Source: Bacilli bacterium (GTDB lineage: Bacteria; Bacillota_I; Bacilli_A; RF39; UBA660). Taken from it: a stretch of 64,000 nt of DNA. Positions 1 to 64,000 of the stretch are shown in pieces; the first letter of the stretch is position 1; the number at the start of each line of letters is the position of its first letter. The position numbers were made by a program, and so were the translations under genes. The notes under the pieces were generated by a model, which saw only the letters and a program-made list of their open reading frames with translations, searched no databases and was not told where the DNA came from. The stretch lies in the NCBI GenBank assembly GCA_030602345.1, contig JAUVZX010000002.1, forward strand, positions 1 to 64,000, written 5' to 3'.

Positions 1-58
1 CTATTTCTTTTCTTAATTCATCCGAATATGATTTTAATTTTTGTCCTTTATTTGCCAT
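1..58 (-). CDS. IS3-family transposase OrfA, N-terminal fragment (runs off window)
   Basis: The reading frame starts at the ATG at 58 and leaves the window after 19 residues. The visible protein begins MANKGQKLKSYSDELRKEI, which resembles the start of IS3/IS150 OrfA helix-turn-helix proteins that bind the element ends. A purine-rich GGAG sequence lies about 13 bases upstream, inside a hairpin. Only the N-terminus is visible, so whether the transposase is intact cannot be judged. Confidence 0.6.
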   Translation of the reverse strand, partial: MANKGQKLKSYSDELRKEI

Positions 59-61
59 ATA

Positions 62-93
62 AAAATAGCATCTCCTTTCTGAGATACTATTTT
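62..93 (-). promoter_or_regulatory. Hairpin sequestering the transposase ribosome binding site
   Basis: Two 13-base arms (62-74 and 81-93) pair around a 6-base loop; the only irregular pair is one G-U. The ribosome binding sequence AAAGGAGA of the transposase lies in the loop and the arm nearer the start codon. Transcripts reading in from typA would form the whole hairpin and hide the site. Such protection is known for several insertion sequences; its use here is inferred. Confidence 0.55.
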
Positions 94-157
94 ATATCAA
101 CTGTCCTTTTTTATAAAGTGTCCTAAATGGGGTTCACTTCATAATAATCATCTTTTT

Positions 158-1969
158 TTATTTGTTATATTTATCGAATTTCTTTCTTTCGTTAGTATTC
201 AATATTTTTTTTCTAAGCCTATATGTTTTTGGTGTTACTTCGATTAATTCGTCAGAATTAATATAATCTAGGCAAGCTTCCAAAGACATTAATCTAGGTC
301 TTTTTAAAACAACCGTATTATCTTTACCCGCACTTCTTGTGTTAGTTAATTGTTTTGCCTTAACAACATTTACTGCTAAGTCATCATCATGTGAATTTTC
401 ACCAACGATCATCCCCTCATAAACTTCCGTTCCAGGTTCAATAAATAATACTCCTCTTTCTTCAATTTGCCCGATGCTATAAGCGGTTGCTTTACCACTT
501 TCTGTTGAAACTAAAACTCCAGCTTTTCTTTCACCAACTCTTGTTCCAACAACTGGTCTATACTCTTTAAATGTATGGTTCAACATTCCATAACCTTTTG
601 TCATAGTCATAAATTCAGTCATGAAACCAATCAGTCCTCTAGAAGGAATTGTATAATTAATTCTTACTTGCCCTTCTGCTTGAGACATCGATTCCATTAT
701 ACCTTCTCTATTTCCCAAGGCTTCTATAACATTACCCATGTATTCTTCTTTTACATCAATTTGAACATCTTCAAATGGCTCACATTTATTACCATCTATT
801 TCTTTTAAAATTACTTCAGGTTTTGAAACTTGTAATTCAAATCCTTCTCTTCTCATATTTTCAATAAGAATCGATAAATGTAATTCTCCTCTTCCTGAAA
901 CGATAAAGCTCTCAGAGTCTTTTTGTTCTACTTTTAAAGAAACATCTTTTTGTGACTCTTTAGATAATCTTTCTTCGATTTTTCTTGCCGTTAAGATTTT
1001 GCCTTCTTTACCAACTAATGGACTTGTATTAACTCCAAAAGTCATCTGAAGAGTAGGCTCATCTATTCTCAACAATGGTAGAGCTTCTTCTTTTCCAATG
1101 TTGCAAACTGTTTCTCCAACCGAAATATCAGGTAAGCCAGCTATTGCTATTATATCACCTGCAAAAGCTTCTTCAATTTCAATTCTTTTTAATCCAAGAT
1201 AGCCAAATATTTTTTGAACTCTAAATTGTTTAATAGAGCCATCTAATCTAACACATGATACCATTTCATTAGTTTTTAATTTACCCCTTTTAATTAAACC
1301 AATTCCAATTCTTCCAACATAATCATTATAATCTAATAGTGCTGGTTGAAATTGTAAATCCCCATCATTATCAACACTCGGCTCAGGAATATGTTCGATA
1401 ATCATATCTAAAATAGGATCCATAGTCTTTCTTTGCGTTTCAATATCTTCTTCTAAACTAGATGTTCCTTGAAGACCAGAAGCATAAACAATAGGAAAAT
1501 CCAATTGTTCAATCGTAGCTCCAAGTTCAATAAATAAGTCTAGAACCTCATCAATAACTGCTTTAGCTCTTGCTGTTGGCTTATCAATTTTATTTATAAC
1601 TACAATCGGTTTAACATTAGCTTCTAATGCTTTTTTTAATACGAATCTTGTTTGAGGCATTGTTCCTTCATAAGCATCAACCACTAATAAAACACCATCA
1701 ACTAAGTTCATGATTCTTTCTACTTCACCACCAAAATCAGCATGCCCTGGAGTATCTAATATATTTATTCTATATTCCTTATAATTAATAGCAGTTGTTT
1801 TAGCTAAAATAGTTATTCCGCGCTCTTTTTCAATAGCATTAGAATCCATTGCTCTTTCAATTTTTTCTTCATTTTCTCTAAATGTACCAGACATTTGTAA
1901 TAGTTGATCAACTAAAGTTGTTTTTCCATGATCAACGTGTGCGATTATCGCAATATTTCTTTTCTTCAT
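158..1969 (-). CDS. typA: TypA/BipA ribosome-associated translational GTPase
   Basis: TypA is an EF-G-like GTPase that binds the 70S ribosome and helps subunit assembly and stress adaptation. The 603-residue product has the P-loop AHVDHGKT at residues 10-17, GIT of switch I near 51-53, DTPGH at 72-76 and NKID at 126-129, followed by the EF-G-like beta-barrel and C-terminal TypA domains. An in-frame ATG upstream (2014) exists, but the start at 1969 follows AGGAAGAG and begins MKKRNIAIIAHVDHGK as in the family. No hairpin terminator is visible before the insertion sequence about 20 bases downstream, so transcription probably reads into the element. Confidence 0.95.
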   Translation of the reverse strand: MKKRNIAIIAHVDHGKTTLVDQLLQMSGTFRENEEKIERAMDSNAIEKERGITILAKTTAINYKEYRINILDTPGHADFGGEVERIMNLVDGVLLVVDAYEGTMPQTRFVLKKALEANVKPIVVINKIDKPTARAKAVIDEVLDLFIELGATIEQLDFPIVYASGLQGTSSLEEDIETQRKTMDPILDMIIEHIPEPSVDNDGDLQFQPALLDYNDYVGRIGIGLIKRGKLKTNEMVSCVRLDGSIKQFRVQKIFGYLGLKRIEIEEAFAGDIIAIAGLPDISVGETVCNIGKEEALPLLRIDEPTLQMTFGVNTSPLVGKEGKILTARKIEERLSKESQKDVSLKVEQKDSESFIVSGRGELHLSILIENMRREGFELQVSKPEVILKEIDGNKCEPFEDVQIDVKEEYMGNVIEALGNREGIMESMSQAEGQVRINYTIPSRGLIGFMTEFMTMTKGYGMLNHTFKEYRPVVGTRVGERKAGVLVSTESGKATAYSIGQIEERGVLFIEPGTEVYEGMIVGENSHDDDLAVNVVKAKQLTNTRSAGKDNTVVLKRPRLMSLEACLDYINSDELIEVTPKTYRLRKKILNTNERKKFDKYNK

Positions 1970-1993
1970 AATCTCTTCCTTTGCGCCTTGGGT

Positions 1994-2022
1994 ATTATAC
2001 CACTTTAGAGCCAATGTGTAAA
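1994..2022 (-). promoter_or_regulatory. typA promoter
   Basis: TTTACA (2017-2022) and TATAAT (1994-1999) are separated by exactly 17 bases on the minus strand, a good sigma-A promoter about 25 bases upstream of the typA ATG. There is no long leader. Confidence 0.7.
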
Positions 2023-2037
2023 TAAATACCTATAAAT

Positions 2038-2065
2038 AAAAAAATATGGTTATCCATATTTTTTT
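2038..2065 (-). terminator. Intrinsic terminator hairpin (bidirectional by sequence)
   Basis: A perfect 12-base stem with loop TTAT is flanked by A and T runs on both sides, so it could terminate in either direction. It follows the stop of the gene remnant at 2079-2258 and separates it from the typA promoter. Confidence 0.65.
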
Positions 2066-2078
2066 GTTAAAATAATTT

Positions 2079-2258
2079 TTAATTAAATGACTCGTTTAAA
2101 AATTCTTCCTTCGTCATATTAAATGTATCTCTTTGATTTCTTAAAATTGATCCCTTTTTTATCATAAGTGCGAAGTCAATATTATCTTCTTTTCCGACTA
2201 CTGAATAATAAATCCAGTTTTTATAAATATCACGAACGGTGCTATCCCATTTTCCATA
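2079..2258 (-). pseudogene. Remnant of an unidentified gene, C-terminal part
   Basis: An open frame of 59 codons ends at a TAA (2079-2081) and begins right after an in-frame stop, with no start codon near its 5' end. The peptide contains WDSTVRDIYKNWIYYSVVG and ends TKEEFLNESFN. Another minus-strand frame is open just upstream and overlapping (about 2180-2300, containing FFDDSNMENGIAPFVIF), so a frameshifted gene is likely. I do not recognise the family. It could also be chance open sequence, although the terminator right after it supports a former gene. Confidence 0.35.
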
Positions 2259-2454
2259 TTACTATCATCGAAAAAAATAGAAACTATAATTAAAAAATTA
2301 TAGCTAGTATTATGAATTTTAAATTACTTTTATCTTTCTTGTGTTTTGATACGGCATGATTAACATTTTGTCCATTCTCTCATTATGGACAAAAATTTGA
2401 CTCTGAACTCATTGAGTTACACAACTTGTACAATACATTTTTATTTTTCCTTAA
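2259..2454. other. AT-rich intergenic stretch with two inverted repeats
   Basis: No intact gene is visible. There is an 8-base stem with an A4 loop at 2284-2303 and a perfect 10-base stem with a 9-base loop at 2366-2394 (arms TTTTGTCCAT and ATGGACAAAA). The second follows the acetyltransferase gene but lacks a T run on the minus strand, so it is not a typical terminator. Confidence 0.5.
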
Positions 2455-2910
2455 TTAGATTATATCAAAATAATATATTTTGTCACCAAAAAAATTTAAT
2501 ATATATATTGCACCCATTTTTTCGTAATAATTATTTAAAGTTGTTTTCAAATATACTCTATTATAATTTAGCTTTCTTGCTTCATCTAATATTGCATTAT
2601 TCAATATTTTAGAGTATCCTTTGTTTCGATATTCTTTTTTAACATACATGCTTCCATACCAAGGACCACAATCTTTTAAATCAACTTTATCATCTTTTAA
2701 AAGAGCAATAAAACCTATCATTTTATCACCTTCAATCAAACCAAGAACTTTTATTATATTTTCATTTTGACCTGTTAATATTAAATTGGTTTTATTTTCC
2801 ACCTTCACTTTTAATTCATCATAAGAACAAGGTTTTCCCCACTCTAAAGAACATAATTCTAAATACTCTTTTAAATACTTTGTATCTGTTTTTAAATCAA
2901 TAATTTCCAT
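2455..2910 (-). CDS. GNAT-family N-acetyltransferase
   Basis: The 151-residue protein has the GNAT fold pattern: an N-terminal variable part, beta strands around IGFIALLKDDKV (65-76), and acetyl-CoA-binding motif A at residues 90-103, where R95-N-K-G-Y-S stands for the usual Q/R-x-x-G-x-G/A. The second glycine of that motif is replaced by Y-S, which is tolerated in some members. YYEKMGA near 128-134 matches the usual C-terminal GNAT segment. The substrate cannot be inferred. It stands alone in the accessory zone between gene remnants, so it may be an acquired resistance or detoxification gene. Confidence 0.8.
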   Translation of the reverse strand: MEIIDLKTDTKYLKEYLELCSLEWGKPCSYDELKVKVENKTNLILTGQNENIIKVLGLIEGDKMIGFIALLKDDKVDLKDCGPWYGSMYVKKEYRNKGYSKILNNAILDEARKLNYNRVYLKTTLNNYYEKMGAIYILNFFGDKIYYFDII

Positions 2911-2966
2911 ATAAATTTCTCTTCTCTATCTTATAAACACATTATACTATTATTTTATGAAAAATA

Positions 2967-2994
2967 AAAAAACTAATCTTCAAATTAGTTTTTT
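2967..2994 (-). terminator. Terminator of the 42-residue basic protein gene
   Basis: Arms at 2967-2977 and 2984-2994 form an 11-base stem around a 6-base loop, with T-rich sequence after it on the minus strand. It lies 14 bases after the stop of the small gene at 3009. Confidence 0.75.
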
Positions 2995-3008
2995 ATATGA
3001 TTTATTTA

Positions 3009-3137
3009 TTAAACTTTCTTAGCAGCTTTTGCTTTTTTGCCGTAATATTTCGAGTTCAATACTTTAACTTTTTTACCAATCTTAATCTCGAATTTTTTTC
3101 TTACGCCTTCTGGTAAATCTCTTTTAATAATTTTCAT
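3009..3137 (-). CDS. Small, highly basic protein of unknown function (42 aa)
   Basis: The 42-codon frame starts at an ATG at 3137, seven bases after a perfect AGGAGGTG ribosome binding site, and ends just before a clear terminator, so it is very likely translated. The peptide begins MKIIKRDLPEGVRKKFEIK and ends KKAKAAKKV. About one third of its residues are Lys or Arg, and it has no Cys and no hydrophobic segment. This composition suggests binding to RNA, the ribosome or DNA. It is not one of the standard ribosomal proteins I can recognise, and I assign no function. Confidence 0.65.
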   Translation of the reverse strand: MKIIKRDLPEGVRKKFEIKIGKKVKVLNSKYYGKKAKAAKKV

Positions 3138-3263
3138 ACAGTCACCTCCTGTGCATACCTAATAAATTGTATCATAAAAGTCTGTTTTTTAAAAGAAATA
3201 TCTTATCATATAATGGTTTTTTTTACATATCTTTAAATTTAGTATGATCATAAATTATATCCA

Positions 3264-3600
3264 TTAATTGTTTACATAAATCATTTTATTTTTTATTTTT
3301 TTAAAATCGCTGATGTAATATATCTAGGTGATATCCGAGGAATTGTTTTAATAATTTTAACATTATCTTTAGGCAAAAATTCTTTAACTCCAAATCCATA
3401 ACCCAAACCCATTTTTACAAAGTCTATAACTAGTGAATAGCTTGATAATTCCATAGTTGGTTTAAAAGAAATATCGTTTTCTTTTGCAAAGTTATTATGT
3501 CGTGCAGGAACAACTTTGCAAACGTGGTAATTATTATGATAGGCACAGGTTTTTTTAAATACAATTTAGCAACAATCCTTGATCTAATTTTGGATATTTA
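3264..3600 (-). pseudogene. Broken LysR-type regulator, C-terminal effector domain
   Basis: The last 90 or so codons read in one frame and end at a TAA at 3264-3266. They contain FKPTMELSSYSLVIDFVKMG followed by LGYGFGVKEFL, the typical end of the LysR substrate-binding domain. Upstream near 3555-3600 another frame (KYPKLDQGLLLNCI) runs into a stop, suggesting a frameshift, and no helix-turn-helix domain is present. The N-terminal half of the gene is therefore missing. Nothing else of a LysR-regulated operon is seen nearby. Confidence 0.7.
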
Positions 3601-3644
3601 AAAACTTGATATTTTATTATCAAGTTCGATTTCACATAATGGCA
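3601..3644 (-). repeat. Copy of the tRNA-Trp 3' flank and terminator, without a tRNA
   Basis: This 44-base segment matches 6195-6238 at 39 positions. It includes the hairpin ACTTGATA/TATCAAGT and the TGGC that in the other copy is the CCA end of tRNA-Trp. No tRNA body follows: the next bases (3645-3700) show no T-loop or anticodon arm. The remaining sequence up to the surface protein gene at 3803 shows no gene. Confidence 0.6.
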
Positions 3645-3802
3645 CTCATGGGCTAGGTAGCTAGAAAGACCAAGCATAAAGTACTACTAAGTTTTAATAA
3701 ATATCAATTAATAATATTATAGCATGGATTTTAAAAATCCCCAAACCTCTTACACTAAATAAACTGACAATATTTGCCTTTTTTATCAATTATTTGAACA
3801 GT

Positions 3803-5782
3803 TCAAGATTTCAACTTTTTTTTATTTTTAAGAGCCAACGTTTCGTCCGTTTTATTTTTATATTTCTTAATAAAAATATTCATGCCAGTTAATATCAATG
3901 ATAGCAATACTATAATACCAAAAGAGGATATTAACATTATACTTAGATCATTTGGCTTAGAAATATTACTTATTATATCGCTACTATCCTTTTTGGCAAG
4001 ATCAGAAGAATTGTTATTTTCGGCTGATTCTTCAACAGCATCAGTAGTTTCAGTGTCTATATTTTCTAAAATCTTTTTGGAAGAACTTAACTCTACTTTC
4101 TTACCGTCGATTTTTGTAGCCGACATCATATATCTGCTATTATGACTAACAGTAAAGGTAATATAACCCTCACCATCAATGTAGATTTTTTCACCCACTC
4201 GTTCCAAAAATCCTGTATTCTCATTGTAGTAGTAAATATAGAGTTCTTTCACACCTAAATAATTTCTTAATGTATAATCTAATTTGATTTTTATTTTGGC
4301 TGGTGCAGGTAATTTACCATTCGGACTAAAAAGAAGAGAAACAACTTTCGCATCATCGAAAACTTCTTGCATACTGTCTCTATTGCTTTGTGTCTCTAAA
4401 TAAAGCGGGACAACCAGAATTTTAAGATTTACGTCTTTAGCCATATCAACTTCCGCTCCATTGAAAACCCATTGAAAACCTTCGTCTTCAAAAACTAAAA
4501 CTTTATCAGTGCCCTTTATTTTATCAAAAACTTCTTTCTTGGCTGTTGGCCATCCAGAGTAACTAATACCAATAACGCTACCTCCAGGTGCAGATGTTAT
4601 CTTTTCTAAAATATTTTTATCAACAGTAGATGTCACAACTTGATTTGGTTTTCTGTTATTTGTAATTTTTATAGTGAAATCGTCCTCAAAAAAAGGATCA
4701 TTTACGGCATCATAAGTTGTCTCATTGCCCTGGCTATCTTTAATTGAAGCAAAATACAATTTGCAATTTGAAGTTTGAAAAAATTGATCAAAAACAAATT
4801 TTCCTGTATATTCACCAGTTAAAGTATCATATTTTAAATATGAAGTTAAGAATTTATTGCCTAATTTCTCACATTCGAGCGTTAAATAAAACTGGGTTAT
4901 TGGAGAATTCGAGGTGATTTTAGCTCTTATTTGAATTTCAGATGGTGCAATCACTTCTTTTTTATTTATACTGATTTCTGTCAATTTTGGAGGATCGTAT
5001 ATTTCATTAATTTTAGAAATAACACTAAATTCAGGATATTTTTTGTCAGAACAATTATTATAATTATTATACCAATAACCACTACCGTTATCACCTGTAA
5101 TTCCTAAGTCCGAAATGCAATATGAACCATTAAGAGCATAGTCAGATAATTTGTACGTTGCGTAATAAACTTTCTCTTTTTCATTATAGCTAATATTAGT
5201 AGCTAGTGACTTAAAATTGCTTTCATGAGTCAAATATAGATATAGCCTATTTATAATTGAACCCTCTACAGGAGTGATAATAGCGGTAATCAAATCACCG
5301 GGATAATAAGAACTCTTATCAAAGGAAATCCTTTTCACTTCAGGTGAAGCCAAAGGATTGTCAACTTTACCATTAACCATAATTTTGATTGAAAAAAGAG
5401 GAACAGTTTCACTTTGTAACCATAATACATTATCAGCTTTATCAACAACTCTAACCTCACTAAGTATTAGCTCTCCCGACGATATGTTGCCAACCAATAT
5501 TTCGCCTTCGAAAGTATCGTTACCTACATAGAATAAAAATCCCTCGTAGCTAGTCGATCCACTATTTCTCGAAAATCTCACGGTAATATGACTCACTCCT
5601 GAAATATCATCTTCAGCTATAGCGGTAATTTTGAATTTTTCATTTGCACCAACTTCAATTTTGTTAACTGCTATACTAATCAAAGATGGTGGCGATTTAT
5701 CTTCAACACCAGATTCAACAGCATTTAGAGATGACGGAAAAAATAAAATTATCATTAGAAAAAAATATATAGTTTTGTTCAT
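3803..5782 (-). CDS. Membrane-anchored surface protein with repeated beta-sandwich domains
   Basis: The 659-residue protein has a signal peptide (MNKTIYFFLMIILFFPSSLN), an extracellular region and one membrane segment near 613-638 followed by a short Lys-rich tail, so it should be anchored outside the cell. At least three segments begin alike: PPSLISIAVNKIEVGANEKF, PEVKRISFDKSSYYPGDLI and PKLTEISINKKEVIAPSEI, each followed by strands, suggesting tandem Ig-like domains. A fourth module (about residues 390-560) ends in SHNSRYMMSATKID, a pattern common in cell-surface stalk proteins. A Ser/Glu/Asn-rich linker precedes the membrane. The start at 5782 follows GAGGTG. Function is unknown; adhesion or envelope maintenance are guesses. 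Confidence 0.7.
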   Translation of the reverse strand: MNKTIYFFLMIILFFPSSLNAVESGVEDKSPPSLISIAVNKIEVGANEKFKITAIAEDDISGVSHITVRFSRNSGSTSYEGFLFYVGNDTFEGEILVGNISSGELILSEVRVVDKADNVLWLQSETVPLFSIKIMVNGKVDNPLASPEVKRISFDKSSYYPGDLITAIITPVEGSIINRLYLYLTHESNFKSLATNISYNEKEKVYYATYKLSDYALNGSYCISDLGITGDNGSGYWYNNYNNCSDKKYPEFSVISKINEIYDPPKLTEISINKKEVIAPSEIQIRAKITSNSPITQFYLTLECEKLGNKFLTSYLKYDTLTGEYTGKFVFDQFFQTSNCKLYFASIKDSQGNETTYDAVNDPFFEDDFTIKITNNRKPNQVVTSTVDKNILEKITSAPGGSVIGISYSGWPTAKKEVFDKIKGTDKVLVFEDEGFQWVFNGAEVDMAKDVNLKILVVPLYLETQSNRDSMQEVFDDAKVVSLLFSPNGKLPAPAKIKIKLDYTLRNYLGVKELYIYYYNENTGFLERVGEKIYIDGEGYITFTVSHNSRYMMSATKIDGKKVELSSSKKILENIDTETTDAVEESAENNNSSDLAKKDSSDIISNISKPNDLSIMLISSFGIIVLLSLILTGMNIFIKKYKNKTDETLALKNKKKLKS

Positions 5783-5803
5783 AAAACACCTCATTTTAAA
5801 ACT

Positions 5804-5831
5804 ATTATAGCACACTTTCCAAATTCAACAA
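5804..5831 (-). promoter_or_regulatory. Promoter of the surface protein gene
   Basis: TATAAT at 5804-5809 is preceded on the minus strand by TTGTTG at 5826-5831 with a 16-base spacer. The start codon lies about 22 bases downstream. Confidence 0.55.
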
Positions 5832-6194
5832 TTTTTATCTAATATCAAGATAATTATAGAGGTAAAATAATAATTACTTTTATAGAAATAAGTACAAAAA
5901 ATATAAAGCAAGCTTGGTTTTTTCGTTTTTATTAAATATATCTTGCACGATAAAATAAAACTGCAAATTATGAATGACTCAGTAAATTAATTAGCACAAA
6001 TTTTAAATTGTTTTTATTGACTTCAACGCAGAAAATTTCGAAGAATATTGAACCAAACTATTGGCAATAGTTGTTAAGAAAACTTAGTAATTACTACATT
6101 ACTAGTGAACCAAACAAATAAGACGCCTATTTAGACTTCAATTATCTAAGGATTCAAGAAGAATATTAGCTTCTTCTTAATTTAATGCAAAATA
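5832..6194. other. Intergenic region with short inverted repeats, no gene seen
   Basis: Neither strand shows a convincing reading frame with a ribosome binding site. It contains small hairpins, for example AAGAAGAA/TTCTTCTT at 6156-6178 and AACTATT/AATAGTT near 6056-6073, and a repeated GAACCAAAC. It may be decayed sequence; no RNA family is recognisable. Confidence 0.4.
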
Positions 6195-6196
6195 AA

Positions 6197-6220
6197 AACT
6201 TGATATTCTACTATCAAGTT
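6197..6220 (-). terminator. tRNA-Trp terminator
   Basis: A 9-base perfect stem (AACTTGATA/TATCAAGTT) with a 6-base loop is followed on the minus strand by TTTTATTTT. It lies 14 bases past the CCA end of the tRNA. A near-copy exists at 3601-3644. Confidence 0.8.
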
Positions 6221-6233
6221 CGATTTAACTTTA

Positions 6234-6307
6234 TGGCAGGGGCAGAGAGAATCGAACTCCCAACCACGGTTTTGGAGACCGCTATTATACCTTTTAACTA
6301 TGCCCCT
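6234..6307 (-). tRNA. trnW: tRNA-Trp (anticodon CCA)
   Basis: The cloverleaf is complete on the minus strand: acceptor AGGGGCA pairs with TGCCCCT, discriminator G, and CCA is encoded (6234-6236). The anticodon stem GCGGT/ACCGT closes loop CTCCAAA with anticodon CCA, and the T arm has loop TTCGATT. It reads UGG only, which fits TGA being used as a stop in this genome. It stands as a single tRNA between the Hsp20 gene and the accessory region. Confidence 0.95.
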
Positions 6308-6317
6308 ATAGATATAA

Positions 6318-6346
6318 ATTATATCATGTTTTTGTTTGTTTTACAA
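6318..6346 (-). promoter_or_regulatory. tRNA-Trp promoter (extended -10)
   Basis: TTGTAA (6341-6346) and TATAAT (6318-6323) are 17 bases apart, and TGA precedes the -10, giving an extended TGnTATAAT. The tRNA begins about 11 bases downstream. The -35 abuts the hairpin ending the Hsp20 gene. Confidence 0.8.
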
Positions 6347-6347
6347 T

Positions 6348-6376
6348 AAATAAAGTAGGTGTATCCTACTTTATTT
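6348..6376 (-). terminator. Hairpin at the end of the Hsp20 gene
   Basis: Arms at 6348-6359 and 6365-6376 pair perfectly over 12 bases around TGTAT and include the stop codon. No strong T run follows on the minus strand, so termination may be partial. Confidence 0.55.
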
Positions 6377-6743
6377 CTATTAATTTGTTTGTTTTGGCTT
6401 TTATAGGTAACTTGAGTTTAAGCGTACCATTTTCAAAAGAAGCATCAATCATGTTTTGATCAATATTTCCAACATTAAATTGTCTCTCAACGACACCTGA
6501 ATATCTCTCTTTTCTTATATAATTCTTGCTTGCATCTTCTTTTTCTTCGGTTTTAAAAACTGACACTTTAACATATCCGTCTTCATACTCAACCTTAATA
6601 TTATCCTTAGATACTCCGGGGATATCTGCTACTATGTGATATTCATTGTCCTGCTCATAAATATCACATTTCATGTCGATGTTTCTTCCTTCGGCAAAAA
6701 CATCTTCAATAAAACTATCAAACAAATATCTTTTTGGTAACAT
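6366..6743 (-). CDS. hsp20: Hsp20-family small heat shock protein
   Basis: Small heat shock proteins bind unfolding proteins and hold them for refolding by DnaK/ClpB. The 125-residue protein is mostly an alpha-crystallin domain. ADIPGVSKDNIKVEYEDGYV matches the first conserved block, and ASFENGTLKLKLP matches the A-x-x-x-n-G-x-L block that closes the domain. The arms before and after it are short. The ATG at 6743 is preceded by GGGAGGG at good spacing and is preferred over an in-frame upstream ATG at 6761. It appears monocistronic, behind a promoter overlapped by a CIRCE-like inverted repeat, which suggests heat-shock control. Confidence 0.9.
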   Translation of the reverse strand: MLPKRYLFDSFIEDVFAEGRNIDMKCDIYEQDNEYHIVADIPGVSKDNIKVEYEDGYVKVSVFKTEEKEDASKNYIRKERYSGVVERQFNVGNIDQNMIDASFENGTLKLKLPIKAKTNKLIEIK

Positions 6744-6773
6744 ACTTTTCCCTCCCTTCAATTATAATTTATC

Positions 6774-6814
6774 AAAAAAATTAGCAGTTGTCAATATCGA
6801 CTGCTAATTTTTTT
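6774..6814 (-). promoter_or_regulatory. CIRCE-like operator combined with terminator and hsp20 promoter
   Basis: The inverted repeat TTAGCAGTT-N9-GACTGCTAA (6781-6807) keeps the 9-9-9 layout of the HrcA operator CIRCE (TTAGCACTC-N9-GAGTGCTAA). It matches 7 of 9 positions in one arm and 8 of 9 in the other. A7 and T7 runs flank it, so on the minus strand it also forms a 15-base-stem terminator that contains the stop codon of the upstream gene. A -35 box TTGACA lies in its loop (6789-6794), with TAAATT 17 bases further (6766-6771). HrcA control is inferred; hrcA is not in the window. Confidence 0.55.
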
Positions 6815-7763
6815 CGTGGCATTTTCTTTTTGGTAAAATAGGACCCAATTCTTTCCAATTGCTAGGTAATCCTATTTTGTTTAATATTTTTTCTAGAGGG
6901 ACGCTTTCAACAACACCATCTAAATACTGAATTTCAAAATATATTTCTCTAAATAATTCTTGAAATTGCATATCTTCTAGCATATGCTTAAAAATAATTA
7001 ATATAGCAAATAAATCATTTTTGCCATATAAGTATTCTCCTTCATATTCTGGAACTTTTATTTTTTTATGAATTTCGTCATCAGGAATAACTTTTTGAGT
7101 TCTGTAATCATATAATATATCCTCATGGGCACACAGATTTCGATAATTGGCTAGTATCGATAAATAGCTACTTACTTGATCTGTTGAGAGTTTATAGCAA
7201 TCATTGATAACTTTTTTATCCTCATCTTTCAATATACTAAAAAGTTCTGAGGTCAAACCAAAAGATAAGACTTTAACTAAAACCCACATTGGGATATAAC
7301 CATAATTACTAACATAGTGGATAGTTGCCGAGTGCTTCTGCGAATTAACCCTTACTTGTCTTTTTACTTTTGATAAAACATCTCTTACTTGTCTTATTTT
7401 AAGAGGATCTTGAGTAAAGTTTCTTTCGTTTAAATAATCACTTTCTTTATATCCATATTGTTTAGAAAGTTGATAACTTATAATTGATTTAACATTGTTT
7501 TCAATAATCAATATATTTTTAAACAATATATTTCTTAAGCTTCTATCAAACATAAAAATAGCATATAGTTCTTCAAAAGTTGCTCCTTTAACGAATTGTC
7601 TATTCTTATAATTTTCCATTAAAAGATGTCTATAACCACTTATAAAAAAGTAGTTCTCACTCAATAATTTTCGCTTAGCAAATTCTTCATCTTTTATGAT
7701 AAGTCCTTTACTTCTTAATATTTCTATTTGTTCATCTAGGTTTTTAAATATCTTTTCACTCAT
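6804..7763 (-). CDS. Abi_2 (AbiD/AbiF-type) abortive-infection HEPN protein
   Basis: Members of this family (Pfam Abi_2, lactococcal AbiD/AbiF-like) are linked to abortive infection, where the host cell is stopped or killed on phage attack. The 319-residue protein starts with the family pattern LDEQIEILRSKGLII, followed by FFISGYRHLL and FMFDRSLRNILF. It carries the HEPN-type R-x4-H motif RNLCAH at residues 208-213, the presumed RNase centre, followed by EDILYDY. It looks full length and intact. It stands alone with no antitoxin-like partner visible. It is the clearest defence-type gene in the window; activity is inferred from family and motif. Confidence 0.85.
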   Translation of the reverse strand: MSEKIFKNLDEQIEILRSKGLIIKDEEFAKRKLLSENYFFISGYRHLLMENYKNRQFVKGATFEELYAIFMFDRSLRNILFKNILIIENNVKSIISYQLSKQYGYKESDYLNERNFTQDPLKIRQVRDVLSKVKRQVRVNSQKHSATIHYVSNYGYIPMWVLVKVLSFGLTSELFSILKDEDKKVINDCYKLSTDQVSSYLSILANYRNLCAHEDILYDYRTQKVIPDDEIHKKIKVPEYEGEYLYGKNDLFAILIIFKHMLEDMQFQELFREIYFEIQYLDGVVESVPLEKILNKIGLPSNWKELGPILPKRKCHEKN

Positions 7764-7804
7764 ATGCTCACCTACTATAATTTTAACACAATTTTCAATA
7801 AAAA

Positions 7805-7826
7805 AAGATATATTTTATTATATCTT
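7805..7826 (-). terminator. Terminator of the pseudouridine synthase gene
   Basis: AAGATATA and TATATCTT (7805-7812, 7819-7826) form an 8-base stem followed by T7 on the minus strand. It contains the stop codon of the gene ending at 7818. Confidence 0.7.
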
Positions 7827-8468
7827 AAATTCTTTTTCTTGGTTTACATCTATTTCGAAACTAAGTAGTTCCTTAGTGGTGGGATGTAAAAAAGATAATT
7901 TAGAAGCCATAAGCATTAAATTGTCTGTTTTTTTATTTTTATTACCATATTTACCATCTCCTAGAATAGGGTTGTTTCTTGAAGAAAATTGAATTCTAAT
8001 TTGATGTTTTCTTCCTGTTAATAACTTTATTTCAACTAAAGACAAATTATCTTTTTTATTAATCACTTTATATTCTAACGATGATTCTTTACCTTTTTCT
8101 GAAATAATCATTTTTTCTTCTTCTTGAAGTAGTTTGTCTTTTAATATTCCCTGATCAGGAAGATTAAAATTTTCAAATAATGCTAAATAAGTTTTATCAA
8201 ATTCACTTTTTCTTATTTGTTCACTTAATCTAGAAGCTGCTTTTGTAGTTCTTGCAAATACCATCAAACCTCTTGTAGGCCTATCTAAGCGATGAACAAT
8301 TCCCAAATAGACATTTCCCGGTTTGTTATATTTTTGTTTAATATAATCCTTTAAAAGGGTTTGCATATCTTCATCATTGGTGTCGTCTTTCTGAGTGGGG
8401 ATGTTTTTTGGTTTGTTTACCACTATAATATGATTGTCTTCATATATTATATCAATCTTCTTTTTCAT
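7818..8468 (-). CDS. RluA/RluD-family pseudouridine synthase
   Basis: It isomerises specific uridines in rRNA or tRNA. The catalytic motif GIVHRLDRPTRGLMVFAR, with the active Asp in HRLD, is present, as are the usual KTYLAL and TGRKHQIRIQ blocks. There is no S4 domain. At about 216 residues it is a short, single-domain form, so the target cannot be named. The start is uncertain: three in-frame ATGs lie at 8486, 8477 and 8468, none with a clear ribosome binding site. I chose the last because the conserved region starts directly after it. The frame overlaps the end of the upstream methyltransferase gene, suggesting translational coupling. Confidence 0.85.
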   Translation of the reverse strand: MKKKIDIIYEDNHIIVVNKPKNIPTQKDDTNDEDMQTLLKDYIKQKYNKPGNVYLGIVHRLDRPTRGLMVFARTTKAASRLSEQIRKSEFDKTYLALFENFNLPDQGILKDKLLQEEEKMIISEKGKESSLEYKVINKKDNLSLVEIKLLTGRKHQIRIQFSSRNNPILGDGKYGNKNKKTDNLMLMASKLSFLHPTTKELLSFEIDVNQEKEFKI

Positions 8469-9318
8469 ATAGACCATATATACCACACGGTAACTTCATA
8501 TCATTCTTAGTAATATTTAATCCTATTTCGCCCGAAAAAACATTTCCTTTTTTATATTTTTCTTTGATTGTGTTTTTAAGAATGTTTTCTAACACAACGC
8601 TTGATATTCCCGTTGTATAAGAATTTATTAAAACAAATAGTGGATCATCACTTAAAATATTTTGACAAGCATCTATTAATTCATATATATTATCTTCAAA
8701 CTTCCAAACTTCTTTATTAGGCCCTCTTCCATATGATGGTGGATCCATAATTATAACGTCGTATTTATTTCCTCTTCTTGCTTCTCTTAAAACAAATTTC
8801 ATGCAATCATCGATTATAAATCTTACGTTTGCCTTTTCTAAATTAGAGAGTTGAATATTTTCTTTCGCCCATTCTACCATACCTTTAGCAGCATCAACAT
8901 GAACTACTTCTGCTCCTGCATAAGCACACGCTACAGTTGCTCCTCCTGTATATGCGAAAAGATTTAGCACTTTTATTTTTCTATTTGCATTCTTTATTTT
9001 ATTTATAGCATAATCCCAATTAACTGCTTGCTCCGGAAAAATTCCAACATGTTTGAAATTCATAGGCGCTATCTTAAAAGTTAATTCTTTATAATTAATT
9101 GTCCATGTTTGAGGAATCTTCTTTAATCTTTGCCATTCTCCTCCGCCCGTTGAACTCCTTTTATAGTAAGCATGATAATTCTTCCATTCAGTTTGATCAG
9201 TATGCCACATTGCTTGGGGATCAGGCCTTCTTAAAAGAATATCTCCAAATCTTTCTAATTTTTCACCATGTCCTGCATCAATGCATTCATAGTCTTTCCA
9301 ATCATTTGTTATTTTCAT
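8452..9318 (-). CDS. Class I SAM-dependent methyltransferase (COG1092, RlmI/RlmL-C like)
   Basis: The 288-residue protein has an N-terminal part with LLRRPDPQAMW and a Rossmann methyltransferase domain. SAM-binding motif I is VLNLFAYTGGATVACA (about 115-130), followed by acidic motif II HVDAAKG and motif IV DPPSYGRG. DPPSY is typical of rRNA cytosine or guanine methyltransferases of this group. It lacks the PUA domain of RlmI, which matches the shorter YwbD-unlike branch of COG1092. The product is probably an rRNA base methylation, but the position is unknown. It overlaps the pseudouridine synthase gene by 17 bases, so the two form an RNA-modification pair. Confidence 0.8.
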   Translation of the reverse strand: MKITNDWKDYECIDAGHGEKLERFGDILLRRPDPQAMWHTDQTEWKNYHAYYKRSSTGGGEWQRLKKIPQTWTINYKELTFKIAPMNFKHVGIFPEQAVNWDYAINKIKNANRKIKVLNLFAYTGGATVACAYAGAEVVHVDAAKGMVEWAKENIQLSNLEKANVRFIIDDCMKFVLREARRGNKYDVIIMDPPSYGRGPNKEVWKFEDNIYELIDACQNILSDDPLFVLINSYTTGISSVVLENILKNTIKEKYKKGNVFSGEIGLNITKNDMKLPCGIYGLYEKED

Positions 9319-9352
9319 TTTATTACCTCTTTATAATTATACAAAATAAAAA

Positions 9353-9373
9353 GCACAATGCCAAGCATTGCGC
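9353..9373 (-). terminator. Terminator of the rplM-rpsI operon
   Basis: GCGCAATG and CATTGTGC form an 8-base stem (one G-U) with loop CTTGG, followed by TTTTTATTTTG on the minus strand. It begins 8 bases after the rpsI stop. Confidence 0.85.
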
Positions 9374-9380
9374 CTTGATA

Positions 9381-9797
9381 TTAACGTTTTGAGAATTGTG
9401 GTGCACGACGTGCAGCTTTTAATCCTGGTTTTTTACGTTCTTTAGCTCTTGAATCTCTTGTTACAAATCCTGCATTTTTTAAGATAGCACGGAATCCGTT
9501 TTCACTTTTTTCATTTGCAGCATCATATTTTAATAATGCACGAGCAATTCCTAAACGGATAGCTCCTGTTTGTCCAGTAAATCCACCACCTAAAACTTTA
9601 ACTTCGATATCGAAAGTTGTTTCAGTAGATGTAGCTACTAGCGGTTGCATTAAATCCATAACATTTGTTTCATATGGGAAGAATTCTCTTACATCTTTAC
9701 CATTTACAGTAATTTTCCCAGTTCCTTTTTTCATTACAACTTGAGCAATTGATGTTTTTCTTCTTCCTGTGCCTAAATATTTTATTTCTTTTGCCAT
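9381..9797 (-). CDS. rpsI: 30S ribosomal protein S9
   Basis: S9 sits in the 30S head, and its C-terminal tail reaches the P-site tRNA. The protein ends with the conserved [14 protein letters not shown], including the terminal SKR that contacts the anticodon loop, and begins with [14 protein letters not shown]. At 138 residues it is a few longer than the usual 130, with a small insertion near [10 protein letters not shown]. It follows rplM by 10 bases and ends the operon. Confidence 0.98.
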
Positions 9798-9807
9798 TCA
9801 ATCCTCC

Positions 9808-10242
9808 CTAGTTTACTTTCATTTCTACTGGTTGTTGCGCTGTATGTGGATGTTCGCTTCCTTTGTAAACAAATAATTTTTTGTACATTTGTCTTCCCAA
9901 TCTTCCGTTTGGTAACATTCCTTTAATAGCTCTTTCAACCATTTCGACAGGATATTTTTCAATCATTACTTTTCCTGTTCTTTCTCTTAATCCTCCTGGA
10001 TATCCAGAGTGATTATAATACATTTTTTTGTTTAGTTTGTCTCCCGTTAAGACAATCTTTTCAGCGTTGATAATAATTACAAAGTCTCCACAGTCAATGT
10101 GTGGTGTAAATGTTGGTTTATGTTTTCCTCTTAATACATGCGCAACCTTAGTAGCTAATCTACCTAAAGTCATTCCTTCTGCATCAACTACAAACCATTT
10201 TCTTTCAACTGTTTCCTTTGGTTGCATAAATGTGTTTTTCAT
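9808..10242 (-). CDS. rplM: 50S ribosomal protein L13
   Basis: L13 is an early assembly protein of the 50S subunit. The 144 residues have the normal length and motifs: [16 protein letters not shown] near the start, [20 protein letters not shown], and [20 protein letters not shown]. The gene follows its own promoter and a leader hairpin that resembles the L13 leader of Firmicutes, so autogenous control is likely. Confidence 0.98.
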
Positions 10243-10273
10243 ATTAATTTCCTTTCTTTTGTTAAATAATTAT

Positions 10274-10304
10274 GTTTATTAAATTTTCCCAGGACCTAAT
10301 AAAC
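10274..10304 (-). ncRNA. L13-leader-like RNA hairpin
   Basis: The transcript between promoter and rplM contains arms GTTTATTA and TAATAAAC enclosing GGTCCTGGGAAAATT. The GGTCCTGGGAAA loop resembles the L13 leader element of Firmicutes, which is thought to bind L13 and reduce operon expression. The match is from memory of the motif; a covariance search would settle it. Confidence 0.55.
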
Positions 10305-10326
10305 CTTAATTAATGTACCATATTAA

Positions 10327-10355
10327 ATGATACTAAAAATATGCTAAAAAGTCAA
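10327..10355 (-). promoter_or_regulatory. rplM-rpsI promoter
   Basis: TTGACT (10350-10355) and TATCAT (10327-10332) have a 17-base spacer. The promoter starts 12 bases before the truA stop codon on the template side and leaves a leader of about 80 bases. Confidence 0.75.
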
Positions 10356-10367
10356 TATTTATATTAA

Positions 10368-11105
10368 CTAATATAACACATCTTTTAAATATAATCCCTC
10401 CGGTTTTGCCGTAGGTCCTGCTTTTGTTCTATCTTCACTTTCAATAATTTTAATTATATCTTCGCTCTTTCTTTTTCCCTCGCCTATTTCGATTAAGGTT
10501 CCGATCATGTTTCTGACCATATACCTTAAAAAACCAGTGCCCAAGAAACTTATTGTCAATATATCAATATTCTTTATATCTCTTATAACTTTCGCTTCAA
10601 TTATAGTTCTTTCATAACTTTCTTTGTCATCTGATGCTGAAAACGATTTAAAATTATGTGTTCCTTCTAGATATTTTAAAGCTCTCTCTATTTCAAAAAC
10701 ATCTAATCTACGATTATATTGAAATATATATTTTTGTTTTAGAGGATCATATTCTCCTAAGTTGATCATATATATATATTCTTTAGCTTTTACATCATAT
10801 CTCGCATGAAAAGAATCACTAACTATGTCTATTTCTCTAAAATATATATCTTCAGGTAAAAGACTATTTACTGATTTTTTCAAATCATCACAACTAAATT
10901 CTTTATCTAAATCAAAATGTATTTTTTGTTTTAGAGCATGAACTTTTGCATCTGTCCTTCCTGAAGCGTGAATTATAACCTCATTTTTAGAGTTTATCAT
11001 CGTTAGAACTTTTTGAATTTCCCCTTGAATAGTTCTTCCTTTTTTTTGAATCTGATATCCATCAAACAAAGAGCCATCATAACTTATTGTTGCTAAATAT
11101 CTCAT
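10368..11105 (-). CDS. truA: tRNA pseudouridine(38-40) synthase TruA
   Basis: TruA makes pseudouridine at positions 38-40 of the anticodon arm. The 245-residue product has the usual length. It begins MRYLATISYDGSLFDGYQ, and the catalytic Asp lies in HASGRTDAKVHALKQ. FLRYMVRNMIGTLIEIGEGK is the conserved C-terminal block. The ATG at 11105 overlaps the ecfT stop as ATGA; an upstream in-frame ATG would extend the protein into ecfT and is unlikely. It is the last gene of the ecfA1-ecfA2-ecfT-truA operon, the same order as in many Bacilli. Confidence 0.97.
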   Translation of the reverse strand: MRYLATISYDGSLFDGYQIQKKGRTIQGEIQKVLTMINSKNEVIIHASGRTDAKVHALKQKIHFDLDKEFSCDDLKKSVNSLLPEDIYFREIDIVSDSFHARYDVKAKEYIYMINLGEYDPLKQKYIFQYNRRLDVFEIERALKYLEGTHNFKSFSASDDKESYERTIIEAKVIRDIKNIDILTISFLGTGFLRYMVRNMIGTLIEIGEGKRKSEDIIKIIESEDRTKAGPTAKPEGLYLKDVLY

Positions 11106-11854
11106 ACTATCATACTCATTGCGACTAACGTTAAAATAGCTAGGTGCATGAATACTATATATGTGTCGAAGAATCGCCATTTATTTACACGGTAGTTAGT
11201 TCTAGGTTTATTAATATCGTATAATCTAACTTCCATCGCATTTCCTAAATCTTCTGCTCTTTTAAAAGAAAGAACAAATAATGGAATTAACATTGCTTTT
11301 ATTGCTATTAGCTTGCCTTTAAAGGTAGAATTTCTAAAATCCACTCCTCTACTAGCTTGTGCTTTTAAAATTCGGTTTGACTGATCTATAATTGTAGGTA
11401 TAAATCTAAGCGCTAAGCTTATTGATAAAGCAATTTTAGAAACTTTTAACTTAAATACTTTTAAAAATGATAAAACATTCTCAATACCATAGGCAATTTC
11501 ACTCGGAGGCGTTGTTAAAGTTAAAATTGATGTATATAAAATCATAGTTGTAATTCTTAATAATAGCAACCCCAATTCTTGAAAAGAAGTCCCAATTACT
11601 AAGTTCATTATTATTACTAAAATTAATAATATTCTCATTCCAAATAAAGTTTTCCAATATAGTTTAATAGGAACATGAGTTAATCCCATGACTAATAATA
11701 CTATTACTGAGATTGTTAAATTTATTCTAATATCATTTGCTATTAAACTTAGTATAACAAATAAAATTATCGATAATAGCTTTGCTGTGGGATTCATTCT
11801 ATGTATTTTAGAATTTGTTTCATAGTATCTTCCAATTGAAATATTATTTAACAT
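11102..11854 (-). CDS. ecfT: ECF transporter transmembrane subunit EcfT
   Basis: EcfT is the membrane scaffold that joins the two ATPases to substrate-specific S components for vitamins and trace nutrients. The 250-residue protein has about six hydrophobic segments and begins ISIGRYYETNSKIHRMNPTAK, as in the family. The coupling motif AQASRGVDF (the A-R-G signature) is present near the middle, and a second such motif is degraded to ALRFIPTI-type sequence. The start at 11854 avoids most of the overlap with ecfA2. No S component gene is in the window, so it is probably a shared group II module. Confidence 0.93.
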   Translation of the reverse strand: MLNNISIGRYYETNSKIHRMNPTAKLLSIILFVILSLIANDIRINLTISVIVLLVMGLTHVPIKLYWKTLFGMRILLILVIIMNLVIGTSFQELGLLLLRITTMILYTSILTLTTPPSEIAYGIENVLSFLKVFKLKVSKIALSISLALRFIPTIIDQSNRILKAQASRGVDFRNSTFKGKLIAIKAMLIPLFVLSFKRAEDLGNAMEVRLYDINKPRTNYRVNKWRFFDTYIVFMHLAILTLVAMSMIV

Positions 11855-12668
11855 ATCTATACACATCCTTTATTAAATCGTTTATTTCATCACGATATCC
11901 TATTTTAATGCCTTTTTTCTTTTCTACCAATTTAGCAAAAGAAATAACGCTTGGAGCTTTTACATCATATTTGTTTAATAGTTCTTCTTCTTGGAACACT
12001 TCATATTTATTGCCTGCCATGACAATGTTTCCTTTATGCATAACATATACCTTATCCACTATTTTGTGTAAAAAATCTGTATCTTGACTAACGATTATAA
12101 CTGTTTTATTATATCTTGTTTTTAGGGTTCTAATTATTTTGATTAAATTCTTTTTACTAGCATTATCAAGAGCAGTTAAAGGTTCATCAAAGATAATTAT
12201 TTCAGGATTAAAAGCTAAAACGCAAGCAATAGCTAATTTTTTAGTTTCACCATGACTTAAGTTAAAAGGATTTTTATATAAATATTCTTCTGGCAATCCT
12301 ACCATCATTAAAGCTTTTTTCACTTGAACTTCTATTTGTTCTTTTTTGTATTTAAAATATCTCATTGCAAAAGCAACTTCGTCATATACAGTATTACTAA
12401 ATATTTGTTCATTTGCATCTTCAAAAACAAATCCAACATTAAAACGAAGTTCATTTATGTTCTTATATTTTTTACCTTTTTCTAAAGCAAAATCTCCAAC
12501 TAATAATCTACCATTCGTAGGGAGAACTAAAGCATCTATCATTTCAACTAAAGTTGTTTTACCGCTCCCGGAAGAGCCAACTATACCTATTATTTGTCCT
12601 TTTTCTATTTTCAAATTTATATCTTTTACTACATTATTAAAAGAAACGTTCTCAAACTTTATTTCCAT
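11844..12668 (-). CDS. ecfA2: ECF transporter ATPase EcfA2
   Basis: One of two ABC ATPases powering the vitamin transporter. Walker A is GSSGSGKTT (about 32-40), the Q-loop is EDANEQIF, the signature is LSHGETKK and Walker B is IIIFDEPLTALD with the catalytic Glu. The usual switch His is replaced: the sequence reads VIIVSQDTDFL, with Gln where most ATPases have His. Since EcfA1 keeps its His, one of the two sites may be weakened. The C-terminal region has the EcfA-type extension. Its start overlaps the end of ecfA1 by 10 bases. Confidence 0.95.
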   Translation of the reverse strand: MEIKFENVSFNNVVKDINLKIEKGQIIGIVGSSGSGKTTLVEMIDALVLPTNGRLLVGDFALEKGKKYKNINELRFNVGFVFEDANEQIFSNTVYDEVAFAMRYFKYKKEQIEVQVKKALMMVGLPEEYLYKNPFNLSHGETKKLAIACVLAFNPEIIIFDEPLTALDNASKKNLIKIIRTLKTRYNKTVIIVSQDTDFLHKIVDKVYVMHKGNIVMAGNKYEVFQEEELLNKYDVKAPSVISFAKLVEKKKGIKIGYRDEINDLIKDVYRYVK

Positions 12669-13462
12669 AAATGATCCACCATCTCTTCCGCATCAAATAT
12701 AATCTTGTCAACTAATCCATAAAATTTTAATTTTAAAGATAAATCTACCATAAATGGTAATTGAATTCCTAGAGCATTAAAAACTTTTTCGTGCTCAAAT
12801 ACTTCTTCTTTAGTACCATTTAAAATTATTTCCCCTTCATTTAAAACTACTACTTTTTGTCCTAAAGTAGCCTCATCTAAATTATGAGTTATATTGATAA
12901 TTGTTGTACCTTTTTTATTTAAATATGCTATAACTTCTAAAACTTTTTGTGTTGTGATAGCATCAACCTTAGATAAAGCTTCATCTAAAATTAATATAGG
13001 AGGATTATTTATAATAGCTCCCGCTAATATTACTAACTGTTTTTGACCATTTGTTAATTTATGTGGTTCTAAATTTAATAATGGTGTTATTCCTATTAAA
13101 TCTGCTGTTTCTTTAATTTTATCTCTAATCTCAAACTTATTAACACCTAAATTTTCTAATTTAAATGCTATTTCATCTGCTACTGTTTCTGAGACAAATT
13201 GATTATCGGGATTATCAAAAACAACACCAACATATTCTCTTATAGAGTCTCTAGTAGAACTAGTTAGTGTAACTTGATTAACGATTATTGTTCCGGTTCC
13301 TTCTAATAAACCAACCAAAATCTTAACCAAAGTGCTTTTTCCACTTCCGTTTGGCCCTACAATAGTAACCCAAGATCCTTGTTGAATGCTCAAATTAAAG
13401 TTTTCAAACAACGGTCTATCTTTATATCCGAAAGACAAATTTCTAATAAAAACTGAGTTCAT
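12659..13462 (-). CDS. ecfA1: ECF transporter ATPase EcfA1
   Basis: The first gene of the ECF operon. The 267-residue ATPase has Walker A GPNGSGKST (36-44), Q-loop DNPDNQF, signature KLTNGQKQ in place of the usual LSGGQ, Walker B ILILDEALSKVD and switch His in NITHNLDEA. The N in the signature position is a mild deviation. The C-terminal part (FNALGIQLPFMVDLSLKL) is typical of EcfA. It has its own promoter just after the rplQ terminator. Confidence 0.95.
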   Translation of the reverse strand: MNSVFIRNLSFGYKDRPLFENFNLSIQQGSWVTIVGPNGSGKSTLVKILVGLLEGTGTIIVNQVTLTSSTRDSIREYVGVVFDNPDNQFVSETVADEIAFKLENLGVNKFEIRDKIKETADLIGITPLLNLEPHKLTNGQKQLVILAGAIINNPPILILDEALSKVDAITTQKVLEVIAYLNKKGTTIINITHNLDEATLGQKVVVLNEGEIILNGTKEEVFEHEKVFNALGIQLPFMVDLSLKLKFYGLVDKIIFDAEEMVDHLWK

Positions 13463-13484
13463 ACTTTTCTCCTTGTCTTTTATA

Positions 13485-13513
13485 ATTATAATATATTTAG
13501 CTTTTTTTTACAA
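13485..13513 (-). promoter_or_regulatory. ecfA1-ecfA2-ecfT-truA promoter
   Basis: TTGTAA (13508-13513) and TATAAT (13485-13490) with a 17-base spacer. The -35 lies in the T-rich tail of the rplQ terminator, so the two signals are fused. The ecfA1 ATG follows AAGGAG about 22 bases downstream of the -10. Confidence 0.75.
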
Positions 13514-13516
13514 ACA

Positions 13517-13536
13517 AAAAAGGGTTTATTCCCCTT
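13517..13536 (-). terminator. Terminator of the ribosomal superoperon after rplQ
   Basis: AAGGG and CCCTT pair around a 7-base loop, followed by TTTTGTTTG on the minus strand. It includes the rplQ stop codon and marks the end of the long S10-L17 gene string. Confidence 0.7.
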
Positions 13537-13879
13537 CTTTGACTAATTCTAAAACAACCATTAACGCGTCATCTCCACGTCTCTCTGCTAATTTTAAAAT
13601 TCTAGTGTAACCACCATTTCTTTTTTCGTATCTTTTTGCTAAAACATCAAATACTTTTTTAACTGTTTCTTTGTCATTATGCAAGAAGGCCAAAGCTAAT
13701 CTACGTGAAACAAGTGTATTTTTCTTTCCGTAAGAAACCATTTTATCTAACATTTTTCTAACTTCTTTAGCTCTTGTTTCTGTCGTTTGAATTCTCTCAT
13801 GCATTATCAAATCTTTTGTAAGATTCGCTAACATACTTCTTCTGTGTTTTGTTGTAACTCCTAATTTACGATAAGCCAT
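13526..13879 (-). CDS. rplQ: 50S ribosomal protein L17
   Basis: L17 sits near the exit tunnel side of the 50S. The 117-residue form has the conserved start [20 protein letters not shown] and the block [19 protein letters not shown], then [21 protein letters not shown] at the end. The length is normal for Bacilli. It follows rpoA by 15 bases and is the last gene of the superoperon. Confidence 0.98.
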
Positions 13880-13894
13880 ATTATCCTCCTTCTA

Positions 13895-14845
13895 TTAATC
13901 TTCTAATCTAAATTCTAAACCTCTATCTTTAATTTTATCAATTACTTCTTTTAAAGATTTTTTACCAAGGTTTCTGATTTTTTCCATTTCAGCTTCTGAT
14001 TTATCAGTTAAATCACGAAGAGTATTTATATCTGCCTTTTTAAGACAATTGAAAGCTCTTACTGAAAGGTCTAATACTTCAATTGGTTCATCCAATTGTT
14101 TTTGTTTAGTATCTTGCTCTTTGGCACTAAAAACTCCAACTTTATCTACTAAGTATAACTCTTCTAAATTTTTGAAATGTTCAATTATAATTCTAGAAGC
14201 AGTTGCTACAGCTTCTTCCGGTTTCATTGAACCATCTGTATAAACATTCAAAATTAATTTGTCATAATTAGCATTTTGACCAACACGAGCTGATTCTACA
14301 TCATAACTTACTCTTTCAATTGGGGTATAAAGAGCGTCTATTGGAATAAATCCAACTTTTAAGTTAGAAGTAATTTCAGTGTTTTCTGCCGCTGTTACAT
14401 ATCCTCTTCCGTTTGAAATAACTATTTCCATGTCTAATTTACCACCTTTTGCCACAGTAGCAATAACTTGATTTTTATTTACTATTTCAATATCAGAATC
14501 TATTTCGATATCTCCAGCAGTAACCACTTTTTCTTCATTTACATGTAATCTAACAACTTTTAATTCTTTAGAGTGGTTTTTAACAACCACATTTTTTAAA
14601 TTTAAGATAATCGTTGTAACATCTTCAACAATTCCTTCTAACGCTTGGAATTCATGCATAGCTCCTTCAACTTTGACGGCTACTATCGCTGAACCAGGCA
14701 TACTTGATAACATTACTCTTCTAAGAGCATTACCAATTGTTGTTCCAAACCCTCTTTCAAGTGGTTCTAATTCAAATTTTCCAAAATTGCTGTTTTCTAC
14801 ATATTCAACAACTTTGTATGTTGGTTTTTCAAAATTTAACATCAT
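13895..14845 (-). CDS. rpoA: RNA polymerase subunit alpha
   Basis: Alpha starts polymerase assembly and its C-terminal domain binds UP elements and activators. The 316-residue protein has the N-terminal assembly domain with GFGTTIGNALRRVMLSSMPG and the alpha-CTD with DLSVRAFNCLKKADINTLRDL and NLGKKSLKEVIDKI. The ATG at 14845 is preceded by AAAGG and gives MMLNFEKPTYKV, the normal start; an upstream frame start would run into rpsK. It follows rpsK by 17 bases. Confidence 0.98.
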   Translation of the reverse strand: MMLNFEKPTYKVVEYVENSNFGKFELEPLERGFGTTIGNALRRVMLSSMPGSAIVAVKVEGAMHEFQALEGIVEDVTTIILNLKNVVVKNHSKELKVVRLHVNEEKVVTAGDIEIDSDIEIVNKNQVIATVAKGGKLDMEIVISNGRGYVTAAENTEITSNLKVGFIPIDALYTPIERVSYDVESARVGQNANYDKLILNVYTDGSMKPEEAVATASRIIIEHFKNLEELYLVDKVGVFSAKEQDTKQKQLDEPIEVLDLSVRAFNCLKKADINTLRDLTDKSEAEMEKIRNLGKKSLKEVIDKIKDRGLEFRLED

Positions 14846-14862
14846 AATATCATTTACCTTTC

Positions 14863-15246
14863 TTATCCACGTGGGCGTTTTGGTGGACGACATCCATTAT
14901 GTGGAATTGGAGTAACATCTGTAATTGCAGTGATTTCTAACCCTGCTGTTTGTAAAGAACGGATTGCTGTCTCACGACCAGAACCTAATCCTTTAACAAA
15001 TACTTCTACTTTTCTCATTCCCATATCAAAAGCTGCTTTTCCTGCCGCTTCTGCAGACATACCTGCAGCGAATGGAGTTGATTTTTTACTTCCTTTGAAG
15101 CCTAAAGTTCCAGCTGATGCCCAACTAACAGCATTTCCATCGTTGTCACTTAATGTAACAATTGTGTTGTTGAAAGTTGAATGGATAAAAGCTTTCCCTT
15201 CTGGGACATTCTTTTTGACTTTTCTTTTTCTCGCTTTATAAGCCAT
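14863..15246 (-). CDS. rpsK: 30S ribosomal protein S11
   Basis: S11 lies on the 30S platform and helps position mRNA. The 127 residues include [20 protein letters not shown], the loop [13 protein letters not shown], and the conserved end [15 protein letters not shown]. Length and spacing in the rpsM-rpsK-rpoA-rplQ order are standard. Confidence 0.98.
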
Positions 15247-15262
15247 TTAAATAACCTCCTTA

Positions 15263-15628
15263 TTATTTTTTCTTATTCGCAATTGTTTTAGCTTTACCTT
15301 TTCTTGTACGAGCATTTCTATTAGTTCTTTGCCCTCTTACAGGTAAACCTTTTTTGTGACGAACACCTTGATAGGAATTAATTTCCATTTTTGTTTTGAT
15401 GCTCATGCTGACTTCACGACGAAGATCACCTTCTGTTGTGTGTTTATTAACTTCATCACGAACTCTATTTAATTCATCATTATCTAGATCGATTGCTTTT
15501 TTATTCGGATCAATATTAGCATCTTTTAAAATTTGTTCTGCTAATGAATTACCGATACCATAAATATATGTTAAAGCTATTACTATTCTTTTATTACTTG
15601 GTATATCTACACCTTTTATACGTGCCAT
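15263..15628 (-). CDS. rpsM: 30S ribosomal protein S13
   Basis: S13 is at the top of the 30S head and forms intersubunit bridges with L5. The 121 residues begin [21 protein letters not shown] and contain [17 protein letters not shown] with a basic tail ending AKTIANKKK. Because of the rpmJ frameshift described separately, the altered rpmJ reading frame would overlap the start of this gene. Confidence 0.98.
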
Positions 15629-15643
15629 TAAAACACCTCCTAT

Positions 15644-15756
15644 TATCCTTGTCTTTGTTTATGTTTAGGATTTGAGCAAATTACTATTACTTTTCCCTTA
15701 CGTCTAACTATTTTACATTTATCACATATCTTTTTTACTGATGGTCTTACTTTCAT
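15644..15756 (-). pseudogene. rpmJ: 50S ribosomal protein L36 gene, frameshifted near its end
   Basis: L36 is a small zinc-binding protein of the 50S. The ATG at 15756 follows AGGAGG, and the first 32 residues are normal ([20 protein letters not shown]...), with zinc ligands C11, C14, C27 and H32. The family then ends with KQRQG and a stop. Here one A is missing after the His codon (around 15658-15662), so the frame reads [10 protein letters not shown] and runs on to a TAG near 15583, inside rpsM, giving 57 residues. The normal ending and its TAA (15644-15646) lie in the next frame. The span given is that of the undamaged gene. A sequencing or assembly error is quite possible. Confidence 0.8.
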
Positions 15757-15764
15757 AAATCCTC

Positions 15765-15980
15765 CTACTTTCTATAGGTTATACGCCCACGTGTTAAATC
15801 ATATGGCGATAGTTCTACTAATACAGTATCACCTGGTAAAATGCGAATATAGTTCATTCGGATTTTACCAGAAACGTGAGCGACTATAACATGTTTGTTG
15901 ATCAACTCAACTTTAAAACTACCACCGGGTAAGATATCTAATACCTTTCCCTCTATTTCAATAATATCATCTTTTGCCAT
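15765..15980 (-). CDS. infA: Translation initiation factor IF-1
   Basis: IF-1 binds the 30S A site during initiation and has an OB fold. The 71-residue protein has normal length and the family sequence: [21 protein letters not shown], then [20 protein letters not shown] and [15 protein letters not shown]. It sits between map and rpmJ, the usual place in Firmicutes. Confidence 0.98.
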
Positions 15981-15984
15981 TTAA

Positions 15985-16728
15985 TCACCTCTTTGTCAAA
16001 ATTTCATAACCCTCTTTTGTAACTACAATTGTATGTTCAAAATGGGCAGATGGTTTTTTATCTTTAGTAACAATTGTCCAACCGTCACTTAACATTTTTA
16101 TCTTTGGACTTTTTAGATTCAGCATAGGTTCTACTGCAATTGTCATTCCTTCTTTTAAAATAATTTGAGAATTATTTTTAAAATTAGGAACATCAGGATC
16201 TTCATGTAAATTTCTACCAATTCCATGACCAACCAATTCTTTAACTACACCCAACTTTTTAGAAAGGGCATAATTTTCAATTGCTAATCCTATCTCGTTT
16301 AAATAACTACCATCTTTAATAGTTTTTAAACCCTCAAATAATGCCTTTTCAGTATGAATTAGCAAATACTCATCTTCATCTTTTATTTTTCCTACGGCGT
16401 AGGTCCATGCACTATCAGCATGATAACCTTCGTAAATGACTCCGATATCAATTGAAACAATATCTCCATTTTTTATTTTTTTTGATGAAGGCATTCCATG
16501 AACTACTTCATCATTAATTGAAACACATATGCTTCCAGGAAAACCCTGATATCCTTTAAATGAAGGATATCCTTTTTGGCTAACAATATAATTGTATGCT
16601 ATATCATCTAATTGTTTTGTTGTTATTCCATCTTTCAAATGATCTTTTAATAATTGATGAGTATCGTAGACTATCTCGCCTGCTTTTTTCATCAATTTAA
16701 TTTCATTTGGCTGTTTTACTGTAATCAT
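15985..16728 (-). CDS. map: Methionine aminopeptidase, type I
   Basis: The enzyme removes the N-terminal Met from new proteins using two metal ions. The 247-residue protein has the metal ligands in context: D in SIDIGVIYEGYHADSAWT, H in LVGHGIGRNLHEDP, and E in AVEPMLNL and AHFEHTIVV. There is no N-terminal zinc extension. The start at 16728 overlaps the end of adk by 26 bases, suggesting coupled translation. Confidence 0.97.
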   Translation of the reverse strand: MITVKQPNEIKLMKKAGEIVYDTHQLLKDHLKDGITTKQLDDIAYNYIVSQKGYPSFKGYQGFPGSICVSINDEVVHGMPSSKKIKNGDIVSIDIGVIYEGYHADSAWTYAVGKIKDEDEYLLIHTEKALFEGLKTIKDGSYLNEIGLAIENYALSKKLGVVKELVGHGIGRNLHEDPDVPNFKNNSQIILKEGMTIAVEPMLNLKSPKIKMLSDGWTIVTKDKKPSAHFEHTIVVTKEGYEILTKR

Positions 16729-17368
16729 AATCTTTCTCCAGAATTTCTTTAACTTGGCTAAATGTCAAATCACTATCTATACTTGTTATAAAGTGCAAGT
16801 CGTGATTTTCTCTATAATATTCAATCAATGGTAATGTCTCATTTTCAAAAGTTCTATATCTTTTAGCAAATGAAATTTCATTATCATCTTCTCTCTGAAT
16901 TAATTTAACATTACATGTATCACAAATTCCTTCATTGGTAGGTTTTTGCTTAATAAACGTTTTGTTATAAATTTTATTGCATTCAGGACACATTTGTCTA
17001 TCTAGAGTTCTCTTTAACGCTTCTTCTTTAGTTAATTCTAGTACAATTATTTTTCCAAATGGGATTTGTAACTCTTCAAGCAACTCATCATATAGTTTTG
17101 CTTGTTCAACAGTTCTTGGAAAGCCATCTAATATATATCCATCTTTACAATCATCAAGTAAAACTCTATGCTTTATTAAATTGATAGTTAATCTTGGATC
17201 TATTAAATGACCTTTTGCCAACTCTGTTCTTATAAATTCATCTTTTTTTGCCGCTTCTCTCAAAAGATCTCCTGCTGATATGTGAGGCATATTATAATAA
17301 CTCGATATCATGGCAGATTGAGTTCCTTTTCCTGAAGCTGGTGGTGCAATCAAAATTATATTTTTCAT
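16703..17368 (-). CDS. adk: Adenylate kinase with zinc-binding lid
   Basis: Adk converts AMP and ATP to two ADP. The P-loop APPASGKGT is at 8-16 (the usual GxPGxGKGT with A for G at its start), the AMP site includes SAGDLLR, and DGFPRT is at 81-86. The lid holds four cysteines (127, 130, 149, 152), the zinc form typical of Gram-positive bacteria. At 221 residues it is full length. Its start overlaps the secY stop by 4 bases, in the usual secY-adk-map order. Confidence 0.97.
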   Translation of the reverse strand: MKNIILIAPPASGKGTQSAMISSYYNMPHISAGDLLREAAKKDEFIRTELAKGHLIDPRLTINLIKHRVLLDDCKDGYILDGFPRTVEQAKLYDELLEELQIPFGKIIVLELTKEEALKRTLDRQMCPECNKIYNKTFIKQKPTNEGICDTCNVKLIQREDDNEISFAKRYRTFENETLPLIEYYRENHDLHFITSIDSDLTFSQVKEILEKDYDYSKTAK

Positions 17369-18630
17369 TTTCTCTTTCTTCTTTCTTTAGTATAAGTTGT
17401 ACTTAAAAGTTTCCCTTCAAGTTGTTTGTAACTTTCTAAAGCAACCCCAACGACAATTAGTAAACTTGTTCCACCAACTGTAACGCTTGCAGGTAATGTT
17501 GAAAATAATCCGAATACAATTGGTAATCCCGCTAAAAACGCTAAGAATAAAGCACCAACTATTGTAATTCTATTTAATACTGTCTTTAAATATTCATTTG
17601 TTTCTTTACCCGGTCTAACCGCTGGTATGAAACCACCATTTTTTTGTAGATTTTCAGATAATTCTTTAGGTTTAATTTGTAAAAATGTATAAAAATATGA
17701 AAATACTATTATTAATAATACATATAAAACAAATCCTGTCGCTGATGAAAGCGATAACCAATTATTTATAAATGAACTAACTGATTCATTCTTCATAAAA
17801 TCCGCTACTAAAGCAGGTGTTGAAACTAAAGACGATGCGAAGATAACCGGAACAACTCCAGCTGAGTTTAATTTAAATGGAATATAAGTTTGCTTTCCTA
17901 AAACACTAGATGATCTATTGGCATATTGAATTTGAATTCTTCTTTCTGCAAGTTGCACATAGACAACTCCAATTACAACGCCAAAGTATACTAACACATA
18001 TAATATAAATGCAATTATACCCATAATTCCTGCTGAACTAGCTGTTATTCCAGCCCATGCACTAGCAAACATTGTTGGCATACTAGCAATGATCCCTGCC
18101 ATAATTAGCATTGAAATACCATTACCAAACCCTTTTGCTGTTATTTGATCTCCCAACCATAATAAGAATGCTGTCCCCGCTGTTAAAATAACAGCAAATT
18201 GAACATATTGGAAAACAGATGCATCTTGAAGATAAGTAAATGAAAACATATACCCTTGAATAAAGGCAAGTGCTATACCTACATATCTAGTAATGGCATT
18301 AATCTTTTGTCTTCCGGTTTGACCTTGTTTAGCTAAATCAGCTATATAAGGTACTATATCCATTTCTAATAATTGCATGATAATTGAAGCTGTAATATAA
18401 GGCATTACTCCTAATGAAAAGATTGAAAACCTCTCCATAGCTCCACCACCCATAGCATTTATTAGTTCTAAAAAGCCTAAACTTCTTGTTCCCAAAGCAT
18501 TTTGATCTATCCCAGGAACAATAATTGCTATTCCTAATTTAAAAATAAATAATGCACCAAAAGTAAATAATATTCTTTTTTGCAAGTCTTTATTTTTTGG
18601 ACTAAATATTTGCAATAATTTAGCAAACAT
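17365..18630 (-). CDS. secY: Protein translocase subunit SecY
   Basis: SecY forms the protein-conducting channel of the cytoplasmic membrane. The 421-residue protein shows about ten hydrophobic segments. Conserved parts include the plug region after GIDQNALG, GVMPYITASIIMQLL, GNGISMLIMAGI and the cytosolic loop QYANRSSSVLGKQTYIPFKLN. PGKETNEYLKTVLNRIT is the loop that contacts the ribosome and SecA. It follows rplO by 2 bases. Confidence 0.98.
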   Translation of the reverse strand: MFAKLLQIFSPKNKDLQKRILFTFGALFIFKLGIAIIVPGIDQNALGTRSLGFLELINAMGGGAMERFSIFSLGVMPYITASIIMQLLEMDIVPYIADLAKQGQTGRQKINAITRYVGIALAFIQGYMFSFTYLQDASVFQYVQFAVILTAGTAFLLWLGDQITAKGFGNGISMLIMAGIIASMPTMFASAWAGITASSAGIMGIIAFILYVLVYFGVVIGVVYVQLAERRIQIQYANRSSSVLGKQTYIPFKLNSAGVVPVIFASSLVSTPALVADFMKNESVSSFINNWLSLSSATGFVLYVLLIIVFSYFYTFLQIKPKELSENLQKNGGFIPAVRPGKETNEYLKTVLNRITIVGALFLAFLAGLPIVFGLFSTLPASVTVGGTSLLIVVGVALESYKQLEGKLLSTTYTKERRKRK

Positions 18631-18631
18631 A

Positions 18632-19075
18632 TTAGATCACCTCTGCTTTTCCACCTAATTTTTCTATTTGTTCTTTTGCTTCTTTTGAAAATTTATTGGC
18701 TTGAACATGTAACTTTTTCTCTAAAGTTCCATTTCCTAACACTTTAACTCCATCTAATTGTTGTTTTAAAAGACCCATTTCTTTTAAAATTTCTGGAGTT
18801 ACTGTTGCTTCGTTATCAAATTTATTTAAATCATCTAAGTTAATAACTGCATAAGTTGTTTTAAACTTAGCATTGCTAAAACCTCTTTTAGGTAATCTTT
18901 TGAATAAAGGTAATTGTCCACCTTCGAACATTGGACCTTTTCCACCACCACTACGAGCTTTTTGCCCTTTGTGACCTTTACCTGATGTTTTACCAAGACC
19001 ACTACCAACACCGCGACCAAGTCTTTTACGTTCTTTAGTAGCTCCTGGATGCGCTTTTATCTCATGTAATTTCAT
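18632..19075 (-). CDS. rplO: 50S ribosomal protein L15
   Basis: L15 is a central assembly protein of the 50S. The 147-residue protein starts [20 protein letters not shown] and has the long Gly/Lys-rich N-terminal extension with [13 protein letters not shown] and [17 protein letters not shown]. It starts 2 bases after rpsE. The gene usually between rpsE and rplO, rpmD (L30), is absent, and there is no room for it. Confidence 0.98.
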
Positions 19076-19076
19076 A

Positions 19077-19586
19077 TTATAAAATCTCCTCTACTGTTTT
19101 TCCACGTAATTTAGCAACATGGCTAGCTGTTCTTTGTGATTTTAGAGCATTTAAAGTAGCATATGCAACGTTTAATTTAGTATTAGACCCTAGAGATTTA
19201 GAAAGTACATCTTTAACTCCAGCTAATTCTAAAACCGAACGAACAGCACCACCAGCTTTTACTCCAGTACCTTTAGAAGCAGGTTTCAACATAATTTTAC
19301 TTGCTCCTTGTTCACCAAATGCTTCATGAGGAATTGTACTCTCATTAACAATTGGTACTTTAATTACATTTTTTGTAGCAGATTGAACAGCTTTTTTAAT
19401 AGCATCTTGAACTTCATTAGCTTTTCCTGTTCCTATTCCAACAGTTCCATTACGATCTCCTACAACGGCTACCGCAGCAAAACGGAATGTACGTCCACCT
19501 TTTGTTACTTTAGTAACACGACCAACATTAATTATTTCTTCGTCGTATAACTTAGGTTGTTTTGGTTCTCTCATTCTCTTTTCCAT
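19077..19586 (-). CDS. rpsE: 30S ribosomal protein S5
   Basis: S5 helps decoding accuracy and 30S assembly. The 169 residues include the double-stranded RNA-binding-like domain with [38 protein letters not shown] and [20 protein letters not shown]. The start could also be the internal Met at residue 5. The next gene is rplO rather than rpmD. Confidence 0.97.
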
Positions 19587-19594
19587 ATTGCCTC

Positions 19595-19957
19595 CTAAAA
19601 TTCTAATCCATTTGCACGAGCTGCATCCGCTAATGCTTTAACACGACCGTGATATTGGTATCCACCTCTATCAAAAGTCACTTTTGTTATTTTTGCTTTT
19701 TTTGCTCTCTTAGCAAGTAATTCACCAACTTTAGTAGCAGCTTCTACATTACCACCATTTTCAAGTTTTAATTCCTTGTCAATTGATGAAGCACTAACTA
19801 GAGTAACGGCATTCTTATCATCTATGATTTGAGCAAAAATATTTTGATTTGATCTAAAGACATTTAAACGTGGAATTTCAGTTGTTCCCACAACTTTTTC
19901 ACGAATTCTCTCATGTCTTGCTTTACGTAATTCATTACGTGATTTCTTTAATATCAT
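19595..19957 (-). CDS. rplR: 50S ribosomal protein L18
   Basis: L18 binds 5S rRNA in the central protuberance together with L5. The 120 residues have the typical [39 protein letters not shown] and the end [16 protein letters not shown]. Position between rplF and rpsE is standard. Confidence 0.98.
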
Positions 19958-19982
19958 AGCAATTCTCCTTTACTTTATTGCT

Positions 19983-20513
19983 TTACGCTGCTTTCTTTCC
20001 TTCTTTACGAATAATAACTTCGTCTTTATATCTAATTCCTTTTCCTTTATAAGGTTCAGGTTTTCTTATTTTACGAACATTTGCAGCAAATTCGCCAACA
20101 AGAATTTTATCAATTCCTCTTATAGTTAATTCTGTATTGCTTGGTGATTCCAAAGCGATACCTGAAGGAATTTCCATCTCTACAGGATGTGAATATCCTG
20201 CTGTTACTACTAATTTTTCTCCTTTTAGAGCAAAACGATAACCAACACCAACAGATTCTAATTTCTTTTCAAAACCATCTGTTACACCAATAATTAAATT
20301 TTTAATATTAGCGTTTGCTGTTCCGTGGAAATTTTTTACACTATCATTTTCTCTAGTTGTAACTAATTTTCCTTCTTCAATAACAACATTTATTTTTGGA
20401 TTGATTTCTGTAGAAAGTTCTCCCTTTGGTCCTTTAACTGTAACAACACTGTTATTTACCGTTATACTAACTCCATTTGGAATAATTAGTTCTCTATTTC
20501 CTATACGACTCAT
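19983..20513 (-). CDS. rplF: 50S ribosomal protein L6
   Basis: L6 lies near the factor-binding site of the 50S. The 176-residue protein has two related domains, starting MSRIGNRELIIPNGVSITVN, with VTVKGPKGEL and the C-terminal KIRKPEPYKGKGIRYKDEVI. Length and context are normal. Confidence 0.98.
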   Translation of the reverse strand: MSRIGNRELIIPNGVSITVNNSVVTVKGPKGELSTEINPKINVVIEEGKLVTTRENDSVKNFHGTANANIKNLIIGVTDGFEKKLESVGVGYRFALKGEKLVVTAGYSHPVEMEIPSGIALESPSNTELTIRGIDKILVGEFAANVRKIRKPEPYKGKGIRYKDEVIIRKEGKKAA

Positions 20514-20528
20514 AATTATACCTTCTTT

Positions 20529-20927
20529 CTACCATATGTAAGCTAAAACTTCGCCACCTAAGTTTTCTTGTTTAGCTTGTTTTCCAGTCATAACACCTTT
20601 TGATGTTGAAACGATTGAAATTCCAAGTCCATTTAAAACTTTTGGTAATTCTTCTGATTTAGCGTATACACGTAGTCCTGGTTTAGAAATTCTTTTTAAA
20701 CCTGTAATTACGCGTTCTTTATTTGAATATTTTAAAGTTAAAACAATTACTTCTTCAACTTCTTTTTTGTTTAATTTATATTCTGATATAAATCCTTCTT
20801 CTTTTAAAATTCTCGCGATCTCTAACTTCATTTTTGAAGCGGGAACTTCAACTTGATTAGCTCTCATTTGATTTGCATTACGAATTCTCGTAAGCATATC
20901 TGCGATTGGATCAGTTACTACTGTCAT
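20529..20927 (-). CDS. rpsH: 30S ribosomal protein S8
   Basis: S8 binds helix 21 of 16S rRNA and in many bacteria regulates the spc genes. The 132 residues begin with [20 protein letters not shown] and end with [20 protein letters not shown] plus VLAYIW, the standard C-terminus. Confidence 0.98.
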
Positions 20928-20944
20928 ATTATCCTCCCTTCGAT

Positions 20945-21130
20945 TTACCAGCTTGATTTTTTCATGCCTGGTATTTGTCCTTTATAAGCTAGTTCTCTGA
21001 AACATATACGGCATACACCATATTTACTCAAAACAGCATGTGGTCTTCCACACTTAGTACATCTGCTGTACTGTCTTACTTTGAACTTTGGTTCCCTACT
21101 AGCTTTTACTATCATGCTTTTTTTAGCCAT
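20945..21130 (-). CDS. rpsN: 30S ribosomal protein S14, type Z (zinc-binding)
   Basis: This short, 61-residue S14 carries two C-x2-C pairs (CTKC and CRIC) that bind zinc, with the family core [20 protein letters not shown] and end [11 protein letters not shown]. It sits between rplE and rpsH as in most Gram-positive bacteria. Confidence 0.98.
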
Positions 21131-21153
21131 TATTCTATATCCTCCCTTTAGAG

Positions 21154-21693
21154 TTATTTCTTAAACGGCATACCAAAGCCTTTTAAGAGATCGTACGCTT
21201 CTTCATTTGTTTTAGCTGTTGTTACAAATACAACATCCATACCACGCACTTTAACTACATCATCATATTCTATTTCCGAGAAAATTAATTGTTCTGTTAA
21301 ACCTAAAGTATAATTTCCACGTCCATCAAATGATTTATTTGATATTCCTCTGAAATCTTTTACCCTTGGTAATGTAATACTAATTAGTTTATCCAAAAAG
21401 TTATACATTTTTTCTCCTCTTAAAGTTACTTTGCAACCAATTGGTTGATTTTCTCTAAGTTTGAAACCCGCTATTGCTTTTTTAGCTAAAGTTTTAACTC
21501 CTCTTTGTCCTGTTATAACTTGTAAGTCGTTCATTGCTGCATCAATTAATTTTGAATTAGTTGTTGCATCACCAACTCCAATATTTATAACAATCTTGTC
21601 AAGTTTAGGAGCTTCCATAACTGATTTATAGTTATATTTTTCTTTCAAACTCGGTACTATTTCTTTATTATATTTTTCTTTTAGGCGGTTCAT
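21154..21693 (-). CDS. rplE: 50S ribosomal protein L5
   Basis: L5 binds 5S rRNA and touches S13 across the subunit interface. The 179 residues contain [58 protein letters not shown] and the end [18 protein letters not shown]. Normal length. Confidence 0.98.
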
Positions 21694-21707
21694 TCTGTTC
21701 CTCCTTC

Positions 21708-22016
21708 TTAATCTATTTTCTCGTTAGATTTTTTGGCAACTCTAACTTTGTTACCTTTTTTGTCGATTGTATGCCCGATTCTCGTTCTAACTTTTGCTTT
21801 AGGATCAATGTGCATCACATTTGATACATGAACTGGAGCTTCACGGTCTACAATGCTTCCCGGTGTTTGTCCATTAGGTTTAATAGTTTTTTTAACCATA
21901 TTAATACCTTCTACGACTACTTTATTATCATTTCTTAAAATTGTTGTGATTTTTCCTTCTTTACCACGATCTTTCCCCGTGATAACAACAACTTTATCTC
22001 CTACTTTAAAATTCAT
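21708..22016 (-). CDS. rplX: 50S ribosomal protein L24
   Basis: L24 starts 50S assembly and lies at the tunnel exit. The 102 residues have the KOW motif ([20 protein letters not shown]), [13 protein letters not shown] and the [14 protein letters not shown] block. Normal for Bacilli. Confidence 0.98.
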
Positions 22017-22025
22017 GCATACCTC

Positions 22026-22394
22026 CTATAACACTTCTTTAGCTAGTGATATAATTTTCATATAATCTTTATCACGTAACTCACGCGCTACTGGTCCAAA
22101 TACACGAGTTCCATAAGGACTCTTGTCTTCTTTGATAAGAACGCAAGCGTTGTCATCAAATTTGATGTATGAACCATCGTCACGTCTTAAACCTTGTTTT
22201 GTTCTAACGATTACCGCTTTAACAACTTTACTTTTTGGTACAGTACCATTAGTTGTAGCTTTTTTTACTGTACCCACTACTACATCACCGATATTACCGG
22301 TTTTAACTTTGCTTCCACCAAGAACACGAATTACCATTATTTCACGTGCTCCAGAGTTGTCAGCAACTTTTAAAATACTTTGTTGTTGAACCAT
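22026..22394 (-). CDS. rplN: 50S ribosomal protein L14
   Basis: L14 lies at the subunit interface. The 122 residues begin [19 protein letters not shown] and contain [20 protein letters not shown] and [20 protein letters not shown]. Normal length and position. Confidence 0.98.
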
Positions 22395-22416
22395 TTTACT
22401 TCCTCCTTTGCGTCAA

Positions 22417-22677
22417 TTATAAAATAATTGCTTTCTCAATGATTTCGACTAAACGAAAACGTTTTGTTCTTGATAATGGTCTTGTTTCAACGATTAAAAC
22501 TTTATCGCCTTCTTTTGCTTGATTTAGTTCATCATGTGCATAATATTTTTTAGAATATTTAACACGTTTTTTGTATAATGGGTGAGTTTTATAAGTTTCA
22601 ACTAAAACTGTAATAGTTTTGTCGCTTTTAGCACTTACTACTTTACCAATAAATTCTTGTGCACTTCTCTTATTCAT
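22417..22677 (-). CDS. rpsQ: 30S ribosomal protein S17
   Basis: S17 is an OB-fold 30S assembly protein. The 86 residues contain [39 protein letters not shown] and the end [18 protein letters not shown]. It follows rpmC by 12 bases. Confidence 0.98.
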
Positions 22678-22689
22678 GTTTTCCTCCCC

Positions 22690-22887
22690 TTAATCTTTCT
22701 TCATTTCGCGTTCATGAATGATTGTTTTCATTCTTGCGACCATTTTTCTTAATTCTCTAATTCTTGAAGGTTTTTCAAGACTTCCAGTAGCTTGACTAAA
22801 ACGTAAATTAAATAATTCTTCTTTATATTCTTCAATTTTATTCAATAATTCTATATTAGATAATTCTCTAATTTCGTTATTCTTCAT
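22690..22887 (-). CDS. rpmC: 50S ribosomal protein L29
   Basis: L29 is a small two-helix protein at the tunnel exit that helps bind SRP and trigger factor. The 65-residue product starts at an ATG at 22887 after GTGAGG and overlaps the end of rplP. It has the family block [20 protein letters not shown] followed by [12 protein letters not shown]. An in-frame start 12 bases upstream is less likely. Confidence 0.96.
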
Positions 22888-23308
22888 TAGCCTCACCACT
22901 TTCTTTTTTCACAAATTTACATTTGATTGGTAACTTGTGCATTGCAAGACGTAAAGCTTCTCTAGCTACTTCTTCTTCCACACCCGCTATTTCAAACATA
23001 ATTTTATTTTTCTTAACAACAGCTACCCATAATTCTGGAGTACCTTTACCTTTACCCATACGTGTTTCTAATGGAATTCTAGTTAATGATAAGTGTGGAA
23101 AAATATTTATCCAAACTTTTCCGCCACGTTTCATATATCTAGTCATCGCAACACGCGCTGATTCGATTTGTTGTTGTGTTATCCATGCCCCTTCAAGAGC
23201 CATTAAACCATATTCTCCTTGGTTTAACTTTGTGTTACCCCTTGCATTTCCTTCGTAAGAAAGGCGATGAGGTCTACGATATTTAGTTCTCTTTGGTATT
23301 AATGCCAT
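22877..23308 (-). CDS. rplP: 50S ribosomal protein L16
   Basis: L16 helps position tRNA in the A site. The protein starts at [20 protein letters not shown] (ATG at 23308, inside the end of rpsC) and is 143 residues long. It contains [38 protein letters not shown] and the [20 protein letters not shown] block. A longer frame upstream would lie entirely in rpsC. Confidence 0.98.
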
Positions 23309-23960
23309 TTTCCTTGCCTCCCTTTTTCTTACTTGGAAGGATTTCACCTTTATATATCCACACTTTTACTCCGATTTTTCCAAACGTAGTATCAGCTTCT
23401 TTGATTGAATAATCAATATCTGCTCTTAAAGTATGAAGTGGAACCATTCCCTCAGTATAACCTTCACTTCTAGCAATGTCTGCACCACCTAGACGGCCAG
23501 AAACTAAAGTTTTTATACCTTTTGCTCCGGCTTTCATTGTATTTCTAATAGCTCTTTTTTGAGCCACTCTAAACGAAACACGGTTTTCGATTTGACGAGC
23601 TATGCCTTCGGCTACTAATGCTGCATCTAAATCTGGATTTTTAACTTCCATAATAGAGATTTGAATGTTTTCGTCAACTAATTTAACTAATTCTTTTCTC
23701 ATCTTTTCAATTTCTGCTCCACCATGTCCGATTACAACACCTGGTTTAGCTGTATTGATAATTACTTCTGTTTTTTTACTATTTCTTTCTATTAAAATAC
23801 TAGAAACAGCTGCATCTTTAAGATTTTTCTCTAAAAATTTTCTTATTAGAACATCATTTTTTAGAAATTTAGCAAAATCTTTATTACTCGCGAACCATTT
23901 AGATTCCCAAGTTTTATTAATTCCGATTCTAAGTCCTACTGGACTAACTTTTTGTCCCAT
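23283..23960 (-). CDS. rpsC: 30S ribosomal protein S3
   Basis: S3 is at the mRNA entry tunnel and has helicase-like activity with S4. The 225-residue protein begins [20 protein letters not shown], has the KH domain with [20 protein letters not shown], and the C-terminal [20 protein letters not shown]. Overlaps rplP by 26 bases. Confidence 0.98.
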
Positions 23961-23975
23961 TAATTCCCTCCTTTG

Positions 23976-24311
23976 CTAATTTCTTTCACTAACGACTACT
24001 GTTATGTGACTTGTTCTTTTTTTAATAGGTGATGCGTATCCTCTTGGACCCGCTTTCACTCTTTTCATCACTTTTCCTTCGTTAGCTACTACATAACTTA
24101 CGTATAAGTTTTCTTTATTTAATTTATTGTTGTTTTCTGCGTTAGCTACAGCTGACGTTAAAACTTTCCTAACAACTCTTGCCGCTTCTTTATTCAAGTG
24201 AGCAAGAATTCTATCAGCTTCTGCAACGTCTTTCCCTCTAATTAGATCTATCACCAATCTAGCTTTTCTTGGGGGAACTCTAACTCCTTTAGCAATTGCT
24301 TTTGCTTCCAT
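23976..24311 (-). CDS. rplV: 50S ribosomal protein L22
   Basis: L22 lines the exit tunnel; its loop is a site of macrolide resistance. The 111 residues contain [20 protein letters not shown] and the loop region [20 protein letters not shown]. Standard length and position. Confidence 0.98.
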
Positions 24312-24335
24312 TCTCAGTACCTCCTACACTATTCT

Positions 24336-24599
24336 CTATTTCTGATTTCCGTGTCCGCCAAATTTACGTGTCGGAACGAATTCGCCAAGTTTGTGACCAA
24401 CCATTTCTTCAGTTACATATACTGGAATAAATTCTTTTCCATTATGAACTGCAAAAGTGTGCCCAATAAAATTTGGATAAATTGTAGAACGGCGTGACCA
24501 AGTTTTGATTACTTCTTTTTTTCCTGAAAGAGTTACTTTTTCTACTTTATTCTTTAAATGTTCATCAATGAACGGTCCTTTTTTTAAACTTCTTGCCAT
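24336..24599 (-). CDS. rpsS: 30S ribosomal protein S19
   Basis: S19 forms part of the 30S head with S13. The 87-residue protein begins [20 protein letters not shown] and ends [18 protein letters not shown], with the usual [20 protein letters not shown] core. Confidence 0.98.
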
Positions 24600-24613
24600 T
24601 TAAACTATCCTCC

Positions 24614-25444
24614 CTATTTCGCACGGCGACGAACAATTAGCTTGTTAGACGCTTTCTTAGTATCTCTTGTCTTATATCCAAGAGCTGGTTTACCCCAAGG
24701 TGTAACCGGACCAGAACGACCAATAGGCGCTCTACCTTCACCACCACCATGAGGGTGATCATTTGGATTCATAACAGAACCACGAACTGTAGGTTTAATA
24801 CCCATGTGACGTTTACGTCCTGCTTTACCATAATTAATTAATTCATGATCTTCATTTCCAACAACACCAACTGTTGCACGGCATACACTTAGAACTTTTC
24901 TAACTTCGCCACTGCTCAATCTTAATAATGTATGTCTTCCTTCATTTCCTAGAATTTGAACACTGCTCCCTGCCGAACGAGCCATTTGGCCACCTTTTCC
25001 AGGTTTTAATTCAACGTTATGAACAAATGTTCCTTCGGGAATATTTGATAAAGGTAAACTATTACCAACTTTAATGTCTGCTGCTGTACCGCTTTCGATT
25101 TTATCTCCAACGTTTAATCCTTTAGGAGCAAGAATGTATCTTTTTTCTCCATCCGCATAAGATATTAAAGCTATGTTTGATGTTCTATTTGGATCATATT
25201 CTATTGCTGTTACTGTACCAATAATTCCATCTTTATTTCTAATAAAGTCGATGATTCTATACTTTCTTTTAGCACCACCACCACGATGTCTTACTGTGAT
25301 TTGTCCAGTGTTATTACGTCCACCAGATTTTTTTAAAGTAACAACTAATGACTTCTCAGGACTTTTCTTACTTAATTGTTTGTTTACCAAAGTTGTCATT
25401 CCTCTTAAACCAGGTGTAACTGGTTTGTAACTTTTTATAGCCAT
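24614..25444 (-). CDS. rplB: 50S ribosomal protein L2
   Basis: L2 is essential for subunit joining and lies near the peptidyl transferase centre. The 276 residues contain [20 protein letters not shown] and the highly conserved [19 protein letters not shown], which includes the His needed for activity. Normal length. Confidence 0.98.
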
Positions 25445-25456
25445 AAAGTCCTCCTT

Positions 25457-25741
25457 CTAGTTAAGTTCAATTGAACTTCCTTCTTTTAATTTAACAATAG
25501 CTTTTTTAACTTTGTTTGTCATTCCAGTGTACTTACCCACTCTTTTTTTACGTGGTTTTACATTTATTGTATTAACACTTTCAACTTCAACATTAAATAT
25601 TTTTTCTATCGCTTGTTTGATTTGAGTTTTGTTAGCTCTTACATCAACACTAAATGTGAATGTATTATTTTCTTGAGCTAATTTAGCGCTTTTTTCTGTT
25701 ACGATTGGCGCTTTAATAATATCTCTATAATTACTTAACAT
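25457..25741 (-). CDS. rplW: 50S ribosomal protein L23
   Basis: L23 is the main docking site for SRP and trigger factor at the tunnel exit. The 94-residue form has [19 protein letters not shown], the [20 protein letters not shown] block and the extended loop [20 protein letters not shown]. Its start overlaps the stop of rplD by one base. Confidence 0.98.
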
Positions 25742-26361
25742 TAAACAAGCACCTCCTCTAGTTTAATAAGTGCTGACTCAGTAATAATCATTGTATCAGC
25801 TCTCAAAACATCATATGTTCCTAACTCAGTAACTTCTAATAAGGTAACATTATTGATATTTCTTGTTGCTAAAATTACATTGTCATTTAATTCTTCAACT
25901 ACAATTAAAATTTTCTTAACCGCATTCAAAGTTTTCAAAGTACTTAATACTTCTTTTGTTTTATTGCTTTCTAAATTAAAGTTATCAACAATAATCATTT
26001 CATTATTTGTAACTTTATATGCTAAAGCTGATTTGAAAGCTAAACGGCTTTCTTTTTTATTCATTCTGATAAAGTAACTTCTTGGATGCGGTCCAAAAAC
26101 CACTCCACCACCTACCCAATGAGGAGCACGAATACTTCCTTGACGAGCACGTCCAGTTCCTTTTTGTTTCCAAGGTTTTCTACCACCACCACGAACTTCA
26201 TCTCTTGTTTTCGTGTCATGCGTTCCTTGTCTAAATGAAGCTTGAGTTTTCTTGATTGCATCATGTAAAACTGCATCATTTGGTTCGATACCAAAAACTT
26301 CTTTATTCAATGAATATTCTTTTACTTTTTCGTTTTGTAAATTAACTACGTTTAATTTCAT
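25741..26361 (-). CDS. rplD: 50S ribosomal protein L4
   Basis: L4 reaches into the exit tunnel and in some bacteria regulates the S10 operon. The 206 residues contain the loop [20 protein letters not shown] and the [15 protein letters not shown] block. The ATG at 26361 is nine bases after AGGAGG and is preferred over a GTG at 26367 that lies too close to it. Confidence 0.98.
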
Positions 26362-26374
26362 ATCCACTAACCTC

Positions 26375-27169
26375 CTATTCTTGGCCTTCTACTTTTGTTT
26401 CTTCTGTTGTTTCAGAAACATTTTCTTCTAGAACAGTTTCTTCTGCCATAACTTCTTCCGTTGTAGCTTCAACCTCTTCAGAAATTTGAGTTTCTTCTAA
26501 TAATTCAGCATAAGTTATTAATCCTTCATATTCATTTACAACACCAGGGTTTTTAACCGCTGTTCTAACGAATACTAATCCTTTTTTGGGACCAGGAATA
26601 TTTCCTTTTACTAATAATATATTATTTACTAAGTCAACCTTAACTATTTCTAAGTTTTGAATAGTAATTGTTTCCGCACCCATGTGTCCTGGTAAATTTT
26701 TACCTTTCATAACACGTTTTGGTAATCTTGATCCCATTGAACCAACACCACGATGGTATTGTGAACCGTGAGTCATAGGCCCTCTTGTTTGATTGTGACG
26801 TTTAATTGTTCCTTGGAAACCTTTTCCTTTGCTTGTTCCCGTTACGTCTATCATTTCTCCTTCAGTAAAGATATCAGCTTTGATTTCTTGTCCTAAAGAA
26901 TAATTATTTGTGTCTACTCCTCTAAGTTCTTTAAAGAAGCGCTTAGGTGTAGTGTTTGCTTTGTTTGTGTGTCCGATTGATGCTTTTGTTGCAAGCTTTT
27001 TTCTTTTAGTTTCAAAACCAAGTTGAATTGCTTCATAACCATCAGTAGCTTTAGTTTTAACTTGAGTTATGATATTTGGTTCAACAGCAACAACTGTAAC
27101 CGGAACTAATTTTCCTGAATTTGTAAAAACTTGGGTCATGCCCATTTTTCTACCTAAGATTCCTTTCAT
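26375..27169 (-). CDS. rplC: 50S ribosomal protein L3 with long acidic C-terminal tail
   Basis: L3 starts 50S assembly and contacts the peptidyl transferase centre. The core is normal: [20 protein letters not shown] at the start, [20 protein letters not shown], and [20 protein letters not shown]. After the usual end near residue 208 there is an extra tail of about 56 residues with 19 Glu, one Lys and no Arg. Such an acidic tail is unusual on an rRNA-binding protein and may contact another factor or be disordered. The frame is continuous to a normal stop, and the tail is not an obvious fusion to a known domain. Confidence 0.97.
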
Positions 27170-27191
27170 ATTTTCCTCCTATATATAATAA

Positions 27192-27500
27192 TTAAAGTTT
27201 AATTTGAATATCAACACCACTTGGAATGTCTAAATGCGTTAACGCATCTATTGTTTCCTTGCTTGGATTGTTGATATCAATAAGTCTTTTATGTGTTCTT
27301 TTTTCGAATTGTTCACGTGAATCTTTATATTTATGAACAGCACGTAGAATTGTTATCTTCTCGATTTCTGTTGGCAATGGAATTGGTCCACTTACTTCTC
27401 CACCAGTTCTCTTAACAGTTTCAACAATTTTAGCGCAAGCTGTATCTAAACTTCTGTGTTCAAACGCTTTCAATCTTATGCGAATTTTTTTGTTAGACAT
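27192..27500 (-). CDS. rpsJ: 30S ribosomal protein S10
   Basis: S10 is in the 30S head and, as NusE, joins transcription antitermination complexes. The 102 residues contain [40 protein letters not shown] and the end [10 protein letters not shown]. It is the first gene of the superoperon, behind a long structured leader. Confidence 0.98.
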
Positions 27501-27516
27501 ATTGTATCCTCCCTTC

Positions 27517-27608
27517 GTCTATATCTCGTATAGACTAGCTCCGTGTAAAAACCCGATTCTTAAGCAAAGTTAATAACAACTTAACCTGGCGTTTCGGCAA
27601 CCTTACAC
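27517..27608 (-). ncRNA. Structured 5' leader of the S10 superoperon
   Basis: Between the promoter and rpsJ the transcript has about 130 untranslated bases. A long-range helix is possible between GTGTAA (27603-27608) and TTACAC (27543-27548), and a 7-base hairpin GTCTATA/TATAGAC (27517-27535) lies just upstream of the rpsJ ribosome binding site. Leaders of this operon are regulated by L4 in some bacteria; whether this one is cannot be told from sequence. Confidence 0.45.
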
Positions 27609-27632
27609 ATCTATGCTTGTCACACATAGTAA

Positions 27633-27661
27633 ATTATACACTTTGTTATTGTTTTTTGCAA
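27633..27661 (-). promoter_or_regulatory. S10 superoperon promoter
   Basis: TTGCAA (27656-27661) and TATAAT (27633-27638) are separated by 17 bases. It lies 133 bases before the rpsJ ATG and probably drives the whole ribosomal gene string down to rplQ. Confidence 0.8.
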
Positions 27662-27681
27662 GTATTTTTTAACAAAATAAA

Positions 27682-27701
27682 AAATAAGGTTTCCCTTATT
27701 T
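27682..27701 (-). terminator. Terminator after rpsR
   Basis: AAATAAGG and CCTTATTT pair around a 4-base loop and are followed by TTTATTTTG on the minus strand. It contains the rpsR stop codon and lies 21 bases before the S10 operon -35 box. Confidence 0.75.
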
Positions 27702-27918
27702 ATTTAACAAATGGTACTAAAGCCATAAATCTAGATTTCTTAACTTCTTGTGCAATATGTCTTTGGTGTTTAGCACATGCTCCAGTTACTCTTCTTGGTA
27801 ATATTTTACCCTTGTCACCACTAATATATTTTTTAATGATTTCAACATCTTTGTAATCTACACTTTTACCAGCACACATTTGACATACTTTTTTTGGTTT
27901 TCTATAAAATTCTGCCAT
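27700..27918 (-). CDS. rpsR: 30S ribosomal protein S18
   Basis: S18 forms a pair with S6 on the 30S platform. The 72-residue protein contains FYRKPKKVCQMCAG and ISGDKGKILPRRVTGACAKH, with CxxC and a later Cys that can bind zinc, and the usual end FMALVPFVK. It ends the rpsF-ssb-rpsR operon. Confidence 0.98.
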   Translation of the reverse strand: MAEFYRKPKKVCQMCAGKSVDYKDVEIIKKYISGDKGKILPRRVTGACAKHQRHIAQEVKKSRFMALVPFVK

Positions 27919-27932
27919 TTCTTTCCTCCTTA

Positions 27933-28394
27933 TTAATCTAAGAAGTTATCGTCGATAGAAACACTGTCGCCAAAATCCGCAAACGGATCTGCATTGTCGA
28001 CATTCATTGTATTATCTTGATAATCATAAGGTGTTATTGTTTCTTTAAAACCTGTCGCACCTCTATTTTGGCTTTGTGCTTTACTTTCTAAAAATTGAAT
28101 AGTATCAGCAACCACCTCTGTAGTATATCTTTTGTTTCCATCTTTGTCGTCATAACTTCCTGTTTGTATTCTTCCATCTATCGATACAAGACTACCTTTG
28201 TCTAAAAAATTACAAACATTTTCTGCTTGTTTTCTCCAAACAACAATATTTATAAAATCTGCTTCTCTTTGTCCTTGTTGATTTGTATAAGCTCTATTTA
28301 CCGCAACACTAAATCTAGCAAAAGGCAAATTTGAACCAGTATATTTTAATTCCGGTTTACTTGTTAATCTTCCGACTAAACTAACTCTGTTCAT
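27933..28394 (-). CDS. ssb: Single-stranded DNA-binding protein
   Basis: SSB coats single-stranded DNA and recruits repair and replication proteins. The 153-residue protein has the OB fold ([19 protein letters not shown] and [19 protein letters not shown]), a short linker and an acidic tail ending DDNFLD, which stands for the usual DDDLPF. The last residues lack Pro-Phe, so the partner-binding tip is altered. It lies between rpsF and rpsR, a common arrangement. Confidence 0.97.
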
Positions 28395-28408
28395 GAATTA
28401 CCTTCTTT

Positions 28409-28699
28409 CTAAATTTCTGTTTTAGTAATCAAGTGACGAACAATGTCTTTATTGATTAAAGCTAAACGATCAAACTCTTTAATTGCTTTATCGTCAGCAC
28501 TTTCGATATTAACTACATAATAAGATCCGTTTTTTTGATCTTTTATTTCGTATGCTAATTCTCTTTGTCCCATTGCTTTAACGTTCACAATTTTAGCACC
28601 GTTAGAAACTAAAACTTCTTCAAAATTAGCGACAAGTTTTTTGTGTTCCTCGTCATTTAAAGTTGCTTTAACTATGTACATAATTTCATAATTACGCAT
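28409..28699 (-). CDS. rpsF: 30S ribosomal protein S6
   Basis: S6 pairs with S18 on the 30S platform. The 96 residues begin MRNYEIMYIVKATLNDEEHK and contain GQRELAYEIKDQKNGSYYVV and the end LALINKDIVRHLITKTEI. It starts the operon with ssb and rpsR and has a leader with two small hairpins. Confidence 0.98.
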   Translation of the reverse strand: MRNYEIMYIVKATLNDEEHKKLVANFEEVLVSNGAKIVNVKAMGQRELAYEIKDQKNGSYYVVNIESADDKAIKEFDRLALINKDIVRHLITKTEI

Positions 28700-28742
28700 T
28701 TCTACACCTCCTTATGGTCTTTGGCTTTCCCTTGAAAGCAAG

Positions 28743-28759
28743 GAGTAATTTTATTACTC
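28743..28759 (-). promoter_or_regulatory. Hairpin in the rpsF leader
   Basis: GAGTAAT and ATTACTC form a perfect 7-base stem with a 3-base loop, soon after the transcription start. Leaders of rpsF operons in many bacteria bind the S6:S18 pair; I do not see its defining motif clearly, so the role is open. Confidence 0.35.
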
Positions 28760-28766
28760 GCTTATG

Positions 28767-28795
28767 ATTATAACAAAAAAAAAGTTGCTTGTAAA
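28767..28795 (-). promoter_or_regulatory. rpsF-ssb-rpsR promoter
   Basis: TTTACA (28790-28795) and TATAAT (28767-28772) with a 17-base spacer. The -35 lies in the loop of the ychF terminator and the spacer runs through its T tail. Confidence 0.75.
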
Positions 28796-28801
28796 CAACT
28801 T
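28781..28801 (-). terminator. ychF terminator
   Basis: AAGTTG and CAACTT pair around an 8-base loop, followed by T9 on the minus strand. The stem includes the ychF stop region. Confidence 0.7.
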
Positions 28802-29897
28802 AGACGTTAAATCGAAAGTGACAGATGTCACCATCTTTCATCGAATATTCTTTTCCTTCTAATCTGACCTTACCCGCTTCTTTAACTTTCCTTTCATCCT
28901 TAAATTCCTTTAAGTCTTCAAAACTCATTACTTCCGCTCTTATAAAGCCCTTTTCAAAATCGGTATGAATTATTCCGGCACACTCCGGCGCTTTCATACC
29001 ATTGATAAATGTCCATGCTCTAACTTCTTTTTTACCAGCAGTAAAATATGTTGATAAATTTAAAAGTTTATACGTTGCTCTTATTAATTGAGAAAGTCCA
29101 CTTTCTCTTATTCCCAGCATCTCAAAAAGTTCAGCACTTTCTTCATCTGATAGATCTGATAAATCTTCTTCTACTTTGGCTGACAAAATAATTAATTCTG
29201 CATTTTGCTCATTTGCGTATGATTTTAATTCTTCTACATAACTCGGAAGAGAAGACAACTCCCCTTCTGAAACGTTAGCTACATAAATTATAGATTTTTG
29301 AGTTAAAAAATTATATGATTTTATTGTTTTAGTTTCATCATCGCTTAAATCAATCAATCTTATTGGAATATTTTTATTTAAGTTTTCTAAAATTTTAGAT
29401 AAAATTTCATATTCTTTTTTTGCATCCTTATCATTAGATTTTAAAGCTTTCGATTCAATCGTTTTCATTTTTTTAGAAACTACTTCTAAATCTGAAAAAA
29501 TCAATTCTAAATCTATTATCTGAGCATCCCTTATAGGATCAGTTTTCCCTTCAACATGCGTTACGTTTTCATCATCAAAACACCTAACAACTTGGCAAAT
29601 TGCATCTACTTCGCGTATATGTGACAAAAACTTATTTCCTAAGCCTTCACCAAGGGATGCTCCCTTTACAAGTCCTGCTATATCAGTAAATTCAAACGTG
29701 GTTGCAATTACTTTTTCCGGATCATAAATCTCTTTTAATAAATCTAATCTATCATCAGGAACCACAACCATACCTATGTTGGGTTCAATAGTTGCAAATG
29801 GATAATTTGCAGCCAATATTTTTTGTTTTGTAATGGCATTAAATAAAGTTGATTTACCAACATTAGGTAAACCAACTATTCCAGCTCTTAAAGACAT
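28800..29897 (-). CDS. ychF: Ribosome-binding ATPase YchF
   Basis: YchF is an Obg-family P-loop protein that prefers ATP and binds ribosomes, with roles in stress response. The 365 residues have G1 GLPNVGKSTLFNAI, DIAGLVKGASLGEGLGNKFL (G3 region), an NxxE-type G4 in YVANVSEGE, and the C-terminal TGS domain (RAWTFINGMKAPECAGIIHT). Full length. It stands before rpsF, as in Bacillus. Confidence 0.97.
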   Translation of the reverse strand: MSLRAGIVGLPNVGKSTLFNAITKQKILAANYPFATIEPNIGMVVVPDDRLDLLKEIYDPEKVIATTFEFTDIAGLVKGASLGEGLGNKFLSHIREVDAICQVVRCFDDENVTHVEGKTDPIRDAQIIDLELIFSDLEVVSKKMKTIESKALKSNDKDAKKEYEILSKILENLNKNIPIRLIDLSDDETKTIKSYNFLTQKSIIYVANVSEGELSSLPSYVEELKSYANEQNAELIILSAKVEEDLSDLSDEESAELFEMLGIRESGLSQLIRATYKLLNLSTYFTAGKKEVRAWTFINGMKAPECAGIIHTDFEKGFIRAEVMSFEDLKEFKDERKVKEAGKVRLEGKEYSMKDGDICHFRFNV

Positions 29898-29906
29898 ATT
29901 TCCTCC

Positions 29907-31421
29907 TTACATTGTTGTAAATGTTTTCGGTCCAATTGGTAATCCAATCAGATACCAAGAAAGAACAAACAATATCATAAACAACGTTATTATTATCAGT
30001 GGTTTTAGAATTATTGAATAAGCTTCCGACAATCTAATTTCATCTTCCATATTCTTCTTTAGTTGACCTAAAGTAAAAAATAGATAAATTGAGAAAATAG
30101 AAAGGGTTGAACCTATTCCTGTAAAAATTACGAAAACTATTTGTGCATAATCTGGGGTCATATTTGTTCTCATAAATAAAGGCACAATTATCGGCGATAA
30201 ATATGACCACTTAAGATAATCGAAAGGCAATAAAAACCCCCCAACTAACGCTATTAAAATAAATGTTATTACCAGAGGCATACCGGAAAATTGTAACACT
30301 CCAAATATATCAACCACATTAACTATAAAGACTTCTGCTATATTAGTCCACATTAACAACATGAACACTACATATGACACTATCATAATAGGGAAAATTC
30401 TCTCATACCCTTTTAAACCAAAACTAATAGCTCTTGAAGCCTCGAAACTGTTATCGATAGTTTTATTAATTTTACCAAACGTAAACGAAACTATCATTAG
30501 AAAAAAAGAGAACAAATAAATAAAATATTTAGTAAAAATTGATGTTTCTGATACAATTTTTAAAATATAGTTGTCTTGCGTTAAATCTAAAAGGAATCCA
30601 GAACCAGTCAAACCATATACCATTACTAAAAGAATCATTACCGAAAGAAATAAGGTTGTTTTCCATTTAAATGAGTTTTCTACTTCTTCCTCGATGATTA
30701 TTTTAGTCGTCTTAGGATAAACCATTTTATAAATTAAATATGACAATAACACAGAAAGGAAAATAGTTCCAACTAAATTTAAAAAAATTACAGAAGTAGG
30801 AGAATAAACATAATTTATGTTTCTTTCCACATTGGCAGCAAGTTGTGTAAAATTTCCTATTGTATAATCGATATTCTTGTTAAATATCGAAAATCCATAT
30901 CCGACATTAAAAGATATAAATGAGGTATAAATTCCCAATTGAGGATTTTTAATTGCATATTTATAAATTAAAGCAAATAAAGGTACCAACAATAACATCC
31001 CTTGGGGTCCTAAAAAATTAAAGATAAACGATACTATAACTGTCATAAAAATTAAATATCTAGCTTTTAGTTTATTAAATTTTTTAAACACAAGTTGTGC
31101 CAATCCACTCTTTTCCATAACTCCCAGTGCTGCACCAACAAATATAATTTTGGTCAGCATCGAAGCTATAAAATCGGTACTTAAAAATGATAAAACTTTT
31201 TCAAACGATTCGAGACTTAAAGTGTTGTTTACTGTAGCTATTGTCGTTTCAACTACTCTCTGCCCTTCGTTTAAAGAACTATTAACTATAGCAGCCTTAT
31301 CACCTTGAAACTCTAGAAAGTGTAATAAAGAACCCAAAACTATTATAATTAAAAATACAATAGCCAGATTTGAAAGAACGCTTAATTCTAATTTTTGTGT
31401 CTTTTTCTTTTTAATAGCCAT
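29907..31421 (-). CDS. AbgT-like membrane transporter
   Basis: This 504-residue protein has about twelve hydrophobic segments. The overall layout and blocks such as VGAALGVMEKSGLAQLVFKK, IVSFIFNFLGPQG and the end WYLIGLPIGP resemble the AbgT family, which contains p-aminobenzoyl-glutamate importers and sulfonamide exporters. A larger extracytoplasmic loop (about 50-90) lies after the first segment. It starts 8 bases after the DUF951 gene in the same direction, so it is likely cotranscribed with soj-spo0J. The substrate cannot be inferred. Confidence 0.6.
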   Translation of the reverse strand: MAIKKKKTQKLELSVLSNLAIVFLIIIVLGSLLHFLEFQGDKAAIVNSSLNEGQRVVETTIATVNNTLSLESFEKVLSFLSTDFIASMLTKIIFVGAALGVMEKSGLAQLVFKKFNKLKARYLIFMTVIVSFIFNFLGPQGMLLLVPLFALIYKYAIKNPQLGIYTSFISFNVGYGFSIFNKNIDYTIGNFTQLAANVERNINYVYSPTSVIFLNLVGTIFLSVLLSYLIYKMVYPKTTKIIIEEEVENSFKWKTTLFLSVMILLVMVYGLTGSGFLLDLTQDNYILKIVSETSIFTKYFIYLFSFFLMIVSFTFGKINKTIDNSFEASRAISFGLKGYERIFPIMIVSYVVFMLLMWTNIAEVFIVNVVDIFGVLQFSGMPLVITFILIALVGGFLLPFDYLKWSYLSPIIVPLFMRTNMTPDYAQIVFVIFTGIGSTLSIFSIYLFFTLGQLKKNMEDEIRLSEAYSIILKPLIIITLFMILFVLSWYLIGLPIGPKTFTTM

Positions 31422-31429
31422 TATTCCTC

Positions 31430-31615
31430 CTAAAAAGTTTTTACTTTTTTTATTTTTTTGTTGAAGTCTATTCTAGGCATCATAATGCTTCTTTGGCATT
31501 TGAGACATTTAATTTTAATGTCCGCTCCTAGCCTAGTAACTTCCCAATTATTTTCTCCACAAGGGTGTTCTTTTCTCATAACAACAACACTTCCAAGTTG
31601 ATAGTTTTTATCCAT
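31430..31615 (-). CDS. DUF951 family protein
   Basis: A 61-residue protein starting MDKNYQLGSVVVMRKEHPCG and containing VTRLGADIKIKCLKCQRSIM. It fits DUF951, small proteins often encoded beside spo0J in Firmicutes. The Cys pattern (C19, CLKC) could bind zinc, and an OB-like beta fold is likely. The gene overlaps the spo0J stop by one base, so it is translated with it. Its function is not known. Confidence 0.85.
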   Translation of the reverse strand: MDKNYQLGSVVVMRKEHPCGENNWEVTRLGADIKIKCLKCQRSIMMPRIDFNKKIKKVKTF

Positions 31616-32475
31616 TATTCTTTCACATCCAAAACATCTAGGATCCTGTTTAAATCGGCATCATTAACAAATGCTATTTCTATTCTTTTATCTTTAATAA
31701 CGACCCTAGAATCTAATTTTTCTCTCAAAAGTTCTTGTGCATATAAATACTTATCGTTCGTGTCATGAATTTTATTGTTCGCATTTTTTTTGCTTGTCTT
31801 TTCAAGTTCGTGTACAGGCATAGATTTATTAACAATTTCATCAGCCATTTTAAACATATCTTCTACTTTTTCTTGTTTGCTTAAAAATCTTGCATGACTC
31901 ATTGATAGTTTACCGGTAACAACCATATCTTTTATTTCATCTGGTAATCTTAGTATTCCAATCATATTTGTAACATGACTTCTACTTTTTCCTAATTTTT
32001 TAGCTAATTCTTCTTGTGTTAACGACAATCTATCAATCATCATTTTATATGCCATGGCTTCTTCTATTGCGTTTAAATCCTCTCTTTGAAGGTTTTCTAA
32101 AAGGGCAATTTGCATCATATCTTGATCTGAGAATTCTCTCACAATTGCAGGTATTGTTTCTTTACCCGCCATTTTACTAGCGCGAACTCTTCTTTCGCCG
32201 GCAATTATTTCATAGCCATTGATTGCTTTTTTAACAATAATAGGTTGAAAAACGCCGTGCTCTTTAATTGATTCGGATAACTCAATCAACGCTTCTTCAT
32301 TAAATACTTTTCTTGGTTGATATGGGTTTGGTCTTAATAAGCCCAAATCAACATTCTTTATATCTTCCGGGCTAGAAGTATCATATATTTTTTGTTCGAT
32401 AGACTCCAAATCTAAGTTTTCACTGTTAAATAACTGTTCCAAGCCTTTTCCAAGCACTTTTCTTTTATTTTCCAT
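31615..32475 (-). CDS. spo0J: Chromosome partitioning protein ParB/Spo0J
   Basis: ParB binds parS sites, uses CTP to slide along DNA, and loads SMC. The 286-residue protein has the N-terminal segment KRKVLGKGLEQLF that stimulates ParA, then LRPNPYQPRK, the CTP-binding motifs GERRVRASKMAGKETIPAIV and LLENLQREDLNAIEEA, and the helix-turn-helix LTQEELAKKLGKSRSHVTNM. The ATG at 32475 overlaps the end of soj; a TTG three codons earlier is possible. Three likely target sites lie at 50756-50842. Confidence 0.96.
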   Translation of the reverse strand: MENKRKVLGKGLEQLFNSENLDLESIEQKIYDTSSPEDIKNVDLGLLRPNPYQPRKVFNEEALIELSESIKEHGVFQPIIVKKAINGYEIIAGERRVRASKMAGKETIPAIVREFSDQDMMQIALLENLQREDLNAIEEAMAYKMMIDRLSLTQEELAKKLGKSRSHVTNMIGILRLPDEIKDMVVTGKLSMSHARFLSKQEKVEDMFKMADEIVNKSMPVHELEKTSKKNANNKIHDTNDKYLYAQELLREKLDSRVVIKDKRIEIAFVNDADLNRILDVLDVKE

Positions 32476-33250
32476 TTCTATCAATCACTTCCTTCGCTAA
32501 ATTATGATAAGCTTTTGTTCCGTTGCTCATTGGATCATAAATACATATTGGTTTCCCATGACTTGGAGCTTCTGATAGCCTAACAAGTCTAGGAATAATT
32601 GTATCATAAACCCTCTCTTTAAAATATTCTTTTATTTCTCTAACCACATCCATACCTAGATTTGTTCTAGCATCGAGCATTGTTAGTAAAACACCTTCTA
32701 TATCAAGAGTTGGATTCAAATTTCTTTGAGCAAGCATAATCGTATTTAATAATTGCATAATCCCTTCCAAAGCAAAAAATTCACATTGCACTGGGATAAT
32801 TACAGAATCAGAGGCTGTAAGTGCGTTTGTAGTTAAAACCCCTAATGAAGGAGGGCAATCAATTATAATATAGTCAAAGTGCTTCTTAGCAATGTCTAAA
32901 TGTTGTTTTAATTGGCTTCCTTTTAAAAAACTAACATCAGTTCTACTTTTTTCAATTAATTCTATATCCGCTCCAGCTAAATTAATTGTAGCGGGAATGA
33001 CATATAAATTTTGAAATTCTGTTTTTATGATTGCGTCCTTCAAATCACTTTTACCAACTAATAAATCATAAACGCTTTTCTTGACCTCGGCCTTGTTTAT
33101 CCCTATTCCCGTCGTAGTGTTTCCTTGGGGATCCAAATCAACTAATAATACTTTTTTACCAAGCATCCCTAAAGAAGCAGATAAATTTATACTGGTTGTC
33201 GTCTTTCCAACTCCACCTTTTTGATTTACTAAAGATATTATTTTTCCCAT
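32465..33250 (-). CDS. soj: Chromosome partitioning ATPase ParA/Soj
   Basis: Soj is a deviant Walker ATPase that works with Spo0J in segregation and also adjusts DnaA activity. The 261-residue protein has the deviant P-loop KGGVGKTTTSIN (11-22), LLVDLDPQGNTTTGIG and YIIIDCPPSLGVLT. It has no N-terminal helix-turn-helix, as expected for chromosomal Soj. It lies directly between ftsH and spo0J. Confidence 0.96.
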   Translation of the reverse strand: MGKIISLVNQKGGVGKTTTSINLSASLGMLGKKVLLVDLDPQGNTTTGIGINKAEVKKSVYDLLVGKSDLKDAIIKTEFQNLYVIPATINLAGADIELIEKSRTDVSFLKGSQLKQHLDIAKKHFDYIIIDCPPSLGVLTTNALTASDSVIIPVQCEFFALEGIMQLLNTIMLAQRNLNPTLDIEGVLLTMLDARTNLGMDVVREIKEYFKERVYDTIIPRLVRLSEAPSHGKPICIYDPMSNGTKAYHNLAKEVIDRNGK

Positions 33251-33310
33251 GTTTTCACACCATTTCTATCTGTATTTATTTTATCATAATTAAGATGTTT
33301 TTGCCATTAA

Positions 33311-33348
33311 AATAAAAGAATTAGACATTAGATTCTAACTCTTTTATT
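33311..33348 (-). terminator. ftsH terminator
   Basis: Arms at 33311-33325 and 33334-33348 form a 15-base stem with one G-U and an 8-base loop, followed by TTAAT on the minus strand. It includes the last codons of ftsH. Confidence 0.65.
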
Positions 33349-35294
33349 AATTGTTCTTTTGTCATTTTGACAGTAACTTTTATTTTCTTTTCTTTAGCTA
33401 GTTTAATTAAGTCTTTCTTTGTCATCTCGTTAAGATCTTCGGATACCACAACTTCTTCTGGCATCATTTCACCTTTTTGATGTATGTATTCAATTTGTTC
33501 TTTTGTTAATGTTTCATGTTTAATTAGTAGCTCTGCTATTTTCTTTAACAAATCAATATTTTCTTTTAGTATTTTAGTTGCCACTTCATATTGTGAATTG
33601 ATTATTTTTCTGACCTCTTCATCAATTTGGTTCGCAACTTCTGTTGAAAAGTTTTTAACCTTATTATAATCTCTACCTAAGAAAACACTTGAATCAGAGT
33701 GTTCAAATTGAACGGGCCCCAATGAACTCATACCATATTCAGTAACCATTGCTCTTGCTATTTTTGTGGCTTGTTCAAAATCATTTTGCGCTCCCGTAGT
33801 AACTTCTGAAAAAATTAACTCTTCAGCGACTCTACCACCCAATAAACCTGCTATTCTTTCAAGTAACTCTTTTTTTGTTGCCGTATATTTTTCTTCCTTA
33901 GGCATCATCATGGCATAACCACCAGCATACCCCCTTGGAATAATAGTTACTTTTTGAACAACATTAGCGTCACTTAGCTTTAATCCCATTACAACGTGCC
34001 CCGCTTCATGATGTGCTACTAAACTCTTTTCATATTCTGAATATTTTTTCGTTCTTTTTGCAGGACCCATCAATACCCTATCTTGAGCTTCGTCTATTTC
34101 GCTCATTGTTATCTTTTCTTTATTTCTTCTAACCGTTAATAGAGCCGCTTCATTCAATAAATTCTCTAAGTCCGCTCCAGAAAAACCAACGGTTCTTTGA
34201 GCAACGTTTTCAAATGTAACTTCTTTGGATAAAGTTTTTCCTTTAGCGTGAACTGCCAATATTTCTTCTCTTCCCTTTGCATCTGGTAAATTTACTGTAA
34301 CTTGTCTATCAAATCTTCCCGGTCTCAAAAGAGCTGGATCTAAAACATCCGGTCTGTTTGTGGCAGCAATAATAATTATTCCTTCATTATTGCTAAAACC
34401 ATCCATTTCTGTTAATAACTGATTTAGAGTTTGCTCTCTTTCATCATGACCACCACCAAGACCAGTTCCTCTTTGGCGACCAACAGCATCTATTTCATCA
34501 ATAAATATTAAACAAGGCGCAGTAGCCTTAGCTTGTTTAAACATGTCCCTAACTCTACTTGCTCCAACTCCGACAAATAGTTCGACAAAATCAGAGCCGC
34601 TTATAAAATAAAATGGAACATTTGCCTCACCGGCAACTGCACGAGCCAATAAAGTTTTACCGGTCCCTGGAGGACCAAAAAGCAATACTCCTTTAGGTAT
34701 TCTTGCTCCCATCTTTTGGAATTTTTTAGGATTTTTCAAAAAATCAATTAGTTCACTTAGTTCCTCTTTTTCTTCGGTTAATCCAGCAACATTATCAAAT
34801 GTTACCTTACCCATACCATCATTCATTTTAGCTCGGCTTTTTCCAAAATCTAAAGATTTATTTGCGCTTCCCATCTGTCTTGTTATGAAAAAGAAAGTAA
34901 GTCCTATCAATATAACAAAGGGTAAAACATTTATTAAAAAAATAAATAGTGATCCCGATTCAGGATCGGAGTTAACCTTTAATTCATAACCAAATTCCTC
35001 TTGATTTAATAGTATTCTTTCGATAACTCCTTCTGAAGCCGGAACTTTAACTATAAATGTTTCGTTTTCTTTATAATCTTTTAATCTTCCTTTTATTTCA
35101 TATATTCTAGAAGAACCCCTTGGAACTATAGTTATTTTTTCCACTGTTCCTTCTGAAGATACCTTTAAAAATTCATCGTATGTAAGTGTATTAACCCTAG
35201 TATCCAAAATACTCATTATTGAGTAAACAGATATCGCTACTAAAGCAAATAACACATATGATGCTATTGTCTTTTGTTTTTGTTTTTTATTCAT
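33321..35294 (-). CDS. ftsH: ATP-dependent zinc metalloprotease FtsH with extra C-terminal domain
   Basis: FtsH degrades membrane and regulatory proteins. Two membrane segments flank an extracytoplasmic domain (about 12-30 and 120-140). The AAA+ domain has Walker A GPPGTGKT and Walker B IFIDEIDA, with the SRH region [20 protein letters not shown], and the protease centre is HHEAGH. After the usual end, residues about 622-656 read [20 protein letters not shown] and on to KELESNV, which looks like a SAP or Rho-N-like helix-loop-helix module. Such an addition is unusual on FtsH. The gene overlaps tilS by 8 bases. Confidence 0.97.
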
Positions 35295-36606
35295 TTTTTT
35301 TCTCCTTACTGCACCTAATTATTATATCATAACTTTCCGTATCAGACTTACAAAAAATACTTTTCTTAACCATTGGAATCCAAACAATGTTATCTTCGGA
35401 ATCAACTAAAATCGGAAAGTTTCTTCTATCGAATTTAGATATTTTTTCATCAATAAATATATCTGAAATCTTTTTATGTTTGTTCAATCCTTTTAGAACG
35501 ATTTTCTCGCCTTTCCTAGCATTCCTAATATATAGAGGTAAGGAAAGTTCTTTTGTGTATAAACAACAATAATCATTACCATTGCCATATTCTTTAACGT
35601 TTTTGAATTTAAAACCAAATACTCTCACTTGATCATTGAATTCTATTTTGAATTCATGATTTGATTTACGATCAAAATATAAAAATCCATTGTCTTTGTA
35701 TATAACTTTCCCTTCAGGTAAGTTATAAGATAAACTTGGCTTATCACTCTTTGAAATTAATAAAATTTTATTCAAATGTTCTTTTTTAAGATTCGTTGTT
35801 TTTGTTTGATATTCTCTCCAAATAAACTTTTTAATTACTTGCTTAATCAAATAGTCATCCAAGGGAAGAAGTCTATTTATATCTATTCTATTGTTAACTA
35901 CAACATTACTATAAATTATGTCTACTTCCCTGCTAATAAAATTAAAATTTTCTTCCATTTCCTCAATTAAGTTATCTATGTTTTTAGAAAACGTGGGGTT
36001 TTTATCTTTTATTAACGGAATTATAACATTTCTAATATAATTTCTTGAGTAGGCATTTTCCTTATTGCTAGAATCTTCGAAGTACTTAATATTATTTTCT
36101 AAAGCATAATCGAGTATTTGTTGCTTGCTAAGCTCTAATAACGGTCTATATATTTCAACATTTTCATAATATACACTCTTTTTTAAGGAAGATAAAGATT
36201 GGAGCGTGGTCCCTCTAATAACTTTAAATAAGAAAGTTTCTACTAAATCATCCTCATGATGTGCTGTTAAAATTATTGATGCATTACTTTCTTTTGCAAC
36301 TTCTAATAATTTTTCATACCTATATTCTCTAGCAGAATCGTGCATATTTTTTTTGCCAGTCTTGTTGTAATTAAAGACTCTGATAGCATTATTGTCCTTT
36401 TCACACATATTTACTATTTGCTCTTCTTCAAATTTACTTTCTTTTCGTAAATTATGATTAAAATGTACACATATAATTTTTTGGTTCAAATCAAGTTTTT
36501 TTAAAAGATCATAAAGAACCATAGAATCAACTCCACCTGAAAGGGATAACACAACAGTGCTATTTTCATTAATTTTATCTTTTAATTTTTTATGAACTTT
36601 TTCCAT
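35287..36606 (-). CDS. tilS: tRNA(Ile)-lysidine synthase TilS
   Basis: TilS adds lysidine to C34 of the CAU-anticodon tRNA-Ile, so that it reads AUA. The 439-residue protein has the PP-loop SLSGGVDSMVLYDLL (about 21-35), the AHHEDDLVETFLF block, and a C-terminal domain that binds the acceptor stem (PLYIRNARKGEKIVLKGLNK). The Cys near the end is not part of a known motif. It lies before ftsH as in Bacillus, without hpt between them. Confidence 0.95.
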   Translation of the reverse strand: MEKVHKKLKDKINENSTVVLSLSGGVDSMVLYDLLKKLDLNQKIICVHFNHNLRKESKFEEEQIVNMCEKDNNAIRVFNYNKTGKKNMHDSAREYRYEKLLEVAKESNASIILTAHHEDDLVETFLFKVIRGTTLQSLSSLKKSVYYENVEIYRPLLELSKQQILDYALENNIKYFEDSSNKENAYSRNYIRNVIIPLIKDKNPTFSKNIDNLIEEMEENFNFISREVDIIYSNVVVNNRIDINRLLPLDDYLIKQVIKKFIWREYQTKTTNLKKEHLNKILLISKSDKPSLSYNLPEGKVIYKDNGFLYFDRKSNHEFKIEFNDQVRVFGFKFKNVKEYGNGNDYCCLYTKELSLPLYIRNARKGEKIVLKGLNKHKKISDIFIDEKISKFDRRNFPILVDSEDNIVWIPMVKKSIFCKSDTESYDIIIRCSKEKKNE

Positions 36607-36607
36607 T

Positions 36608-37249
36608 TTACCACTCTATTTCTTTTTGATTAATATTTTTTAAAATTTCATTTATTTTAGAAAATGGTTTACTTCCCTCAAACCCTTTTTTATAAGAGAA
36701 GAAAGAAGGATGAGAAGACTCAATGATATAATTATTTGAGTATGATATTATATTTTTTTTATTTTTAGCATTTTCTCCCCATAAGACAAAAATTATGGGT
36801 CTACTGTCCAAACTAAGCTTTTCTATAATTTTATCTACGAATATTTCCCAACCCATATTTTTGTGAGACAAAGGTTTATTAGCTTCAACCGTCAAAACTG
36901 TATTAATTAATAATATTCCTTGTTTTGCCCAATCTTCTAAAGATCCATTGGTTCTATTAATTTTAAGATCGCTTTCCAACTCTCTAAATATATTTTTTAA
37001 AGAAGGCGGAATATATCCTTTTTTCTTACTAGAAAAACATAAACCGTCGGCTACTCCTTCTGTGTGATATGGATCTTGACCTAATATCACAACTTTAACC
37101 TCACTATAATCACAAAGTTTAAAAGCTTTAAATAAATCATTTTTATCAGGAAAAATCCTTCCTTCATCATACAGCTTTTCTATTTTGTTTAAAAAGGAAA
37201 CATCAATTTCATCGAAGATTTGTTCCCAACCATTATTTGGCAAGTTCAT
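36608..37249 (-). CDS. ung: Uracil-DNA glycosylase (family 1)
   Basis: Ung removes uracil from DNA. The 213-residue protein has the water-activating motif GQDPYHTEGVADGLCFS, the LLNTVLTVEANKPLSH block (here LLINTVLTV) and the DNA-minor-groove motif HPSFFSYKKGF. The ATG at 37249 follows GGAG and lies inside the end of rsmA. It is grouped with rsmA, not with its usual neighbours. Confidence 0.96.
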   Translation of the reverse strand: MNLPNNGWEQIFDEIDVSFLNKIEKLYDEGRIFPDKNDLFKAFKLCDYSEVKVVILGQDPYHTEGVADGLCFSSKKKGYIPPSLKNIFRELESDLKINRTNGSLEDWAKQGILLINTVLTVEANKPLSHKNMGWEIFVDKIIEKLSLDSRPIIFVLWGENAKNKKNIISYSNNYIIESSHPSFFSYKKGFEGSKPFSKINEILKNINQKEIEW

Positions 37250-38012
37250 TAGAAATCTCCACAAATACTTTTAAAGGTATCTCTTCCGCTCTTGATTGCA
37301 GTGATAAGTTGTTCTTCAAAAGAACATTTTCTACTACGCTTAAATTATATTCACTTAAGTTATTTTTAATTGTTTTTCTTTTTTGTCTAAAAGAATTTCT
37401 TACAAATTCAAAAAAATAAGTTTCATTAATCACTTTTTCTTTTTCTTTTTTTGTTTTAAACTTCATAACAACGCTATCAACATTCGGTTTGGGTATAAAA
37501 ACATTTCTGCTAACATCCATAACTTTTTTTACATCAAAATAGTAATTTATATAAACAGTCAAAGAGCCATACTCTTTTGTTTTAGGCGAAGCCTTTAGTC
37601 TTTCTCCCACTTCTTTTTGCATCATTAAATACATTTCCTCTATTAAAACTCCACTATCGATAATTTTTTCTATTATAGGAGTAGTAATATAATAAGGTAA
37701 ATTCGCTATTATAAAAAGCCTATCATAATCATAATCCTTTATTATTTCCAAGAGGTCTACTTTCAAGAAATCTTTAAATATTACTTTTGCAGATATTTTA
37801 TCTAACTCTGGTTTTAATGTCTCATCTATTTCAAAACATATAACCTTATCGGTCTTAAGCAGAAGTTCTTTTGTTAAAGCTCCTCCACCCGGTCCTATTT
37901 CTATTATTAAATCATTTTTTGTAACATCAGATAAAGACGCAATCTTTTTAGTTATATTTGCATCTACAATGAAATTTTGTCCATACTTCTTCTTAAAACT
38001 AAATTTTTCCAT
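37233..38012 (-). CDS. rsmA: 16S rRNA dimethyladenosine transferase RsmA (KsgA)
   Basis: RsmA dimethylates two adjacent adenines near the 3' end of 16S rRNA, a late assembly check. The 259-residue protein starts FSFKKKYGQNFIVDANITKK, has SAM motif IEIGPGGGALTKEL, and the catalytic NLPYYITTPII. Full length. The 3D-domain gene lies upstream; rnmV, which often sits between the two in Bacilli, is missing. Confidence 0.96.
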   Translation of the reverse strand: MEKFSFKKKYGQNFIVDANITKKIASLSDVTKNDLIIEIGPGGGALTKELLLKTDKVICFEIDETLKPELDKISAKVIFKDFLKVDLLEIIKDYDYDRLFIIANLPYYITTPIIEKIIDSGVLIEEMYLMMQKEVGERLKASPKTKEYGSLTVYINYYFDVKKVMDVSRNVFIPKPNVDSVVMKFKTKKEKEKVINETYFFEFVRNSFRQKRKTIKNNLSEYNLSVVENVLLKNNLSLQSRAEEIPLKVFVEISNELAK

Positions 38013-38060
38013 CTCTTATCTCCTCTATAGATTATAATATATTTATCGCTTTTTTACAAA

Positions 38061-38082
38061 CAAAAAGGGGATTACCATCCCC
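38061..38082 (-). terminator. Terminator after the 3D-domain gene
   Basis: GGGGAT and ATCCCC pair around GGTA and are followed by T5 on the minus strand. It includes the stop codon of the gene. Confidence 0.75.
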
Positions 38083-38770
38083 ACCTTTGTACTGCAAATT
38101 TTGTATTAGAATTAGTAACCGTTCTTGCATCTTTATCTGTATCGAATGAAACATCAATTAATACTCTCTCTTGACTCCAAGCGGTATTCATTGCACCGCC
38201 ACGGTCTAGAACGATCGCGTCAAAGCTTTTTCTTCCTTTAGGTGTAATTGTTATCACAGTCCCACAAGGAAAGTTTGCTGTTGCCGCTGCTATAATTCTT
38301 AAATTGCCATATTCTTCATCATTATAATATAAACCATCGTTGATTAAACTGTGTCTTTGCTTTTCTCTCGTATAACAAGCAACAGTTCCTGTTTTGCTAC
38401 ATCCTAAGCAATAAGGACTATACCCAGTAATTTTACCAGAATAATCTCCTTTTTTGCCCGATCCTATCTCATATCTTTCATTTATTGGATCTTTTCTAAA
38501 CATCTCTTCGCTAGTATTCATATCATAATAGATAACACCATTTTCTCCGGCTCTTAGTAACCTTTTATAGCCGGATGGCCTTTTATTAGAATATATATTT
38601 TCAATTTCATAATTTACTACTTGTTCTTCTATATTTGTATTAGTCTGTGTTAGCTGATGACTCACTTCATAATTAACCATTTTCAATGAATAATTAGGTA
38701 TTATTGATAGTAATGTTACCATTAACATCTTAACAGCTCTGAACACATGATCTAAAATATATAAATTCAT
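38072..38770 (-). CDS. YabE-like secreted protein with C-terminal 3D domain
   Basis: The protein has a hydrophobic N-terminal segment (about 10-30), so it is exported or membrane-anchored. A middle part (VNYEIENIYSNKRPSGYKRL) resembles a G5-type domain, and the C-terminal 3D domain contains AAATANFPCGTVITITPKGR, DAIVLDRGGAMN and VLIDVSF, with the three Asp of the family (in LDRGG, IDVSF and nearby). YabE and related proteins act on peptidoglycan. The gene order tatD-yabE-rsmA is that of Bacillus. Full length is uncertain, since YabE is longer. The ATG at 38770 follows AGAGGTGA. Confidence 0.75.
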   Translation of the reverse strand: MNLYILDHVFRAVKMLMVTLLSIIPNYSLKMVNYEVSHQLTQTNTNIEEQVVNYEIENIYSNKRPSGYKRLLRAGENGVIYYDMNTSEEMFRKDPINERYEIGSGKKGDYSGKITGYSPYCLGCSKTGTVACYTREKQRHSLINDGLYYNDEEYGNLRIIAAATANFPCGTVITITPKGRKSFDAIVLDRGGAMNTAWSQERVLIDVSFDTDKDARTVTNSNTKFAVQRWGW

Positions 38771-38807
38771 TAATCACCTCTGTGTAGCAATTTAATTTTA
38801 TCATAAA

Positions 38808-39548
38808 TTATACTTTTAAGTCAAACCATGCTATTGCATTGAGAGTTGTCTTTGTTATGACCTCTTCTTCAGTGATTTCTTTAATTTCAGCAATTTTTCT
38901 AGCAATCAACGGAATATTTAAAGGAGTATTTAACTCTTTTCTTTTTTCTTGAGGCGATAAGTATGGGCTATCTGTTTCTAATAAAATTCTATCTATCGGT
39001 AATAATTTTATAGCTTCTCTTAACTCCTCATTTTTTGGATAAGTTATAGGTCCACCTATACCAAATTTACAATTTAAATTTAAAAGTAGTTCTAACTCGT
39101 GTTTTCCATATGTAAAACAGTGAAAAATTATTTTTAGTCTTTCATCATATTTTTTCAATATATTATATATATCATCAGTTGCTTCTCTATTGTGGATAAC
39201 GATTGGTTTATTATTGTCAATAGCAATTTTTATTTGTTTTTCAAATAATTCTTTTTGCTCCTCTTTGTTGTCATTTTTCCAATAATAGTCCAGTCCAATC
39301 TCTCCTATAGCTACAGAAGTTGAGACATTATCCAAAATAAATTCCAAATCTGAATTAGAATAATTAGAGGCTTCGCTTGGATGTATTCCTAAAGTATAGA
39401 AAAAATTATTTTTCCCCATACAAAATTTAATAGCTTCTTCATTGGATTGTTTATCTGTTCCAATTATTATTCCATAATTAGGTGATAATTTATTTATGCT
39501 ATCCATTATTCTTTCATCAAGATGAAGATGTGTATCTATAAAAATCAT
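38808..39548 (-). CDS. tatD: TatD-family metal-dependent DNase
   Basis: TatD is a TIM-barrel 3'-5' exonuclease for DNA repair and debris. The 246 residues have the metal ligands HLHLDE (HxH), the Glu in IGEIGLDYYW, HNREA, HCFTYG and the Asp of LETDSPYLSPQ. Its start overlaps the stop of metG by 4 bases, an arrangement shared with Bacillus metS-yabD. Confidence 0.95.
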   Translation of the reverse strand: MIFIDTHLHLDERIMDSINKLSPNYGIIIGTDKQSNEEAIKFCMGKNNFFYTLGIHPSEASNYSNSDLEFILDNVSTSVAIGEIGLDYYWKNDNKEEQKELFEKQIKIAIDNNKPIVIHNREATDDIYNILKKYDERLKIIFHCFTYGKHELELLLNLNCKFGIGGPITYPKNEELREAIKLLPIDRILLETDSPYLSPQEKRKELNTPLNIPLIARKIAEIKEITEEEVITKTTLNAIAWFDLKV

Positions 39549-41086
39549 TTTTTGTCCTTTTCGATTCTTATAAACATAGGTTCCTTCTCTTCAATAAGTT
39601 TTTCACAATTTACAAGTTTTGTTAATTTTTCTTCAATTGTGTTTCTCTCATCAACATTGAAATAATCAAGTATTTTTTCTGAAGTATCAGGAAGGAAAGC
39701 TTGTAAAAGAATTGCTCCATTTAATATGGCCTCTGATAAGTTATAAAGAACCTCTTCTAACCTTTCTTTATTTCCTTCTTTAAATAATATCCATGGCGTT
39801 GTTTCATCGATATACTTATTACTTCTTTCAAAGATTTTCATTATGTCATTTAGCGAGTCCGCCACTCTATATTTTCTGATTTTATCGATCGAATTTTTTT
39901 TACATTCTTCAATATACTTAATATATTCTGAATCTAACTCACCGTATTTGCTATTCGGATAAAGTTTTCCACCTTGATATTTAACTATCATACTTTGCGT
40001 CCTTTTGACAAGATTTCCTAAAACATTTGCTAAATCAGAGTTTATTGTGTTAACTAGCAACTCTTCAGTGAATGTTCCGTCATTTGCAAAAGGGACCTGT
40101 GATAAAAAGTAATATCTAACCGGATCTCTACCATATTCATTAATCAAATCATCGATATATACAATGTTTCCTCTAGATTTACTCATCTTATCTTCACCCA
40201 TTAATACCCAAGGATGAGCTAGTATTTTCTTAGGTAAATCTAGATTTAAAGCCATTAATATTATTGGCCAATATATAGCATGAAATCTTAAAATATCTTT
40301 CCCCAAAACGTGTAAATCTGCCGGCCACATTTTTTTAAAAAAATCACTCGACTCATTTTTAGGGTCATAACCCATAAAGGTTATATAATTACTTAATGCG
40401 TCAATCCAAACATAAACAACGTGTTCATCATCAAATTTTACCGGAACCCCCCATTTAAATGAAGTTCTCGAGACACATAAATCTTGCAATCCTGGTTCTA
40501 AAAAATTCTTTACTATTTCATTTTTTCTGCTTTCCGGCTCAATAAAGTCAGGATTATCTATTAAGTATTGTTTCAACTTGTCTTCATATTTGCTCATTTT
40601 CAAAAAGTAAGCCTCTTCTGAGTAATGTTTTACCTCTCTACCGCAGTCGGGACACTTTCCATCTATTAATTGACTTTCGGTAAAAAAGGATTCACAAGGA
40701 GTGCAGTAAAGACCAACGTATTCACCTTTATATATATCACCCTGTTTATATAACCTTTCAAAAATATCAGAAACTTTATCTTTATGTTCTGGATCGGTTG
40801 TTCTCACAAATGAATCGTGACTAGAACCTAAACTAGTCCACATTTTTCTAATCTCATCAGTCACATCATTGACATAGTCTATCGGTGTTTTTCCGGCTTC
40901 CGCTGCCTTTGTTTCTATTTTTTGACCATGCTCATCTGTTCCTGTTTGAAAAAAAACATCATATCCCAATAAACGATGATATCTCGCTATTGCATCGGTT
41001 AAAATTATCTCGTATGTATTTCCTATGTGCGGCTTACTAGATGAGTATGCTATTGCTGTTGTAATATAAAATTTATTTTTTTCCAT
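39545..41086 (-). CDS. metG: Methionyl-tRNA synthetase
   Basis: MetRS loads Met on initiator and elongator tRNA. The 513-residue protein starts MEKNKFYITTAIAYSSSKPH, which holds the HIGH-type motif PHIGNTYE. A four-Cys zinc knuckle is seen in CTPCESFFTESQL and CPDCG, and KMSKS in EDKMSKSRGN. It lacks the C-terminal tRNA-binding domain found in longer forms. The start at 41086 lies in the end of dut, preceded by GGAAG. It belongs to the T-box controlled dut-metG-tatD transcript. Confidence 0.97.
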   Translation of the reverse strand: MEKNKFYITTAIAYSSSKPHIGNTYEIILTDAIARYHRLLGYDVFFQTGTDEHGQKIETKAAEAGKTPIDYVNDVTDEIRKMWTSLGSSHDSFVRTTDPEHKDKVSDIFERLYKQGDIYKGEYVGLYCTPCESFFTESQLIDGKCPDCGREVKHYSEEAYFLKMSKYEDKLKQYLIDNPDFIEPESRKNEIVKNFLEPGLQDLCVSRTSFKWGVPVKFDDEHVVYVWIDALSNYITFMGYDPKNESSDFFKKMWPADLHVLGKDILRFHAIYWPIILMALNLDLPKKILAHPWVLMGEDKMSKSRGNIVYIDDLINEYGRDPVRYYFLSQVPFANDGTFTEELLVNTINSDLANVLGNLVKRTQSMIVKYQGGKLYPNSKYGELDSEYIKYIEECKKNSIDKIRKYRVADSLNDIMKIFERSNKYIDETTPWILFKEGNKERLEEVLYNLSEAILNGAILLQAFLPDTSEKILDYFNVDERNTIEEKLTKLVNCEKLIEEKEPMFIRIEKDKK

Positions 41087-41558
41087 CTGTGCTTCCAAAG
41101 CCTCCCTTTCTCTTTTCGTTCGTTTCTTCATCATTATCTGCAACTAAATAATTAACAAATATTCCTTGCGCAAAACTTTGATTCTTTTTTAACTCAAATA
41201 ATTCATTAGAATAGTTGTGCAAAGGAATATACAAATGCCCCTCATTTTCTTCATTATTATAATAATCAGCATCTATAACTCCCATTTGATTTGGTAAACC
41301 GACGTTGTATTTAAAACCAACGCTGCTTCTGATTACAATAAACAAAACTTCACTTTCATTCATTTTTATTTTCAATCCTGTTTTTATCATTTTAGTCGTT
41401 CCCGGCTTTATGGATATATCTTCCAGCAAAGATATATCATATCCTGCGCTATTTGAAGTTTTTCTTTTTGGTATTTTTATTTCATCATATTCTCTGTTTG
41501 TTAATCCCGTATCCTTAATAAATTGATTTAGTGATATTTTTTCAAACCCTCTTTTCAT
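41073..41558 (-). CDS. dut: dUTPase-family nucleotidohydrolase
   Basis: dUTPase turns dUTP into dUMP, keeping uracil out of DNA. The five family motifs are visible in the 161 residues: SNSAGYDI, IRSSVGFKYNV, MGVIDADYYNN, a weak motif 4 and KGGFGSTDGKK. The motif 3 insert YNNEENEGHLYI is longer than usual, so it is a variant branch that I cannot assign precisely to dUTP or dCTP. The ATG at 41558 is behind AAAGGAG, right after the T-box terminator. Confidence 0.85.
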   Translation of the reverse strand: MKRGFEKISLNQFIKDTGLTNREYDEIKIPKRKTSNSAGYDISLLEDISIKPGTTKMIKTGLKIKMNESEVLFIVIRSSVGFKYNVGLPNQMGVIDADYYNNEENEGHLYIPLHNYSNELFELKKNQSFAQGIFVNYLVADNDEETNEKRKGGFGSTDGKK

Positions 41559-41577
41559 AATTTCTCCTTTCAAATAA

Positions 41578-41740
41578 AAAACGCCCTTATCATAAGGACG
41601 TGATTACGTGGTACCACCTTAATTCGCTTTAAGCCTCTTATGCGTAACGCGCACACATTCGTCCTTATCCTTTGATAAAGCTGAAAAAAGATTCATTCTA
41701 ATAATTAATTAGATTTGTTTTCACCAAACACAAATTCTCT
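41578..41740 (-). promoter_or_regulatory. T-box riboswitch upstream of dut-metG
   Basis: The leader carries the T-box sequence AAGGTGGTACCACG (41607-41624 region), a following terminator, and upstream a distal stem I region with AGAGA and GGTGAAAAC. A candidate specifier ATG appears in AGAATGAATC (near 41690-41700), fitting control by uncharged tRNA-Met. When uncharged tRNA binds, the antiterminator forms and dut-metG-tatD is read. The specifier is inferred by sequence context and by metG downstream. Confidence 0.85.
41581..41601 (-). terminator. T-box terminator
   Basis: ACGTCCTT and AAGGGCGT form an 8-base stem with one G-U and a 5-base loop, followed by TTTTTTATTTG on the minus strand. 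It competes with the T-box antiterminator. Confidence 0.85.
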
Positions 41741-41788
41741 ACGCTAATTTTCTTATTTTCTTTCTTTTATAACATTTTTTATAGTTTA

Positions 41789-44700
41789 TCATAATATAAT
41801 TTCTTTTTCAATAAGTTTGACTATTTGCAATAAATAATCAATATAGTGTGAATCTAATTTTAAAACGTTAATTACTATAATATTTTGATTTAGATATTTG
41901 GTAACTTTAACATTTGAATTGAGTAGATAACATTCCCTCATTAGCATTGCCATATCTATCTTATTTTCAATTTCTTTGTTTAAAGTTAATTCTATTTTAT
42001 TTGAACTTTGCTTTATTGAACTAAAGATATTCCTTGCAGAAGATTTTTCAAAAATTTCCTGTTTCATGTATGTCACAATATCAGGACTTACATTTCCAAA
42101 AATATCTTTGATTACTTCATAAGTCTTCATCAACTCTTCTTCGTTTGTCACTTCATTAATCAGTTTGTGAATTTTAATTTTCACATCTTGATCATCAAAT
42201 TCATTCAAAGCAGTTTTAACATCGATAAGTGGATTTGATTCCGATTGATTATCTTCATATTCACCTTTTATTTTTTTAATTTCTTCGTCGATCATTTTCA
42301 TAAACATTGTTACTCCGACTGAAGAAATAAACCCTGATTGTTCTTTTCCGAGCAAATCTCCTGCACCTCTTAGAGATAAATCTCGCATAGCGATTGAATA
42401 CCCACTTCCCAATCTAGTGAAGTCTTTTATTGCCTTTAATCTTTTCTCTGCTATTTCTGAAATAACTTTGTGTTTTTTATACATTAAATAACAGTAGGCT
42501 ATTTCTTGACTCCTTCCAACTCTTCCTCTTATTTGATAAAGTTGTGATAGTCCAAACTTGTCTGCCTCCAATATAATTATTGTATTAACTGTAGGAATAT
42601 CAATGCCTGTTTCTACTATTGTTGTAGCAATAAGAATATTAAAATCTTTTTTTAAAAATTTATTCATCACATTTTCTATCGTGCTTTTATTTTGTTGACC
42701 GTGAACAATAGCAATTTTAGAAGAAGGGATAATTTTTAATATATTTTCTTTAATTTCTTCCATTTTACTTATATCATTGTTTATTATGAAAACCTGTCCA
42801 CCTCTATCTATTTCTTTAGATATTGCAGCTCCAATTACTTTTTCATCATATTCACATACATACGTTTGAATTGGATGACGATTGAGCGGCGGAGTTTCAA
42901 TTAAAGAAAGATTTTTTACTCCGGCCATTGTCAATTGAATTGTTCTCGGAATGGGAGTTGCAGATAGAGAAAGAACGTCGATACTACTCCTGATTCCATC
43001 AATTACTTCTTTGTGTTTTACTCCAAATCTTTGTTCTTCATCTATTATCAAAAGACCCAACTCTTTAAATTTAACTTCCTTGTTTAAAAGTTTGTGCGTA
43101 CCTATTACAATATCCGCTTTACCGCTTTTTATTTCCTCAAATATTTTTTTTGTTTCTTTAGGAGTAACAAACCTATTTAAAAGTCTAATATTTACAGGAA
43201 AATTACGAAATCTAACTTTAGCATTCTCATAGTGTTGGTTTGATAATATTGTCGTTGGGCAAAGAAACATCACCTGTTTCGAAGATAACACCGCTTTAAA
43301 TATCGCTCTAAAAGCTACTTCGGTTTTTCCAAACCCAACATCTCCACATAATAATCTATTCATGGGGATATTTTGTTGCATATCTTTCTTTATCTCTTCT
43401 GTAACCTTATATTGATCTAAAGTGTATTCATATGGAAAATCATTTTCAAAATCAATTTGGTTTTGATCATCTTCTGAAAAAGCAAAACCTCTGTCTATTT
43501 TTTTGTTAACATACGATTCTAACAATTCCTTGGCTATTTCTCCCGCTTTATTTCTTGCAAGTATTTTTGTCTTTTGCCACTCACCCGAAGACAAACTGCT
43601 TAAAATTGGAGATGTTCCTTCCTCGGCAGAGTATTTATATAAACTATCTAATTTTTCAACTGGAACATATATTTTATCGTTATTTCTATAATTTATTTGT
43701 AAATATTCTTTTTCTAATGAGTTTTTAGTAATAGTTTTTATTCCAACATACTTCCCTATTCCGTGCACATCATGAACTACATAATCACCAATTTTAATTT
43801 TGTTGTAATCTAAATTTCCTTTTCTACTTCTAAAAATTTTGTTTATAATAGGATTGGCTTTATAACCTAAAAAATCAAAGTGAGAAATATATACGTTCTC
43901 ATCAAATCTAAAACTATCAATTATATTTATTATCAATATGTTTATTTTATCTTTATTTGCGTTTTGGGGACTTTCTATAAAGTTAATTTTGTCTTCACGG
44001 TTTCTAAATTCTTTTATTGCCCTATCTTTGTCATCAAAACAAACTATTTTTATAAACTCTTCTCTTTTTAATATATTGTCAATGTCAGTTCTATAAATTT
44101 TTTCTGAATCTATTTTTTTTGTTTCATATCCATCAATATTGTTATCAAAATCTGAAAGTATAATTGCATCTTCTTTTTTTACAGAAAAATCTACAGAATT
44201 TATAAAAATAAATTTTGAATTTTCAAGATTTCTTAATTTTGAATCTTTATTTATGCTGCTAAATAAGCTTAAAACAATAAATTCATTTTTTTCTTCCAAA
44301 CTTAGCTGTTCCTCTAAGTCGAAAGTTTTTATTTTTTCTATTAGATCACCAAAAAGCTCAATTCGATAAGGTTTATACTCATTTATTGGAAATATATCTA
44401 ATATGTACCCACGTATAGCATAATCACCATTTTTTTCAACAAAAGATTCTTTTCTATACCCCATTTGTTCAAGGTCGTATTCTAAAGACTTTAAATCTAT
44501 ATTATTTCCTGTTTTAAACTTTATTTCACTCTCACTAATATTGTTTTCAGAAGGAATATTTTCATCTAAAAAGTCAAGATTTGTTATTATTAAGTTCTTA
44601 TCATTTTTATAAATTTGAGATAAAGAATTTGTAATTAGCGTTATCATATCTATCGTAATTAAATTTGATTCCACTTTGTAAATATTGTCTAAACTAACTA

Positions 44701-44878
44701 AGTGTGCTTTTTCTAAATATTCTATTTTTTTATAAAATTCTAGAGCTTTATTATGATTTTCTAAAACAACAATTATATTTTTATTTTCTAAGCGAAAAAG
44801 ATCAACTATGCCTATAGCTTTTAGTTGATCAGTAATTCCAATATAATTTGTTTTGTTTTTTAAATTAAATTCAATCAT
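41789..44878 (-). CDS. mfd: Transcription-repair coupling factor Mfd
   Basis: Mfd removes stalled RNA polymerase from damaged DNA and recruits UvrA. The 1029-residue protein is shorter than the usual 1150. An N-terminal UvrB-like part is followed by the polymerase-binding domain KIGDYVVHDVHGIGKYVGIK, then helicase motifs: LLCGDVGFGKTEVAF (motif I), IIDEEQRFGVKH (II), LSATPIPRTIQL (III), VETGIDIPTVN (V) and QIRGRVGRS (VI), and the C-terminal D7 domain. It lies between the T-box and pth, as in Bacillus. Confidence 0.96.
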   Translation of the reverse strand: MIEFNLKNKTNYIGITDQLKAIGIVDLFRLENKNIIVVLENHNKALEFYKKIEYLEKAHLVSLDNIYKVESNLITIDMITLITNSLSQIYKNDKNLIITNLDFLDENIPSENNISESEIKFKTGNNIDLKSLEYDLEQMGYRKESFVEKNGDYAIRGYILDIFPINEYKPYRIELFGDLIEKIKTFDLEEQLSLEEKNEFIVLSLFSSINKDSKLRNLENSKFIFINSVDFSVKKEDAIILSDFDNNIDGYETKKIDSEKIYRTDIDNILKREEFIKIVCFDDKDRAIKEFRNREDKINFIESPQNANKDKINILIINIIDSFRFDENVYISHFDFLGYKANPIINKIFRSRKGNLDYNKIKIGDYVVHDVHGIGKYVGIKTITKNSLEKEYLQINYRNNDKIYVPVEKLDSLYKYSAEEGTSPILSSLSSGEWQKTKILARNKAGEIAKELLESYVNKKIDRGFAFSEDDQNQIDFENDFPYEYTLDQYKVTEEIKKDMQQNIPMNRLLCGDVGFGKTEVAFRAIFKAVLSSKQVMFLCPTTILSNQHYENAKVRFRNFPVNIRLLNRFVTPKETKKIFEEIKSGKADIVIGTHKLLNKEVKFKELGLLIIDEEQRFGVKHKEVIDGIRSSIDVLSLSATPIPRTIQLTMAGVKNLSLIETPPLNRHPIQTYVCEYDEKVIGAAISKEIDRGGQVFIINNDISKMEEIKENILKIIPSSKIAIVHGQQNKSTIENVMNKFLKKDFNILIATTIVETGIDIPTVNTIIILEADKFGLSQLYQIRGRVGRSQEIAYCYLMYKKHKVISEIAEKRLKAIKDFTRLGSGYSIAMRDLSLRGAGDLLGKEQSGFISSVGVTMFMKMIDEEIKKIKGEYEDNQSESNPLIDVKTALNEFDDQDVKIKIHKLINEVTNEEELMKTYEVIKDIFGNVSPDIVTYMKQEIFEKSSARNIFSSIKQSSNKIELTLNKEIENKIDMAMLMRECYLLNSNVKVTKYLNQNIIVINVLKLDSHYIDYLLQIVKLIEKEIIL

Positions 44879-44881
44879 ATA

Positions 44882-45403
44882 CTACTTTTGGATAAATTCC
44901 TTTATTACTTCTAGAATGGTTGTTTTGTTTTTGATAATATTTTGTATTTCTTCAGAATTAAAATCAGATAAAACATAATCTGAAAGATCGCCCAGAAACA
45001 AATTTCCAACACCATATCTTAACCTATAGTACATATTAGTTCCTAACATGCTGTCAATGCTTTTTATTCCGTTATGACCCGCATCACTACCACCAATTTT
45101 AACCTTGATTTGATTTGGCTTTAAATATATGTCATCATGAATTACTAAAATATCTTTAGCATCTATTTTATAAAAATTCATCACTTCTAGTATTGCTTTC
45201 CCTGACAAATTCATATATGTAGTCGGTTTGACTAAAATAAGCTTCTCACCCATATAATTTAATTTTGCGATCATCGCAGAAAACTTTTTTTCCCAGATGA
45301 TTTTTTCATTACTAAAAACATTATCTAAAATAATGTAACCAACATTATGACGATTTTTTGAATATTTATCGCCAGGATTTCCTAAACCAACTATTATTTT
45401 CAT
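44882..45403 (-). CDS. pth: Peptidyl-tRNA hydrolase
   Basis: Pth recycles peptidyl-tRNA dropped from ribosomes. The 173-residue protein starts MKIIVGLGNPGDKYSKNRHN, with the catalytic His in RHNVGY, KPTTYMNLSG, and the Asp in VIHDDIYL; GSDAGHNGIKSID is also typical. The ATG at 45403 follows GAGGTG; the GTG two codons earlier overlaps it and is less likely. Confidence 0.97.
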   Translation of the reverse strand: MKIIVGLGNPGDKYSKNRHNVGYIILDNVFSNEKIIWEKKFSAMIAKLNYMGEKLILVKPTTYMNLSGKAILEVMNFYKIDAKDILVIHDDIYLKPNQIKVKIGGSDAGHNGIKSIDSMLGTNMYYRLRYGVGNLFLGDLSDYVLSDFNSEEIQNIIKNKTTILEVIKEFIQK

Positions 45404-45410
45404 AAACACC

Positions 45411-46250
45411 TCAACTGTGATATTTTTTATATACTTCTTGTTTTGAAAGGCCCGCTTCTTTCGAAACTATTTTTATAGCTTCATTGGAAGAAAATCCTTT
45501 TTTAATATATTCATTAATTCTTTGTTCTATTTTTTCTTCACTTATATTTTTTTCTTGATTTATTTCTGGTGAAATAATTAAAACAATTTCTCCTTTAAAA
45601 ATATAATTCTCAAGCTTTAAAAATTCTTCTATTGTTCCTCTATATATTTGTTCGTACCTTTTGCTTATTTCCCGGGAAATAATTATCGTTCTGTTTCCAA
45701 TCATTTTTTCAACATCTTCTATTGTTTTTTTCAATCTAACTGGCGACTCATAAATAACAACAGGCGAATTTTCATTTTTAATTTCAATTAGTTGTTTTTC
45801 TCGATCTTTATTTTTTGTTTTTAAAAAACCTAGAAAAAAGAAGTTTGTAATGTCTAACCCTGACATTACTAAAGCGGGGACAAAAGCGGTTGCTCCCGGT
45901 AAACAAACAACATTAAACCCTTTTTCAATAACAGCCTTAATGATTATAGCACCAGGATCGCTTATTCCAGGTGTTCCTCTATCAGATATTAAAGCTAATT
46001 TTTTATTATCTTTTAATTTTGCTAATATTTCTTCTTTTTTTTCATTTTCATTAAAAGAGGCGCTGTGACTAATTTTATTAGTAATATTATAGTAGGTTAA
46101 TAATTTTTGCGCCTCTCTTTTGTCTTCAGCATAAATTTCATCGACCTCTTTTAATATAGTTAGCGCTCTAATAGTAATGTCTTCCATGTTACCTATCGGT
46201 GTGGGAACTATATATAAAGTTGGCTTGTCATCATAACTATTTTGAATCAT
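45411..46250 (-). CDS. rsmI: 16S rRNA (cytidine(1402)-2'-O)-methyltransferase RsmI
   Basis: RsmI methylates the ribose of C1402 in 16S rRNA. The 279-residue protein has the tetrapyrrole-methylase fold, starting TLYIVPTPIGNMEDITIRAL, then LISDRGTPGISDPGAIII, LPGATAFVPALVMSG, and YESPVRLKKT. A C-terminal helical part (SEEKIEQRINEYIKKGFSSN) is present. Order trmN6-like, rsmI matches Bacillus yabB-yabC, without the GIY-YIG gene usually between. Confidence 0.95.
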   Translation of the reverse strand: MIQNSYDDKPTLYIVPTPIGNMEDITIRALTILKEVDEIYAEDKREAQKLLTYYNITNKISHSASFNENEKKEEILAKLKDNKKLALISDRGTPGISDPGAIIIKAVIEKGFNVVCLPGATAFVPALVMSGLDITNFFFLGFLKTKNKDREKQLIEIKNENSPVVIYESPVRLKKTIEDVEKMIGNRTIIISREISKRYEQIYRGTIEEFLKLENYIFKGEIVLIISPEINQEKNISEEKIEQRINEYIKKGFSSNEAIKIVSKEAGLSKQEVYKKYHS

Positions 46251-46251
46251 A

Positions 46252-46965
46252 TTATCTCCCCTTTATATACTTCTTAAGTTCATCGGTATAATTTCCATTA
46301 AAATCATTCGTTATTATTGGCATTTCTATTATAACACCACTTTTAGCTTGTTTGGATATTTCAAACAAGGCGACATTACTTTTTTGGTTAAAAGAAAAAA
46401 AATATTTTATTTTTTTTACCTCTAGATTTTGTTTTTTAGCTTCTATTATCACATTGCTGGTTTCTGTAGGAGGATAACTTATGAATAATTTTCCTTTATT
46501 TTTTAACAACTTTTTCGAAACGCTCATAATGTTTTCCAGAGTCAGACTATCTCCGTGTCTCGCTATTAAAAGTTCTTTTTCAACCGGCTTTTCTCTTTCA
46601 AAAAAATATGGTGGGTTTGAGACAATTATGTCATATGTATCAGTTTGGCAAATATTTTTGACTTCATTTATATTTTTATTAATTGCTTTTATTTTGTCTT
46701 CAAATTTATTAATAACAATATTTTCTTTTAAAATTTCAAATACACTTTCTTGAATTTCAACTGCATCAATGAAAATATTTTTATTTCTATCTGCTAAAAT
46801 CAATGATATTGCTCCGCTGCCTGCTCCTATTTCTAAGACTTTTTGATTGCTTTTATTTATTTTGACAAAAGATGCTAGAACAAGCGAGTCCAAAGAATAT
46901 TTAAAGATATGATCTGGTTGTGAAATTTTTATATGTTCATTACAAAAAATATAATCAATTTTCAC
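46252..46965 (-). CDS. tRNA1(Val) adenine-N6 methyltransferase-like protein (TrmN6/YabB)
   Basis: A 237-residue class I methyltransferase with motif I VLEIGAGSGAISLILADRN and the N6-adenine motif NPPYF. The family (E. coli YfiC, B. subtilis YabB) methylates A37 of tRNA1-Val; the role here is inferred from homology and gene order. The gene overlaps holB by 11 bases and is followed by rsmI 1 base later. Confidence 0.85.
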   Translation of the reverse strand: MKIDYIFCNEHIKISQPDHIFKYSLDSLVLASFVKINKSNQKVLEIGAGSGAISLILADRNKNIFIDAVEIQESVFEILKENIVINKFEDKIKAINKNINEVKNICQTDTYDIIVSNPPYFFEREKPVEKELLIARHGDSLTLENIMSVSKKLLKNKGKLFISYPPTETSNVIIEAKKQNLEVKKIKYFFSFNQKSNVALFEISKQAKSGVIIEMPIITNDFNGNYTDELKKYIKGR

Positions 46966-47698
46966 TTATACACCTCGATAGCGAGATTACTATTCTATCA
47001 AAAAACAATTCTTCATTATGGGATAGCTCAGACTCATCAAGAAGTTTTAATATCTCTTTTACCATTTTTATGGTAGACATTTCTTTTTGTTCGACTAAAC
47101 TTTCTTTGTTTTTTTCTAAAATATATGTTAAAACATCGTGGTAACTTTTTTCTTTAAAATAAGAGGTGTATTTAATTCTATTACTTATTAATCTATATTT
47201 TTTTTCTTTTAATTCACTTATGAACTCATCAATAATGTTATCAGGCTCTAATATTCTATTAAGTTTTGGCATTCTAATTACTTGACATCTAGATATTATT
47301 GTAGATGGGATTGTTACAATTTTATTTGCCAATAATATTCCATGAATATTTTCTTCAGGTTCCTCCAAAAACTTCAAAAGTGAGTTTGCAAAACTTAAAT
47401 TCATATTTTCTGAATTTTTTATAATATATATTCTTCTAGAACCGTGAATTGATTTAGTAGAGAAATGTTTTTTTAGTTCGAAAATATTTTCTTTTTTTAT
47501 TACCTCATTTTCATAATCCATTATGAAAATATCATCATTATTAATTTTATTATCAAATAACAATTTGGTTATTTGTTCAACAATAAAATCTTGATTATTA
47601 TTGTTTGTTTCAATTAAATAAGCATTTAAAAAACTGCTGTTACTAAAAGTTTTAAATATCACTTCTTCTATTTTTTTATTAACATCAGTTTTTTCCAT
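46955..47698 (-). CDS. holB: DNA polymerase III delta' subunit
   Basis: Delta' is part of the clamp loader with DnaX and delta. The 247-residue protein keeps the AAA+ arginine-finger region with IPSTIISRCQVIRMPKL (SRC motif) and LLKFLEEPEENIHGILLAN, but lacks a P-loop, as expected for delta'. It starts 1 base from the recR stop. No tmk (thymidylate kinase) gene lies beside it, unlike Bacillus. Confidence 0.9.
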   Translation of the reverse strand: MEKTDVNKKIEEVIFKTFSNSSFLNAYLIETNNNNQDFIVEQITKLLFDNKINNDDIFIMDYENEVIKKENIFELKKHFSTKSIHGSRRIYIIKNSENMNLSFANSLLKFLEEPEENIHGILLANKIVTIPSTIISRCQVIRMPKLNRILEPDNIIDEFISELKEKKYRLISNRIKYTSYFKEKSYHDVLTYILEKNKESLVEQKEMSTIKMVKEILKLLDESELSHNEELFFDRIVISLSRCISEN

Positions 47699-48297
47699 TA
47701 CGATACCTTCTTTCTCTCTTCAAGAGCCAATTCTAAAGTTAAAGAGTCAACATAGTCCATATCCGCACCCATAGGTAACCCATATGCGAGTTTTGAGATG
47801 GTTAAATTGTAATCCTTAAGTTTTTTACTTATATAAAGGGCTGTCGTTTCTCCCTCTATGCTCGGCTTAAATGCTAAAATAATTTCTTTTACTTCCTTTT
47901 CTTTAACTCTTTTTATTAAAGATTCTAAATTAATATCATCTGGACCTTTACCTAGAGTTGGTGAAATCAAGCCATCTAAAACATGAAATTTTCCATTAAA
48001 TACATTTATTTTTTCAATTAAATATACATTTTTTAAATCTTCGACAACACATATAATTTCCTTTTCTTTTGTCTCGTCTAAGCATATTTCACAAACTTCT
48101 TCTTCTGATAAACCATTACATATTGAACATCTTCTTATTTTTATTTTAATGTTTTGTAATGAGTTTGAAAATTTTTCTATCTCATCCACGTCTAGATTTA
48201 AAGTTGCCAGAGCCAATCTTTCGGCAGTTTTTTCTCCTATTCCTGGAAGTTTTTTAAAATCATCTATCAAAGATTTTATACTATTAGGGAATCCCAT
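47698..48297 (-). CDS. recR: Recombination mediator RecR
   Basis: RecR helps RecA load on gapped DNA with RecO. The 199-residue protein has a helix-hairpin-helix at the start (FKKLPGIGEKTAERLA), a four-Cys zinc finger (CSICNGLSEEEVCEIC) and the Toprim domain (CVVEDLKNVYLIEK) with GLISPTLGKGPDDI. Normal size. It forms the dnaX-ybaB-recR unit found in most bacteria. Confidence 0.97.
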   Translation of the reverse strand: MGFPNSIKSLIDDFKKLPGIGEKTAERLALATLNLDVDEIEKFSNSLQNIKIKIRRCSICNGLSEEEVCEICLDETKEKEIICVVEDLKNVYLIEKINVFNGKFHVLDGLISPTLGKGPDDINLESLIKRVKEKEVKEIILAFKPSIEGETTALYISKKLKDYNLTISKLAYGLPMGADMDYVDSLTLELALEERKKVS

Positions 48298-48584
48298 TAG
48301 AACAACCCTGGGATGCCTTGTGTATATTTACCTAATCTGGCATTTGTTTCATTATCAATTTCTTCCAACAAAGTATTAAAGCCAACCAACAATATATCTT
48401 CAAGCATTTCTACATCAACATTTTCTTTGTCAATTATTAAATCTTGGAGTTTCTTATTTCCAGTCATTATTATATTGATAAAATTTTTATTGTATGTAAA
48501 TTGTTTTTTGTCAATTGCATCCTTTTCTTTTTTAATTTCTTCTTGCAATTTTTGTGCTTGCTTCATCATAGCTTGTATATTCAT
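48297..48584 (-). CDS. ybaB: YbaB/EbfC nucleoid-associated protein
   Basis: A 95-residue member of the YbaB/EbfC family, DNA-binding dimers found between dnaX and recR. It begins MNIQAMMKQAQKLQEEIKKE and ends with ARLGKYTQGIPGLF, the family C-terminus. The body is less conserved than usual (ITYNKN and INIIMTGNKK). Ends overlap recR by one base. Confidence 0.92.
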   Translation of the reverse strand: MNIQAMMKQAQKLQEEIKKEKDAIDKKQFTYNKNFINIIMTGNKKLQDLIIDKENVDVEMLEDILLVGFNTLLEEIDNETNARLGKYTQGIPGLF

Positions 48585-50159
48585 TTAATCCTCCATAATT
48601 TTTACAGAACTACCAAAAATATCGCTTATTTCGTTTTGTTCATTTTCAAAACATTTTTTTATTTTTTTAGTAGAATCTTTATCTTCATCACTATAAATAT
48701 ATGATTGTTTTTTACTATTGTATTTTTCTTTTATTTTTTTCCAACTTTCTTCATCAACGCATACAACCCTGTATTTTTGAGAGTATATTTCTTCAAAAAA
48801 ATCTTCTATTTTATCTATGTTTTGATAAAATTCTATTTCTTGATGTTTATGTTCATTTACAAATATAATTGTGTTGTTTCCAAAGGCCTTTAAGTCTATT
48901 TCATCTATAATTTTGATTGCTTTTTTATATTTTTTATTTGATAAGTAAAACTCTTTTTCTTTTGAAATTTTTTGTTCTATTTTTTTTGTTTCTTCTTTAC
49001 TAAAGTTTGATAGAGCGTTGTTTATTCGTCTTTCAACTAATAATTCACAACTTGTTTCTAATTGAACAGATTTTTCCTCTTTTATTGTTGAAACTTCTTC
49101 AATTTTTGAACTTTGACCAAACTCTGTTATCAAATCTAAAAACATTAATTCAAAATATTCATCTATTAAATTGGTTTTTTTCATTTCAGAAAGATATTTA
49201 TTTAGTTTTTGAACAATAGATAAATAATATTTATTATCTTTTTTTATTTTGATCAACAAATCAGAAGTCTTTTCAATTTCTAAATTTTCCAAAATCATTC
49301 TTTTGTGAATAGACATTAAATTTTCCGTGATAAAAATTAAGTTTTTCCCTTGATCAATATATGACTTTATATATTCATATATTTTTTTATATTCACCAAT
49401 TGATATTAGAAAAACTATATTTTCTAATTCCTTTTCCGATACTGTTCCTGTTATTTGAAATACTTTTGTTATGTCCACTTCTTCACTAAAGTTTGAACAT
49501 TGATCTAACATTCCTATTGCGTCTCTCATACTTCCAGAAGCAATTTTAGATATTAATTCTATAGCCTCCTTGCTTATTTTTATATTTTCAATTTCCGCTA
49601 TTCTTTTTAAATTATTTTCAATTTCTATTGGTTCTATTTTTTTAAATTCTAAAACTTGACAGCGAGAAACTATCGTTGCTGGTATTTTTTTAAAATCTGT
49701 GGTCGCTAAAACAAATATGGTGTGAACAGGCGGTTCTTCCAAAACCTTCAATAAAGCATTGAAAGCACTAGTTGTCATCATATGAACTTCATCTATAATA
49801 TAAACCTTATATTTACTGTAATTAGGAACTAAATTAACTTTGCTTTTTAATTCTCTTACTTCATCAACACCATTATTAGAAGCAGCATCTATTTCTAATA
49901 TATCTACATTTGTTCCATTATTGTTTTGCGTACAAGATACACAGACGTTGCATGGTTTTTCTTCCTTTTCGCAATTAATAATTTTGGCAAATATTTTTGC
50001 CATACTCGTTTTCCCGGATCCCTTTGGACCCGAAAAAATATAAGCATGGGATATCTTATCGTTTTCTGTTTGATTTTTTAGTATTTTTACTATTTCTTTT
50101 TGGCCATATATTTCATTTAAGTTAGAAGGCCTATATTTTCTGTATAATGTTTTTTGCAT
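48585..50159 (-). CDS. dnaX: DNA polymerase III tau/gamma subunit
   Basis: DnaX is the ATPase of the clamp loader and, as tau, ties the polymerases to the helicase. The 524-residue protein starts MQKTLYRKYRPSNLNEIYGQ, has the P-loop GPKGSGKTSMAK, four-Cys zinc part (NCEKEEKPCNVCVSC), DEVHMMTTSAFNALLKVLEE, and SRCQVLEF. The C-terminal domain is divergent and rich in Lys and Glu. The start is taken at the ATG at 50159, where the signature begins; a GTG 9 bases upstream is possible. No slippery site in correct phase was seen. Confidence 0.95.
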   Translation of the reverse strand: MQKTLYRKYRPSNLNEIYGQKEIVKILKNQTENDKISHAYIFSGPKGSGKTSMAKIFAKIINCEKEEKPCNVCVSCTQNNNGTNVDILEIDAASNNGVDEVRELKSKVNLVPNYSKYKVYIIDEVHMMTTSAFNALLKVLEEPPVHTIFVLATTDFKKIPATIVSRCQVLEFKKIEPIEIENNLKRIAEIENIKISKEAIELISKIASGSMRDAIGMLDQCSNFSEEVDITKVFQITGTVSEKELENIVFLISIGEYKKIYEYIKSYIDQGKNLIFITENLMSIHKRMILENLEIEKTSDLLIKIKKDNKYYLSIVQKLNKYLSEMKKTNLIDEYFELMFLDLITEFGQSSKIEEVSTIKEEKSVQLETSCELLVERRINNALSNFSKEETKKIEQKISKEKEFYLSNKKYKKAIKIIDEIDLKAFGNNTIIFVNEHKHQEIEFYQNIDKIEDFFEEIYSQKYRVVCVDEESWKKIKEKYNSKKQSYIYSDEDKDSTKKIKKCFENEQNEISDIFGSSVKIMED

Positions 50160-50177
50160 TTTTTTCACCCAATTAAA

Positions 50178-50630
50178 TTATACCATTTTTTTGCATTTTT
50201 CTCTATTCCTTTTATCAAGAAAAAAGCTTTTTATTAGTTTGCTATATTCCCTATTAGTCGGTTTTATTTTTTCATAATTCACGTTTTTATAAGAATTGTT
50301 TTCCTTATAATTTTTTGTAAAACCAAATTTATCATTTTCATAATAGTAGTTTATTTTTTTTATTCTCGATTGAGTTATCGCTCCATAACACATCAAACAA
50401 GGCTCCATAGTAATATGCATTTCGCAATCATCAAGTCTCCATGTTTTTATTTTTTTACATGCTTTTTGAATTGCTATAATTTCTGCGTGATAAATAGCAT
50501 TTTTTTTATATTCTTTTTTATTGTAAGCTTTTGCTATAACTTTGTTATTTCTAATAATTATTGCAGCAACAGGAAAATCTCCGTTTTTGGCTGCTTTTTT
50601 TGACAATTTTAATAATTCTTTTTCGATCAT
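50178..50630 (-). CDS. tadA: tRNA-specific adenosine deaminase TadA
   Basis: TadA makes inosine at position 34 of tRNA-Arg(ACG). The 150-residue protein has the zinc site YHAEIIAIQKACKK (His-Ala-Glu) and MEPCLMCYGAITQSRI (PCxxC). The last part is basic (SKLIKSFFLDKRNREK). The ATG at 50630 follows AGGTGAAAAA, just after the SRP RNA terminator tract. It precedes dnaX by 18 bases. Confidence 0.95.
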   Translation of the reverse strand: MIEKELLKLSKKAAKNGDFPVAAIIIRNNKVIAKAYNKKEYKKNAIYHAEIIAIQKACKKIKTWRLDDCEMHITMEPCLMCYGAITQSRIKKINYYYENDKFGFTKNYKENNSYKNVNYEKIKPTNREYSKLIKSFFLDKRNREKCKKMV

Positions 50631-50648
50631 TTTTTCACCTATAAAAAA

Positions 50649-50719
50649 GCACACACACAGTTTGTTTTCTTATGGCTGCTTTTTTTCAAATCTGACCCTT
50701 TCGAAACTCTGTGTTGTGC
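50649..50719 (-). ncRNA. ffs: Signal recognition particle RNA (short 4.5S type)
   Basis: The minus strand shows the SRP core: GGTCAGATTT, a GAAA tetraloop, then AAAAGCAGCC, with the conserved asymmetric and symmetric loops that Ffh binds. The flanks pair: GCACAACACAGAGTTT with AAACTGTGTGTGTGC. It ends in T6, forming its own terminator. At 71 bases it is among the shortest, similar to mycoplasma forms and lacking the Alu domain of Bacillus scRNA. It lies between gyrA and tadA-dnaX; in Bacillus this RNA also sits near dnaX. Confidence 0.88.
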
Positions 50720-50736
50720 ATAATCTATTATATTAT

Positions 50737-50767
50737 GATTTATAAAATAAAACAATGTTTCACGTGA
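50737..50767 (-). promoter_or_regulatory. Likely promoter of the SRP RNA gene
   Basis: TATAAT lies on the minus strand about 10 bases before the RNA start (about 50729-50734). Seventeen bases upstream is TTGTTT (near 50752-50757), a weak -35, in the palindrome that carries the first parS site. The exact limits are approximate. Confidence 0.45.
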
Positions 50768-50783
50768 AACATTGTTTTATTTT
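50744..50783. terminator. 40-bp perfect palindrome, probable gyrA terminator, containing parS1
   Basis: Bases 50744-50763 are the exact reverse complement of 50764-50783, making a 20-base stem centred on CACGTG. On the minus strand it lies 31 bases after the gyrA stop and is followed by more T-rich sequence (TTTTATTTTAT). As RNA it would be a strong terminator; as DNA its middle 16 bases are a parS site. Confidence 0.75.
50756..50771. promoter_or_regulatory. parS site 1
   Basis: TGTTTCACGTGAAACA matches the Spo0J binding site consensus and is a perfect palindrome. It lies in the longer palindrome between gyrA and the SRP RNA gene. Confidence 0.9.
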
Positions 50784-50791
50784 TTGTTTAA

Positions 50792-50807
50792 TGTTTCACG
50801 TGAAACA
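50792..50807. promoter_or_regulatory. parS site 2
   Basis: A second TGTTTCACGTGAAACA, identical to site 1, within a 24-base perfect palindrome (50788-50811). Its left end is 36 bases after that of site 1. It lies between site 1 and the gyrA stop. Confidence 0.9.
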
Positions 50808-50814
50808 TTAATGA

Positions 50815-53259
50815 TTAATTTTCTGATGTTTCGCGTGAAACATCTTCTTCGGAAAACACTATTGAGGCTGCTGATACTTTCTGCTCATCTTTAAGATTTA
50901 TTAATCTTACGCCTTGAGAAACTCTTCCTATTGTTGAAACTTGCTCTAAGCTTATTCTAATAATAATTCCGCTGTCGGTAACAATTAGAAGTTCTTCTTT
51001 TCCTTCAACAGCTTTTATAACTACTATGTTACCGTTTTTATCAGTGACATTAAGAGCTTTTACTCCTTTGCTTCCGCGTTTTGTTTTTCTATACTCTTCG
51101 ATTTTTGTTTTTTTACCGTATCCTTTTTCTGTTAAAACTAAAACTTCTGAGTCATCATTTGCTGTTTCCATTCCTATTACGAATCCTGCATCTAAAGTTA
51201 TTCCTTTAACTCCTGCTGCATTTCTTCCCATAGGTCTCAATTCTTTTTCATCAAATCTTACAAGTCTTCCGTTCGATGATGCTATCAACAACTCTTTAGT
51301 ACCGTCTGTTTTTTTGACACTAACAAGTTTATCGTTCTCTTTTAACGAGATTGCAATTTTGCCTGTTTGACGAATTGAATCAAATTCATATATATTTGTT
51401 TTCTTTATAACACCATTTTGTGTACAAAATACAATATAATTATTTTCGTCTTCTTTTCCGATAGATAAGATTGATGTTACTCTCTCGTCTTTTTCTATTG
51501 GAATTAAGTTTACCATTGGTAAGCCTTTTGCTTGTCTACCATATTCAGGTATTTCATAGCCTTTCATTCGATAAACTTTTCCATTATTGGTAAAGAACAT
51601 AACGTAATCATGAGAATTAATAGTTAGAAGGTGTTCTACAAAATCTTCCTCATTTGTAGTCATTCCTTTAACTCCTACTCCCCCTCTGTTTTGTGATTTG
51701 TACGTATCTACCAAGATTCTTTTTATATAGCCTTTGTTAGTTACTGAAATTGTTATCACATCATTTGGGATTAAAGCTTCATCTTCAATATAATCAATCG
51801 CTGTCATATCAATTTTTGTTCTTCTTTCATCACCATATTTGTTTTTTACTTCAGTTAATTCCTCTTTTATTATATTAGATACTCTTTCTGTTGAAGATAA
51901 AATGTCTTTTAAATCCTTAATTGTTTCTAATAATTGAAGATATTCTTCTTCTATTTTTTCTCTTTCCAAACCAGTTAATCTTCTTAATTTCATTTCTAAA
52001 ATTGCTTTTGACTGTATTTCAGTAAGTGAAAATTTATTTATTAAGTTTTGGTTTGCTTCTTCGTCATTTTTTGCACTTTTGATTGTTTTAATTATTTCAT
52101 CAATATTATCTAAAGCTATTTTCAAACCCTCTACAATATGAGCTCTATTTTCTGCCTTGTCTAAATCATATCTTGTTCTTCTAATAATGATTTCTCTTTG
52201 ATGATCTAAATATTTTATTAATAATTCTTTTAAAGATAATATTCGTGGTTGTCCGTCTGCTAAAGCTAACGTGTTTATCCCATATGTTGTTTGTAATGAT
52301 GTGTGTTTAAATAGATTATTTAATATTACATTAGAATTACTATCTTTTCTTAATTCTATTACTATTTTTATACCGTCTCTATTAGATTCATCTCTAAGAT
52401 CTGTTATGCCATCTATTACTTTATCTCTTACGAGTTCTGCTATTCTTGTTATTAAATTAGCTTTGTTTACTTGATATGGTATTTCGGTAATAATTATTCT
52501 TTGTTTACCGTTAGCCATTTCTTCAATTGCGGCGTTTGATCTTATTGTTATTATGCCTTTTCCTGTTTCATACGCTTTTCTTATACCGGCATTCCCGAGT
52601 ATAGTTGCTCCAGTTGGAAAATCTGGACCTTTTATATATTCTAAAAGTTCATCTAGTGTTATGTCAGGATTATCAATCGTTGCAACTAGTGCTTCAATTA
52701 CCTCATTTAAGTTATGTGGTGGAATGTTTGTTGCCATTCCAACAGCTATTCCTGATGTTCCATTTACTATTAAATTTGGAAATCTAGCAGGTAAAACAAC
52801 TGGTTCTTGTTCACTTCCATCAAAGTTTTCTTTTTTATCAATAGTATCTTTTCCTATGTCTCGTATCATTTCTGCAGCTATTTTTGATAGTTTAGCTTCA
52901 GTATAACGCATTGCTGCTGCACTGTCTCCATCTATCGAACCAAAATTTCCATGCCCGTCTACTAGCATATATCTGATAGAAAAGTCTTGCGCCAACCTTA
53001 CTAAAGCATCATAAACAGAAGAATCTCCGTGAGGATGATACTTACCTAGTACATCCCCTACAATTCTTGCACATTTTCTATATTGCTTATCGGGTGTTAA
53101 TCCTAATTCATACATTGAATAAATTATTCTTCTATGTACAGGTTTAAATCCATCTCTTACATCTGGTAAGGCTCTAGAAACAATTACACTCATTGCATAA
53201 TCTAAGAAAGATTTTTCAATTTCGTTTTTTAAATTTATATCTAATAATTTTTCTGCCAT
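50815..53259 (-). CDS. gyrA: DNA gyrase subunit A
   Basis: GyrA cuts and rejoins DNA. The 814-residue protein has the catalytic Tyr at residue 119 ([10 protein letters not shown]) and the quinolone region [12 protein letters not shown] at 76-87 with Ser80 and Asp84, the wild-type-like residues. The C-terminal beta-pinwheel begins after the coiled coil; the GyrA box is degenerate (QNRGGVG). The last residues DVSRETSEN are encoded by sequence that carries a parS-type site. Follows gyrB by 10 bases. Confidence 0.97.
50827..50842. promoter_or_regulatory. parS site 3, inside the gyrA coding end
   Basis: TGTTTCGCGTGAAACA differs from sites 1 and 2 by one central base (A to G), so it is not perfectly symmetric. 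It overlaps the codons for VSRET near the end of GyrA and lies 35 bases after site 2. Confidence 0.75.
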
Positions 53260-53269
53260 TTAATCCTCC

Positions 53270-56276
<3,007 letters not shown>

Positions 56277-56351
56277 CATGTCACCTATTTTTATATTTTT
56301 ATCGTTTTTGACAAAAAAAACATGCTTACTAGTATAGTACCTCACATATAA

Positions 56352-56360
56352 ATTATATCA
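56352..56360 (-). promoter_or_regulatory. Extended -10 promoter for recF-gyrB-gyrA
   Basis: TGATATAAT (TGnTATAAT) at 56352-56360 on the minus strand, 75 bases before the recF ATG, right after the comK-like gene's terminator. No good -35 is seen, which extended -10 promoters do not need. Confidence 0.55.
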
Positions 56361-56367
56361 TAAAAAG

Positions 56368-56398
56368 AAAAGAAAAGACATTAATATTCTTTTCTTTT
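56368..56398 (-). terminator. Terminator of the comK-like gene
   Basis: AAAAGAAAAGA and TCTTTTCTTTT pair over 11 bases around a 9-base loop, followed by CTTTTTATG on the minus strand. It includes the stop codon. Confidence 0.6.
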
Positions 56399-56830
56399 TC
56401 TCAAAACACTATTTAATTTGATTGATCTTAATATTTGATTTTCTAGTGATAAAGAACTTATATTAATTTCTAATTCTTCATTATTAGTAAATTTAATTAA
56501 TGATCCATATTTTGACTCTTCGTGCTCTTGAATTTTATCTAAACATAACCAGTGACAATTTTCGTATCGAGGAGAACTTGTTGGAAAAAATATTAATTCT
56601 CTTGTTTCTTCTATTATAATTGGTGATTTATAATTTATTCCAATCATTTTTTTAGTACCTTCGTGTCTTCCTTGATAAGAACTTCCAAAATACTTACAAC
56701 TATTATCTATAATTTGCATTGCTTTTTGATTTACTAGAAATGTTTCTTTTTCTTCAATTATTTTCGATGTTTTTTCATTTATAGGAATAATAGCTATAGT
56801 ATTTTTATTTATTTCGTATTCTTCAATCAT
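56381..56830 (-). CDS. comK: ComK-family competence transcription factor homologue
   Basis: ComK switches on DNA uptake genes in Bacillus. This 149-residue protein matches the family along its length: YEINKNTIAIIPINEKTSKI near the start, IIDNSCKYFGSSYQGRHEGT, YKSPIIIEE, IFFPTSSPRYENCHWLCL, and NISSLSLENQILRS. It lacks roughly 40 C-terminal residues of B. subtilis ComK. The gene is intact, has its own ribosome binding site (AGGAGG) and terminator, and lies between dnaN and recF where Bacilli usually have yaaA (S4-like). Function as a competence regulator is inferred from family. Confidence 0.85.
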   Translation of the reverse strand: MIEEYEINKNTIAIIPINEKTSKIIEEKETFLVNQKAMQIIDNSCKYFGSSYQGRHEGTKKMIGINYKSPIIIEETRELIFFPTSSPRYENCHWLCLDKIQEHEESKYGSLIKFTNNEELEINISSLSLENQILRSIKLNSVLRKRKEY

Positions 56831-56889
56831 ATTAACCTCCTAACTAAGATTACTTTTTTTATTATAATCTTCCTTAGATATATCAAATT

Positions 56890-56910
56890 TTTTTGTCGAT
56901 TTTTGTCGAT
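56890..56910 (-). repeat. Tandem 10-bp repeat upstream of the comK-like gene
   Basis: TTTTTGTCGA occurs twice in a row on the plus strand (TCGACAAAAA on the minus strand), between the dnaN terminator and the comK-like gene, 60 to 80 bases before its ATG. It may be a binding site for a regulator. Confidence 0.45.
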
Positions 56911-56930
56911 TTTTATAAAAAAATTAAAAA

Positions 56931-56949
56931 ACTTACTATTTTAGTAAGT
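56931..56949 (-). terminator. dnaN terminator
   Basis: ACTTACTA and TAGTAAGT pair around AAA and are followed by TTTTTAATTTTTTT on the minus strand. The stem overlaps the last dnaN codons. Confidence 0.85.
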
Positions 56950-58062
56950 TCTTATAGGTAAAATTAATTGAATTAGATCATCTTTATCATTTTCTTTTAA
57001 AATTATTGGTTTTACTTCTCCATTAAAATAAATTTTAATTTGTTCATTTTCAAACGCCTTTAAAGCATCAATCATATATTTTGAACTAAAGGCAATTTTT
57101 ATATCTTCATCTTTTTCTTTTTTGATTTGAATTATTTCTTCTACATAACCTATTTCTGGAATTGTTGAAGAAACTATTGCATTATTATTTTTTGTTTCAA
57201 ATCTAATTGTATTTTTGTCAGCTTCATTTGTTAATAATGCTGCTCTATCAATTGAATTATAAAATTCTTCTAAATTAACCTCTACTATATTAGTAAAGTC
57301 TTCTGGAATTAATTTTGAAACATCTGGATAATTTCCATTTATTAATCTTGATAATACTATTAAATTGTTCATTTTAAAAATAATTTTATTAGTAAATACA
57401 TGCATTTCTAATATTTCTTTTTCAGTACTAAATAATCTTGTAATTTCTACTAAATTTTTAACAGGTATTATAACATTTATATCTTCTTTAACTTTTTCTT
57501 CTAATTTAACTATTTTTTTAGAAAGACGATATGAATCTGTAGCAATTACTTCTAAATTGTTTTTATTGAATTTAAAATTTATACCAGTTAATACAGGGCG
57601 AGATTCTTGATTAGATGTTGCAAATGATGTTTGATGAATTATTTCATTAAACATTTCATTGCTCAATTTTATTGGGGTTTTACTTTCTTCTATTTCTAAG
57701 TTAGGAAATTCTTTAACATCAACACAATTTAAAGTAAATGAACTATTTGTTGTTGAAATATTTATTTTTGATGACAATACTTCTTCTATTTCAATTAATT
57801 CATTTGGTAATTTTCTAACTATATCATATATATATCTACCATTTATAACAAAGTTACCAGTTTCTTCTATATTAATAATATTTTCTTTCTCAATGAATGA
57901 TTGAATGGCTATGTCATTATCAGTACTATAAAGATAAATTCCTTCTTCTAAAATTTCAAATTTAATTCCATTTAATGCAGGAATTAAATTTTTTGATGAA
58001 ATCCCCCTTATAACATGATTTAGATGTTCCATCAAGACCGATTGTTTAATAATAATTTTCAT
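56941..58062 (-). CDS. dnaN: DNA polymerase III beta subunit (sliding clamp)
   Basis: The clamp holds the polymerase on DNA. The 373-residue protein has three clamp domains, beginning MKIIIKQSVLMEHLNHVIRG and ending with the conserved ILPIRTY. TGINFKFNKNNLEVIATDSY and INGNYPDVSKLIPEDF are typical. It follows dnaA by 56 bases with a promoter-like TATAAT and a possible weak DnaA-type box (TTATAAACA) between. Confidence 0.97.
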   Translation of the reverse strand: MKIIIKQSVLMEHLNHVIRGISSKNLIPALNGIKFEILEEGIYLYSTDNDIAIQSFIEKENIINIEETGNFVINGRYIYDIVRKLPNELIEIEEVLSSKINISTTNSSFTLNCVDVKEFPNLEIEESKTPIKLSNEMFNEIIHQTSFATSNQESRPVLTGINFKFNKNNLEVIATDSYRLSKKIVKLEEKVKEDINVIIPVKNLVEITRLFSTEKEILEMHVFTNKIIFKMNNLIVLSRLINGNYPDVSKLIPEDFTNIVEVNLEEFYNSIDRAALLTNEADKNTIRFETKNNNAIVSSTIPEIGYVEEIIQIKKEKDEDIKIAFSSKYMIDALKAFENEQIKIYFNGEVKPIILKENDKDDLIQLILPIRTY

Positions 58063-58118
58063 ATATACCTTCTTTCTTTTTTTAGTTTTTATTATTATAG
58101 ATGTTTATAAGTGGAAAA

Positions 58119-59468
58119 CTATTTAATTTTTTCTAAAATTTTATTTATTTCTAAAGATAAATTAGGATTTTCTTTAATTTCTTTAGAAATTTTATCCACA
58201 GAATGGATGACAGTAGTGTGATCTTTTCCACCGAACTCTTGTCCAATTCTTGGTAATTTTTCTTTTAGATGTTCTCTACAAATATACATTGCTATTTGTC
58301 TGGGTATTGCTATTTGACTAGTTCTTTTTTTACTTTTAATTTCTTTATTAGAAACATTATAATGTTCCGCTACAATATTTATAACATTATCTATGCTGTT
58401 TTTATAACTTTGATTGTTAACAAAAACATCTTTAAGAGCTTCTTTCGCAAGTTCAATATTTATAATAGATCCATTCATCATTGTTGCATAAGCTACAACT
58501 CTTGTTATTGATCCTTCTATTTTTCTTACATCAGTAATACAGCTGTTAGCAATAAATTCTTTTACTTCTTCAGGAAATAATGTATTCATTCCGTTGCTTT
58601 GAATTTTTTGATTTATAATTTTTGTTCTTAATTCATAATCAGGTGGTAAAATATTGACTAAAAGTCCCCAATTAAATCTGGTTCTTAATCTATCCTCTAA
58701 TAATTTTAAATCATCCGGTGATCTATCAGAAGAAATAATAATTTGTTTATTGTTAGAATATAATTCATTAAAAGTATTGAAAAATTCTTGTTGAGTTTGA
58801 GTAGCAGAAGCCATATATTGAATATCATCAATTATAAGAACATCTATATCTCTATATTTAATTTTAAAATTTTCAATCGCATTAAAATCATGTTCATTTT
58901 TGGTTTTTTTATTTATAAAAATAAAATCATTAATAAATTTTTCTGAAGTAATATACAAAACTTTTTTCTTTAAATTTTTATTTATATAATTACCAATAGC
59001 ATGCATTAAATGAGTTTTTCCCAATCCACTATTACCATAAATAAACAATGGATTATACATTAATCCGGGTTTTTCTGCTACTGAAAGAGCAGTTGCGTGA
59101 GCAAATCTATTAGATTCACCAACTACAAAGTTTTCAAACGTATAGTTAGAATTTAAATTAGATTCAAAATTATGATAGGGAACCCCTATTTTATCTGTAT
59201 CTAAAATATTATTTTTATCTAAATCATCTTCACTAATATATTCAATATTAAAATTAGTCCCAGAGACATCGTTAAATACTTCTCTAATTAATTCATCATA
59301 ATTTTCTTTCAAATGTTTTTTATATATATGCATAGGAACAGTTATTTTTGCTAAATTACTATCTAATTCAATTAGTTTAGTATTAGAAAACCAAGTTTCA
59401 AAAGCAATAGGTGTTACTAATGAACTTATTTTATCTAAAGTATTTTTCCATAAAAAATTAAGATCCAC
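58119..59468 (-). CDS. dnaA: Chromosomal replication initiator protein DnaA
   Basis: DnaA opens oriC. The 449-residue protein has domain I (LNFLWKNTLDKISSLVTPIA), the AAA+ domain with Walker A GNSGLGKTH (145-152) and Walker B VLIIDDIQYMA, and domain IV with the DNA-binding signature GGKDHTTVIHSVDKI. The start is a GTG at 59468 behind GAGGTG, which gives the normal N-terminus; a TTG upstream is too long. A DnaA box lies over its promoter region, so it is probably autoregulated. Confidence 0.97.
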   Translation of the reverse strand: MDLNFLWKNTLDKISSLVTPIAFETWFSNTKLIELDSNLAKITVPMHIYKKHLKENYDELIREVFNDVSGTNFNIEYISEDDLDKNNILDTDKIGVPYHNFESNLNSNYTFENFVVGESNRFAHATALSVAEKPGLMYNPLFIYGNSGLGKTHLMHAIGNYINKNLKKKVLYITSEKFINDFIFINKKTKNEHDFNAIENFKIKYRDIDVLIIDDIQYMASATQTQQEFFNTFNELYSNNKQIIISSDRSPDDLKLLEDRLRTRFNWGLLVNILPPDYELRTKIINQKIQSNGMNTLFPEEVKEFIANSCITDVRKIEGSITRVVAYATMMNGSIINIELAKEALKDVFVNNQSYKNSIDNVINIVAEHYNVSNKEIKSKKRTSQIAIPRQIAMYICREHLKEKLPRIGQEFGGKDHTTVIHSVDKISKEIKENPNLSLEINKILEKIK

Positions 59469-59505
59469 GTAATCACCTCTTATCAATATATATTTTACAC
59501 CAAAA

Positions 59506-59514
59506 TGTGGATAA
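59506..59514. promoter_or_regulatory. DnaA box 1 (perfect)
   Basis: TGTGGATAA, the reverse complement of TTATCCACA, close to the dnaA start. Likely used for initiation and dnaA autorepression. Confidence 0.85.
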
Positions 59515-59563
59515 AAAAAACCATATTTACTTGAAAAAAACTAAATATACAAAATAAACAAAA

Positions 59564-59572
59564 ATATCCACA
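59564..59572. promoter_or_regulatory. DnaA box 2 (one mismatch)
   Basis: ATATCCACA differs from TTATCCACA in its first base. It lies in the middle of the oriC region. Confidence 0.65.
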
Positions 59573-59606
59573 TCAATAATCAATAAAAAATAAAGAAAAA
59601 ATCAAG

Positions 59607-59615
59607 TTTTCCACA
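59607..59615. promoter_or_regulatory. DnaA box 3 (one mismatch)
   Basis: TTTTCCACA, 8 of 9 with the consensus, on the plus strand, three bases before the inverted box 4. Confidence 0.65.
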
Positions 59616-59618
59616 GAG

Positions 59619-59627
59619 TGTGGATAA
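59619..59627. promoter_or_regulatory. DnaA box 4 (perfect)
   Basis: TGTGGATAA, inverted relative to box 3, next to the AT-rich stretch that probably melts first. Confidence 0.85.
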
Positions 59628-59660
59628 GTGTAATGTTATTAAATATTATTATTAATTTGT

Positions 59661-59689
59661 TTGACAAAACACAATATAATCTATATAAT
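59661..59689 (+). promoter_or_regulatory. rpmH promoter
   Basis: TTGACA (59661-59666), a 17-base spacer and TATAAT (59684-59689), a near-consensus sigma-A promoter. A second TATAAT lies in the spacer, but at poor spacing. Confidence 0.9.
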
Positions 59690-59720
59690 TATGAAAGCAA
59701 AGAGAGTTAGGAGGTTAGTT

Positions 59721-59843
59721 ATGAAAAGAACTTTTCAACCCAATAAAAGAAAAAGAAGTAAAAAACACGGTTTTTTGGCAAGAATGAAAACTAGAATATT
59801 AAATAGTCGTCGCCGTAAAGGTCGTAAAGTATTATCACACTAA
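59721..59843 (+). CDS. rpmH: 50S ribosomal protein L34
   Basis: L34 is a short basic protein of the 50S. The ATG at 59721 follows AGGAGG and gives [20 protein letters not shown] at the start and [11 protein letters not shown] at the end. At 40 residues it is about 4 shorter than the common 44, from a deletion in the middle ([10 protein letters not shown]). It is the first gene of the right arm. Confidence 0.97.
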
Positions 59844-59846
59844 AAG

Positions 59847-59868
59847 ACCACAAGAAAGTGGTTTTTTC
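59847..59868 (+). terminator. Terminator or attenuator after rpmH
   Basis: ACCAC and GTGGT pair around a 6-base loop and are followed by TTTTTCT. It lies 4 bases after the rpmH stop and before rnpA, so it can reduce rnpA expression relative to L34. Confidence 0.75.
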
Positions 59869-59882
59869 TCTAGGGAGAAATT

Positions 59883-60230
59883 ATGAAAAAAGAAAATATA
59901 ATACAGAAAAACGAAGACTTTGCTTTTATAATTGAAAATATGAAACCAATTTATAGTAAAAATTTTAGATATCATATATATAAAAAAGAAACAAATAATT
60001 ATAGATTTGGTTTTTCAATAAGTAAAAAATATGGAAATGCAGTTGAGAGAAACCTTTTAAAAAGAAGATTAAAAAATATTATAAAGATGTATAATATAGA
60101 AAAAGGATTAGACATAATAATAATGCCTAAGACATCTGTTAGAGAAATAACTTTCAATGAAATGAAAAGTGAAATAGTAGATACGTTACAAAGTAAAAAT
60201 ATAATTATAGGAGAAAAACATGAAAAATAA
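59883..60230 (+). CDS. rnpA: Ribonuclease P protein component
   Basis: RnpA assists the RNase P RNA in cutting tRNA leaders. The 115-residue protein has YRFGFSISKKYGNAVERN and LLKRRLKNIIKMYN, the RNR-type RNA-binding motif, and the GLDIIIMPKTSV block. The normal form. It overlaps yidC by 11 bases. Confidence 0.95.
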   Translation: MKKENIIQKNEDFAFIIENMKPIYSKNFRYHIYKKETNNYRFGFSISKKYGNAVERNLLKRRLKNIIKMYNIEKGLDIIIMPKTSVREITFNEMKSEIVDTLQSKNIIIGEKHEK

Positions 60231-61137
60231 AATTAAAATATTAATCGTTTTGATGTCTGTTTTTATTTTAAGTGGGTGTGTAGTTAGATTACAAGATGAA
60301 AATAAAAAAAATGTTGTAAATCCAACAACAGGACAAACTTTAACGAAAAACATATTGTGTCTTCCAGAAGATGAACAAATAATAGAAATGTATGAAAAAA
60401 ACAACGTAGATTTAAGTAATTTGCCAGAATGTGCTAACCTTCCATTATCGGGAGAAGAATACGAAGGATTATGGACCTCTTTCTTTGTAAGACCGTTAGC
60501 GTTTTTAATGACAAAGGTTGGTTCGTTTGTAGGAAACTATGGTTTTGCTATAATATTTGTAACACTGCTTATTAGAACGATTATGTATCCTATAACTAAA
60601 AAATCAGCAGAGCAATCAGAAAAAATGAAGAAAGCAAAACCGGATTTAGATTTAATTGAAAAAAAATATAAAGATAAAACAGACAGAGATTCTGTTTACC
60701 AAAAAAGCAATGAAATAGCTATGGTATATAAAAAACACGATATAGGTTTAATGTCTGGCATATTATTTTCATTTATACAGTTACCATTGTTTTTAGCGTT
60801 TTATGAATCAATGGTAAGGCTACCATCGATATTTGAAGAAACATTTTTAGTGTTTAATTTAGGAACCACTCCAATGAAAGCAATTTCATTAGGAAATTAT
60901 CATTATATAATATTTATAGCGCTAGTAGGACTAGCGACATATTATTCATTTAAGTTAACAGGATCGGTTGGTGTTTCTAAAGAACAGGAACAGATGCAAG
61001 CTAATATGATGAAATTTATGATAGGATTAATTTTCTTATCAACATTAATATTACCTGCAGGATTAGCAATTTATTGGATAACAAATAATATATTTACAAT
61101 AGGTCAAAACCTAATAAGTAAGTGGAGGATAAAATAA
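60220..61137 (+). CDS. yidC: Membrane protein insertase YidC (lipoprotein form)
   Basis: YidC inserts proteins into the membrane, alone or with SecYEG. The 305-residue protein has a lipoprotein signal peptide with ILSGC at residues 15-20, then a periplasmic-side segment and about five membrane segments. Conserved parts are LLIRTIMYPITKKSAEQSEK, MSGILFSFIQLPLFLAFYES and AGLAIYWITNNIFTIGQ. The catalytic Arg is in LIRT. yidD, often between rnpA and yidC, is absent. Confidence 0.96.
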   Translation: MKNKIKILIVLMSVFILSGCVVRLQDENKKNVVNPTTGQTLTKNILCLPEDEQIIEMYEKNNVDLSNLPECANLPLSGEEYEGLWTSFFVRPLAFLMTKVGSFVGNYGFAIIFVTLLIRTIMYPITKKSAEQSEKMKKAKPDLDLIEKKYKDKTDRDSVYQKSNEIAMVYKKHDIGLMSGILFSFIQLPLFLAFYESMVRLPSIFEETFLVFNLGTTPMKAISLGNYHYIIFIALVGLATYYSFKLTGSVGVSKEQEQMQANMMKFMIGLIFLSTLILPAGLAIYWITNNIFTIGQNLISKWRIK

Positions 61138-61754
61138 TGATAGAAAAATATGAAGTAGAATCAAAAACAAAAGAAGATGCAATTTTAAAATTAGTTTCAT
61201 TTACTGAACTTCCTGCAGAAGATCTATTTATTTCTTTTGAAGAAACAGAATCTAAAATATTAAAAAGCAAAAAAGTTATAGCAAAAGCTTATCGAAAAGT
61301 AGATATTTTAAGATATTTGAGAGAAACAATACAAGATTTTGCAAAATATGCAAATCTTGATATAAAAAGCGAAGTAAACTTAAGAGAAGATTACTATAAT
61401 GTACTACTTTTTTCAGAACAAGCTCATGTTTTAATTGGTAAAGAAGGTAAAAACTTAACTGCGCTCCAAATGTTTTTGAAGCATGCGTTAAATAATCAAA
61501 CAGGAATGAACATAAAAGTAAGTTTAGACATTTCAAATTATAAAGCTAAAAAACAAAAGTACTTTGAATTTGAAATTAAAAAAATAATAAAACAAGTGTT
61601 AAACACTCGCGAAGATGTTGTCCTAGATCCGATGAATTCATATGAAAGAAGAATAATTCATAATCTAGTTTCAGATTATCCGAACTTATCATCATTAAGC
61701 AATGGAGAAGGAAAAGAAAGAAAAGTAACAATTAAATATATTGAAAACAAATAA
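61137..61754 (+). CDS. jag: Jag/KhpB RNA-binding protein
   Basis: Jag (KhpB) works with KhpA on RNA and cell elongation or division. The protein of about 205 residues has an N-terminal Jag domain (EKYEVESKTKEDAILKL), a KH domain with HVLIGKEGKNLTALQMFL and a C-terminal R3H domain with RRIIHNLVSDYPNLSSLSNG. The ATG at 61137 shares a base with the yidC stop and follows GGAGG; a GTG at 61122 is less likely. Confidence 0.92.
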   Translation: MIEKYEVESKTKEDAILKLVSFTELPAEDLFISFEETESKILKSKKVIAKAYRKVDILRYLRETIQDFAKYANLDIKSEVNLREDYYNVLLFSEQAHVLIGKEGKNLTALQMFLKHALNNQTGMNIKVSLDISNYKAKKQKYFEFEIKKIIKQVLNTREDVVLDPMNSYERRIIHNLVSDYPNLSSLSNGEGKERKVTIKYIENK

Positions 61755-61780
61755 GAAGAGATATCTCTTCTTATTTGTTT
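61745..61780 (+). terminator. jag terminator (36-bp perfect palindrome)
   Basis: Bases 61745-61762 and 61763-61780 are exact reverse complements, with T-rich sequence after them (TTTATAG). The stem includes the jag stop codon. Confidence 0.8.
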
Positions 61781-61808
61781 TATAGTATAATATTAAAAGG
61801 TGATATAT

Positions 61809-63158
61809 ATGAAAGATACAATTGTTGGAATATCAACAGCTCTAGGAATTGGAGCAATATCAATAATAAGATTATCGGGAGATGATTCTTTTACCATTGT
61901 TTCAAAAATATTTAGAGGAAAAGATTTATCAAAACAGAATAGTCACACAATCAACTATGGTTTCATCGTTGAAAATGATAAAGTAATAGATGAAGTTATG
62001 GTTTCTATTATGAAATCTCCCAAAACTTTTACAAAAGAAGATATCGTTGAAATAAATTGTCACGGGGGAATAGCTACGACTCAAAAAATTTATGAGATGT
62101 GTATTTTAAATGGAGCAAGAGAAGCAGAACCGGGAGAATTTACTAAAAGAGCCTTTTTAAACGGAAGGATTGATCTATTAGAAGCAGAAAGCATAATGGA
62201 TTTAATAAATTCAAAAACAGAAGAAGCGCGAAAAATATCTATAAATGGTGTTAATGGAAATGCTTCTAATTTAATAAAAAATCTAAGATCGAAAATAATT
62301 CAAACTTTAGCAAATATATCAGCAAACATAGATTATCCAGAATACGAAGACATAGAAGAAGTAACATATAGAATGATAGAAGAAAATTGTTTTATGATTG
62401 AAGAAGAAGTAAATAAAATTATAGAAGAAGGACAAATCGGACAGTTATTAAAAGATGGAATAAAAACAGTTATAATCGGAAAACCGAACGTTGGAAAGAG
62501 TAGTATTTTAAATTTGCTTTTAAATGAGGAAAAAGCAATAGTTACAAATATTGCAGGGACAACTAGAGACACGGTTGAAGGACAATTAAATATAGGAGGA
62601 TTAACTCTAAATTTAATTGATACAGCAGGAATAAGAAAAACAGAAGATGTTGTAGAAAAAATAGGTGTTGAGAAGAGTTTGAGTTTAATTGAAAAAGCAG
62701 AGTTAGTTTTATTTGTTTTAAACAATAACGAAGAGTTGACTAACGAGGAATTAGAACTCTTAGATAAACTGAAAGATAAGAATCATATTATTATTATAAA
62801 TAAAATAGATTTAGAAAAAAATATTAGTTTAGATAAATTGAAAAATCCAGTAATGATCAGCGCAGTAAATAAAGAAGGACTTTCAGAATTATTAAACCAA
62901 ATTAAAAATTTATTCAATATGGAAAAATTATCAACTTCTGATTTTAACTTTGTTACAAACTCAAATGCTTTGGCAAAATTGAAAAAACTTTTAATTATAG
63001 TTGAAAACATTAAAAGAGGAGTACAATTAAATGTTCCTATTGATATGATAGAAATTGATTTAAGGGAGATTTGGCAAGAGCTGGGCGAAATAATAGGGGA
63101 GACGTATGACGAAGAATATTTAGATAATTTATTCAAGTTATTTTGTCTCGGAAAGTAG
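61809..63158 (+). CDS. mnmE: tRNA modification GTPase MnmE
   Basis: MnmE with MnmG modifies U34 of several tRNAs. The 449-residue protein has the folate-binding N-terminus (IVGISTALGIGAISIIRLSG), G1 GKPNVGKSSILNLLL, G3 DTAGIRKTED, G4 NKIDL and the C-terminal catalytic motif FCLGK. The ATG at 61809 follows AAAGGTGATA; a GTG 9 bases earlier is possible. A TATAAT lies 18 bases before. Confidence 0.96.
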   Translation: MKDTIVGISTALGIGAISIIRLSGDDSFTIVSKIFRGKDLSKQNSHTINYGFIVENDKVIDEVMVSIMKSPKTFTKEDIVEINCHGGIATTQKIYEMCILNGAREAEPGEFTKRAFLNGRIDLLEAESIMDLINSKTEEARKISINGVNGNASNLIKNLRSKIIQTLANISANIDYPEYEDIEEVTYRMIEENCFMIEEEVNKIIEEGQIGQLLKDGIKTVIIGKPNVGKSSILNLLLNEEKAIVTNIAGTTRDTVEGQLNIGGLTLNLIDTAGIRKTEDVVEKIGVEKSLSLIEKAELVLFVLNNNEELTNEELELLDKLKDKNHIIIINKIDLEKNISLDKLKNPVMISAVNKEGLSELLNQIKNLFNMEKLSTSDFNFVTNSNALAKLKKLLIIVENIKRGVQLNVPIDMIEIDLREIWQELGEIIGETYDEEYLDNLFKLFCLGK

Positions 63159-63165
63159 GTTATAT

Positions 63166-64000
63166 ATGTACGACATAATAGTAGTAGGAGGAGGACATGC
63201 TGGATGCGAAGCAGCTTTAGCTGGCGCAAGAACGGGCATGAAAACTCTTTTGATTACTGCGAATTTAAAAAACATAGCAGATATGCCTTGTAATCCATCA
63301 ATAGGTGGATCGGCAAAAGGAATAGTTGTAAGGGAAATCGATGCTTTGGGCGGACAAATGGGAAAAACAGCGGATGATAGTCAAATTCAAATTAAAATGT
63401 TGAATGGAGCAAAAGGTCCAGCTGTTCAAGCGTTAAGAGCTCAAGCAGACAAAATAGTTTATCCTAAAAAGATGTTGGAAGTTCTTCAAAATACTATAAA
63501 TTTGGAAATAAAAGAAGCTATGGTTGAAGATTTGGAAGTTGAAAATAATATTGTTAAAGGAATAATAATTGATGGAATTTTAATAAAATCTAAAACAGTT
63601 ATTTTGACTACGGGCACATACATGAAAGCAAATATTCTTGTCGGAGAAAAAAGAGAATCAAGTGGTCCTCATGGAGAAAAACCAAGTCTATACTTAAGTG
63701 ATAAATTAAGAAAATTAGGATTTAAAACAATAAGATTAAAAACAGGAACGCCCCCAAGAATAGATAAATCCACGGTTGATTTTTCAAAAATGAAAATTGA
63801 AACAGGAGATGAAATACATAGGTATTTTTCATTTGATGAAAATCAAAAATATGAAATCAACAACCAGCAGCCTTGTTATTTAATATATACCAATGAGAAT
63901 ACCCACAAAATCATACAAAATAACTTAAATAAATCCAGTATGTATGGAGCTATTGATGATATTGAAGGTGTTGGACCAAGGTATTGTCCTTCAATAGAAG
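63166..64000 (+). CDS. mnmG: tRNA uridine modification enzyme MnmG (5' part, cut by window end)
   Basis: MnmG is the FAD enzyme that works with MnmE on U34 of tRNA. The frame starts at the ATG at 63166 (AGTAGGT is just upstream) and stays open to the window end, giving 278 residues. It begins MYDIIVVGGGHAGCEAALAG (FAD binding GxGxxG), then ADMPCNPSIGGSAKGIVVRE, MLNGAKGPAVQALRAQADK, LTTGTYMKANILVGEKR and LKTGTPPRID. All are typical of the family. The rest is outside the window. Confidence 0.95.
   Translation, partial: MYDIIVVGGGHAGCEAALAGARTGMKTLLITANLKNIADMPCNPSIGGSAKGIVVREIDALGGQMGKTADDSQIQIKMLNGAKGPAVQALRAQADKIVYPKKMLEVLQNTINLEIKEAMVEDLEVENNIVKGIIIDGILIKSKTVILTTGTYMKANILVGEKRESSGPHGEKPSLYLSDKLRKLGFKTIRLKTGTPPRIDKSTVDFSKMKIETGDEIHRYFSFDENQKYEINNQQPCYLIYTNENTHKIIQNNLNKSSMYGAIDDIEGVGPRYCPSIE

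Follow-up and report, generated by a model that had tools for sequence, protein, structure and literature searches.

The 40-bp perfect palindrome at positions 50744–50783 of the window, by which we mean the whole 64-kb stretch of DNA that was analysed, is best read as a parS site whose flanks became the transcription terminator of gyrA, a dual use to which we assign a probability of roughly 0.6. The sequence features, the gene order, and the recurrence and polarity of the arrangement in relatives were observed directly, and the relatives' sequences indicate that some members of the family, not all, combine the roles in this way.

The first-pass annotation had described a 20+20 perfect inverted repeat with a parS core, and this was borne out. 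The two arms (50744–50763 and 50764–50783; 20 nt each, spacer 0) are 100% complementary, the letters read AAAATAAAACAATGTTTCAC/GTGAAACATTGTTTTATTTT, and the centre (50756–50771) is TGTTTCACGTGAAACA, an exact member of the parS consensus TGTTNCACGTGNAACA. No other perfect palindrome in the window is as long, and about 9e-7 to 1e-6 palindromes with arms of at least 20 are expected there from base composition; given the parS core and a near-invariant A/T flank, 20-nt arms are expected at about 1e-6 per site. When the window was scanned for parS with up to 3 mismatches, 8 matches were obtained, a number above every one of 100 shuffles, while with up to 2 mismatches the genome (760,795 bases in 11 contigs, 98.8% complete) has sites only at 50756, 50792 and 50827. 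The site at 50792–50807 is a second exact consensus match with an arm of 12, lying just past the gyrA stop, and the one at 50827–50842 is a degenerate parS (TGTTTCGCGTGAAACA on the plus strand) within the 3' coding end of gyrA. The palindrome's parS, which had been called the first, is thus the third parS-like site met on leaving gyrA. The degenerate site encodes VSRET near the GyrA C terminus, and its altered base is silent for Arg and sits in the CACGTG centre, a part of the site that is reported to matter for binding by the P. aeruginosa ParB (PMC4368675). ParS-like sites in the gyrA 3' coding end are also seen in L121, L065, L046 and L034, the VSRET reading being shared with L121.

On the minus strand the order is gyrA, the parS at 50792, the palindrome, a small SRP RNA gene and a tadA-like gene. 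The gyrA gene (50815–53259, 814 aa) matches NCBIfam TIGR01063 with 1196 bits, and the SRP RNA gene (50725–50640) scores 40.4 bits with Rfam RF00169, for which the gathering score is 40, and is supported by synteny in relatives. The palindrome lies 31 nt beyond the gyrA stop (50815) and 18 nt ahead of the SRP RNA model start (50725). The ORF found 3' of the SRP RNA gene (50178–50630, minus strand) presumably encodes a tadA-like deaminase, a name given by synteny. Besides gyrA, the setting includes the minus-strand genes for ParB (Spo0J; 31615–32484, GERRVRA motif, TIGR00180 at 1.7e-60) and ParA (Soj; 32465–33250), so that the sites lie near origin-region genes in a genome that encodes both proteins (31615–33250). 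A second ParB-family protein is encoded just beyond the window (G000:C4:65793) and scores 267.7 bits with the Noc model, compared with 229.4 for the ParB of the window, and neither protein reaches the curated cut-off of 315. A Noc-type (NBS-like) site, TATTTCCCGGGAAATA with up to 2 mismatches, occurs once in the genome, at 45666–45681. The consensus match, the nearby parA-parB pair and the family habit of placing parS 3' of gyrA support the identification of the palindrome centre as parS.

In order to be a terminator of gyrA, the palindrome would act as RNA. Transcribed on the gyrA strand it is predicted to fold at -19 kcal/mol (z=-6.6), a stable hairpin just 3' of the gene, although its stem holds only 3 G-C pairs. 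A scan of the gyrA strand permitting a shorter stem gave a hairpin of -12.0 kcal/mol followed by TATTTTATAA; the U-tract UUUUAUUUU follows an inner 9-bp stem, yet once the full stem forms it is itself paired, with the A-tract. For this reason a strict terminator scan, in which the full stem is paired, lists the site with a T-tail on the plus strand only, opposite to gyrA. No further terminator-like hairpin was listed in the scanned interval between gyrA and the SRP RNA gene. Concerning the earlier proposal of a gyrA terminator, the strict scan thus speaks against it, while the folding energy and the focus of polarity and T-runs on gyrA-proximal parS sites in relatives (see below) speak for it; the comparison makes the role probable, short of proof. 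The second-longest perfect palindrome of the window (61744–61781, 19+19, A-left/T-right) carries no parS; it overlaps the stop codon of the ORF at 61122–61754, the next ORF starts at 61800, and it has the look of a terminator for both directions. In this window, long palindromes with A/T flanks thus stand at a gene end away from parS as well.

The proposed course of events is as follows. RNA polymerase leaving gyrA would transcribe the palindrome, and the RNA hairpin CAAUGUUUC-ACGU-GAAACAUUG, lengthened by A-U pairs, would form while the U-tract UUUUAUUUU is being made, whereupon transcription would stop. The -35 hexamer of an SRP RNA promoter (TTGTTT, with TATAAT 17 nt away) would come from the same far arm, a double use that we put down to the short distance of about 90 nt from gyrA to the SRP RNA gene, and ParB would load on the same 16–18 bp as double-stranded DNA. 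Termination would be achieved through RNA structure and not by a ParB roadblock, since ParB clusters do not stop an elongating RNA polymerase in vitro and are passed by it (PMC10681803). We infer from the sequence that RNA ends and RNA starts fall at this locus and that ParB binds there.

The locus was then compared across relatives, fetched by their GyrA (80 + 30 loci, including 'Bacillales bacterium UBA660', Candidatus Onthousia and Scybalousia, names which suggest that the family is probably the GTDB family UBA660, order RF39, of Bacilli). A parS site is present in 78 of 98 genomes of the family, and 318 parS sites were found near the gyrA 3' end in 102 distinct loci. The SRP RNA gene is near gyrA in 54 of the 56 loci scanned for it, and parS lies between the gyrA end and the SRP RNA for 49 of 55 SRP genes, which makes the succession gyrA, parS sites, SRP RNA a family trait. 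It is not obligatory, since L177 and L178, congeners of L135, run from gyrA into SRP RNA without parS; the interval likewise holds no parS in L066, L060, L133 and L134. Near-regular tandem parS arrays 3' of gyrA, with a period of about 28, 37, 39, 42 or 64 nt, were seen in L042, L119, L125, L036, L084 and L052, a spacing that seems unusually close for chromosomal sites. Many relatives (L051, L061, L142, L059, L108 and others) have sites of the Noc type, TATTTCCCGGGAAATA, scattered among the parS sites 3' of gyrA, and in L106 two SRP RNA genes in a row (5649–5734 and 5813–5898) are each bracketed by parS sites.

We then considered how far the inverted repeat extends past the core, distinguishing the gyrA-proximal site (the parS that comes first after gyrA and is no more than 100 nt away) from later, distal sites, with similar flanks removed as redundant. 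An extension of at least 4 bp was found at 19 of 53 gyrA-proximal sites, compared with 2.2 expected and a maximum of 8 in 2000 reshuffles of the right flanks, a null that ignores phylogeny, redundancy having been removed by similarity only. The possibility that relatives keep just the 16-bp core, which had been put forward as grounds for abandoning the proposal, gave a mixed picture, with 34 of the 53 extending by less than 4 bp and the other 19 by more. Extension by itself was rejected as proof of a terminator: distal sites are extended too (50 of 162, 9.6 expected), without polarity. The polarity is what sets the proximal sites apart, being A-left/T-right at 14 sites against 2 (46 pairs to 15), while distal sites are even (13 to 12 sites; 74 to 75 pairs). 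Concomitantly, an extension together with a T-run on the gyrA strand was found at 12 of 53 proximal but 5 of 162 distal sites (Fisher P=4e-5), and one of these five distal sites (L067, +326) lies directly after the SRP RNA gene. A scan for hairpins with T-runs detected a terminator in 51 of 92 gyrA 3' regions, compared with 7 of 99 reversed controls; in 15 regions the first terminator was the parS hairpin, in 33 it was a hairpin of its own that preceded the first parS, in 3 such a hairpin followed that parS, and none was detected in 41. We read these counts as indicating that gyrA is often trailed by a terminator and that parS provides its stem in about 1 case of 6. The parS terminators of L057 and L091 are textbook-like (AGGAA-parS-TTCCT-TTTTT), as are those of L106, L121 and L113.

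The most serious alternative, possible but in our judgement doubtful, is that symmetrical parS flanks reflect a flanking-base preference of ParB or template-switch (quasi-palindrome) mutation around a conserved core, termination being incidental. The excess of distal extension without polarity, quantified above, is what such a process would leave; moreover, extension propagates once begun, with a match probability of about 0.75 per step against a background of 0.35, and perfect cores have it more often than imperfect ones (57 of 156 versus 10 of 58, P=0.008). Long arms with the opposite, T-left polarity also exist in another family (24–26 in L154, L156 and L159). Neither an A-left/T-right polarity with T-runs specific to the first parS after gyrA nor the same design at a gene end devoid of parS (61744–61781) is predicted by this explanation.

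Beyond this family, parS palindromes that are extended and carry T-runs follow what we take, from the translations, to be a dacA-like gene (L146 and L147, the latter with an arm of 25) and an mnmE-like gene (L153). In another family (L154–L160) a pair of parS sites lies between presumed serS and tadA genes, with arms of up to 26, one site A-left and one T-left. A class-wide preference for T-runs after parS was sought and not found: 31 genomes have T-runs and 29 have A-runs among 346, and with these counts equal across the class the T-run is not a general property of parS. Arms of 24–28 are found elsewhere in Bacilli (L039, L147, L154, L156 and L159). The longest parS palindrome seen, at least 56 bp and perfect, is in L039, 851 nt after the gyrA stop.

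The far arm had also been proposed to supply a -35 region for the SRP RNA gene. On the minus strand, TTGTTT-17-TATAAT spans 50755–50727, with the putative -35 TTGTTT (50750–50755) in the palindrome arm, directly abutting the parS core, and the putative -10 TATAAT (50727–50732) after a 17-nt spacer. The -10 has 6/6 matches and the -35, a weak one, 3/6 to TTGACA, for which reason a standard promoter scan omitted the pair. The same register (parS-CA directly followed by TTGNNN-17-TATATT/TATAAT) recurs in four other distinct loci, L135, L040, L099/L112 and L142, by our reading of their sequences, the automatic picker having given noisy -35 calls for several loci. Since the flank of parS in this family is often ATTG, a -35 beside parS is easy to form. 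The poor -35 match speaks against the proposal; with the same register recurring in other loci, it is plausible that the palindrome arm supplies the -35 of the SRP RNA promoter.

That the three functions overlap had been called unusual. All three overlaps were seen in only one other locus, L135/L179, with a different sequence (GGTCAA-parS-TTGATTATTTTTTTT), and are absent from its congeners L177 and L178; the long extension, given the arms of 24–28 elsewhere, is not unique in itself. In L181, among the nearer relatives, there are three parS sites, of which the middle one carries a T-run and the third precedes the SRP promoter, and it is a guess that roles separate in L181 were fused by spacer shortening in this 0.76-Mb genome.

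The proximity of parS and promoter invites another explanation, which we hold to be improbable, in which the palindrome serves above all as an operator for ParB at the SRP RNA promoter, ParB on parS covering the -35 and coupling SRP RNA synthesis to segregation. In agreement with it, five distinct loci, this one among them, have parS directly against the putative -35, and ParB represses promoters adjoining parS3 and parS4 in P. aeruginosa (PMC5521831); a parS site also affects comCDE in S. pneumoniae (PMC7022226). The start of parS falls 40–60 nt ahead of SRP RNA in 17 of 35 nonredundant loci, but with 11.9 expected (P=0.03) this enrichment is weak and stems partly from short intergenic regions, and the idea that parS is strongly concentrated at the SRP promoter was rejected. 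The absence of parS between gyrA and SRP RNA in the L135 congeners and the four further loci named above argues against an operator, as does the failure of ParB to halt elongating RNA polymerase in vitro (PMC10681803). A wider version, in which this centromere site would be a three-way switch for ParB loading, gyrA termination and the SRP RNA -35, with ParB competing with sigma factor and tying SRP RNA supply to origin segregation, is likewise a long shot. Finally, it is very improbable that an ordinary parS in AT-rich DNA was lengthened by chance and does nothing more: AT-rich flanks lift the match probability to 0.29–0.35 per position, but 11 further matches come to about 1e-6 per site, and the family-wide excess of extension is disfavoured as chance by the reshuffling test, on which grounds a chance palindrome was rejected.

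If the terminator reading holds for part of the family, one short sequence would have a protein-DNA role as duplex and an RNA-structure role as transcript, although parS is normally treated as a pure DNA element, and the parS cluster would be shielded from the transcription of the upstream gene by its own hairpin. The reading would explain, simply and in a testable way, the long palindromes at some parS sites, and the family-wide gyrA, parS and SRP RNA loci would form a test set for any effect of ParB on how an essential RNA is expressed.

No publication describing parS as a terminator was found among the open-access papers searched, which is weak evidence of absence; PMC12779278, which had seemed a lead, proved unrelated. 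Compared with chromosomal parS of the ParABS (Spo0J/Soj) type, the locus shares the exact 16-bp consensus near origin-region genes and a parA-parB pair with a Noc-like paralogue; in the papers searched chromosomal parS is a 16-bp element with no termination role described, whereas here the site lies in a 40-bp perfect palindrome directly after a gene, with terminator polarity. The promoters at parS3 and parS4 of P. aeruginosa (PMC5521831) resemble it in having parS beside a promoter; no terminator role is reported for them, and the promoter here, a predicted one, would serve SRP RNA. With intrinsic (Rho-independent) bidirectional terminators the palindrome has in common a hairpin soon after the stop codon, A- and U-tract flanks and a design that could be used from either strand, but its stem is the predicted site of a segregation protein, is poor in G+C (3 G-C pairs) and has a U-tract that can pair with the A-tract.
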